38,106 nucleotides of DNA from Rhodothermales bacterium (GTDB lineage: Bacteria; Bacteroidota; Rhodothermia; Rhodothermales; JAHQVL01), in assembly GCA_034439735.1 (NCBI GenBank), contig JAWXAX010000278.1, forward strand, positions 1 to 38,106. Direction: 5' to 3'. Positions 1 to 38,106 of this stretch are shown in pieces (positions within the stretch are counted from its first letter, which is position 1; each line of letters starts with the position of its first letter). The notes under the pieces are model-generated. The model saw only the letters and a program-made list of their open reading frames with translations, did not search any database and was not told where the DNA came from. The translations under genes and the position numbers were made by a program.

Positions 1-1
1 C

Positions 2-385
2 CAGTTCGACATCCTCGAGGCCATCGGGGCGCGGCTGCCCCGGTTCCCACTTGTGCTCCACGGAGCCTCTACGGTGAACCAGTTGGAGATCGACCGGATC
101 AACGGCCCCGGAGGACGGCTGCTGCCCGGCGCCCGGGGGGTCGACCCGGACGAACTCATCCGCGCCATCGAACGCGGCATCTGCAAGGTCAATTTCGCCA
201 CCGACACGCAGCTGCTATGGGCCCGAACCTACCGTGAGTTCTTCCGCGACCGTCCGGACCAGATCGACCTCGTCATCCCCGGCCGGCAGTACATGGATGC
301 GTATGTCACATTGATGAAAAACCGATTCGAACTGCTCGGCGCCTCCCACCGCGCGTTTGGCGTCCGTAAGAAACACCATGCATGA
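2..385 (+). CDS. Class II fructose-bisphosphate-type aldolase, C-terminal part (partial, 5' end outside window)
   Basis: Only the last 127 codons are visible; the frame is open to the window edge. Visible motifs are LVLHGAST (residues about 18-25 of the visible part), which matches the conserved zinc-ligand histidine loop of class II aldolases, and GICKVNFATDTQL, matching the conserved Lys-Asn-(Ile/Phe)-x-Thr-Asp phosphate-binding segment. The family cleaves or forms ketose phosphates with a divalent metal. Because it overlaps iolB by 8 nt and sits in an inositol block, the likely job is cleavage of 2-deoxy-5-keto-gluconate-6-phosphate (the IolJ role). That substrate is inferred from context; a glycolytic or tagatose-type aldolase cannot be excluded. 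Confidence 0.85.
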   Translation, partial: QFDILEAIGARLPRFPLVLHGASTVNQLEIDRINGPGGRLLPGARGVDPDELIRAIERGICKVNFATDTQLLWARTYREFFRDRPDQIDLVIPGRQYMDAYVTLMKNRFELLGASHRAFGVRKKHHA

Positions 386-1256
386 CTCTCCTCTGCTCCG
401 CAAACCGTCCGCCGGCGCTGGCTGGTACCAGCGCATCACCCGTGAAGAAGCCGGCTGGGAATTCCTGAATTTCGAAGCCCGCCTCCTCCGCCGCGACGAG
501 ACCTGGGCCGGCGACACCGGCGAGAACGAATACGCCATCGTGCTACTTGGAGGCAACTTCTCGGTGAGCTCCACCCACGGTACGTGGCGCACCGAACACG
601 GCCGCAAGGATGTCTTTAGCGGCATCGCCCATACGCTCTATTTGCCCCGGCGCACGAACTTCGTCCTGACCGCCGAAAGTGATACGCTGGACATCGCGTG
701 CGGCTGGTGCGCGACGGACCAGGACCGGCCGGCCTGTTTCAAACGCCCGGAAGAAGCCGCCATCGAGCTGCGCGGCGGCGACAACGCCAACCGGCAGATC
801 AACAGCCTGCTGCCTCCCGGCTTCGACTGCCACCGGCTCGTCTGTGTCGAGGTCTACACCCCTTCCGGCAACTGGAGCTCGTTTCCAGCCCACAAACACG
901 ACATCCGCACCATCAACCCGGACGGGACGCTGAAGGAGGCCCGGCTGGAGGAGACGTATTTCTACAAGATCGATCGCCCCCAGGGGTTCGCGATCCAGCA
1001 GGTGTACACGGCCGACCGCTCGCTGGACGAGATCGTGCGCGCCCACAACAACGACGTCGTGATGGTCCCACGCGGCTATCACCCCGTGGTGGCCGGCCAC
1101 GGGTACACCGTCTACTACCTGAACTTCCTGACCGGCAGCGACCAGTCACTCGCCAACACGGACGACCCGGACCACGCTTGGATTTACGGGACGTGGAAGG
1201 GCCAGGACCCCCGGCTGCCGCTCGTGACGGCCGCGATGAACCGCGCCGAGGGCTGA
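378..1256 (+). CDS. iolB: 5-deoxy-glucuronate isomerase
   Basis: A 292-residue cupin-fold protein of the KduI/IolB family, which isomerises 5-deoxy-glucuronate to 2-deoxy-5-keto-gluconate in myo-inositol catabolism in the cytoplasm. Visible metal-site residues fit the family: the AHKHD motif (His172, His174), a glutamate in LEETYFY (Glu191 or Glu192), and His235 in GYHPVVAGHGY. The length is close to the usual 270-300 residues. I chose the ATG at 378, which overlaps the aldolase stop (ATGCATGA), over an upstream in-frame TTG at 357 because the extra residues lie inside the aldolase gene. The overlap implies translational coupling with the aldolase. The call is firm because iolD and iolG follow on the same strand. 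Confidence 0.93.
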   Translation: MHDSPLLRKPSAGAGWYQRITREEAGWEFLNFEARLLRRDETWAGDTGENEYAIVLLGGNFSVSSTHGTWRTEHGRKDVFSGIAHTLYLPRRTNFVLTAESDTLDIACGWCATDQDRPACFKRPEEAAIELRGGDNANRQINSLLPPGFDCHRLVCVEVYTPSGNWSSFPAHKHDIRTINPDGTLKEARLEETYFYKIDRPQGFAIQQVYTADRSLDEIVRAHNNDVVMVPRGYHPVVAGHGYTVYYLNFLTGSDQSLANTDDPDHAWIYGTWKGQDPRLPLVTAAMNRAEG

Positions 1257-1291
1257 CTGACCGGTCGAGTGGGTGTCGATGGGTAATTCGT

Positions 1292-1314
1292 CGTGTAGGG
1301 TGCCGCCCTACACG
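1292..1314 (+). terminator. Hairpin after iolB, no T-tract
   Basis: A perfect 9-bp inverted repeat (CGTGTAGGG / CCCTACACG) with a 5-nt loop lies 36 nt after the iolB stop. No run of T follows, so it is either an mRNA-stabilising or rho-independent-like 3' structure or a degenerate REP element. The GTAGGG...CCCTAC core resembles the palindrome inside the RAYT gene near 28131. The rest of the 214-bp gap up to 1470 shows nothing else clear. Confidence 0.4.
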
Positions 1315-1470
1315 CGAATAGGGGCTCCGTTGCGGGACTGTTTCAGCGGCCGGCATTATTCTGTTGGCGGGTATTCTCCGGGGATATGAACCGCGCCTGG
1401 CGCCAGAAACGTCGCGCCGCCCGGACCTCGCCGGCGGTGCATCCGTGAACCCACTCGCTCCCTGAACGAC

Positions 1471-2409
1471 ATGCTTCAACCAACCCACCCTGTTTTCCTG
1501 GTAGCCTCCGATTTGCGCGACGCCTCGGAGGGCATCGTGCAGGCGGCTTCCGTTTTCGCCGAACGCGCCTGCGCCGAACTCCACCTCTGTCACGTGATCG
1601 AGCCCCGGGGCTGGCTGAGTCGCTCGGTCAATCTGCTTGAGCAGGCAGAGTCCGTGCAGCTGTACGGCATGGTCGAGGCGTCCGAACGCCTCCAAAAGCT
1701 CCAGAAACAGGCCAAGCACTGTATATCGCGTCGAACTCCGCCGGCCAGTATCGAGGTACTGACCGGACCCGAGGCGACCTATCAGCTCGTTCTGAATCAT
1801 GCAAAGAAGGTCGGCGCGACCCACATCGTGCTCGGCCCTCACAGCGGCACGGCCGCCTCGGCTCGGCTGTTGGGCACAACCGCCGAGCGTATCATTCGTA
1901 CCGCCTCCATCCCGTGCCTGCTGCTCCGCGGGCTGGTCGTACACCCTCCCGAACGCATCGGAGCCGCCATCGACCTCTCATCGATGTCTCCGCAGATCGT
2001 CGCGGAGGCCGCGCGCTGGGCGATGCGCTGCGCAGGCCCGGACGTGGCGACGCTCGCCACGCCGGCGTTCCAACTTATCTACGTCGGTTGGTCGGTCGAG
2101 CACATCGACAACCCCGGGATAGAGCAAACCGTTGTGCGTCCCGGCATCGAACAGGCCCTGGCCGGCGCCCGGGAAGTACTCGGAACCTCGCAAAATCTGG
2201 ACGCGCGGACGGAAGTCCGTTGGGAAAACGAGCCCGTAAAACCTATACTCCAGTGGGCCGCGACAAACCAGATCGACTTGCTTGTCGTGGGCACCCACGG
2301 GCGCAAGGGCCTTATCCGAGCGCTCCTGGGGAGTACGGCAATGGCCATCGCACGAGACGCGGCATGTCCGGTGCTTCTCGTGCCGCCACCCGTCGAAACC
2401 GAAGGCTAA
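1471..2409 (+). CDS. Universal stress protein, two tandem UspA domains
   Basis: A 312-residue cytoplasmic protein built of two UspA folds (about residues 5-150 and 155-308). The C-terminal domain ends with the ATP-binding loop GTHGRKGLIRALLGSTA, fitting the G-x2-G-x9-G-(S/T) nucleotide-binding pattern. The first domain has the diverged loop GPHSGTAASARLLGTTA. Usp proteins bind ATP or act as stress-response dimers; no enzymatic role can be assigned. It lies between iolB and iolD on the same strand and is followed 14 nt later by a second tandem Usp. The 214-nt upstream gap could hold its own promoter, so whether it is cotranscribed with iolB is open. Confidence 0.85.
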   Translation: MLQPTHPVFLVASDLRDASEGIVQAASVFAERACAELHLCHVIEPRGWLSRSVNLLEQAESVQLYGMVEASERLQKLQKQAKHCISRRTPPASIEVLTGPEATYQLVLNHAKKVGATHIVLGPHSGTAASARLLGTTAERIIRTASIPCLLLRGLVVHPPERIGAAIDLSSMSPQIVAEAARWAMRCAGPDVATLATPAFQLIYVGWSVEHIDNPGIEQTVVRPGIEQALAGAREVLGTSQNLDARTEVRWENEPVKPILQWAATNQIDLLVVGTHGRKGLIRALLGSTAMAIARDAACPVLLVPPPVETEG

Positions 2410-2423
2410 GTCTGCGTAGCGCC

Positions 2424-3347
2424 ATGTACAAGTACAATCGCGTCCTCATTGCCCTGAACCTGCTCAGCGACCAGGACGAGACCACCCTTCGATACGCCGG
2501 CATGCTCGGCCGGCTGGGTATGCCGAATGCCGTCTATGTCGCCCACGTCGCGGAAACCCTGGACATACCGGACTCTGTCCGCGAGGCCTACCCTGAAGCG
2601 TTGCGTCCCCTCGACGAGACCATCGAAGAACAGCTTCGCTACTGTGTGGGCGCCCACTTCGGGGAACGGCCGGCGAACACCGACGTGCACTACCTCGTCG
2701 GCGAAGGTCCGACGGCGGAGACGCTGCTCCGCTGGACGAAGCTGAAGGATATCGACCTTGTTATCGTAGGCTCGCGCCGGCGGGGCCGCGAGGGCGGATC
2801 CACACCGGAAAAGATGGCGCGCCGCGCGCCGTGCTCCGTGTTGACTGTTCCGGAAGGCGCCCCGGCGCGCATCAAGCGCATCCTGGTGCCGCTCGATTTC
2901 TCCGAGCACTCCCGCGACGCGCTTACCAAGGCGATTGCGATCGCGGCGGCGGCCGGCCATTCCGAGCTCGTCTGCCTACACGTCTACAGCGTGCCGGTAG
3001 GGTACTACAAGATCGGGAAGACGTACGAGGAGTTTGCGGCCATCATGCGCAGCCACGCGGAGGAAAAATATCGGCAGTTCATCGCCGATCTCGACCTCCA
3101 GGGGCTTTCGCTCATCGCCTTGTTCGAGCCCAGCGAAAAGGCCTCGAGCCGCATTCCGGAAGTCGCTGAACGGGAAAGGGCAGACCTCATCCTCATGGGG
3201 GCCCGAGGCCGTAGCAACAGCGCGGCCGTCATGCTAGGCAGTGTCACCGAGCGCCTGTTGCACGATTCAACCATCCCCATCATCGCCGTCAAACAGAAGG
3301 GCGAAGAGGCCAATATGGGATTTTTGGACGCTTTCAAAGAGTTGTAG
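2424..3347 (+). CDS. Universal stress protein, two tandem UspA domains
   Basis: A 307-residue protein with two UspA domains (about residues 3-145 and 150-295). The second domain begins with the typical strand RIKRILVPLDFSEHS and carries the ATP loop GARGRSNSAAVMLGSVTERLL-type signature, so it should bind ATP. The first has GSRRRGREGGSTPEKMARRAP and may be degenerate. I placed the start at the ATG at 2424, 14 nt after the preceding Usp stop; the longer open frame to 1914 only runs antiparallel in frame through the preceding gene and has no Usp homology. The protein ends with a short MGFLDAFKEL tail. It sits 60 nt upstream of iolD. Confidence 0.87.
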   Translation: MYKYNRVLIALNLLSDQDETTLRYAGMLGRLGMPNAVYVAHVAETLDIPDSVREAYPEALRPLDETIEEQLRYCVGAHFGERPANTDVHYLVGEGPTAETLLRWTKLKDIDLVIVGSRRRGREGGSTPEKMARRAPCSVLTVPEGAPARIKRILVPLDFSEHSRDALTKAIAIAAAAGHSELVCLHVYSVPVGYYKIGKTYEEFAAIMRSHAEEKYRQFIADLDLQGLSLIALFEPSEKASSRIPEVAERERADLILMGARGRSNSAAVMLGSVTERLLHDSTIPIIAVKQKGEEANMGFLDAFKEL

Positions 3348-3407
3348 CGCTACCGACCGCCCCGGTACCCGGACCCCGGGGCCCAGAACAAAGACCACCA
3401 CATCCTC

Positions 3408-5267
3408 ATGTCTACCCGCCGGCTCACGGTCGCACAGGCCGTCATCGAGTACCTCAAACACCAGTACGTCGTCCGCGACGGCCATGAACATCGCTTCTTC
3501 GGGGGATGCTTTGGCATCTTCGGGCACGGCAACGTGGCCGGCCTGGGGCAAGCGCTCCACCAGGGGCATGGGTTCCAATTTTACCAGTTCCGGAACGAGC
3601 AGGCGATGGTCCACACGGCCGTCGCCTACGCGAAGATGAAAAACCGGCTCGGGACGTTTGCTTGCACGACCTCGATTGGGCCCGGGGCGACGAACATGAT
3701 CACGGGCGCCGCGCTGGCGACGATCAACCGCCTGCCGGTGCTGCTGCTCCCCGGCGACATCTTCGCCCGCCGGCACGTGGCGCCGGTCCTCCAACAACTC
3801 GAAACCCCCTTCACGCAAGACATCGGTGTAAACGACGCCTTCCGCCCCGTGTCGCGCTACTGGGATCGCATCAACCGGCCCGAGCAGCTCATCGCCTCGC
3901 TGCCCGAGGCGATGCGGGTGCTCACGTCGCCGGCCGAGACCGGCGCCGTCACCATCTGCCTGCCGCAGGACGTCCAGGCCGACGCCTTCGATTTTCCCGA
4001 CGCCTTTTTTGAGAGAAAGATCTGGACCGTGCCGCGGCCCCGGCCGGATGTCGGTCTCGTCCGCAAAGCCGTCGAATGGATCCGCGCGTCGAAGCACCCA
4101 ATGATCGTCGCCGGCGGCGGCGTATTGTACAGCGAGGCCGCCGAAACCGTACGCCGGTTTTCCGGGCGCACGGGCATCCCGGTCGCGGAGACGCAGGCCG
4201 GCAAGGGCGTCATGCGTTACGACGACCCGACGGCCCTGGGGGCGGTCGGCGCGACGGGCACGCCCGGCGCCGTGGCGGTTTCACGGGAGGCTGACCTCGT
4301 GATCGGGATCGGGACCCGGTACAGCGACTTCACGACGGAGTCGAAGTCGGCCTGGCAACGCGACGGTGTCCGCTTCATCAACATCAACATCGCCGAATTC
4401 GACGCCTTCAAACACGGCGCCCTCCCGCTCACCGGCGACGCACGCGCCGTCCTAGAGGAGCTGGACGCGTTGCTGGACGACTACGAGGTTTCCCACGCCT
4501 ATCGCCAGCAGGCGGCCGGCTTCAACCAATCGTGGGACGCGGCGGTGCAGCGCATTTACACACTAGGCCACGGCGTGCCCGTCAGCCAGGGCGAGGTGAT
4601 CGGAGCGGTGAATGAGTTCTCCGACCCAAAAGATGTGGTGCTCTGCGCCGCCGGCAGCATGCCGGGCGACCTGCACAAGCTCTGGCGCACACGCGACGCC
4701 AAGGGGTACCACATGGAATACGGCTACTCGACCATGGGCTACGAAATCGCCGGCGGGCTGGGGGTCAAGATGGCGGACCCGAGCCGTGAGGTGTACGTCA
4801 TGTGCGGCGACGGGAGCTACCTGATGATGTCGTCCGAAATCGTCACGTCGATTCAAGAAGGGTATAAGCTGACCATCCTCCTGCTCAACAACCACGGCTA
4901 CGCCAGCATCGGCGGGCTCTCCGAAGCCGTCGGAGCCGACCGCTTCGGCACCCAGTACCGGTTTCGGGACGACGAGCAAAAGGCGTTTACCGGCGCTCCC
5001 CTCCCCCTGGACCTGGCCGCCAACGCCCAGAGCCTCGGCGCCTATGTCTTCCGCTGCGTCACCATCGAGGACGTGCGTTCGGCGCTTGTCGAGGCCAAAA
5101 CCATTGACCGGACGGTCGTCATTTACGTCGAGACCGACATCCACCAGGGGGTACCGGGATATGGATGGTGGGAAGTGCCCATCGCGGAGGTCTCAACCAC
5201 CGAATCCGCCCGCCTGGCGCATCAGGGGTATGTGGAGGCGAAGAAGATGCAGAGACGGTACCTTTAA
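3408..5267 (+). CDS. iolD: 3D-(3,5/4)-trihydroxycyclohexane-1,2-dione hydrolase
   Basis: A 619-residue thiamine-diphosphate enzyme that opens the ring of trihydroxycyclohexane-dione to 5-deoxy-glucuronate, the substrate of IolB. The N-terminal segment CFGIFGHGNVAGLGQALHQ is characteristic of IolD within the acetolactate-synthase superfamily. The cofactor-activating glutamate is Glu64 in FRNEQAMVH. The ThDP/Mg motif begins GDG at 467-469 and ends at Asn494-Asn495, the expected spacing. Three domains (PYR, central, PP) are all present and the length matches the family. The last 12 codons and the stop lie inside an 80-bp segment that is duplicated immediately downstream. Confidence 0.95.
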   Translation: MSTRRLTVAQAVIEYLKHQYVVRDGHEHRFFGGCFGIFGHGNVAGLGQALHQGHGFQFYQFRNEQAMVHTAVAYAKMKNRLGTFACTTSIGPGATNMITGAALATINRLPVLLLPGDIFARRHVAPVLQQLETPFTQDIGVNDAFRPVSRYWDRINRPEQLIASLPEAMRVLTSPAETGAVTICLPQDVQADAFDFPDAFFERKIWTVPRPRPDVGLVRKAVEWIRASKHPMIVAGGGVLYSEAAETVRRFSGRTGIPVAETQAGKGVMRYDDPTALGAVGATGTPGAVAVSREADLVIGIGTRYSDFTTESKSAWQRDGVRFININIAEFDAFKHGALPLTGDARAVLEELDALLDDYEVSHAYRQQAAGFNQSWDAAVQRIYTLGHGVPVSQGEVIGAVNEFSDPKDVVLCAAGSMPGDLHKLWRTRDAKGYHMEYGYSTMGYEIAGGLGVKMADPSREVYVMCGDGSYLMMSSEIVTSIQEGYKLTILLLNNHGYASIGGLSEAVGADRFGTQYRFRDDEQKAFTGAPLPLDLAANAQSLGAYVFRCVTIEDVRSALVEAKTIDRTVVIYVETDIHQGVPGYGWWEVPIAEVSTTESARLAHQGYVEAKKMQRRYL

Positions 5268-5397
5268 GGCAAAACGTAAAGGGCAAAAGGTAAAATGAGT
5301 GGCGCGATACATCCCCGGGGGTATGTGGAGGCGAAGAAGATGCAGAGACGGTACCTTTAAGGCAAAACGTAAAGGGCAAAAGGTAAAATGAGTGGCG
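5225..5397 (+). repeat. 80-bp direct duplication at the iolD 3' end (5225-5304 and 5318-5397)
   Basis: Positions 5225-5304 and 5318-5397 read as identical 80-bp copies with a 13-bp spacer (period 93, a multiple of three). The unit contains the last 12 codons of iolD, its stop codon, an A/G-rich stretch and an ATG followed by AGTGGCG. The first ATG (5295) opens a 21-codon frame that ends in the copied iolD stop; the second ATG (5388) is the possible start of iolG. It looks like a recent tandem duplication. Confidence 0.95.
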
Positions 5398-6458
5398 TAA
5401 CACCCATACTCCCACACACCCATGCTCCCACACCCGTGCCCATACGCATCGCGGCCGTCGGACTGGGCCGGCTTGGGCGGCTTCATGCCGAGAATCTGGC
5501 GTTCCGGATCCCGGGTGTCGAGCTGGCGGCTGTTTGCAGCGTCGTGCTGGACGAGGTAGAGGAGGCGCGGAAGGCGCTCGGCAACCCCGCCGGCTTTATG
5601 AATTACGGGGAGATGCTGGCGCGGTGCCCGCTCGATGCCGTCGTTCTCACCACCCCATCCGGTTTACACGCCGGCCAGATAGAGGCCGCACTCGAGGCCG
5701 GGCTACACGTTTTTTGTGAGAAACCCCTCGCCACCACCATGGCAGACTGCGAGCGCGCGGCCGCGGCTGTCGCCCGACACCCGCACCGGGTGTTCTTGCT
5801 CGGGTTCATGCGGCGCTACGATCCCTCGTATCTCTTTGCGAAACAGCAGATCGACGCCGGCGCCATCGGCCGGCCCATCCTCTTCCGGGGCTACAGCGTG
5901 GACCCCCTCTCGGCCATCGAGGGCGCGCTCACATACGCCCCCCACAGTGCCGGCCAGTTCCTCGACATGGCCATACACGACATTGACCTCGCCCGCTGGT
6001 TGCTGAAGAGCGAGCCGCGCGAAGTGTATGCGACAGGCGGCTGTTATGCCTACGAAGCATTCGCCCGGTATGGCGACGGCGACAATGTGGCGGCGCTGAT
6101 GCCGTTCGAGAACGGCGCCATGGCGTTTTTCTTCGCCGGCCGCACGGCCCCGCACGGCTACAATGTCGAGACCGAGATCATCGGCACAAAGGCTGCGCTG
6201 CGTATCAACGCCGTGCCGGCCCGGAACCGCGTCGAAATCCTGGATGCCGGCGGCGTCCGGAAGACGTGCGACCAGCACTTCATCGACCGCTTCGGCGACG
6301 CCTACCGCAACGAACTCGTGGAGTTCGCCGCCTGCATTCGCGAGGAGCGCCGGCCTGGGATCACGGTGCAGGACGGTCTGGCCGCTACCCGTATCGCCCT
6401 CGCGGCAACGAAGGCGTTTCAAGACGGAGGGGTGGTGCGGATTGACGCCCCTGAGTAG
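5388..6458 (+). CDS. iolG: Inositol 2-dehydrogenase-type Gfo/Idh/MocA oxidoreductase
   Basis: An NAD(P)-dependent dehydrogenase (356 residues from the ATG at 5388). The Rossmann motif is VGLGRLGRLHAENL near residue 24, the catalytic lysine is in CEKPLATT (Lys112), and the catalytic Asp/His pair is in FLDMAIHDIDLARWL (Asp193, His197), the pattern of inositol 2-dehydrogenases. It would oxidise myo-inositol to scyllo-inosose, the first step before IolE and IolD. The start is uncertain: the first 16 residues come from a tandem-repeat tract and look non-native, so the GTG at 5436 (340 residues, beginning at PIRIAAVGLG) may be the true start. The ATG has an AAAGG upstream, the GTG has no clear ribosome site. 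No iolE is visible in the window. Confidence 0.85.
   Translation: MSGVTPILPHTHAPTPVPIRIAAVGLGRLGRLHAENLAFRIPGVELAAVCSVVLDEVEEARKALGNPAGFMNYGEMLARCPLDAVVLTTPSGLHAGQIEAALEAGLHVFCEKPLATTMADCERAAAAVARHPHRVFLLGFMRRYDPSYLFAKQQIDAGAIGRPILFRGYSVDPLSAIEGALTYAPHSAGQFLDMAIHDIDLARWLLKSEPREVYATGGCYAYEAFARYGDGDNVAALMPFENGAMAFFFAGRTAPHGYNVETEIIGTKAALRINAVPARNRVEILDAGGVRKTCDQHFIDRFGDAYRNELVEFAACIREERRPGITVQDGLAATRIALAATKAFQDGGVVRIDAPE
5400..5445 (+). repeat. 16-bp tandem repeat across the iolG start region
   Basis: Two 16-bp units (5400-5415 and 5416-5431) differ at one base, ACACCCATRCTCCCAC, and a shorter diverged third unit follows (5432-5445). Because 16 is not a multiple of three, a change in copy number would shift the frame of any start upstream of it. 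Confidence 0.8.
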
Positions 6459-6528
6459 CAATTCGTGATTAACGATTAGCGATGGGTCTGGCTTTGGACA
6501 TTCCGCAGCATCAACCATCCAACACGCT

Positions 6529-6981
6529 TTACTCCCCCACCCGTCTGTACCGGGACCCATCCTTCACGAGACCGGGGGAGCGCCGTGCGAGATCCACCAG
6601 AAACTCCTCTCGATCGGCCGGCGAGATCAACAGCGGCAAGCGGCTCCCTCTACTCCGGATAGCGATGCGATCCAGCGAAAGCGCTGGCGAAGAGAGGGGG
6701 TTTCGGGAGGGGTAGATCTCCTCGATGTCATCCAGGGCGACCACCCAGGTGAAAGGGCCCGAGCGGACGGTGAGCGTAGTATTGGATACTTCATACCCTG
6801 TCGCCACAAGGAGCCAGCCGACCAGGCCGGCACTACCCAGGATGATGACGGTGAAGACCGCCTTGAGACCGATCGGAGTAGGGGCATTGAAGATGGTGGC
6901 GACGCCGGACAGGGCAACCAGGCCGGCTACTCCGATGACGGCCAGCAGCCACCCGTCGCGCTTCGAAGGATACGTACGCAT
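6529..6981 (-). CDS. Small membrane protein with a bacterial PH-like domain
   Basis: A 150-residue protein. Two hydrophobic segments near residues 10-30 and 38-58 form a membrane hairpin, followed by a soluble beta-rich part with GYEVSNTTLTVRSGPF and a DDIEEIYPSRNPLSSPALS segment. This layout (two TM helices, then Y-x-(V/I)-x-(N/D)-x-x-L-x-(V/I)-R-x-G) is that of the bacterial PH/SunI-like domain proteins. Function is unknown; SunI is an immunity protein, but most relatives are uncharacterised. The start at 6981 is chosen because the open frame upstream overlaps the kinase gene and is proline/serine-rich. It lies 19 nt after the kinase stop and is probably the last gene of that operon. Confidence 0.7.
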   Translation of the reverse strand: MRTYPSKRDGWLLAVIGVAGLVALSGVATIFNAPTPIGLKAVFTVIILGSAGLVGWLLVATGYEVSNTTLTVRSGPFTWVVALDDIEEIYPSRNPLSSPALSLDRIAIRSRGSRLPLLISPADREEFLVDLARRSPGLVKDGSRYRRVGE

Positions 6982-7000
6982 GAATAGTGGATCGATGGGT

Positions 7001-8038
7001 TTATAGTCGATGATCGATACACCCCCCCGGAGCCCCCCTAAGCAACGCGACGGAGTGGGCGACGGCGTCATAGACGACGGCATCGTCTGCCGTGTGTCCA
7101 TCATACAGATATCCCGCCCGAAAAGCACCAGCGACGCGGACGAGGATCTCGCAACCGGCATGCACGGCAGCGTCGCGGCGCGCCTGATCGTCCCATAGGC
7201 TTGTTTTCGCGGGACGCACGGCCACGGCGTAGGCGGCCAGCCATGCGCTCCAAAACGCAGGCGCGGCCGGCGCCTCCAGCCGATGCCCGATCATCCACAG
7301 ATGAGCCGCCAGATGGCCGACATCCTGCGCGGGGTTGCCGTAGTGCGCGAACTCCCAGTCGATCACCCGCAGGCCGGCCGGCGTCACAAGGACGGACGGC
7401 GGCCAGAGGTCGCCCATGATGAGGCAGCTCCCGGGCCGGAGCAGCCGCTCCCCAAGTGCCTCGGCCTCCCGTCCCAGCTTCGCCGCATCCGGAACACCGA
7501 GGTGCGCGAGGAGGCCGCCGATGGCGCGGTACTGGACGGCGAGACGGGTTTCCTGGATGGCTCGGTTGTCAATCGCCCTGGAAAGAGCGAAGTCCCCGGT
7601 GCTGGCGGCGTGCAGCCGGCCGATGAAGACGCCCAGCTGCGCACCAACCTCCCCCGCCGCCTCGTCGGTAGCCGTCTCCAACCAGGCGCCCAGATGCGGC
7701 GCATCGCCCACGTCTTCCATGACAAGGATGTGCGCCAGCTCGTCCACCGCCCGCGGAACCGGTGGCCGTACAGTGTGTGTTGCCACCGCCGCGAGCGGGC
7801 CACGTTCACCGAATAACGCCAGGCAACGGCTTTCGATGACGAGGCGGTGGGGATCGAGGGGGATCGAGGGAGAGGTAGCGATATAGGGCGGGGCGTATTT
7901 GACGATGAGCGGCTCGGGGGAGGCCGGCACGCGCCACACCTCGTTGATCAGCCCCCCGGACAGGCGCCGGGGGCTTCCGATCCAGTTGGTCGCGGGTAGG
8001 AGCCGGCGGATGGCCTCCTGTATCGCCTCCTCCGTCAT
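7001..8038 (-). CDS. Methylthioribose-kinase-like APH-family phosphotransferase
   Basis: A 345-residue small-molecule kinase of the aminoglycoside-phosphotransferase/MtnK fold. The catalytic segment reads LIMGDLWPPSVLV: the catalytic Asp is kept but the usual preceding His is Met and the usual Asn of HxDxxxxN is Ser. A Ser at that place is also seen in MtnK (HGDLHTGS). The metal-binding Asp lies in VIDWEFAHYGNPAQDVG, resembling the DxEF of MtnK. Its ATG overlaps the phosphorylase stop (ATGA), so the two proteins are translationally coupled. MTR kinase is my best guess, but a phosphorylase upstream already gives the 1-phosphate, so the true substrate may be another sugar or nucleoside. The N-terminal part has the usual GGLINEVWRV nucleotide-loop region. 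Confidence 0.7.
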   Translation of the reverse strand: MTEEAIQEAIRRLLPATNWIGSPRRLSGGLINEVWRVPASPEPLIVKYAPPYIATSPSIPLDPHRLVIESRCLALFGERGPLAAVATHTVRPPVPRAVDELAHILVMEDVGDAPHLGAWLETATDEAAGEVGAQLGVFIGRLHAASTGDFALSRAIDNRAIQETRLAVQYRAIGGLLAHLGVPDAAKLGREAEALGERLLRPGSCLIMGDLWPPSVLVTPAGLRVIDWEFAHYGNPAQDVGHLAAHLWMIGHRLEAPAAPAFWSAWLAAYAVAVRPAKTSLWDDQARRDAAVHAGCEILVRVAGAFRAGYLYDGHTADDAVVYDAVAHSVALLRGAPGGCIDHRL

Positions 8039-8853
8039 CCTTCGTTCTCCGGGTCGGAGAATCGGAACAGGTGGTTGCCGAACGCCACGGGCATCGCGTG
8101 AAACAGAAACGCCCGCACGATTCGTTCGAACGTGAGCCGCGAGCGGTCGAGAGTGGCCGCCACGGCCTCCTCGTCCTCCGGGGCGTTGACATCTGGAACC
8201 GAGTACTTGTGTCCCACCACGAGGCCGGCGCAGGGGATTTCCAACTCGTTCGCCAGGATGACCTCGGGCGCCAGCGTCATGGAATTCACCTGCGCCCCGA
8301 GGCGGTGCCACATCCGGTTTTCGGCCGGCGTCTTTGTCCGCGGCCCGCCGACGTAGCCAAAGACCACGTCATCCGCCGGAATGACCCCTCCCGTGCGCAC
8401 CAGCATGGCCGTCTGCTCCGTCAGCGCCCGCGAAAACAGCCCTTCGTTGAGGACGAGATGGCCATGTTCGGCTGACGGCTCGGGAAACAGGGTACAGGCG
8501 CTGCCGTCGGGCAGGCGGTTGTCGAGCGTGATGAGATCGCCCAGAAGCAGGGGATGGTACAGCGGCAGGCCGGCGTCCATCACCCCGACCGAACTCGTCA
8601 CCAACAGCGCGCCGCACTCGGCCTGGTGGAGGGCATGGGCCTGGGCGCGGTACGGGATCTGGTTCGGGAGCAGCCGATGCGGGTAACCGTGGCGGAACGA
8701 AGCGTACGCCGGCCGGCCGGCCCGCTCCACCCGGTACAGCGTCCACGGCCCCCAGGGGGTTTCAAACGCGACCGGCTCCGCCGGCCCGAGCACATCGAGC
8801 CGGAAGGCGCTACCGAGGATGACGGCGACGGATGCTGGAAGTGCAAAGTGCAA
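8035..8853 (-). CDS. Purine-nucleoside / methylthioadenosine phosphorylase-like protein
   Basis: A 272-residue phosphorylase of the PNP/UDP family in its MTAP branch. Motifs: HGYPHRLLPNQIPYRAQAHAL (the phosphate-site H-G-x-x-H...P...YRA box), VTSSVGVMD, and GGPRTKTPAENRMWHRLGA followed by VNSMTLAPEVILANEL, matching G-P-R-x-x-(T)-x-A-E and M-(S/T)-x-x-P-E-x-x-L-A. It would split a purine nucleoside such as 5'-methylthioadenosine with phosphate. No in-frame ATG or GTG precedes the first conserved strand, so I took a TTG at 8853; an ATT directly before it is the other option. The upstream 50 nt are an A/G-word repeat. It overlaps the downstream kinase by 4 nt. Nucleoside specificity is not decidable by eye. 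Confidence 0.75.
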   Translation of the reverse strand: MHFALPASVAVILGSAFRLDVLGPAEPVAFETPWGPWTLYRVERAGRPAYASFRHGYPHRLLPNQIPYRAQAHALHQAECGALLVTSSVGVMDAGLPLYHPLLLGDLITLDNRLPDGSACTLFPEPSAEHGHLVLNEGLFSRALTEQTAMLVRTGGVIPADDVVFGYVGGPRTKTPAENRMWHRLGAQVNSMTLAPEVILANELEIPCAGLVVGHKYSVPDVNAPEDEEAVAATLDRSRLTFERIVRAFLFHAMPVAFGNHLFRFSDPENEG

Positions 8854-8889
8854 AATGAAAAGTAAAAAGTGAATTGTGAAAAGTGAAAA
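8839..8889. repeat. Degenerate A/G-rich word repeat (AAAGTG-like)
   Basis: About 50 bp of imperfect repeats of AAAGTGCAAAGTG / AAAAGTGAAAA type lie between the ABC ATPase and the phosphorylase and reach into the start of the latter. The same vocabulary recurs at 5268-5293, 5361-5386, 9636-9676, 22674-22693, 22803-22852 (opposite strand) and 24772-24801. Confidence 0.6.
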
Positions 8890-8906
8890 TCCTTGATCGT
8901 TATTCG

Positions 8907-9632
8907 CTAATCCCCGAGCAACCCTTTCCAGAACGCGATTTCGTCCAACACTCCGATATCCGGGTCGCGGATGAAGGCGTCTCTCGATTCGTAGGCGTGG
9001 AGCCGGCCTTCCTTCATGAACGCAATCCGGTCGCCCATGAGCAAGGCCTCCTTGAGGTCGTGCGTGACAAAAATTGCCGCGATCTCGTAGCGTTTCACGA
9101 GGCGTTTAAACACCTGCTGCATCGCGCCGCGGATCTCGACATCGAGGCTGGCGAACGGCTCGTCGAGCAGCAGCAGGGCCGGCCGGATGATGATCGCCCG
9201 TCCGAACGCCACCCGTTGCCGCTGGCCGCCCGAGAGCTGGGTGGGCATTTTGCGGGCGTGGGAGGCGAGCTCCAGGTCGTCCAACATTTCGTCGACACGG
9301 CGCCGCACCTCGCCGGCCGGCTCGTTTCGCAGCCGAAGCCCGAACGCGATGTTCTCCCGGACATTCAGGTGCGGAAACAACAGCGGCTCCTGGTAGAGGT
9401 ACACCGCGCTCCGCGTCTGCGGTTCGGCCCGCGTCACATCCCGATCCGCCAGACGCACCGCGCCCGCATCCGCCGTCTCCAGGCCGGCGATCACCTTTAA
9501 CAGGGTCGTCTTCCCACACCCCGACCGCCCCAACACACTGAGCGTCTCCCGCCCCGCCAGCGACAGATCCAGCCCACGAAGCACCGCTTCGCGTCCGTAC
9601 GACTTGTGGAGCTGGTTGATTTCGAGAAACAC
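8907..9632 (-). CDS. ABC transporter ATP-binding protein
   Basis: A 241-residue ATPase with all standard elements: Walker A GRSGCGKTT (35-43), Q-loop Gln81, signature LSGGQRQR (133-140), Walker B LLLLDEP (153-159), D-loop SLD, and switch His191 in VTHDLKEA. It resembles the CysA/PotA/FbpC/ThiQ group but ends soon after the RecA-like and helical parts, with no room for a TOBE domain. It should drive the two permeases encoded upstream on the same strand. A 61-nt A/G-rich gap separates it from the second permease. Substrate is not visible from the ATPase. Confidence 0.93.
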   Translation of the reverse strand: MFLEINQLHKSYGREAVLRGLDLSLAGRETLSVLGRSGCGKTTLLKVIAGLETADAGAVRLADRDVTRAEPQTRSAVYLYQEPLLFPHLNVRENIAFGLRLRNEPAGEVRRRVDEMLDDLELASHARKMPTQLSGGQRQRVAFGRAIIIRPALLLLDEPFASLDVEIRGAMQQVFKRLVKRYEIAAIFVTHDLKEALLMGDRIAFMKEGRLHAYESRDAFIRDPDIGVLDEIAFWKGLLGD

Positions 9633-9635
9633 GAT

Positions 9636-9676
9636 TTAAGGCAAAAGGGAAAAGGGAAAAGTGAAAAGTGAAAAGT
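9636..9676. repeat. Degenerate A/G-rich word repeat between ATPase and permease genes
   Basis: Tandem-like run of AAAAGGG and AAAAGTG words fills most of the 61-bp gap between the ABC ATPase (start 9632) and the upstream permease (stop 9694). It belongs to the same vocabulary as the tract at 8839-8889. Confidence 0.6.
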
Positions 9677-9693
9677 ACGTGCTGGAGGAGAGC

Positions 9694-10479
9694 TTACACT
9701 TGCTTAAACACGAACCGCTTGTTTGCCCACAGCAACAAGGCCGGGGGGAGGACGAGCAGGCAACTGGCGATGGCGGCGTAGTAGACGTTGGCCTCGCCGA
9801 TATATTCGTAGACCTTGACGGGGAGCGTCTGAACCTTACCCGAGCCGATGAGGATCGTCAGGCCGTACTGGAACCAGGAGATCAGGAAGGTCTGAAAAAA
9901 ACAGATTAAAAGCGCACCGCGCGACACCGGGATGAGCACGCGCCGGTACGCCTGGAGCGTCGATCCGCCCAGCGTATAGACGAGGTCCTCGAGGGCCCGG
10001 ACTTCCGCGTTCCAGAAGGCGCTAAAAAAGACGATGCTGAAGCCGTAGGCGAACATGGTCTGCGCCACCATCACGCCGGCGACGTTGCCTGTAAGCCCCG
10101 CCTTGATGTACAGGAACATGAGGCACGTCCCGAGCACAACCGGCGACATGACAAACGGGACGTACGCGAGGAAGAGCAGCGACGATCGGCGGGGATGGTA
10201 GGCGATGAACTTGCCGGTGATGAAGCCGGCCACCGTCGACAGCCCCGCCACGACACTCGACACCCCGAGAGAAAGCAGGAAGCTACTCCCAAGCGCGCTC
10301 GATCCCCCGAGTACGCGACGCCACAGGTTCAGGCTGAGTGCGCTGGGCCACACCGCCGGAAACGACCACTCGCTCACCAACGAGAGCCCGAACAGGTAGA
10401 CAAACGGAAAGAGGCACACCGCGGCGAGCAACGCCGCCGCCGCCGGCCGCAGCCGGAGCCCGATCGCTTTATGACTCAT
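9694..10479 (-). CDS. ABC transporter permease (second subunit)
   Basis: A 261-residue inner-membrane permease of the binding-protein-dependent type, with about six hydrophobic helices. The EAA-type loop for contact with the ATPase is seen at LEDLVYTLGGSTLQAYRRVL (about 170-190). I start it at the ATG at 10479 rather than the longer frame to 10515 because a strong GGGGAGGTG ribosome site lies 6 nt upstream of that ATG. It overlaps the stop of the first permease by 11 nt, so the two are translationally coupled and should form the heterodimeric channel. Confidence 0.9.
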   Translation of the reverse strand: MSHKAIGLRLRPAAAALLAAVCLFPFVYLFGLSLVSEWSFPAVWPSALSLNLWRRVLGGSSALGSSFLLSLGVSSVVAGLSTVAGFITGKFIAYHPRRSSLLFLAYVPFVMSPVVLGTCLMFLYIKAGLTGNVAGVMVAQTMFAYGFSIVFFSAFWNAEVRALEDLVYTLGGSTLQAYRRVLIPVSRGALLICFFQTFLISWFQYGLTILIGSGKVQTLPVKVYEYIGEANVYYAAIASCLLVLPPALLLWANKRFVFKQV

Positions 10480-11353
10480 GCCGCACCTCCCCTTTTCTGA
10501 ACGCGAGGACGACAAAGGCGACGACCACCGCCGTGTACAGCAGGGCGATGAGAAACGCCTCGGGCTTCTGCTGGATGTCGAACATCGCGTACTTCCGCAT
10601 CGTCAGCACCGAGATCATCTGCGGGTTCTGCCGGCCGAGGAGGAGCGGGATCTCATAACTCCCCAACACAGCGATAAAAAACAGCACGATGTTCGCGAAG
10701 CACTGGTTGAGCAGGATCGGGACGTGGACGCGATAGAGCATCTGCCAGCGCCCGGCGCCGAGCGTCCGCGCGAGCCCTCCCAGGGCACCCAGCTTTTCCC
10801 GGTTATAGATCTCGACAAAGAGGAGGATAAAAAATGGGAGCCCGAGCCCAACGTGGGCGATGATGATCCCCACGCCGTACGCATCGTTCACGAGGGGGGG
10901 AAACTGCCCCACCGCGTCGATCATCCCCAGCTGAAGGAGGATGCGCGACACGTACCCCGCCCCCGAGAAGAGCTGGAAAACCAGAAACGCCGCGACGGTC
11001 GCCGGCAGGGCGAGCGGGAAATAGATGATGTATGAGAGCGCCCCGTAGCCAAGCGGCCGGCGCAGATACAGCGCCAGCACGAGGGAGAGGCTGATGGTCA
11101 GCAGCACCGAGATGCCGGCGACATACACGCTCAGCCCGAACGACGCCCAAATCTCGCTCCCCTGCCCCAATTTGGCCCAGTAGGCCCACGTAAATCCGTC
11201 GCTCAACAACCCGGCCAGCCCGGTGCTGTACGCCAGCGCATATCCGAGGCTAAAGAGGATCGGCAGGATCGCCAGCGCCAGAAACAGCGCCAGCCCCAGC
11301 CGGCCCAGGCTATTGCGGTTACCGTGCAAGGACTTCGTTCCGGAAATCGTCAT
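10469..11353 (-). CDS. ABC transporter permease (first subunit)
   Basis: A 294-residue permease with about six transmembrane segments, beginning with a helix near residues 18-40. The cytoplasmic EAA loop reads ARTLGAGRWQMLYRVHVPIL (about 196-215), which fits the A-x-x-x-G-A-x-(R/K)-x-x-x-F-x-x-V-x-(L/I)-P pattern. Its frame begins 35 nt inside the end of the binding-protein gene; a TTG at 11329 is another possible start. It works with the second permease, the ATPase and the lipoprotein encoded next to it. Confidence 0.9.
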   Translation of the reverse strand: MTISGTKSLHGNRNSLGRLGLALFLALAILPILFSLGYALAYSTGLAGLLSDGFTWAYWAKLGQGSEIWASFGLSVYVAGISVLLTISLSLVLALYLRRPLGYGALSYIIYFPLALPATVAAFLVFQLFSGAGYVSRILLQLGMIDAVGQFPPLVNDAYGVGIIIAHVGLGLPFFILLFVEIYNREKLGALGGLARTLGAGRWQMLYRVHVPILLNQCFANIVLFFIAVLGSYEIPLLLGRQNPQMISVLTMRKYAMFDIQQKPEAFLIALLYTAVVVAFVVLAFRKGEVRHES

Positions 11354-12527
11354 ACAACCGGATCATGTATTCGGGGGCGAGTTCGGGGAGCGCATACGGC
11401 TGGATGACCTCCCGGCGCGGCGCGTGTGTGCGGCCCGGGACGGAGGCGAAGCGCGCCTGCCAGTCCGCCGGCAGCCGGTCGATAGCCAACACCGTCCCAT
11501 CTCCCCACACGGCCGGGTCGTACTTCTGGAGCTGCGCTTCGGGCGAGAGCATAAAATTGATCGCCACCATCGCGCCGGCCTTATGTTCGGCCGTCTTCAC
11601 GATGCCCAGGTAGTGCGAATTCTGGATCGTCCCGCCCTCCAGTACAAAGGCGGCGGCCGTCGGCGGGAAAAGCCCCTGCAGCACTTTGTTGTCGACTTCC
11701 CCGTCGTTGTTGCTCATGGTGAAATCGACCTCCCCCGTAGCGAACATCTGATGGAGCTGGGCCAGGCCGGCCGGGTAGGTCTCGCCCTTCATCCACAGAT
11801 ACGGCTCGATGTCGTTTACATACCGCCACAATTCGGGGGCGTACCGGGCGTACAGCCGTCCGTCAAATGGCCCGGCCAGCACCTCCGGCCCACCAGCGAT
11901 GTCGATGAGCAGCGACTTCAGGAAGGTCATGCCGGCAAACCCGATGTCGAATGTAAACTTGCCGGGATGGGCGCGAACCCACGCGGCGAGCGCCTCGCGT
12001 GTGCGCGGCGGCTCGGGTGTGCGGAGGGTGTCGTGGATGAGGGCAAACTGTACGTTGCCCCAGGGCGCCTCGAACCCTTCCACAGGCTGTTGAAAATCCT
12101 TCCCGATGAACGGGTTTTCGAGATCGATGTACCGGGCGTTCGGCAGGCGATCCACAAACGGCCCGTACAGTGCATCGATCTGCCGGAGCTGGTAAAAGGT
12201 CTCTCCGTTGATCCAGGCCATGTCGACGTCGCTCATCGCCTTGCCGGCCTCGATCTCGGTCATCAATAACGACACCACCTGCTTGCCCTGGCCGGAGCTG
12301 ATAGTGAGATCGATTCCGTATCGCTCCATCAGCGCCGGCGCCACGTAGCCGCGCATGTATTCGTTGATGAACGGATCACCCATCCACATCATCAGATTCA
12401 CCCGCTGCCCCCGCGCCTCCGCCTCGATGGCCTCCCACGGCGCCGTGGCCACATCGATCCCCGCGTCCCCGGAAGAAGACGGCCCACAGCCGGCGAGGAG
12501 AAGGATGAGGAGAAGAAGATGTTTCAC
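11319..12527 (-). CDS. Extracellular solute-binding lipoprotein of ABC transporter (YnjB-like)
   Basis: A 402-residue periplasmic binding protein with a lipoprotein signal peptide; the lipobox is LLAGC with Cys14. The mature part is a type 2 binding fold: ARGQRVNLMMWMGDPFINEY near residues 38-57 and a late INFMLSPEAQLQKYDPAVWG segment. The combination of an ARGQ-V-x-F/L-x-x-W-G start with two permeases and a TOBE-less ATPase resembles the YnjBCD group, whose substrate is unsettled (thiamine-type compounds have been suggested). The downstream phosphorylase and kinase hint instead at a nucleoside or thio-sugar. It is the first gene of the - strand operon. Confidence 0.85.
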   Translation of the reverse strand: MKHLLLLILLLAGCGPSSSGDAGIDVATAPWEAIEAEARGQRVNLMMWMGDPFINEYMRGYVAPALMERYGIDLTISSGQGKQVVSLLMTEIEAGKAMSDVDMAWINGETFYQLRQIDALYGPFVDRLPNARYIDLENPFIGKDFQQPVEGFEAPWGNVQFALIHDTLRTPEPPRTREALAAWVRAHPGKFTFDIGFAGMTFLKSLLIDIAGGPEVLAGPFDGRLYARYAPELWRYVNDIEPYLWMKGETYPAGLAQLHQMFATGEVDFTMSNNDGEVDNKVLQGLFPPTAAAFVLEGGTIQNSHYLGIVKTAEHKAGAMVAINFMLSPEAQLQKYDPAVWGDGTVLAIDRLPADWQARFASVPGRTHAPRREVIQPYALPELAPEYMIRLYDDFRNEVLAR

Positions 12528-12691
12528 AAAACGGCTTGGTATTGATGATGCGTTCTAAAATACAGCGTCGTCCTTCACTGCGTTGCTAATGAACACACTA
12601 TTCGAGGCTAGTCGTAAATTCCTGTAAAACAGCTCAGCTGCGTACATGTACTCGAAAAACCGGGCAGGATATCGAAACCCCAAATAATTGA

Positions 12692-12760
12692 GTCATCCCG
12701 AGCCTGTCGAGAGCCTGCCCCCGCGAAGGCGGGGGGGGCTCTCGACAGGCTCGGGATGAC
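12692..12760. repeat. Perfect 24-bp inverted repeat (MITE/REP-like hairpin)
   Basis: Arms at 12692-12715 and 12737-12760 are exact reverse complements over 24 bp; they begin with GTCATCCCGAGCCTGTCGAG. The 21-bp centre contains its own hairpin, CCCCGC-GAAG-GCGGGG. The total is a 69-nt near-continuous stem. Elements starting with GTCATCC also occur at 26869 and 36329, but the arm sequence here is a different family. Confidence 0.9.
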
Positions 12761-12819
12761 TTCGGGATATGGGGATTGGCGATTTTACCATCTAACAACA
12801 CGTTCATGCTCAACAAGAA

Positions 12820-12838
12820 AGCCCCGCGCAGCTGGGCT
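12820..12838 (-). terminator. Weak terminator-like hairpin downstream of TonB receptor gene
   Basis: On the - strand AGCCC pairs with GGGCT across a 9-nt loop and is followed by TTTCTTGTT. It lies about 70 nt past the receptor stop. The stem is short and the T-tract is interrupted, so this is only a candidate. Confidence 0.3.
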
Positions 12839-12909
12839 CTAGGTCTCAAGCTGACATTTACCCTAACCCTTTAATTTTCAATATTTAACCTACTTCCCGG
12901 CGCGAAGCG

Positions 12910-15879
12910 TCAAAACACCACCCGCGCGCCGAACTGAAACTGGCGCGGCGGGGCGGCGTTGCGGCGGATGATCTCGTTGGTGCCGCCCAGCTGAATCTGG
13001 TTACTCTGCGTGGCGTTGTTCGAGTAACCGCTCAGGTTTTCGGCGTTAAACAGGTTGAAGATATCCGCACGAATCTCCACCGTCTTGCCTGCGATCGGCA
13101 GGCGGTAGTGCGCTCCGAGGTCGAACGTGGACACCCATGGCAGCCGGCCACTGTTGCGGCTTTCGCCGGGGTGGCGGTCGCTGTTGCCCTGGTAGGCGTC
13201 GGCGAACGAGCGGCCGTCGCCGTTGAGATCGGTGGTGCCAAAGATGAGCGCGTCGGGGATGCGGTTGATGGGCTGGCCGCTCTGGACCAACGCCGCGACG
13301 GACACCGCGACCCGCGGGGCGGGGTAGTAGTAGACGATCCCGCTGACGACGTGCGTCCGGTCGTTAATCGAGGGGCCCCACTCGCCGTCGAAGTCGTTCC
13401 CGTCCTGCGCGCGGAAGTTGATGTCTTCGGTGTTGTTGCGCAGGTTGGAGAGGGTGTAGGTGAAGCGGTAGGAGTAGGCGTCGTCGCGGCGATCCTTGAG
13501 CAGGTTAAACGACGCCGCGTAGTACTTCGACTCGCCGCCGGCTTCGGACATCAGGATATTGCGCGCCCCGCCGGCCACGATGGCGATCGGGCGGGTGGCG
13601 TCGGCCTCGGCGGGGGTGCGGACGTACGTGGCTGGATCGAACACTAAATCACCCAACGGCCCTGGATTCCACGGCGCCGCCGGATTCAGCGTCCGCAGCC
13701 GGTACAGATCGTACGAGCGGGTGTGGACGAGATCCACGTAAAACAGCTTATCACTGGCGATCTGGCGCTGGTACCCGAGCGAGAACTGGTGCGTGTAGGG
13801 GTTGTCGAACCCGTTCGGGTTCAGCAGGCGCAGTTCGTTGCTGAACACCTCATCGCGGCGGGCGGCCAATTCGAAGGGGCCGGGGCCCTGGAGGTAGCCG
13901 GGGGTGAGCGCGGTGGCGTCCACGGTGACGTTGCCGTCAAACGTGACGCGATCCAGGTCGGTGTCTGCCGGGAGCACCCCGCTGTCGATTAGCTGCTGAA
14001 GCTGCTGGCGGTAGCCGACGGCGGTCGAGTTTTGCTGGAGGGCATCGGAGTAGACGGCGTAGAGCACCTTGTCGTAGAAGATGCCGTAGCCGCCGCGGAC
14101 GACGCTCCGGTCGTCGATCAAATAATTGAAGTTGACCCGCGGCGCGACGTTGTTCAGGTCCCCCTCGTCGGCGCCGCCTTTCGAGAGCGTGTCGAAGTCG
14201 TACCGGAGCCCCACCGACAGGTTGAGCCGGCTGTTGACCGCAATCTGATCCTCGAGATACACCCCGTAGGTCGTCTGCCGGGCGCCGAAGCGGATGGGGC
14301 GGAGTTCGACATTATAGCTGAGCACCTGCACATCCGACGGGATATCATCGATGCCGAGTGTGGACCCGAGCGCCGCGGTACGCAGCGCGTCTTCCTGGGA
14401 CTCGTTGAGTTGCACTCGGTAGGACCCGGCCGGCGTGCCGCCGCCGGCGAGTTCGAAGTTCGACGTAATCACCTCCCCACCCACCTTGAACGTATGCTGC
14501 CCGGTGGACAGGGTGAGTTTTTGCTGGAGTTGGATCGTGTTTTCGATGTCATCGAATACATAGCCCGGATGGCCGAGGCCGGCGAGGCTGAGTCCGTTGG
14601 CCCCGAGAACATCGACGCGGGGAGACGACGCGTCTTCGGGGTCGGCGTAGTTCCAGCGGAAGCGGCTGTACAGGACGTTGCTTTCGTAGACGATGCGGTC
14701 TCCGAGATAGGTATTCTGCACCCCGACGAGCGCCGCGTTGCGGTCCTGCGTATTGGCCGTAGAGGGAAACTCCGTCCCGCCCTCCAGACCACCGCCCTGG
14801 CGTTCGATGCCTACGACGCCGAGGTTGGCGCGCACGGTGGAGCGCCAGCGCTTGGACCAGATCTGGTCGATCCGCGCCGAGGCCAGGGTGAAGGTATTCT
14901 GTCCCTGGACCGTCTCGTTAACACCGAGCGCCGGCACGTTGAGCAGATTGTCCTTGATGTCGTACGTCTGCTCCAGGTTGACGAAGAAAAACGTCTCGTC
15001 GCGTGTGATGGGCCCGCCAACGGCGAAGCCGGTCTGGTGGCGCTGGAAGCCGTCCTTCACCTGGTTGCCCGAGAGGTCGCGCTGGGCGTAGGGGCTGCTG
15101 GCGTCGAGCGCCGGCCCGGGGCGCGTCACGTAAAAGGCCTCGCCGGTCACCGTATTGCCGCCGCTTTTTGTGGTGACATTAAACACCCCGTTGCCCGTGC
15201 GGCCGTATTCGACCGAGTAGTTGTTCGTGAGCACCGTCACATCCTGCACGCTGCCGACCGGGATCGGGAATTTCTGCCCGCCGAGGAAGTTCTCGTTGTT
15301 GTCCATCCCGTCGATCATATAATTGACGTAGAGGGCATTCGCGCCGTTGATGCTGACATTCGGGGCCTCGGGGAAGAAGCCAGTCGCCTGCGTTACGTTG
15401 GGCAGACGGAACAGCGCGCGGGTGATGTCTCGCCCCTCGATGGGCAGCATCTCCACCTCGTGTGCGGCGAGTGTGGAGGCCACTTCGGCGCTCGTCGTAT
15501 TGAGCTGCGCGAAGCCGGAGGCCTCCACGACCAGCTCGTCCAGCTCGACCTCCCTTACCGGCCCGACGAGCAGCACCACGCTCCGTTTTTCGTTGGAGCG
15601 GAGCCGGATGTCGCCGGCGCGAGCCTCGTTATATTCGGTGCTCTGGCGGACGAAGGTCTCGTAGACGCCGGCCGTCGTCAGCCCCGCAAAAAAGACCTTG
15701 CCCTGGGCGTTGCTCGTCTTCGCCTCGGCGTACCCGATGTCCTGGTTTTCGAGGTGGACGACGACGCCGACGAGGGGCTGGTTAGTGATCAGATTAAAGA
15801 CGGTGGCTTCGAGGCTGGCCTGGGCAAAGGCGCCGGTAGCCGGCAAAAAGGCTATAATGAAGCAGACAAGGCGCTTCAT
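12910..15879 (-). CDS. TonB-dependent outer-membrane receptor with N-terminal carboxypeptidase-like domain
   Basis: A 989-residue outer-membrane protein. Residues 1-20 form a signal peptide ending AFAQA. Residues about 21-105 form a CarboxypepD_reg-like beta-sandwich (LEATVFNLITNQPLVGVVV). A plug follows (about 115-250) with GRDITRALFRLPNV, VNYMIDGMDNNE and VEYGRTGNGVFNVTTKSGGN, then a beta-barrel to the terminal FQFGARVVF, with the C-terminal Phe expected for barrel assembly. I chose ATG 15879; ATG 15906 would add nine residues, and the frame to 16056 has no signal-like start. No SusD partner is adjacent, so this is an OAR-like or oligopeptide/siderophore-type receptor rather than a SusC. 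The ligand is unknown. Confidence 0.9.
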   Translation of the reverse strand: MKRLVCFIIAFLPATGAFAQASLEATVFNLITNQPLVGVVVHLENQDIGYAEAKTSNAQGKVFFAGLTTAGVYETFVRQSTEYNEARAGDIRLRSNEKRSVVLLVGPVREVELDELVVEASGFAQLNTTSAEVASTLAAHEVEMLPIEGRDITRALFRLPNVTQATGFFPEAPNVSINGANALYVNYMIDGMDNNENFLGGQKFPIPVGSVQDVTVLTNNYSVEYGRTGNGVFNVTTKSGGNTVTGEAFYVTRPGPALDASSPYAQRDLSGNQVKDGFQRHQTGFAVGGPITRDETFFFVNLEQTYDIKDNLLNVPALGVNETVQGQNTFTLASARIDQIWSKRWRSTVRANLGVVGIERQGGGLEGGTEFPSTANTQDRNAALVGVQNTYLGDRIVYESNVLYSRFRWNYADPEDASSPRVDVLGANGLSLAGLGHPGYVFDDIENTIQLQQKLTLSTGQHTFKVGGEVITSNFELAGGGTPAGSYRVQLNESQEDALRTAALGSTLGIDDIPSDVQVLSYNVELRPIRFGARQTTYGVYLEDQIAVNSRLNLSVGLRYDFDTLSKGGADEGDLNNVAPRVNFNYLIDDRSVVRGGYGIFYDKVLYAVYSDALQQNSTAVGYRQQLQQLIDSGVLPADTDLDRVTFDGNVTVDATALTPGYLQGPGPFELAARRDEVFSNELRLLNPNGFDNPYTHQFSLGYQRQIASDKLFYVDLVHTRSYDLYRLRTLNPAAPWNPGPLGDLVFDPATYVRTPAEADATRPIAIVAGGARNILMSEAGGESKYYAASFNLLKDRRDDAYSYRFTYTLSNLRNNTEDINFRAQDGNDFDGEWGPSINDRTHVVSGIVYYYPAPRVAVSVAALVQSGQPINRIPDALIFGTTDLNGDGRSFADAYQGNSDRHPGESRNSGRLPWVSTFDLGAHYRLPIAGKTVEIRADIFNLFNAENLSGYSNNATQSNQIQLGGTNEIIRRNAAPPRQFQFGARVVF

Positions 15880-16081
15880 CAACCTTGTCAAAGGCTGATA
15901 GGTCATGAATCGAGACAGGTAGATCGGGTGGGTGTGCCGCTGGCCGGACGCATCGCTCGCGGGGCGACCGTGCGCAGGTCCTGAGTGCATCCTGCGTTGT
16001 CCATGGTACGCGGCGCGAGCCACACGAACAACCGAACCCCCGCCGGTGGCGCTCAAGAAAGCCCTTTCCCCGGAAGAGGCG

Positions 16082-16693
16082 TCACTTTTTGGTCAGGAGT
16101 TCATGAACGACCTGGCTGGCGTGGAGATAGGCGCGATACTGGCCGAACTGAAACGCCGTAGCCTCACTATCCCGCTCATGGTCCGACCGACCAGACGCTT
16201 CGCTGCTGAGTTCGAGGAGCCGGTCGACGATCCGCTGTACCTCGACGGCAGCGACGGCTTCCGCGGCGTCCACATCTGCTCGGCGCGCCGGCTCGACGTG
16301 CCAGTTCGCTTTCATCACCTCGATACCCACCCGCATCACCTCGCGCCAGGCGGCGTCGATCGCGTCGTCATATCTCGGGTCACAGCCTTTTACGGCCACC
16401 ATCAGGCTTTCGAGCCAGGCATCGTAGAGGGCCGGCGGGATCCCGTACCCGTGTTTTCCATGAGCCGCGCCCAGGGCGGCCATGTGGGCGTGCGCCGCGT
16501 CGTCCCGCTTTTCATGCAGATTCATCATCTGGTAGAGGGACGCGTTCAGCATGGCCATCTGCCGCTCCATGTCCGTGTGCGCAAACGCCCGTTTGACATC
16601 TGGCGAGGACGCGACAAACGAGTCGTAGAAGTGCTCGAGGAAGTGGATGTTGCTCAGACAACGGAGCAGACTGGACCGAAACAGGACTCGCAT
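16082..16693 (-). CDS. Globin-domain protein with C-terminal helical extension
   Basis: A 203-residue cytoplasmic protein. Residues about 10-131 look like a bacterial single-domain globin: HFLEHFYDSFVASSPDVKRAF (A-B/C region), HTDMERQMAMLNASLYQMM (E-helix region), and GAAHGKHGYGIPPALYDAW, which supplies the proximal haem ligand (His78, or less likely His81), ending DAAWREVMRVGIEVMKANW. A further 70 residues are helical and lack a recognisable output domain. The start at 16693 follows the conserved region; the frame upstream overlaps the antiporter gene. It could sense or bind O2 or NO. It lies 67 nt after the KefB-type gene and may be cotranscribed. Confidence 0.75.
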   Translation of the reverse strand: MRVLFRSSLLRCLSNIHFLEHFYDSFVASSPDVKRAFAHTDMERQMAMLNASLYQMMNLHEKRDDAAHAHMAALGAAHGKHGYGIPPALYDAWLESLMVAVKGCDPRYDDAIDAAWREVMRVGIEVMKANWHVEPARRADVDAAEAVAAVEVQRIVDRLLELSSEASGRSDHERDSEATAFQFGQYRAYLHASQVVHELLTKK

Positions 16694-16760
16694 AGGATGG
16701 ATCGTGGGTTGGGCGGAAGTAGCAGTTTTCTGTCGTTGCAGAGAGGGCGACGAGCAGAGT

Positions 16761-18806
16761 CTACGGTTCTCGTTCGAAAGCAGGCTCCGCCGCCACCGGT
16801 GGAGCAGGCGCCTCGGGCCGGAAGAGGAAGGCGCATGCGGCAAACTGAGAAGCAGCGCCCACCATCACGAGACGGTCGTCCGGCAGGACCTCGAAGTCGC
16901 CGTCCGGATTGCCGATCGTCCGGTCGCCCCGACGTACGGCAAGAACGGTCAACCCGTAGGTTCGCCTCAGGTTCATCTCGCCCAGACGCTGACCGGCGAT
17001 GGGCGCCCCGGGCCGAACGGCCACGGCGCGGGTGTGAAGGCCCACCTCATCCAGCCCCTGCAGCACCATCATATGCGCCTCGTTGAGGCTCCCGCGAAAT
17101 ACCCCGTAGTTGCCGGATCGGATGGCGTTGACCTGCATGTTGATCTCCTCAGCGGGGATCATGTAGGCGTTCAGGGTATGGGTGAAGATGTGGATCGCCG
17201 TCTCCAGTTCTTCGGGAACGACGACATCCGCGCCCGCGCGCTGCAGCACGTCGACATCGGCCATGTAGCGGGTGCGGGCTACGATCTGGATGCTGGGGTT
17301 AAACTGCCGGGCGAGCTCCACGATGCGGCGAGTGGCGACGCTGTCGTCGATAAATAACGCGCATAGTTTGGCCGTGTGGATGCCAGCGTGTTCGAGGATG
17401 TGCGACCGCACGGCATCGCCCACGATGACGGGGACGCCGTCCTCCTTCGCTTTGCGCGCCCGCTGCGCGTTGATCTCGATCACCGAAAACGGCAGCCGGG
17501 TGTCGCGGAGGACGCGAACGAGGCGCTGCCCGCCGGGGCCATACCCCACGACGATGACGTGGTCCTCCAGGCCCTTCTCCATTGATGGCTCGATGCCCTC
17601 GCTCGTGTGCGGATCCGCCCGGGCCAGCCGGCTATGCACGATGTCGGCCAGGTACATGAGCAGCGGCGTGGCCAGCATCAGGATGACCGTCACAGCGATA
17701 AATACCTGCCCCCCGGCCTCACCCAGACCCGCCGGCGTGAGCCCGATCGCCGCGCCGGCGCGTTCCAGCACAAACGAGAATTCCCCTACCTGGGCCAGAC
17801 CGATGCCCACCGGCAACGCCACCCGCAACGGGTACCCTTGTAGCCGCACGCTGAGGGTCGTAATGCCGGTTTTTAAGATGAACACGATGGCCGACACCGC
17901 CAGCACGAGACCCAGGTTGTCGTACACAAAGGTGACGTTCAAGAGCATGCCAACGGACATGAAGAAGATCGCGTTAAAGATCGTCCGAAACGGCAACATC
18001 TCGCTGAACGCGTACGTGCTGAAGCGGCTTTCGCTGACGACCAGGCCGGCCAGAAAAGCCCCCAGCGCCAGACTCACGCCGACGAGACTCGTGACCCACG
18101 CGATGCCGAGGCAAACGAGGGCGACCGTGAGCACAAACATTTCCGAGCGACCCGTGGCGGCCACGCGCTCCAGCACCCACGGAACCACCTTGCGGGCGGC
18201 GATCACCACGCCACCGACGATAATCACCGCCTTACCCAGCGAGATCAAGATCTGCCCGATCGATCCCTCTTCTCCGCTCAGCAAAGGCATCAGGAGCACC
18301 ATCCCGATGATGGCCAGATCCTGGAAGATGAGGATCGCCAGCATGAACTGGCCGGCCGGCGTCCCCGTCTCCGATCGATCCGCCAGCACCGTGAGCACGA
18401 TCGTTGTACTGCTCAGGGCCACGAGCCCGGCCGTAAAAAGCCCCATCCGCCAGTCCACACCGATCACCGCCAGCAAGGCCGTGACGACGACGATGCTGAG
18501 GGTGACCTGCATTCCGCCGGCGCCGAATACCAGCCGCGAGATCCGCTCGAGGCGTTCCAGACTGAACTCGATGCCGATCGTAAACAGCAACAGGATAACC
18601 CCCACCTCGGCCAACTGCCCGATGAGCGCCTCGTCCTCTACCAGCCCCAACGCGCTCGGCCCGACGATCACGCCGGCGAGCAAAAAACCGACGATCGGCA
18701 TCAGCTTGAGCCGGCTACAGAGATAGGTGAGCAACAGGCTCAGCGCAAAGAGCAGGACGATCTCTTGCAGGAAGGCGAGTTCGACGGTGGCGAGGACTGG
18801 GCGCAT
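16761..18806 (-). CDS. CPA2-type monovalent cation:proton antiporter with RCK domain (KefB/YbaL-like)
   Basis: A 681-residue inner-membrane protein. Residues about 8-390 hold 12-13 hydrophobic helices of the Na+/H+ exchanger fold, including PIVGFLLAGVIVGP and the motif region FQDLAIIGMVLLMPLL. Residues about 413-530 form an RCK_N (TrkA_N) NAD-binding domain with VIVVGYGPGGQRLVRVL. Residues about 580-665 form an RCK_C (TrkA_C) domain with RPGAPIAGQRLGEMNLRRTYG. The order is that of KefB/KefC/YbaL, which exchange K+ or Na+ for H+ under nucleotide or ligand control. No KefF/KefG-type ancillary subunit is visible. It follows nhaA by 66 nt on the same strand. Confidence 0.93.
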   Translation of the reverse strand: MRPVLATVELAFLQEIVLLFALSLLLTYLCSRLKLMPIVGFLLAGVIVGPSALGLVEDEALIGQLAEVGVILLLFTIGIEFSLERLERISRLVFGAGGMQVTLSIVVVTALLAVIGVDWRMGLFTAGLVALSSTTIVLTVLADRSETGTPAGQFMLAILIFQDLAIIGMVLLMPLLSGEEGSIGQILISLGKAVIIVGGVVIAARKVVPWVLERVAATGRSEMFVLTVALVCLGIAWVTSLVGVSLALGAFLAGLVVSESRFSTYAFSEMLPFRTIFNAIFFMSVGMLLNVTFVYDNLGLVLAVSAIVFILKTGITTLSVRLQGYPLRVALPVGIGLAQVGEFSFVLERAGAAIGLTPAGLGEAGGQVFIAVTVILMLATPLLMYLADIVHSRLARADPHTSEGIEPSMEKGLEDHVIVVGYGPGGQRLVRVLRDTRLPFSVIEINAQRARKAKEDGVPVIVGDAVRSHILEHAGIHTAKLCALFIDDSVATRRIVELARQFNPSIQIVARTRYMADVDVLQRAGADVVVPEELETAIHIFTHTLNAYMIPAEEINMQVNAIRSGNYGVFRGSLNEAHMMVLQGLDEVGLHTRAVAVRPGAPIAGQRLGEMNLRRTYGLTVLAVRRGDRTIGNPDGDFEVLPDDRLVMVGAASQFAACAFLFRPEAPAPPVAAEPAFEREP

Positions 18807-18872
18807 GGAGGGTTATGGGTGCTGGGTTCCGAGATGATTCCGATCCACGCGGAACGCGGAACGTGCCCTGTG

Positions 18873-20216
18873 TCACTCCGCATCTTTGATGGGTTTGAGG
18901 CCGGCGAGGATCCCCCAGCCGAGGAGCCCGGAGATCAGCGACGCCCCCATGATGCCGATTTTAGCGCTGTTCAGCATCGCCGAATCGGTGAACGCGAGGT
19001 TCGCGATGAATAGCGCCATGGTGAAGCCGATCCCGGCGATACACGCGACCCCGAAGATGTGACGCCACGTGAGGCCCGTGGGTAAAATAGCGATGCCTGT
19101 ACGGACAGCCGCCCAGGTAAACGCAAAGACGCCGATCGGCTTGCCGAGCATCAGGCCCAGGGCGACCCCTATGAGGATCGTATTGTCGCCGAACGGGCCA
19201 AGGCCGCCGCCGCCGAGCGCCACACCGGCATTTGCGAATGCAAAAATGGGCATGATCCCAAACGCCACCCATCCGTGAAGCGCCCGTTCCATACGCTGTA
19301 GGGGGGACTCGCTGCCCTCGCACAACACCTCAAGGCCCTGGATGGCAGCGCGCTGATCTCCCGATGCCTGGCCGTTTGGCGGGGTATCCCCGCCCCGGAT
19401 CAGATCCATCATCATACGCCCCTTTTCCAGGAACAGCGACACATCCACCCGAGTGTTGACCGGAATCGTGAGCGCCAGCAGCACGCCGGCGACCGTGGCG
19501 TGTACGCCCGATTTCAGGAACATCACCCACACCCCTAGCCCCAGCGCCACATACACCGCCGTGCGACGGATTCCGAGCCGGTTCGCGAGCCACGACAGAC
19601 CGAGCAGAGCCAGCCCCGTGCCCAGGTAAGCGAACGATATTTCAGCCGTATAAAACAGGGCGATCACGAGCACGGCGCCCAGGTCGTCCACGATCGCCAG
19701 GGCAGAAAGGAAAATCTTGAGCGACAGTGGCGCGCGTTTGCCCAGCAAGGCCAGGACGCCGAGGGCGAAGGCGATATCCGTCGCCATCGGGATCCCCCAA
19801 CCGGCGATATACGGCGTGCCCACGTTCAGGAGCACGTAGATGCCCGCCGGCACCAGCATCCCCCCCAGCGCCGCCGCCATAGGCAACGCCGCCTGCCGCG
19901 GCGAAGCCAGCTCGCCGCCCAGCAACTCCCGCTTGATTTCCAGCCCCACCAGGAAAAAGAAGATCGCCATCAGGCCATCGTTTACCCAGAGCAGCACCGG
20001 TTTGTTGATGACAAAACCGCCCAGACTCACATTCAGGTATGTCTCCCACAACGCGAAATACCCGGGCGCCGCTGGCGAGTTGGCCCAGATGAGCGCCACG
20101 GCGGAGCACAGGAGCAAAAGAAGACCCCCCGCGGCTTCGAGTTTGGTGAACTCGTGGAACGGCTTGATATAGGCCGGCACCGGACGGCGGGGCAGATCGA
20201 GATCGATGGATCGCAT
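18873..20216 (-). CDS. nhaA: Na+/H+ antiporter NhaA
   Basis: A 447-residue inner-membrane antiporter exchanging cytoplasmic Na+ (or Li+) for external H+. The essential aspartates are in place: Asp177-Asp178 in LAIVDDLGAVL and Asp147 in IPMATDIAFALGVL. The pH-response region HATVAGVLLALTIPV is present. The protein is longer than the approximately 390-residue E. coli type because of a hydrophilic insert around residues 265-305 (MMMDLIRGGDTPPNGQASGD...), a form found in Bacteroidota and others. It is preceded by a 420-bp divergent leader with hairpins and followed by the CPA2 antiporter gene; the two are likely one ion-homeostasis operon. Confidence 0.96.
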   Translation of the reverse strand: MRSIDLDLPRRPVPAYIKPFHEFTKLEAAGGLLLLLCSAVALIWANSPAAPGYFALWETYLNVSLGGFVINKPVLLWVNDGLMAIFFFLVGLEIKRELLGGELASPRQAALPMAAALGGMLVPAGIYVLLNVGTPYIAGWGIPMATDIAFALGVLALLGKRAPLSLKIFLSALAIVDDLGAVLVIALFYTAEISFAYLGTGLALLGLSWLANRLGIRRTAVYVALGLGVWVMFLKSGVHATVAGVLLALTIPVNTRVDVSLFLEKGRMMMDLIRGGDTPPNGQASGDQRAAIQGLEVLCEGSESPLQRMERALHGWVAFGIMPIFAFANAGVALGGGGLGPFGDNTILIGVALGLMLGKPIGVFAFTWAAVRTGIAILPTGLTWRHIFGVACIAGIGFTMALFIANLAFTDSAMLNSAKIGIMGASLISGLLGWGILAGLKPIKDAE

Positions 20217-20304
20217 AATACCTCACGGAGGCTGGAAGGGGAACGAATATCCGATAGGCCGGCGACAACCCGGGGGCCGCCAGCGGAAACGGAACGAGCA
20301 GATC

Positions 20305-20326
20305 AGGCCGGCGCCAGGGCCGGCCT
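20305..20326 (-). other. GC-rich hairpin in nhaA leader
   Basis: AGGCCGGC and GCCGGCCT (8 bp, perfect) are separated by a 6-nt loop, about 90-110 nt upstream of the nhaA start codon on the - strand. Confidence 0.5.
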
Positions 20327-20344
20327 GCGTTCCGACAGGGCATG

Positions 20345-20369
20345 AAAAAAAGCGATCCAGGCTGCCTGG
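20345..20369 (-). terminator. Terminator-like hairpin with T-run in nhaA leader
   Basis: Read on the - strand, CCAGG-CAG-CCTGG is followed by ATCGC and a run of seven T. No - strand gene ends here, so if it is functional it would be a transcription attenuator inside the nhaA leader. The stem is only 5-6 bp. Confidence 0.35.
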
Positions 20370-20635
20370 GGGCAGGGTACGGTGTGTAGCCAGGACAACG
20401 TTCGGAAAGGGCTCATCGTCTTCGGGTTAAGGAGAGTGGCGCCGTTAAGGCGCATGCGATCGGCTTTCCGGAAGTCGTTCATGTACCTGCCCAGGCGGGG
20501 CAGGATCCCGGCAGAGTGCTTCAATCGATCCTTCTGGCACGAACCACGGCGGCCTTTATCAAATGATTATCCACCCTTTCCCTCGATGTCGTAGTTTGGC
20601 GAACCCCTGACGTAGTATCCACCTTTTCATCCCCT

Positions 20636-22282
20636 ATGAAAACGACACCGTTTCTACTTTTCTGCCTGCTCGCCGGCTGCGCACCTGCCGGCGCCCCTTC
20701 CCGCGTCGACGGCATCGAGCACGTGATCGTCATCGGTGTCGACGGCATGAGCCCGGACGGAATCCGGGCGGCGGAAACGCCGGTCATGGATCGGATGATG
20801 CGCGAAGGCGCCTATACCCTGCGCGCCCGCGGCGTGTTGCCCACGAGCTCGAGCCCCAACTGGGCCTCGATGATCTCCGGCGCCGGCCCCGAATTACACG
20901 GCATCACGTCGAACGATTGGGAGAAGGACGCACATTCGCTGCCGCCCGTGGTCAACGGCGACGAAACCATCTTCCCCACCATTTTCTCCCTCGTCCATAC
21001 CCAGCGCCCCGGCGCAGCGATCGGCGCCATCTACCATTGGACGGGGTTCGGCCGGCTGTTTGAGAAGGCCGCGGTGGACTACGACATCTCGCCGGACTCC
21101 GAGCACGAGACGGCCCGGCTCGCGGCCGCGTATATCCGCGAGAAACAGCCGACGTTTACGTTTGTGCATTTCGACCACGTGGACCACGCCGGCCACACCG
21201 ACGGCCACGGCACCCCGTCCTACTATGCCTCCATCGCCCTGGCGGACTCCCTCATCGGCGTCGTGCTCGCGGCCCTCGAGGACGCCGGCCTGCTGGGCTC
21301 GAGCCTGGTCATCGTCTCGTCCGACCACGGCGGCATCGGGCTGGGGCATGGTGGCGAGACGCCCGAGGAGTTGGAGATTCCGTTCCTGATGCTGGGCCGC
21401 GGCGTCCGCCCGGGTTTCCTCATCGAAGCGCCGGTCGGCACCATCGACAACGCCGCGACGGTCGCCTTCGCCCTGGGCCTGCAGCCGCCGTATGTGTGGA
21501 CCGGCCGGCCCGTGTCGAGCGCCTTCGAGGGCAACCCCGTCCCGGCCCTCCTCTACACCGCCCAACACACCCGCACGACCCCCATCATCCATCCCCCCCG
21601 GAGCGGCTATGACCCTCCTGGTGGCCTGTTTATCGACGAAACGCCCACCGTACGCCTCGTAAACCCCGATGGCGCCGGCGACCTCCGATATACCGTCGAC
21701 GGGTCCGTACCGACAGCCGCGTCCCCGATTTACGAGGCGCCTTTCACTGTCGATAAAACGACGGTCGTCCAGGCGGCGGTATTTGAAGGAGATCGCCAGA
21801 AGAGCGCGCGGGCGGCCGGCTTTTTTCGCCTGCTGCGGAATCCTGTAGCCGGCGGCAACGGCATTCGCTTTCGCGCCTATGCGGTGGACAACCTCCGCTC
21901 GTTGCCCGACGTGAGCCGGCGCAGGGCCGACACCGAAGGCACTACGTACGAAATCACGAGCCAAGGTCTCTCCCTCCCCCGCCCCCAGCACGTGGTGGTC
22001 GTCTTCGAAAGCCAACTCGCCATCGACACCCCGGGCGTGTATACCTTCACCACGGGCTCCGACGACGGCAGCAAGCTGTTCGTGAACGGCCGGGAGGTGG
22101 TGGATAACGACGGCGACCACGGCGTTCTAGAGCGCTCGGGGGATATCGAACTGACGGCGGGCCGGCACGCCCTGCGGGTCGAGTGGTTCAACGGCGGTGG
22201 CGGCGGATGGCTCGGCGCCTACATCCAGGGCCCCGGCGTCCCAAGGCAGATCCTTCCGGCAGACCGTTTGTTTTTAGATTGA
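20636..22282 (+). CDS. Type I phosphodiesterase/alkaline-phosphatase-family lipoprotein with chitobiase-like and PA14 domains
   Basis: A 548-residue exported lipoprotein (lipobox CLLAGC, Cys15). Residues about 28-310 form an alkaline-phosphatase-superfamily domain of the nucleotide pyrophosphatase/phosphodiesterase type: metal Asp36 in VIGVDGMSP, a probable nucleophile Ser72 in LPTSSSPNWAS (Thr is usual in NPPs), the metal cluster HFDHVDHAGHTDGHG, and SSDHGGIGLGHGG. Residues about 340-390 resemble the chitobiase C-terminal fold (LRYTVDGSVPTAASPIYEAP). Residues about 410-545 form a PA14-like domain (GVYTFTTGSDDGSKLFVNG). PA14 modules bind glycans, so the enzyme may act on a sugar-linked phosphodiester at the cell surface. 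It lies divergent to nhaA. Confidence 0.88.
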   Translation: MKTTPFLLFCLLAGCAPAGAPSRVDGIEHVIVIGVDGMSPDGIRAAETPVMDRMMREGAYTLRARGVLPTSSSPNWASMISGAGPELHGITSNDWEKDAHSLPPVVNGDETIFPTIFSLVHTQRPGAAIGAIYHWTGFGRLFEKAAVDYDISPDSEHETARLAAAYIREKQPTFTFVHFDHVDHAGHTDGHGTPSYYASIALADSLIGVVLAALEDAGLLGSSLVIVSSDHGGIGLGHGGETPEELEIPFLMLGRGVRPGFLIEAPVGTIDNAATVAFALGLQPPYVWTGRPVSSAFEGNPVPALLYTAQHTRTTPIIHPPRSGYDPPGGLFIDETPTVRLVNPDGAGDLRYTVDGSVPTAASPIYEAPFTVDKTTVVQAAVFEGDRQKSARAAGFFRLLRNPVAGGNGIRFRAYAVDNLRSLPDVSRRRADTEGTTYEITSQGLSLPRPQHVVVVFESQLAIDTPGVYTFTTGSDDGSKLFVNGREVVDNDGDHGVLERSGDIELTAGRHALRVEWFNGGGGGWLGAYIQGPGVPRQILPADRLFLD

Positions 22283-22334
22283 TTACAGGACTCAGATCAA
22301 AGATTAACGTATCTATTTATTTTCACTTTAAACT

Positions 22335-22808
22335 TTTATACTCCGGACAGTTTTCGTAGCGGGAACGTGCCTGACTACCAGGCCCCTCCTCGATTCGAGG
22401 AGGAGCAAATCCCGTCGGCGCGAAGCGATGACGGGATGGGGAGGAGCGAAGCGATCCCGGGCAGATGGTCAAAAGACGCCCCACGAGTCGCTGCCTTAAT
22501 TTTTTCAAACTCGGCTCTCAAGTCGAGTTGTGAAAAAATGATCCACGTTGACGTCGGGCATTACTCCTCCCCGTTCTGACTTCGATAAATCGACGTCAGA
22601 ACTCGCCCCTCCTCGGATCGAGGAGGGGCCTGATTTTTCACGCGGCAACACACCCTAAACTGTCCGAAGTATTAAGGTGAAAAGTTAAAACTGTGGAGAA
22701 TCTTCGCACATTTGGGCTATCCCTGGTGATCAGGCCCCTCCTTGGATCGAGGAGGGGCCTGATTCGTTCACTGTAGCCCTGTCCTTGACAAACTGTCCGA
22801 AGTATTAA
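22335..22808. repeat. Mosaic of nested palindromes bounded by 19-bp repeats
   Basis: A 19-bp motif AAACTGTCCGAAGTATTAA is exact at 22657-22675 and 22790-22808, and an inverted 17/19 match lies at 22335-22353. Between them are separate hairpins: CTCCTCGA/TCGAGGAG (22386-22402), CCCGTC/GACGGG (22411-22435), T6-containing arms (22500-22513 with 22524-22538), GTTCTGAC/GTCAGAAC (22573-22602), an 11-bp perfect arm (22605-22615 with 22619-22629), and a 14-bp perfect arm (22729-22742 with 22750-22763). The GCCCCTCCTCG/CGAGGAGGGGC palindrome therefore occurs in three versions. It looks like a MITE-type or REP/BIME-type cluster. Confidence 0.85.
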
Positions 22809-22852
22809 ACTTTTCACTTTTCACTTTTACCTTTTCACTTTTACCTTTTACC
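22803..22852. repeat. T/C-rich word repeat (complement of AAAAGTG words)
   Basis: A run of TTTTCAC and TTTTACC words, the reverse complement of the AAAAGTG/AAAAGGT words seen at 5268, 8839 and 9636, lies directly after the HDOD gene on its strand. Confidence 0.55.
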
Positions 22853-22858
22853 TTCCCA

Positions 22859-23710
22859 TCACCTTCCCATATCTACCGCCTTCTGAATAAACGTCTCGGC
22901 GTCATCGATGAGCGCCTGGAATCGCCCCGGCGTCAGGCCGAGGGTGGTGAGGGCCGGCGACGCGAGGAGGTCGCCGGGGGATTCGTTGTCCAGAAAGGCA
23001 TGGGCGAGCCGGGTAGCGAGATGGACGACGGCGACGATGCGGGTCGCTTCCGGCGGCGCCTCGTCCGGAGTTTCGAAATACAGGCAGCTCCAGCGAACGA
23101 CCAGCGGGAGCGTCCAAGCCTCCGCCACCAGGAATCCAACGCGGCGGTGAAATTCCTCGGCCAGGGCGATTTCCATCGCCATAGTCAGGTCGATCGCCCG
23201 CCGGCTTTTCAAGTCTTCGATCGCCTGGTAGACGGTGGGCTTGCCGACCGAATGCAGGAGCCCACACAGGAATGCCTCTTCGCTTTCCATTCCGCACACG
23301 CCGGCCAGTTCACTCGCCAGCAGCGCCGCGAGCTGGGCATGCTTCCATATCGCCGCCATCTCCTGCTCGTGGGCATGGGCCGTGAACACCTTGCCGCGGA
23401 CGATGTGCGAGACCGCGATCCGGCCGAGCAACCGGATACCGAGCCGGGCGATGGCCAGCTGGAGCGACGTAATCGGCCGCACCCCGCCGTACGCGGCCGA
23501 GTTACACACCCGGACCACGCTGCCGACCAGGCTCTGATCTTTCTGGATGAGATCGGCCATGGCCCGCGCGTTGGCGTCGGGATCCTTGTACATCCGCAGC
23601 ATCTCGATCGCGACCGCCGGCAGCACGGGAATCGTGAGCTGGGCCTCGTCGATGTACGCCTGAAGGATGCCCCGCTGGGTGTCGAGTTTCGAGTCGAGGT
23701 CGATGGCCAT
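22859..23710 (-). CDS. HDOD-domain protein
   Basis: A 283-residue cytoplasmic protein. Nearly the whole length is an HDOD domain: IPVLPAVAIEMLRMYKDPD, LIQKDQSLVGSVVRVCNSAAYG (the A-x-L-x-x-(A/V)-N-S-(A)-x-(Y/F) block), SLQLAIARLGIRLLGRIAVS, then a degenerate HD site region (KHAQLAALLASELA, FLCGLLHSVGKP). HDOD proteins are HD-related but usually lack full catalytic residues and act in signalling, motility or stress pathways. No GGDEF, EAL or receiver domain is attached. The start could also be the ATG at 23746 (12 residues more). It is divergent from the CBM9-like gene. Confidence 0.88.
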   Translation of the reverse strand: MAIDLDSKLDTQRGILQAYIDEAQLTIPVLPAVAIEMLRMYKDPDANARAMADLIQKDQSLVGSVVRVCNSAAYGGVRPITSLQLAIARLGIRLLGRIAVSHIVRGKVFTAHAHEQEMAAIWKHAQLAALLASELAGVCGMESEEAFLCGLLHSVGKPTVYQAIEDLKSRRAIDLTMAMEIALAEEFHRRVGFLVAEAWTLPLVVRWSCLYFETPDEAPPEATRIVAVVHLATRLAHAFLDNESPGDLLASPALTTLGLTPGRFQALIDDAETFIQKAVDMGR

Positions 23711-23866
23711 ATCACACTGAAAAATGCGCCGCCAGGCACGAGCCATCGGTTGCGCGGCGCTTCACCTTGAGGAAAAACCTGTCTCTGGTTTCGACCGCGA
23801 GCCGGCATACTTTAAGCGATCGTGAGGTATGGGATATGGCCCAGCAGAGGGTTGTTTTATAATCGG

Positions 23867-23898
23867 TTGACAAGTCGCCTGCCTGGCCGCTACTTTGG
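23867..23898 (+). promoter_or_regulatory. Candidate Bacteroidota-type promoter (-33 TTG, -7 TACTTTGG)
   Basis: TTG at 23867-23869 and TACTTTGG at 23891-23898 are spaced by 21 nt, close to the TTG / TAnnTTTG architecture of Bacteroidota vegetative promoters. The -7 element lacks one T of the consensus. The ATG of the downstream gene is 31 nt further on. Confidence 0.35.
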
Positions 23899-23928
23899 GT
23901 ACAACCCTCACGGACACACACCTACCCC

Positions 23929-24771
23929 ATGCCACGGCAGTTGCTTCTTTTTCTCGCACTCACGCTAAGCGCTTCCAGCGCCTTCGCCCAGGCCAAATCC
24001 ATCGTCGCCGACCGGCTTTACGTCCCCTACCTCCCTACTGCCCCGGCCATCGACGGGCGCCTGGAGGACTGGAAGGACGCCGCGTTCAGCGACGGCCTAT
24101 GGGACATCGCGCGCCTCCGCCACGAACCCTGGTACGACGAAGGCCGGCGCAATCGCCTTACCGACCACGGCAACAACGAACCCCACATCGAAGACGACCT
24201 CAGCGCCCGCTACTATACGGCGTGGGACGACACGTACCTCTATTTCGGCGCCGAGGTGCACGACAACGTAAGCGACCTCGCCGACCCCGCCCACGAGCCC
24301 CACCGCTGGATGTTTAAAGACGCCATCTGCTGGTTCATCGAGGCCCCGCGCGACGAGGCGCCCGAATGGTTTGGTCAGGGAGATAATGGCTTCTGCTTCG
24401 TGGCCGACGCATCCCACCCGCCCCACGGCGCCTGGTGGCGCCACGGCGCACGGGGGCAGCGCATGCTCGAAGAGCCCATCCCAACTAGCGCCGTCGAGTG
24501 GTCCGTTCGCATGAACCCCTGGGGAGACAGCGCCGGCGACTTCATCCTTGAGGCCCGGGTGGCCATGGCCCCGACGCTCGGCGCCAGCGACCCGCGCTGG
24601 CAGCCGCCTCAGGTTGGCGATGAATATGGCATCATGATCGTCCACACCGACCCCGACGGGGGCGACTACGGCGGCCACTTCATGATCTACGGCACCGGCG
24701 ACGACGACAGCACCTGGGGCCGGATCATCCTGAGCCCGGCCCAGGCGCCGATAGTGCGACTGGAGAAATAA
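23929..24771 (+). CDS. Exported CBM9-like carbohydrate-binding protein
   Basis: A 280-residue secreted or periplasmic protein. Residues 1-21 form a signal peptide ending SAFAQA. The rest has the layout of the family 9 carbohydrate-binding module: an opening strand with PAIDGRLEDWKDAAFSD, ARYYTAWDDTYLYFGAEVHD in the middle, DAICWFIEAP, and a closing GRIILSP-type strand. The aromatic and acidic residues at the usual sugar site are plentiful (Trp and Asp clusters around 95-140). It has no catalytic module attached. Sugar binding on the cell surface is likely, and the neighbouring DUF1080 and deacetylase genes suggest polysaccharide handling. Confidence 0.75.
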   Translation: MPRQLLLFLALTLSASSAFAQAKSIVADRLYVPYLPTAPAIDGRLEDWKDAAFSDGLWDIARLRHEPWYDEGRRNRLTDHGNNEPHIEDDLSARYYTAWDDTYLYFGAEVHDNVSDLADPAHEPHRWMFKDAICWFIEAPRDEAPEWFGQGDNGFCFVADASHPPHGAWWRHGARGQRMLEEPIPTSAVEWSVRMNPWGDSAGDFILEARVAMAPTLGASDPRWQPPQVGDEYGIMIVHTDPDGGDYGGHFMIYGTGDDDSTWGRIILSPAQAPIVRLEK

Positions 24772-24876
24772 TGCAAAATGCAAATCGCAAAATGCAAAGT
24801 GAACGGGTCGTGGCCTGCCCAACGTAATGCGGTGTCCTTGAACATTTAACATCGAACCTTGAACCCTTACCCATCC

Positions 24877-25656
24877 ATGAATCGACGAGACTTCGTAGCC
24901 GCCGCCGGCCTGGCGCCCCTCGCCGCCGTGCCCGGATTCGCCTCCGCCCCCGCGGCCGGCAACCAGTATTTTGAGCTCCGCCACTACCAGCCGCTCGTCG
25001 GCCCGGGCCGGCAGCGGCTTGAGAACTTCCTGAAGGACGTGGCCATCCCCGCCTGGAACCGGCACGGCATCCCGGCCGTCGGCGTGTTCAGCGTGGTGCA
25101 TGGCCCGAACGTGCCGTCGCTGTATCTCCTCCTCACGCACGACTCGCTCGAATCCGCCGCGACACTAACGGCCCGCCTCGCAAAGGACACCGCGTACCAG
25201 GAGGCCGGCGCCGACTTCCTGAGCCCCCCGCTCGGCAGCCCGGGGTTCGTCCGCTTCGAGAGCTCCCTCAGCCGCGCGTTCGACTCGATTCCGAAGCTCG
25301 AAATCCCCGCCGAAACCGCCGGCAATCAGCCACGCATTTTCGAACTCCGCATCTACGAGAGCCACAGCGAAACCGCCGCGCGGCGGAAGGTCGAGATGTT
25401 CGACGCGGGCGAAATCCCCATCTTCCGCGACACCGGTCTCAACCCGGTCTGGTTCGGGGAGACGATCGCCGGCGGCCTGATGCCCAATCTGACCTACATG
25501 ATTTCCTTCAAGGACCTCGCCGCCCACGCCGCCGCATGGGACGCGTTCCGGGCCCACCCCGACTGGAAGACGCTCAGCGCCGACCCCTACTACAAGGACA
25601 CGGTGTCGAACATCTCGTCCTACATCCTACGCCCGACAGCGTATTCGCAGATTTGA
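24877..25656 (+). CDS. NIPSNAP-family protein with Tat-type signal
   Basis: A 259-residue protein beginning MNRRDFVAAAGLAPLAAV, a twin-arginine export signal. Two ferredoxin-like NIPSNAP repeats follow: one begins YFELRHYQPLVGPGRQRLEN (about 30-130), the other IFELRIYESHSETAARRKVE (about 150-259) and ends WKTLSADPYYKDTVSNISSYI. Such exported NIPSNAP proteins occur widely in Bacteroidota and Planctomycetota, often near secreted oxidoreductases, but have no assigned reaction. I used ATG 24877 because the in-frame TTG at 24859 lies in a word-repeat tract. It is 85 nt upstream of the DUF1080 gene and likely cotranscribed. Confidence 0.88.
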   Translation: MNRRDFVAAAGLAPLAAVPGFASAPAAGNQYFELRHYQPLVGPGRQRLENFLKDVAIPAWNRHGIPAVGVFSVVHGPNVPSLYLLLTHDSLESAATLTARLAKDTAYQEAGADFLSPPLGSPGFVRFESSLSRAFDSIPKLEIPAETAGNQPRIFELRIYESHSETAARRKVEMFDAGEIPIFRDTGLNPVWFGETIAGGLMPNLTYMISFKDLAAHAAAWDAFRAHPDWKTLSADPYYKDTVSNISSYILRPTAYSQI

Positions 25657-25742
25657 CGCGGGCATTCGACGGCGTCGTACGGCCACCCCAAGGCGTGGCC
25701 CTTCATGGCGCCACCCAACATCCATAAACCATCAACCCGATC

Positions 25743-26789
25743 ATGAAAACAACCCTTTACAGCCTCGCGCTTACCCTCGCGCTGGCGATGCCCGCCCTCG
25801 CCCAGCAACACGACATGCACGGTATGGCCGGCATGGAAGAAATGCACAAGATGCACGGCTACATGGGCCGGTGGACGCTGGACATCCCCGGCGGCGCCGG
25901 CTGGTTGAACGTGCACCACGAAAAAGGCTATCTGGATGCCGAGCTGCTCTGGATGGGCGGCAGCGTATTGCCCGTCGCCAGTGCGTATGAGGAGCACGGC
26001 AAACTGGTCGTCACCCGCGTCGGCAACGTCGTGAAAGAGAACGATGGGATGGACAAAGCCGTTCGCACCCACCAGGTGACGGACCGGTTCGAGTTTGTCC
26101 TGGGCGCAAACGAGCTAGTCGGCACCGCCTATTTTCCGGCGGACAACGGACTGAGCACGCAGGTCGTCCGCTTCACCGGCACGCGGCTGGCGGCCCTGCC
26201 GGCGGCGCCCGACCTCGCGAAGGCCCAGAAAGGCACGCCGATCACCCTGTTTAACGGAAAGGACCTCAGCGGCTGGAAGTTGATCAACCCCGAGCAGAAA
26301 AACGGCTTCAAGGTCGAAAACGGTCTGCTCATCAACGACCCCGTGCAGCCGGCCAACGACCCACACGCGTACAGCTACGGCAACCTGCGCACCGAGCAGG
26401 AATTCGAGGACTTTAATCTCAAACTGGAGGTCAACATCCCCGCCGGCAGCAACAGCGGCGTGTACCTCCGCGGCCTGTATGAAATCCAGGTCGTGGACAG
26501 CTACGGTAAGGATCTCGACTCCCACAACATGGGCGGGCTGTATAGCCGCGTCACCCCGGCGGAAGCGGCCGAAAAGCCGGCCGGCGAGTGGCAGACGATG
26601 GACATCACGCTGTACCAGCAGCACGTGACGGTGCTCCTGAACGGCAAGAAGATCCTCGACAACGCCCCCGTACTGGGCGTCACCGGCGGCGCGATGCAGG
26701 CCGACATGTCGAAGCCCGGCCCTATCTACCTTCAGGGCGACCACGGGACGGTCATGTACCGGAATATGGTGCTCACGCCGCTGAAGTAG
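25743..26789 (+). CDS. Secreted DUF1080 (3-keto-disaccharide hydrolase-like) protein
   Basis: A 348-residue exported protein with signal peptide (MPALAQ, about residue 20). A Met/His-rich stretch follows (HDMHGMAGMEEMHKMHGY), which could bind copper or another soft metal. Residues about 45-150 form an extra beta-rich domain. Residues about 160-347 form a DUF1080 concanavalin-like domain: ITLFNGKDLSGWKL, GNLRTEQEFEDFNLKLEVNI, NSGVYLRGLYEIQVVDSYG, PIYLQGDHGTVMYRNMVLTPL. Some members hydrolyse 3-keto-glycosides produced by sugar 3-dehydrogenases; others are only structural. Its stop codon touches the left end of the inverted repeat element at 26789. Confidence 0.87.
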   Translation: MKTTLYSLALTLALAMPALAQQHDMHGMAGMEEMHKMHGYMGRWTLDIPGGAGWLNVHHEKGYLDAELLWMGGSVLPVASAYEEHGKLVVTRVGNVVKENDGMDKAVRTHQVTDRFEFVLGANELVGTAYFPADNGLSTQVVRFTGTRLAALPAAPDLAKAQKGTPITLFNGKDLSGWKLINPEQKNGFKVENGLLINDPVQPANDPHAYSYGNLRTEQEFEDFNLKLEVNIPAGSNSGVYLRGLYEIQVVDSYGKDLDSHNMGGLYSRVTPAEAAEKPAGEWQTMDITLYQQHVTVLLNGKKILDNAPVLGVTGGAMQADMSKPGPIYLQGDHGTVMYRNMVLTPLK

Positions 26790-27004
26790 GTTTAATGTTC
26801 GGGGTTTAAGGTTCAAAGGGGTTTTTATACCTTGAGAAACTGTTGGGATTTCCACAATCTAAGGCATCGTCATCCCCGCGAAGGCGGGGATCCAGCCATC
26901 TGACTGGCATTTTTCTGGGTCCCCGCCTGCGCGGGGATGACTTGCTCCTTATGAAATACACAAATCTCAACAGTCTCTGAACCTTAAACCCCGAACATTA
27001 AACC
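26789..27004. repeat. Nested imperfect palindrome filling the DUF1080-deacetylase gap
   Basis: Outer arms at 26789-26815 and 26978-27004 are exact reverse complements over 27 bp. Inside are GAGAAACTGTTGGGATTT (from 26834) and AAATCTCAACAGTCTC (26962-26977), partly complementary. Inner arms at 26869-26895 and 26915-26941 match over 25 of 27 bp and each begins or ends with GTCATCCCCGCG. The element starts on the last base of the DUF1080 stop codon and ends 9 nt before the deacetylase ATG. Confidence 0.9.
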
Positions 27005-27013
27005 ATTCCTATC

Positions 27014-27808
27014 ATGCGACTCTTCCTTTTTATTGTCACGCTGACACTGATCGTTCAGACCAGCAGCGCGCAACCCGCTCGCCCGCGCATCGCGTGGCCG
27101 GATGGGGTTCAGGCGGCGGTCAGCCTGTCGTTCGACGACGCGCGGCATAGCCAGGTGGACGTTGGGACGGCCGTGCTCGATCGGCATGGGGTGAAGGCGA
27201 CGTTTTACCTGGTCCCGAGCCGGGCGGCGGAGCGGTTGGAGGGATGGAAGGCGGCGGTGGCGGCCGGCCACGAGATGGGCAACCACTCGATCAACCACCC
27301 CTGCACGGGAAACTTCGTCTGGATCGGCGACAACGCCAACGAGGCGTACACGATGGACCGGATGCGAGATGAATTGGTGGAGGCGAGCCGGCAGATCGAG
27401 GCGATGCTCGGCGTGGCGCCGGTGTCGTTCGCCTATCCGTGTGGGATGACGTTTATCGGGCGCGGGGCGTCCACGCAGAGCTACGTCCCCCTTATCGACG
27501 AACTCTTCCTCACCGGCCGCGGCTGGTTGGACGAAGGCCCGAACGACCCGCTCTTCGCCGACATGGCGCAGCTGTTGGGTCAGGAGATGGACGGGAAGGA
27601 CTTCAGCCAGATCGAGACGCTGATCGATTTCGCGAAGTCTCACAACAGCTGGGTGGTGCTCGCCGGCCACGAGATCGGCACGGGTGGCAACCAGACCACC
27701 CAAATTCCGATGCTGGAAGAGCTGATGGCCTACGCCGCGGATCCGGCGAACGGGGTCTGGCTGGCGCCTGTCGGGGAGGTGGCGCGGTATATCGAGAGCC
27801 GGCGGTAA
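27014..27808 (+). CDS. Secreted polysaccharide deacetylase (NodB domain)
   Basis: A 264-residue exported protein with a signal peptide ending SSAQP. The NodB catalytic set is visible: SFDDA (Asp41 base, Asp42 metal) and MGNHSINHP (His91 and His95 metal ligands). A later VVLAGHEIGTGG segment supplies the usual C-terminal histidine motif. It should remove acetyl (or related acyl) groups from N-acetyl-hexosamine polymers such as peptidoglycan or a biofilm polysaccharide. It is transcribed in the same direction as the DUF1080 gene but is separated from it by a 224-bp gap taken up by the inverted repeat. Confidence 0.9.
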   Translation: MRLFLFIVTLTLIVQTSSAQPARPRIAWPDGVQAAVSLSFDDARHSQVDVGTAVLDRHGVKATFYLVPSRAAERLEGWKAAVAAGHEMGNHSINHPCTGNFVWIGDNANEAYTMDRMRDELVEASRQIEAMLGVAPVSFAYPCGMTFIGRGASTQSYVPLIDELFLTGRGWLDEGPNDPLFADMAQLLGQEMDGKDFSQIETLIDFAKSHNSWVVLAGHEIGTGGNQTTQIPMLEELMAYAADPANGVWLAPVGEVARYIESRR

Positions 27809-27853
27809 GGGCTTAGCGCTACGAGGTGCCGAGTCGACTGCCGCTTTTCCGTA

Positions 27854-28456
27854 TTATTTGCGCCTTTCGGCCCACCGCAACGGGTTGTATTCGATGTACC
27901 GGCGAACGCGATTCAACCCGTCATGATCGCGGATGATGGATTCGTAATAATCCCGTTGCCATACCGGTTCGCCCGGGGTTCCGCGCAGGATATTGATGCG
28001 ACGTGCCGAAAATGTTTTCCATGCCCGCATGATTTCAGACAGGCCGTGGCGCCGGGGGGCGGCGTCCGTTGGTGGTGGCGTTGGGGTCGGACCGGGCAAT
28101 GACGTGTCCGGACGGGCGGTTGGGGCGGTTGTAGCGGGTTTTAAACCCGCCCCTACGGGGCCACCGCCATCGGCGCGGCCATTGCCATACCCCAACAATT
28201 GCACAATGCCATGCGCATGGTCCGGCATGACGACAAATGCATCCAACCGGACGTGCGGATAATGCCGCGGCAGATCATACCACGCATCCGCGACAGCCTG
28301 GCCCAGGGCATTCAGCCGCATCTGACCCTTTTCAATCCGCCCCAATCGAATGCGTTTGTCACACATACAAACAGTTACGAAATACCACCCTGGCCTGCTG
28401 TAGTCGTATCCCTTCAGCCTGATCGATCGTCGATGATGCTTACGGGGATCGAACAT
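27854..28456 (-). CDS. REP-associated tyrosine transposase (RAYT, Y1/HUH superfamily)
   Basis: A 200-residue HUH-type single-strand DNA nuclease related to IS200/IS605 TnpA. It begins MFDPRKHHRRSIRLKGYDYS, typical of one RAYT group, and carries the metal motif HAH (His80, Ala81, His82, in VVMPDHAHGIVQL) and the catalytic tyrosine in WQRDYYESIIRDHDGL (Tyr170 or Tyr171), ending RRYIEYNPLRW. RAYTs process and spread REP palindromes. Residues about 98-136 (GPVGAGLKPATTAPTARPD and a Pro/Thr tail) are an insertion not needed by the fold; its DNA is a REP-like palindrome. The ATG lies 3 nt after the stop of the upstream 633-residue gene. Confidence 0.88.
   Translation of the reverse strand: MFDPRKHHRRSIRLKGYDYSRPGWYFVTVCMCDKRIRLGRIEKGQMRLNALGQAVADAWYDLPRHYPHVRLDAFVVMPDHAHGIVQLLGYGNGRADGGGPVGAGLKPATTAPTARPDTSLPGPTPTPPPTDAAPRRHGLSEIMRAWKTFSARRINILRGTPGEPVWQRDYYESIIRDHDGLNRVRRYIEYNPLRWAERRK
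28131..28156. repeat. REP-like palindrome inside the RAYT coding sequence
   Basis: GTAGCGGGTTTTAAACCCGC runs into CCCTAC: GCGGGTTT (28134-28141) pairs perfectly with AAACCCGC (28143-28150) around one T, and GTAG/CTAC flank it. It is translated as GAGLKPATT-type residues between the HUH motif and the catalytic tyrosine of the transposase. Confidence 0.8.
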
Positions 28457-28459
28457 GCC

Positions 28460-30361
28460 TCATTCCTCGGGTGGCGACTCTTCGAAGGGCGTCTCCACCA
28501 CCCGGTCGAACGCCAGGCCGCTGGCGCCCTCGCCCCTGCCGGTCTGTTTCCGGGCGCCGAACCAGGTGACAACCTTTCCGCCGTACCACCGGGTTCGCTG
28601 GAACGCCTGGGTCATGCGCACGCCGGCTCGCGGCACCTCCTCCTCGTGGATGAAATACGGCAACGAGGCGTCCAATCCCTCGCGCAATAACAGGCTACGG
28701 GGTTCGATCTTCACGGGGGGGAGGCTCGCCGGCGCATCCTGCAGCACCCGTGGCAACGCGGCGCGTTGGAGCTGGATCTCGCGGTTGCTGCCCGGGACGT
28801 GCACGGGGATAAACGGTATCCAGTGTTCGGGCACGGTGTTCATCACCTCGTAGCGGATCGGGGCCTGGTACTCGATGTCGTCCGGCACGATCTCCCCCCC
28901 TTCCAGGCCCTGCCGCAGCAGACGCTGGTGGAACGCGCGGGTCTCGTAGCCGGCTTCGTTGCCGGCGCCCGACCCACCCGACGCCATCGGGATCCGCTTC
29001 TCCACCCCCCACACCATGTTGGCCATCTCGTCGCGGATAAGCAGCACGTCTTCCAGCGGCGGGCCCTCCTGCACTTTCGGGACGGTGGGCAGCAGGAGCA
29101 GACTCGTGTCCGCCGCGGCATCGTTCAGGCCGCGTTTGCTGACGGTGTACATCGCCCAACGCTGCCAGGCGTCGTCCGGGCCCTGGCCGGCGGGCTCCAC
29201 CCACGTCCGTTCGCCGAACACGTTGGTCACGGCCATCCCGCGGACAGTGGCGATGCTGCCGGCGGGCAGGGCGTGCGGGAGCAGAAACCAGTCGTTTGCA
29301 TACACGAGCCCGAACTCCATAAACAGCAGCTTACCGAGGTCGGTCGTGTCCGGCGCGATATCACCGAAGTTGGTCTTCCGGTCCTCGAACGCCCACCAGC
29401 GGGTGTTCGGCATCCCATCGTACGTCACCTGGACGGGCACAAACGACTGGGTGGTGGACGGCGGCGGCACACCGGCCGGCGGCGGCACGGGCGCCTCGCC
29501 GTCGATGGTCTTGAGCGCGGGATCGACATCGACGCTGTACCAGTCCAGCCGGCCCTGGTAGTATTCCTCGGCCGTGTACACCTTCTCGGCTCCGCCCTCC
29601 GGCGCCGAGCAGGAAAACTGGTATTCGAGATAACTCGGCTTCCAGGCGTTTTCCTCGGGCTCGTCGGGCTGGAAGTACAGGGCCTCGAACCAGGCGACGA
29701 AACGCGCCGCGAGGGCCGGCAACGCCGCGGCCTCGGAGGGGGATGGCGGGATCGGGAGATTGGCGCCCGAGTCGCCGCCAGCCTTCAGGTGCTGGTAGAA
29801 CCGGTACCCATCCATGGCCCGCTCGCCGGCGACGGCGGACACCTGCTGCCACGTCTGCCGATGGGCGACGACTCCCGCCTGGGCCGGGTCGGTCGGATCG
29901 GGGACGGCGATCCCGTAGGCTGTCCTGTACCCGGCGGCCAGCCCGATGCTGGCCTTTTTGAGCATCTTCCCCCACTGCCGGCCCATCGCGAGGCGGATGT
30001 CGAGGGCTACGAACTGGTCACCCACCTGGAACGGCAGCGGCCGTTGCTCCACCTGCGCCTCTATCGGGACCTCCTCCATGAACGGACGCGCCGGATGCTC
30101 CGCCGCCCTGTACCGGGTGAGCCGGGTGGTGGCCATATGGATTTTAGTGAAGATGGGCGAGCCGGCGTCGTCCCCCTGGAATTCGCCGAGTTGCCACTGG
30201 CGCGTGAGCATCCACAGCGGGTCGCGGATTTCCGCCTGGAGCGCTCGATCAAACTGGTCGGACCGCGGCCGTGCCTCCAGCCGGTTCCACAGGGTGACGG
30301 TGGGAAGCAACCGCTCCTCCAGCGCCAGCTCCATGTTTTCGATAGGGATGTATTCGAGCAT
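28460..30361 (-). CDS. Uncharacterised 633-residue protein, third gene of large-protein trio
   Basis: No signal peptide or transmembrane helix is seen, so it is probably cytoplasmic. I do not recognise a characterised family. Distinct stretches are LWMLTRQWQLGEFQGDDAG (49-67), RTWVEPAGQGPDDAWQRW (about 395-412), and DEMANMVWGVEKRIPMASGG (about 444-463). The mid-part is rich in Trp, Tyr and acidic residues, and the C-terminus is ESPPEE. The motif LWMLxRQWQLGEFxGxDAGSP looks strongly conserved in style, suggesting a real family of unknown function; I recall similar hypothetical proteins from several phyla but cannot name a domain. It is on the same strand as the 1875-residue gene, 217 nt downstream of it. 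The start ATG at 30361 has only a weak ribosome site; ATG 30334 is an alternative. Confidence 0.8.
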   Translation of the reverse strand: MLEYIPIENMELALEERLLPTVTLWNRLEARPRSDQFDRALQAEIRDPLWMLTRQWQLGEFQGDDAGSPIFTKIHMATTRLTRYRAAEHPARPFMEEVPIEAQVEQRPLPFQVGDQFVALDIRLAMGRQWGKMLKKASIGLAAGYRTAYGIAVPDPTDPAQAGVVAHRQTWQQVSAVAGERAMDGYRFYQHLKAGGDSGANLPIPPSPSEAAALPALAARFVAWFEALYFQPDEPEENAWKPSYLEYQFSCSAPEGGAEKVYTAEEYYQGRLDWYSVDVDPALKTIDGEAPVPPPAGVPPPSTTQSFVPVQVTYDGMPNTRWWAFEDRKTNFGDIAPDTTDLGKLLFMEFGLVYANDWFLLPHALPAGSIATVRGMAVTNVFGERTWVEPAGQGPDDAWQRWAMYTVSKRGLNDAAADTSLLLLPTVPKVQEGPPLEDVLLIRDEMANMVWGVEKRIPMASGGSGAGNEAGYETRAFHQRLLRQGLEGGEIVPDDIEYQAPIRYEVMNTVPEHWIPFIPVHVPGSNREIQLQRAALPRVLQDAPASLPPVKIEPRSLLLREGLDASLPYFIHEEEVPRAGVRMTQAFQRTRWYGGKVVTWFGARKQTGRGEGASGLAFDRVVETPFEESPPEE

Positions 30362-30395
30362 CTTGGTTGCAGGTTGTATTTGTAGTATTTGTAGG

Positions 30396-30580
30396 CCGGG
30401 TTAGGCCGAAGGCCGTAACCCGGTGGGTGGAGGCCTCTCCGCTCCGCCCCGATACATCGGGCCGCCGGTCGAGGTGACAATACATTACGAAGGCCGTAAC
30501 CCGGCGGGCATCGATGCCACGTTGATGGAGGCCTCTCCGCCCCGCCCCGATACATCGGGCCGCCGGTCGAGATGGCAATT
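30396..30580. repeat. Hairpin and direct repeats between the 1875- and 633-residue genes
   Basis: A near-perfect hairpin (CCGGGTTA-GGCC, GAA loop, GGCC-G-TAACCCGG) lies at 30396-30423. A repeat unit beginning CGAAGGCCGTAACCCGG occurs at 30407-30482 and 30488-30580; the second copy has a 17-bp insert. Each copy carries the palindrome CCCGATACATCGGG (30448-30461 and 30546-30559). The second copy ends on the stop codon of the 1875-residue gene. Confidence 0.85.
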
Positions 30581-33500
30581 AAATTGTATTGAACAATTGG
30601 TTATTCATCGCCAGGTTGAGCATGATGGTAATCGGATGCCGTGTGGAGGCCATGATGGCGGCCGGCAGGAAAGCGGCATAGGCGGACTCGTCCACCTGCG
30701 CCGGCTCCACCGCCCGCAGCCGCGCCTCGTCCATGGTTTCGCGAATGGAGTCGACGAGGTCGTTCCAGGTCCAGCCCCCATTAAACGCCGGCGACAGGGC
30801 CAGCAGGATCGTCTGCGGCGGCTCGCTGTTGGGACGGTCGTAGTGGAACGTGAGTCCGGTGGTCTCCTCCTTCGCCGGCACTACCTCGGTCCATTCATCG
30901 ACTAGCAGCCCACACTGGGCGGCGTTCCGGTCGAAATCCACCGAAAAATGGGCCGTATAGAGCAATCGATCCCCCACAAAATCATAGTCGTCCGGGAATG
31001 GCAGCGCCACCCAGCGGTCGTCCGCGCGGTAGGGTAGCTGGAGCGGCGTGAGCGTGAGCTCGAGCCGGCCGAACGCCTCGGCCAGGACGGACGCCTGCTC
31101 CCAGTGCCCCATCTTTTCGCGGACGCGGGCGACCCCGTAGAGCCAGTCGTCGACGGGGAAGTCGAGGTCCGGGCCGGCGGGGTCGGTGAGATGGGTGAGG
31201 AGTATATCCCGATCAGACCAGGCGTTGAGTATCTCGTCGGCCTGGTCGGGGCCGAGGGTGAACTCGGGCACGATCTTAAAATCTTCCCCGAACAGCGCCT
31301 TGCCGGCGCGCACCCGGGCGTTGGCGGCCCGGGCGGGATCGGCTTCGGCGGCGGCCTCGTCGAGCGCGGCGTGGGCCAGCGCGATGCGGCGGGTGACGGC
31401 CGCCCCGAGGGCGTCGATGCGGATGCGCAGCTCCTGCGCGAATCGGATGATGGCGTCTTCCTCGCTGGCGACGTCGATGGTTTCGATGTCGAACGCATCG
31501 ACCGGGAGCAGCGCCGCGATGGCCGCAGCGAGGCCGCCAACGGTAACGGGCGGAGCCTCGCGCAGCGCCAGGAAGGCCGCGTGGCGCGTGTCGAAGGCCG
31601 CGCGTTTTGGGGCGAGGGCCGCTGCGTAGTCCGCTCGGGTCGCCGGCTCGGGCACGGTGTAGTCGGTGGCGATCTGCGCCTCGGCCTGGCGCATGAAGGT
31701 GACGCCTTCGGCCTCGCTGGTGGCGACGGCGGCGGCATCCATCTTCGCGATGTGGGCGGTGAGCCTGCCATCCCACCGGATCAGCAGCGTATCGAGCAGG
31801 GCGAGGAATGCGGCGAAGCGTGTTTTCCGGCCGTCGTACACGAACCCCGGGGCGGCCTGCGTCATCCCAAACCAGACGGCCTGGCCGGCGAGCAGGTTAA
31901 ACCGGCCGGCCCAGATGTCGACCTCCGCGAGGATAGCGGTGCGGTTTGCGACGGGATCCGCGAGCGCGGCGTCGACATCGGTGAGAAGCTTGACGAGGTC
32001 GTCGCCGGCGGAGGCGATGAGTCCTTCGAGCCGGGCGAGCGGGCCGGTGATCCGGACTTCATTCACCGCCACCGTTTTGGCCGCCTCCTGCGTGGCCTCG
32101 TTGACGAGGGCGATGTCGGTCGCGACGAGTGGGCGGGAGCGGAGGACGACCGCGCGCAGGTGCCTCAGCAGCGCCGCGACCTCAAAAAACGAGTACCGCG
32201 CGCCCGAGGGCCGGCGGGTGTAATCCACCGCCACGGCCACGTCCGGGCGCAACACCCGGGAGCCGACGACAAACTGCACCACCCGGTCGTCCAACTCAGC
32301 CATGGCCTGTTCGAGGTCGGTATTCACGACAAACAAGAGGTCGATGGGCTGGAGGCCCAGCTGCGCCTGGGTGACCTCAACGGTGTGATCCACGCCGGCG
32401 GGGTCGGTGTACGCCGCGTGGCACACGACCGTTGAAGGATCCGGCAAGAGCCCGTTCATCCAGGTATTCACCGCCGGCTCGGCCTCGGCGCGGGGGCTGA
32501 CAAGCAGGGCATTCGGGGAGACGGTGCCGTCGAGGCCGGCCGGCAGGTGAATCCCCACCCGATGCAACAGCGTGAGGCCGCTGCGGGGGGTCTGGACCAC
32601 CTGCGGCTCGGGCGGGAAGGTGCCCCGAGCGTAGGCGTCGAGCGCGGCTCCCGTGCGGGTGTAGTTGCCCTGGACAGCCTGGTAGACGCCCTCGGCCATG
32701 GCGAGGTCGGCCACGGCGTCGTGGATGTCCAGCATCCGATTGACCTCTTCATCGACGGCGGCGAGGGCGCCGGCGGGGTCCGCCACGCCCAGGTCGGCCA
32801 TCGTCGGCAAAGCCTTCCCGAACGGGTAATTCGCCTGGCCCGTCGTGCGGATGTGGTCGGCCAGCGCGAGCCCGTCAAGCACGTTGCGGGCTTCGATAGC
32901 CTCGATGGCGTCGTCGTCGGCCGACTGCGTGTCCGAGATCCGGTCCGCCACCAGCGGGAAGGCTTTGCGCAGGGTGTAGATGACAATGTCGATTTCCACC
33001 TCATGCCGGTCGTGCAGGCCGCGCTCGAGCTGATAACCCAGCAGGGCGCCGAGCGTCTGCCCGTTCCGGATGCCTTCGATGACGCCAAGCGCCACCCGAA
33101 CGCGGGCCGACGAGAGGTTGACCTTCAGGGCGTCCGGCGCGTCGGACGTGGCGTTGGCGAGGTAGCCATTGCGCAGGACGGCCGCGGCAATGGCGTGGTT
33201 GATGGACGGGGCATGGATGAACCCGCCGTTGGTGCTGTCGCGGACGAGGACGGGCTCTTCCGCCGGCTTGAACACGTCCGTCAACTCGGCATCGAGTTCG
33301 ACGGGAGTGAGGACTTTGTTTTCGGAGCGGACGTTTTCGAGGTACCCGAACGCGCCCACGTACACGCCCCGCCGCACGGGTCCATCGTCCTGCGCGCGGT
33401 ACCGCATGGAGGCGATCTGGTAGTGCAGCAGTCCCCATCGCCAGGCGTCGAGGCGATACGAAACGAGGTCGAGGTGTTCGGCAAAGGCGCGCTCCAGCCG

Positions 33501-36206
33501 GGCCGTGGGCGTGGCCGCGAGGTGGTCGAGGGCGGTTAGTTGTTCGGTCAGGTAGCGCGTGCCGAATAACTCGCCAAGCATGCCGGGGATAAAATCGACG
33601 ACACGGAGCGCGTCGCTGCCGGTGATGGCGGCTTCGGGCCGGTAGAGGTATTCGTACCGGCTCTCGCTGCGCTGGTCGAGCTGGATAGGTTTTGCCGCCC
33701 TGGCGATGGGCTCCGCCGTGGCCGCCAGCCGTTCGCTCACGTGGATGAAACTCGGGTCGATCCGCGCCTGCTGGAGCTGGACGCGATCCAGCACCTCGAA
33801 CTGCTCGTAGAGCCGCAGGCCGGCGTCGAAATATCCCTGTTCGATGGCGTACCGGAGCAGCAGATACAGGAGCGCTGTCGGCGGCTGGTCGTTGGTGAAC
33901 CCATCCTGGAGGCGGACCTGGTCCAGCGACGTTCGCGCCGCCGCGGCCAGCCACTCGATGTAGTTAAGGCCGGTGTCGGTGTAAGCGCGAATCGGGGCGG
34001 TTTCGGAGAGCTTGACGTCGTCGACGATCGGGCCCGTGAGCTTGTTTGGGGATTGGAGGAAGAACTTCTCCAGGATCTCGGGGGTGACGTCGCCGGTGTA
34101 GCCGAGACTCTGGAGCAGGTTCATCCCGATGATCGGGTAGGAAATCCAGAAGGGCACCTCCTGGAACCAGGACCAGACCCCCATCAGCTTGAGCCGGTTT
34201 TCGACCTCCTCGCGGCTTTCGGCGTAGCGCTGGTAAAACTCGATGGACGACGGCGTTAGGCCGACGATGTCCAGCAGCAGCTGGTGCGGGTCGCCGGCCT
34301 GGCCGACAAACGCTACCTCGTCGGCCATAGCCGCCCAGTCGGCCCTCACTGTCTGAAGCAGTGGGTCGAGGCCCTGCAGGAACGACCGAAAGCCCTCGGG
34401 ATGCGGGACGCCGTCGGGTAGGCGCCACTCGCCCGACTTCAGCCAGCCCAGCCGGCTGTACACCGTGGCCGGCAGAATGCCGTAAGGCTGTTTGCCCACC
34501 CGGATAGCCGGCGCCAACCCCCGGCCGGTGACGAAGTGCGTAAAAAACCAGCGGGCCTCTTCGATGGTCTCGTCGGAGAAGACCGGCTGCATGAGGGTTT
34601 CCATCTGGTAGCCGAGCGTCGCCGGCCAGAGGGCGACGTTCATCGCGCGCGCCTCGCACTGGTCGCGGCCCCGGCTGTTGGGGGTGAGGTCGAACGTGGC
34701 GAGGTCCACCCCCAGCGTGTCCGCCAGCCACTGCCCGTCGAGGCGCGTCTGGAAGTCGGGGTCGTGGGCGAGCGGTTCTTGCTTGAAGACGACGTCGAAC
34801 GACGCGTCGGCGTCTTCGGTCAGCGAGAAGCCCGAGCCGGCGCCTTCCGTATTGTTGGTCGGCGATCCGTTCGGGAGGATTGAGAAACCAGCCGTGCCCT
34901 GTTGGTGGTGCCGGAAGAGCGTCTCCACCCCCTCTTTTGCGGCGGTTTCGTCGGCGCTGAGGCGGACGCCGAGTACCATCAGCTGGTCGAATCCGGCCTG
35001 CGCGTCGGCCGGCGAGAGGGTGATGCGAAACCCCATGCCCACGCGCTCGGCCTCGTCGAAATCCACCATCCACTGCATCGGGGCGCCGACGACGATGTCG
35101 CCATCCACCATCTGCAGCTGGTCCTCGGGCGGCGCGAGGGGATCGGGGCCGGCGATGAGCGGCGAGGGGATCATCTCACCCAGGTGCTCGAGCACGACCT
35201 CGTTGTTCCGATATCCCAGCAACACAAACCGCTCGGGCAACACGTTCACGCGGGGCGCCTGCGACCAGCTCTGCCGCTGCGCCTCGCTTTCCTGAAACGA
35301 CGGCAGATCAACAAACATCACCTGGACGACCGCGTCTGCTCTGGACCCCGAGGCCGGCGTGTCTGAAAAGTTCGCCGGCGCATAGTCGGCCGCAATCACG
35401 GCCGCCCGCTCGGCCCCGACGGCCGCTTTGAGCGCGGCCTGGGCGGCGGCGATCTGGACCCCATCCCCTTCCGCCCGCCAGGCAGCCGTCCAGTAGGTCG
35501 CCGCGGCCGGCCGCTCGGTCGCCGGCAGTGGCGCTTCGGCGGCGATGGCCAGGATGAGGTCGTTGGGGTCGGCTTTGGCCGGCCAGACATCGACATCCGC
35601 CGGCCGCTGCTGTTCAATCAGCCATGCAGCGCGGCCCGATCCGAACGAGCCCACGAGGCCGGCCCAGGCCGCGCGCTGCTCCGCTTCGAGGCCGCCGGCC
35701 TTCGCCCAGTTGATCCAGAAAAACCGGGTACTCTCGCGTTCGCTTTCGGACAGCAGCGACTCGAACGTATCCACCAGGCACTCGTCCGGATACACCCGCA
35801 CCCACAGCTGCGTGGCCGCCGCCCCGTCCACGGTAACCGGCTTGAACCGGGTTTCGAGGCGGACCGGGAAGAGCGCGATCGGCAGCGTCGCGTCCTTCTG
35901 GCCGAGGTTCTGGCGGGGGTCGGAAAACGGCAAAAAGGCATCGACCAGCCGGCCCTCCGCCGCCAGGCTGTCGGCCAGGGCGGATTCAAACTTGACCGCG
36001 TTGCCGGCCAGCTCGCGCAGCCGGGCTTCGAGCTGCTGGAGCCGTCGCTGGTGCGTGTCGTTTTCGGGATCGAACCGACGGTCGAGCTTAGCCCTTTCGG
36101 CCTCAGCCTGCCGCTGGCGTTCCCGGTTGAGGTGCAGCGCAAGCCGCGCCTGCTCCTTCTGCCGGCGCGCCTGTTCGAGATTGGTAGCGATAGGGTTGAA
36201 TGGCAT
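30579..36206 (-). CDS. Uncharacterised 1875-residue protein, second gene of large-protein trio
   Basis: A very large soluble protein with no signal peptide and no transmembrane helix. The N-terminus (about residues 8-75) is a charged coiled coil, LEQARRQKEQARLALHLNRE and onward. Recognisable conserved-looking blocks are LPIALFPVRLETRFKPV (about 106-122), LPERFVLLGYRNNEVVLEHL (about 328-347), RVGKQPYGILPATVYSRLGW (about 565-584), and a C-terminal ASTRHPITIMLNLAMNNQLF ending (to 1875). Long Ala/Asp-rich helical tracts fill residues about 1300-1600. I cannot assign a family or activity; no Walker, protease or nuclease motif stands out. The start at ATG 36206 avoids 14 residues read from the repeat region. 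The stop lies within a repeat copy. Confidence 0.85.
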   Translation of the reverse strand: MPFNPIATNLEQARRQKEQARLALHLNRERQRQAEAERAKLDRRFDPENDTHQRRLQQLEARLRELAGNAVKFESALADSLAAEGRLVDAFLPFSDPRQNLGQKDATLPIALFPVRLETRFKPVTVDGAAATQLWVRVYPDECLVDTFESLLSESERESTRFFWINWAKAGGLEAEQRAAWAGLVGSFGSGRAAWLIEQQRPADVDVWPAKADPNDLILAIAAEAPLPATERPAAATYWTAAWRAEGDGVQIAAAQAALKAAVGAERAAVIAADYAPANFSDTPASGSRADAVVQVMFVDLPSFQESEAQRQSWSQAPRVNVLPERFVLLGYRNNEVVLEHLGEMIPSPLIAGPDPLAPPEDQLQMVDGDIVVGAPMQWMVDFDEAERVGMGFRITLSPADAQAGFDQLMVLGVRLSADETAAKEGVETLFRHHQQGTAGFSILPNGSPTNNTEGAGSGFSLTEDADASFDVVFKQEPLAHDPDFQTRLDGQWLADTLGVDLATFDLTPNSRGRDQCEARAMNVALWPATLGYQMETLMQPVFSDETIEEARWFFTHFVTGRGLAPAIRVGKQPYGILPATVYSRLGWLKSGEWRLPDGVPHPEGFRSFLQGLDPLLQTVRADWAAMADEVAFVGQAGDPHQLLLDIVGLTPSSIEFYQRYAESREEVENRLKLMGVWSWFQEVPFWISYPIIGMNLLQSLGYTGDVTPEILEKFFLQSPNKLTGPIVDDVKLSETAPIRAYTDTGLNYIEWLAAAARTSLDQVRLQDGFTNDQPPTALLYLLLRYAIEQGYFDAGLRLYEQFEVLDRVQLQQARIDPSFIHVSERLAATAEPIARAAKPIQLDQRSESRYEYLYRPEAAITGSDALRVVDFIPGMLGELFGTRYLTEQLTALDHLAATPTARLERAFAEHLDLVSYRLDAWRWGLLHYQIASMRYRAQDDGPVRRGVYVGAFGYLENVRSENKVLTPVELDAELTDVFKPAEEPVLVRDSTNGGFIHAPSINHAIAAAVLRNGYLANATSDAPDALKVNLSSARVRVALGVIEGIRNGQTLGALLGYQLERGLHDRHEVEIDIVIYTLRKAFPLVADRISDTQSADDDAIEAIEARNVLDGLALADHIRTTGQANYPFGKALPTMADLGVADPAGALAAVDEEVNRMLDIHDAVADLAMAEGVYQAVQGNYTRTGAALDAYARGTFPPEPQVVQTPRSGLTLLHRVGIHLPAGLDGTVSPNALLVSPRAEAEPAVNTWMNGLLPDPSTVVCHAAYTDPAGVDHTVEVTQAQLGLQPIDLLFVVNTDLEQAMAELDDRVVQFVVGSRVLRPDVAVAVDYTRRPSGARYSFFEVAALLRHLRAVVLRSRPLVATDIALVNEATQEAAKTVAVNEVRITGPLARLEGLIASAGDDLVKLLTDVDAALADPVANRTAILAEVDIWAGRFNLLAGQAVWFGMTQAAPGFVYDGRKTRFAAFLALLDTLLIRWDGRLTAHIAKMDAAAVATSEAEGVTFMRQAEAQIATDYTVPEPATRADYAAALAPKRAAFDTRHAAFLALREAPPVTVGGLAAAIAALLPVDAFDIETIDVASEEDAIIRFAQELRIRIDALGAAVTRRIALAHAALDEAAAEADPARAANARVRAGKALFGEDFKIVPEFTLGPDQADEILNAWSDRDILLTHLTDPAGPDLDFPVDDWLYGVARVREKMGHWEQASVLAEAFGRLELTLTPLQLPYRADDRWVALPFPDDYDFVGDRLLYTAHFSVDFDRNAAQCGLLVDEWTEVVPAKEETTGLTFHYDRPNSEPPQTILLALSPAFNGGWTWNDLVDSIRETMDEARLRAVEPAQVDESAYAAFLPAAIMASTRHPITIMLNLAMNNQLFNTI

Positions 36207-36549
36207 GGCGGTGGATAAAATTAAAAACCAGTGTCTTCCCGACCGCATCCCCGCAAAAGCGCCAGGGCATCAAAACAACGTCGGCAATCCAAAAAAGGCT
36301 CTTTTTTAGCAACAACCTCACTTTCATCGTCATCCTCGCGCACGCGGGGAACCATAGATCGGTCGAGAATACCTCACCTGTCGTTCCTGGCTCGGAACTT
36401 CGCCACAATCAAAGCTCTCATGGGTCCCCGCGTTCGCGGGGATGACGATGAATTAAAGGGTTTTGCTGTAAAAACAGACAGATTCAATAAATGCCGTTAT
36501 TTCATTGACCTCTATGCTCAAAAGCGGGGATTTCGGTCGAGACGACATA
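36207..36549. other. Intergenic region upstream of the 1875-residue gene
   Basis: This 343-bp gap contains no credible gene. It carries an imperfect inverted repeat (36323-36354 with 36421-36452) and A/T-rich flanks. The leader of the 1875-residue gene must lie here, so it may have its own promoter. Confidence 0.6.
36323..36452. repeat. Imperfect 32-bp inverted repeat, GTCATCCcCGCG family
   Basis: Arms 36323-36354 and 36421-36452 match as reverse complements in 29 of 32 positions. The inner part (GTCATCC-CGCG...GCGGGGA-CCA) is the same family as the inner arms at 26869-26941. The spacer is 66 bp. It resembles a small non-autonomous element. Confidence 0.85.
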
Positions 36550-38106
36550 TCAGGTAGCCGGCAACATCTCCGACGCATGTACGGCGACGAGCACCGGCAC
36601 CTGGTAGAGGATGTAGGCCATTTCGGCGGCGCTGATGGCGGTATTCCAGGGGATCTGGATATCCTCCGCGTGTTGCTGGTCCATGCCGGGCGGCGGGGTG
36701 CCGGTGGGCGGTACGAGGGTGACGGCCGGCGGAGGGAGCGGCTGCAGGAACTCGCCGGGCAACACGCCGACATCGGTCCACGACAGGTCGCTCCAGGTAT
36801 TTTTGGTCCCTCCCGGCGCGCCGTCCTGGTCCACATCCAGCCCGAACCGGGGCTCGCCGGGGCGCTCCTTGATGACAAAGAACCAGCCCGGATCGTCGGG
36901 CAGTTCGTCTGATTCGCCCTTCGCCTCGACGGCCGTCAGGTCGAATCCGAAGAAGTAGATGTCGGGGTCCACCTTGGCCTCGTAGAGCGGCGTGCGGATC
37001 TTGGAATCGGGCGGATTGGCCTCTTCGGCCGGCGTGATGGCCGCCAGCCCGCGCGGCTTCGTTTTGTCGGGCGTGCCGTCCGTCTTGAGCACCCACTCGG
37101 CCCGGTGGGCGTAGATGACGGCCGTGGGATACTTCTTGAGCAGCTCGCCGCGGATGACGAGCACGAGCTCTTCCTCGTTTTCGCCGGGTTTCTCGCGGTG
37201 GTCGTGGTCGCCGAGGTCGGAGAACTTGGACCACAGGTGGATGGGCGGGATGTCGCGCAGTTCTTCCTTGAGTGCCTCGGCGTCGGCGCCGGAGCGGTCG
37301 AGGTAGGAGCTGACATCCCAGAACTGCCGGAAGTAGCTGCCGCGCTGGTCGGTGGGATATTCGCGCCAGAGCAGTTCGCGGCCAAATTCATGGTTCAGGC
37401 CCACCATGTAGGATTCGATGAACCGCTGGTTGGTCTCGAGCAGCGAGATGCTGTTTTCCTCGACGTACTGGATGTTGGGAAGGAACAGCTCGGCGGAAAG
37501 GTCCACCAGCGGCTTGTACATCGGCGTGTCGAACTCGGGGTACGCCATCGCCTCGACAAACGTCTCGCTGAGCCGGCGCCGGATGCGCTCCGGGATATGG
37601 ATGCGGATGAGCGTGCGCCGGGGAATGGTGACGGCGGGGTCGATGGAGAGAAACGTCTGCGTGCAGACGGCCGGCAGGTCCATGGCCACCGGCGCCGGCC
37701 GGGCGGAGACCTCGCCACTGGCCTGGATGAGCGTAAACGCATCCATCAGCCCCTGCTTAAACCGCACGCCTTCCGGGCTGTCGGCGCCGCCCGCGGCCGG
37801 CTGGAACGGGGCGCCGACGGGGGTCAAGACGAAGTTGGGGACGGTCGGCAGGCGGTTGATGGCCTCGGGCGTGAGCTGGTCTTCGCGGATGGCATCGGCC
37901 GTCTCTTGTTGCTCGCGGACGCGGCCGGTCCGCTGGAACAGCCACAACAACCCGAGGGCAACGGCCAGCGCGAGGCCGGCGAGCGACCCGAGGCCGGGCG
38001 TGATGGCGCCAAGTTGGGGGCCGACAAACACGACGATGAGCAGCAGGATGAGGAGGGCGATGACGAGGATCAGCGTCCGCAGCCAGGGGGCATCGCGGAG
38101 CCAGTC
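36550..38106 (-). CDS. Membrane-anchored uncharacterised protein, first gene of large-protein trio (partial, N-terminus outside window)
   Basis: The frame is open from 38106 down to the stop at 36550, giving 518 residues; the N-terminus is missing. Two hydrophobic segments lie at visible residues about 9-29 (LRTLILVIALLILLLIVVFV) and about 38-58 (GLGSLAGLALAVALGLLWLF), the first probably a true membrane helix pair. The soluble part has GLNHEFGRELLWREYPTDQ (about 234-252), LVIRGELLKKYPTAVIYAHR (about 318-337), PDIYFFGFDLTA and LSWTDVGVLPGEFLQPLPPP. I do not recognise a characterised family. It precedes the 1875- and 633-residue genes on the same strand, and the trio may form a membrane-linked complex. 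Confidence 0.8.
   Translation of the reverse strand, partial: DWLRDAPWLRTLILVIALLILLLIVVFVGPQLGAITPGLGSLAGLALAVALGLLWLFQRTGRVREQQETADAIREDQLTPEAINRLPTVPNFVLTPVGAPFQPAAGGADSPEGVRFKQGLMDAFTLIQASGEVSARPAPVAMDLPAVCTQTFLSIDPAVTIPRRTLIRIHIPERIRRRLSETFVEAMAYPEFDTPMYKPLVDLSAELFLPNIQYVEENSISLLETNQRFIESYMVGLNHEFGRELLWREYPTDQRGSYFRQFWDVSSYLDRSGADAEALKEELRDIPPIHLWSKFSDLGDHDHREKPGENEEELVLVIRGELLKKYPTAVIYAHRAEWVLKTDGTPDKTKPRGLAAITPAEEANPPDSKIRTPLYEAKVDPDIYFFGFDLTAVEAKGESDELPDDPGWFFVIKERPGEPRFGLDVDQDGAPGGTKNTWSDLSWTDVGVLPGEFLQPLPPPAVTLVPPTGTPPPGMDQQHAEDIQIPWNTAISAAEMAYILYQVPVLVAVHASEMLPAT

What the first reader, a model, noticed from the sequence alone, without database searches (positions are those of the whole stretch)
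28460..38106. Trio of large unassigned proteins: membrane-anchored protein, 1875-residue coiled-coil protein, 633-residue protein
Three consecutive - strand genes encode large proteins with internally consistent motif-like blocks (GLNHEFGRELLWREYPTDQ; RVGKQPYGILP; LWMLTRQWQLGEFQGDDAG) but no domain I can name. The first has membrane helices, the second a coiled coil and a giant soluble body, the third a soluble Trp-rich body. They probably act together, and size and order suggest a structural or scaffold complex at the membrane. The function is unknown; relation to contractile injection systems or other nanomachines is only one possibility and no tail, sheath or baseplate gene is seen here.
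Basis: partly seen in the sequence, partly recalled or inferred. Interest (0 to 1): 0.75.

Follow-up and report, generated by a model that had tools for sequence, protein, structure and literature searches.

The report
Unknown giant-gene system with swappable enzymes
The three big unnamed genes are most of a four-gene machine found, in the same order, in hundreds of unrelated bacteria and some salt-loving archaea; beside it sits one exchangeable enzyme gene, usually a protease, which suggests an undescribed system for holding or delivering enzymes at a membrane.

Summary
The three ORFs are genes B (5'-cut by the contig end), C and D of a rigid operon [enzyme]-A-B-C-D. A is a DUF6603 protein. 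In this genome the enzyme gene, A and the first 560 residues of B lie on contig C301; about 50-56 residues of B are missing between the contigs.

All four core families occur together in 77 of 95 loci tallied, from 13 bacterial phyla plus haloarchaea. B, C and D have no Pfam, NCBIfam, PADLOC or PDB-sequence relative, and D's model has no fold match. A is predicted as a large antiparallel beta-barrel-like body. B carries a transmembrane hairpin.

The gene before A is an exchangeable enzyme without a detectable signal peptide: trypsin-like, subtilase, metzincin (here), galactose-oxidase-like. Trypsins and half the subtilases share a C-terminal domain; 15 of 16 copies in 322 genomes sit at this locus.

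Best reading: a membrane-associated carrier for interchangeable enzyme payloads. Delivery is inferred (0.4); an internal protease-triggered death or defence complex is the main rival. No tail-sheath gene was found.

The parts
28460..30361 (-). Gene D, 633 aa, last gene of the operon; no known family; AF2 core (about residues 70-310 and 360-610) confident, no fold match
   Evidence: homologues in 83 of 97 loci
30161..30217 (-). Conserved block LWMLTRQWQLGEFQGDDAG of D (residues 49-67)
   Evidence: near-invariant columns in 58 homologues
30579..36206 (-). Gene C, 1875 aa (1889 from the upstream in-frame ATG at 36248); no known family
   Evidence: homologues in 92 of 97 loci
35967..36179 (-). Charged heptad-like, probable coiled-coil segment near the N-terminus of C
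   Evidence: read directly from the sequence; no coiled-coil program was run
34470..34502 (-). Conserved block RVGKQPYGILP of C (residues 583-593 of the 1889-aa form)
   Evidence: invariant or near-invariant columns
36550..38106 (-). Gene B, C-terminal 518 aa, cut by the contig end. The N-terminal 560 aa are on contig C301 positions 1-1680 (-) of the same genome; about 50-56 residues are missing in between
37927..38079 (-). Predicted transmembrane helical hairpin of B (residues about 10-60 of the fragment)
   Evidence: hydropathy 3.4 and 2.2; present in 70 of 93 homologues, positive charges on both flanks and hardly any in between
37345..37401 (-). Conserved block GLNHEFGRELLWREYPTDQ of B (residues 236-254 of the fragment)
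   Evidence: it supplied the pattern that found 482 relatives

Best explanation
The three genes are B, C and D of an undescribed four-gene core (A-B-C-D) that works with one interchangeable enzyme encoded just upstream of A. Shown by sequence: fixed gene order and sizes, wide patchy distribution, exchange of the enzyme gene, no detectable signal peptides, and a C-terminal module shared by unrelated proteases and almost confined to this locus. Predicted: A has a large antiparallel beta-barrel-like body, B has a two-helix membrane hairpin, D has a confidently modelled core without a known fold match. Inferred: the payload enzyme (here a leaderless metzincin peptidase) folds in the cytoplasm and is loaded onto the A-D complex, through the C-terminal module in the trypsin-like and part of the subtilase payloads. 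B ties the complex to the membrane, C and D form the body, and A supplies the conduit or pore through which the payload is exposed or delivered to a target outside the producer. Functionally this would resemble an effector-delivery machine, but none of its parts is homologous to a known one.
For: Rigid operon: A-B adjacent in 78 of 80 loci, B-C in 84 of 90, C-D in 76 of 80; median end-to-start differences -3, 12 and -3 bp. All four families in 77 of 95 loci. In a sample of 296 genomes of the phylum all six D-positive genomes have DUF6603; in the five where both lie on one contig A is 11-12 kb upstream on the same strand. Payload slot: a same-strand gene within 250 bp of A in 65 of 81 loci; families include trypsin-like 22, subtilase 12, M64/metzincin 6 and galactose-oxidase-like 5. 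Payload class changes 23 times on the core tree, against 24-27 in shuffles. Payloads lack signal-peptide-like cores (1 of 66 has one) and so do A-D, although characterised M64 peptidases have signal peptides (PMC12402451, PMC12237041). The shared C-terminal domain joins unrelated catalytic domains: all 22 trypsins and 6 of 12 subtilases. Of its 16 occurrences in 322 genomes, 15 lie directly upstream of A, two tandem pairs included. A: Foldseek's only hits under 1e-3 are outer-membrane beta-barrels (SlpA, FimD usher); porin-like VIA Z up to 14.2; alternating hydrophobic strands beyond all 1000 shuffles. B hairpin.
Against: No transport, secretion or binding was shown. A's model has pTM 0.49, and its VIA matches have rmsd of 10-14 A over 220-350 residues, so 'barrel' may only mean a barrel-like meander; A also occurs in monoderms and archaea, without a signal peptide, so it cannot be an ordinary outer-membrane protein there. 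The positive-inside pattern of B would put both large domains in the cytoplasm, which fits an internal complex as well or better. Half the subtilases and the metzincin, galactose-oxidase-like and unknown payloads lack the shared domain, so it is not a universal address tag. 16 of 81 loci show no close same-strand payload. The signal-peptide test was a hydropathy scan, not a dedicated predictor.
Confidence: 0.4

Rival explanations
1. Internal cell-death or defence complex. A-D form a membrane-anchored cytoplasmic assembly; the neighbouring protease, or another enzyme, is its trigger or effector, for example cutting A or B so that a membrane pore opens, as neighbouring proteases do for bacterial gasdermins.
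For: Leaderless proteases in most payload slots (40 of 66); predicted hairpin with cytoplasmic flanks; strongly amphipathic beta protein A. PADLOC models 'subtilase' and IetS match some payloads. Bacterial gasdermins are activated by neighbouring proteases (PMC9079055), and trypsin-like proteases are recurrently recruited by unrelated antiphage systems (PMC12799240).
Against: Galactose-oxidase-like enzymes, a tyrosinase, a phospholipase-D-like and a PhoD-like protein in the same slot are odd triggers. No PADLOC match for A, the own enzyme, B, C or D; only AbiEii and CARF_2OG once each among the further upstream genes. No obvious sensor or NTPase in the operon.
Confidence: 0.27
2. Envelope scaffold that displays or houses enzymes: a stable structural assembly that keeps a hydrolase or oxidase at the cell envelope for nutrition or matrix processing, with no injection or delivery.
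For: Many extracellular-type enzymes in the slot, with copper-chaperone families (PpoB2, DUF1326) among the further upstream genes; the first PDB match of A is an S-layer-complex beta-barrel; haloarchaeal D proteins are fused to lamin-tail domains.
Against: No signal peptides detected on any component. The SlpA resemblance is shared by many unrelated barrels.
Confidence: 0.17
3. A contractile injection system, Tc-type toxin or phage-derived particle.
For: Size of the proteins; a record labelled 'Bacteriophage sp.' carries B-C-D.
Against: No sheath (PF04984) in the genome; no tail, baseplate or toxin-complex family in B, C, D or the neighbours; no relative in IMG/VR viral contigs; no viral fold match for D. 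The 'phage' record looks like bacterial chromosome (LexA-like and ComEC-like ORFs).
Confidence: 0.04

Closest known systems
DUF6603 (Pfam PF20248), family of unknown function
   Same: Gene A is a clear member (413.6 bits against a cut-off of 27)
   Different: Pfam names only the domain; no paper in the library searched mentions DUF6603 or PF20248. The A-B-C-D operon, the payload slot and a second DUF6603 locus type without C or D are not captured by it
Extracellular contractile injection systems
   Same: Conserved multi-gene core next to variable leaderless payload enzymes, mobile across phyla (general knowledge)
   Different: No sheath or baseplate families, and no sequence or fold relation for B, C or D (fold tested for D only)
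Bacterial gasdermin-protease operons
   Same: Protease gene beside a possible membrane-perforating protein
   Different: Here four giant proteins without a PADLOC match, and payloads that are not only proteases
Type IX secretion substrates with C-terminal sorting domains
   Same: A C-terminal module shared by unrelated enzymes
   Different: The module here matches no Pfam family, its carriers have no detectable signal peptide, and it occurs outside Bacteroidota, for example in Cyanobacteriota, Chloroflexota and Actinomycetota
Outer-membrane beta-barrels (SlpA, chaperone-usher pores, LptD, porins)
   Same: Antiparallel beta meander with alternating hydrophobic strands in A
   Different: No signal peptide detected, present in monoderms and archaea; matches have high rmsd and do not define a fold family
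M64 (igalysin) metzincin peptidases
   Same: This genome's enzyme has HExxHxxGxxD (HELTHSFGVGD) and a partial M64 match
   Different: The Pfam match covers only the last 50 positions; no signal peptide, unlike ThomasA/IgAse (PMC12402451, PMC12237041)

Membership tests
DUF6603 (PF20248) | Score above Pfam's gathering cut-off | tested here: met
   A on C301: 413.6 bits, cut-off 27
Contractile injection system | Contractile sheath protein (PF04984) in the genome | tested here: not met
   No match in the own genome; control genomes rang
Contractile injection system | Inner tube protein (PF06841) | tested here: inconclusive
   No match in the own genome, but no control genome rang either
Contractile injection system | Tail or baseplate genes beside the core | tested here: not met
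   None among the Pfam families listed for 101 upstream neighbour proteins; for only the top 25 of 33 families were shown
Tc toxin complex | TcA/TcB/TcC Pfam domains | tested here: not met
   No Pfam match in B, C or D; A matches DUF6603 only
Known antiphage systems (PADLOC) | Core proteins match a PADLOC model | tested here: not met
   No match for A, own enzyme, B fragment, C or D
Bacterial gasdermin | Gasdermin-fold pore protein released by proteolysis | not tested
   PADLOC gives no match, but no gasdermin model or fold was searched specifically; B and C were not folded
Type IX secretion substrate | T9SS sorting-domain family in the shared C-terminal module | tested here: not met
   Pfam shows only catalytic or NAL1-type domains in the carriers; NCBIfam was not run on the module
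Outer-membrane beta-barrel | N-terminal signal peptide for export | tested here: not met
   0 of 82 A proteins have a signal-like hydrophobic core in their first residues (hydropathy scan only)
Outer-membrane beta-barrel | Closed antiparallel barrel with alternating hydrophobic strands | tested here: inconclusive
   Barrel-like matches with Z up to 14.2 but rmsd 10-14 A, pTM 0.49; alternation strong
M64/metzincin peptidase (own payload) | Zinc motif HExxHxxG/NxxH/D | tested here: met
   HELTHSFGVGD at residue 534; consensus from PMC12237041
M64/metzincin peptidase (own payload) | Full-length family match | tested here: inconclusive
   Positions 255-302 of 302 only, 33 bits against a cut-off of 26 on the protein; below the cut-off in the six-frame search

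The most novel reading that the evidence does not exclude
A new class of protein-delivery machine, unrelated in sequence to every known secretion or injection system and shared by bacteria and haloarchaea, in which a beta-barrel-like protein without a signal peptide, a hairpin-anchored protein and two giant body proteins carry interchangeable enzymes, some of them addressed by a dedicated C-terminal module.
Probability: 0.35. Interest if true: 0.93.

Novelty: categorically new. Interest (0 to 1): 0.77.

Why it matters
A core of about 4,700-4,800 amino acids, kept in one order across 13 bacterial phyla and haloarchaea (at least 482 genome loci found with a single pattern), appears to have no described function: no paper in the library searched names its only catalogued domain. 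Its exchangeable enzyme slot and near-locus-specific C-terminal module make the function testable at once: bind the module to A, B, C or D, and find where the enzyme ends up. If it delivers enzymes it is a new machine class and possibly a useful protein carrier; if it is a death or defence complex it is a large new immune system. Either way it names genes that are now annotated 'hypothetical' in many environmental bacteria.

Tried and rejected
Family libraries (Pfam, NCBIfam, PHROGs, PADLOC) and PDB sequence profiles: nothing for B, C, D; the PDB profile hits of A and C are helical coils of no meaning. Fold search of D in PDB and in viral models: nothing; a missing match does not prove a new fold. 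Profile comparison B-C, D-C, A-B: no relation. Sheath and tube searches: no sheath; tube result uninformative. IMG/VR scan: no relative. Literature searches for DUF6603, PF20248, four-gene operons, lamin-tail proteins and NAL1-like bacterial proteases: nothing on this system. 'The C-terminal module is exclusive to the locus' was tested and weakened: one stand-alone copy exists (G124). 'A payload is fused to A in L141 or L134' could not be shown: the extra N-terminal stretch of L134 has no Pfam domain, and that of L141 was not scanned.
Full report
1. Observation. The three ORFs exist at the stated places. C is 1875 aa from the ATG at 36206, which agrees with its homologues, or 1889 aa from an upstream ATG. 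The first gene (B) runs into the end of contig C278, which is exactly 38106 bases long. None of the three matches Pfam, NCBIfam, PHROGs (best E 0.27), PADLOC or a PDB sequence.

2. The other half of the operon. The genome has two DUF6603 genes. One, on contig C301, ends where a 560-aa N-terminal piece of B begins, and that piece runs into the contig start. Aligned to intact B proteins, the piece ends at residue 555-578 and the window piece begins at about 606-629, so roughly 50-56 residues are missing; the contig ends share no bases. Upstream of A on C301 is an 827-aa protein with HELTHSFGVGDEY, a metzincin zinc motif, and a weak M64 match. The unit is therefore [peptidase]-A-B-C-D. The join is an inference from order, frame and homology, not a sequenced junction. 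D is followed in the window by a transposase-like gene.

3. Distribution. tblastn with D finds relatives on plasmids of Streptomyces, Nocardia, Gemmatirosa, Rhizobium, Paraburkholderia and four haloarchaea. A scan of 84,980 genomes with one B pattern gives 482 confirmed relatives, of which 80 loci were fetched. With the plasmid loci, A-B-C-D adjacency holds almost throughout, and complete sets occur in 13 named bacterial phyla plus haloarchaea. Yet the system is rare in any group: D in 6 of 296 genomes of the window's phylum, and C in no genome of 98 relatives other than the window's own. On a tree of D the phylum label changes 23 times (least possible 12), and the window's D groups with cyanobacteria. 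The window's phylum is probably Bacteroidota: D-positive genome G295 has a contig of the same length (68078) and the same gene sizes as the Chlorobiaceae locus L077. Horizontal spread is the simplest reading; the tree alone does not prove it. IMG/VR holds no relative.

4. Parts. A: AF2 model of the L021 homologue, pLDDT 81.6 but pTM 0.49; N-terminal helices followed by some 30 antiparallel strands. Foldseek's four hits under 1e-3 are the SlpA barrels and the FimD usher; VIA-align gives porins, LamB, MtrB and similar, Z up to 14.2 with rmsd 10-14 A. Strand residues alternate between hydrophobic and polar far beyond shuffles. This supports a barrel-like or membrane-inserting beta protein, not a specific family. 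B: two hydrophobic helices in the middle, in 70 of 93 homologues, with positive charges at both outer ends, which suggests a hairpin with both large domains on one side. C: a probable coiled coil at the N-terminus, then a large body without a known relative. D: AF2 pLDDT 80.5, pTM 0.76, well-modelled core, no match in PDB or viral models. None of A-D has a signal-peptide-like core. B-C, D-C and A-B profiles are unrelated to each other.

5. The enzyme slot. In 65 of 81 loci a same-strand gene lies within 250 bp before A. Its families: trypsin-like with NAL1-type features (22), subtilase (12), an unknown family (9), M64/metzincin (6), galactose-oxidase-like (5), and single cases such as tyrosinase, phospholipase-D-like and PhoD-like proteins. 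Along the D tree the class of enzyme changes 23 times, against 24-27 in 50 shuffles, so the slot is exchanged almost independently of the core. One of 66 has a signal-like core. D is usually the last gene: 55 of 80 loci have no close same-strand gene after it.

6. A shared C-terminal module. All 22 trypsin-like and 6 of 12 subtilase payloads share about 100 residues near the C-terminus. A profile of it in 26 whole genomes of fetched loci gives 13 hits in 11 genomes, every one directly upstream of A, with two tandem pairs (positions compared with the loci). In 296 genomes of the phylum it gives three hits: two at the locus, one stand-alone next to a patatin-like gene. That makes 15 of 16. A module fused to unrelated catalytic domains and nearly confined to one operon is best read as a docking or loading domain; binding was not tested.

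7. Second locus type. DUF6603 also occurs without C and D (7 of 13 DUF6603-positive genomes in the sample lack D; also contig C70 of this genome). There A is about 1,300-1,700 aa (3,223 aa in one case), in five of seven fetched loci followed by a protein with weak similarity to the B N-terminus, and often by a 1,200-1,400-aa unknown protein; upstream lie metallo-beta-lactamase-fold or DUF4135 proteins, and in C70 proteins with S74 and LamG domains. DUF6603 is thus the hallmark of a broader kind of cluster.

8. Mechanism. The best-supported picture is a membrane-associated carrier for interchangeable enzymes. Shown: order, co-occurrence, exchange, shared module, no signal-like cores. Predicted: barrel-like A, hairpin in B. 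Inferred: docking, and delivery or display. The chief rival is an internal complex in which the enzyme triggers membrane damage, as in bacterial gasdermin operons (PMC9079055); the cytoplasmic flanks predicted for B and the many proteases speak for it, while the oxidases and the absence of PADLOC matches for the core speak against it. Contractile or phage-derived origin is disfavoured.

9. Novelty. Nothing found in the libraries or in 5.39 million open papers describes the system; subscription literature was not searched. It is called categorically new because no core part other than the unnamed DUF6603 domain belongs to a catalogued family, and because the architecture is not that of a known system; the functional class itself stays open.

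Noticed in passing
window 27854-28456 (-): 200-aa gene 3 bp downstream of D resembles REP-associated tyrosine transposases (Y1_Tnp E 3.7e-5; NF047646 63.5 bits, below its cut-off of 80), a possible sign of mobility.
   Followed up: no
L019 4258-18781 (own genome, contig C70): A second DUF6603 locus of another type: 1260-aa unknown, S74 endosialidase-chaperone protein, 384-aa unknown, 1506-aa DUF6603 protein and a LamG-domain protein; no B, C or D.
   Followed up: partly
L131-L137: Type-2 DUF6603 clusters in other genomes of the phylum, several with a shortened B-like protein and a 1,200-1,400-aa unknown; upstream enzymes are metallo-beta-lactamase-fold or DUF4135 proteins.
   Followed up: partly
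L005 (GenBank MT835531.1): A record filed as 'Bacteriophage sp.' from human faeces carries B-C-D but otherwise looks like actinobacterial chromosome (LexA-like and ComEC-like ORFs), so it is probably mislabelled.
   Followed up: partly
L147 17380-18792 (record 573379-574791, -): A stand-alone trypsin-like protein with the C-terminal module, without A-B-C-D, beside a patatin-like ORF.
   Followed up: partly
L004, L009, L012: In haloarchaeal plasmids D is annotated as carrying a lamin-tail domain, and C is enlarged to 2,300-3,200 aa, with a BGTF surface domain in two.
   Followed up: no
L003 22301-37005: The Rhizobium plasmid locus has CVNH lectin, LGFP-repeat, GH25 lysozyme and glucosaminidase genes beyond D, hinting at carbohydrate or cell-wall targets.
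   Followed up: no
L141 13626-19901 (-): A-type ORF of at least 2,091 aa in which the A match starts near residue 1161; the long N-terminal extension could be a fused payload, not resolved.
   Followed up: partly
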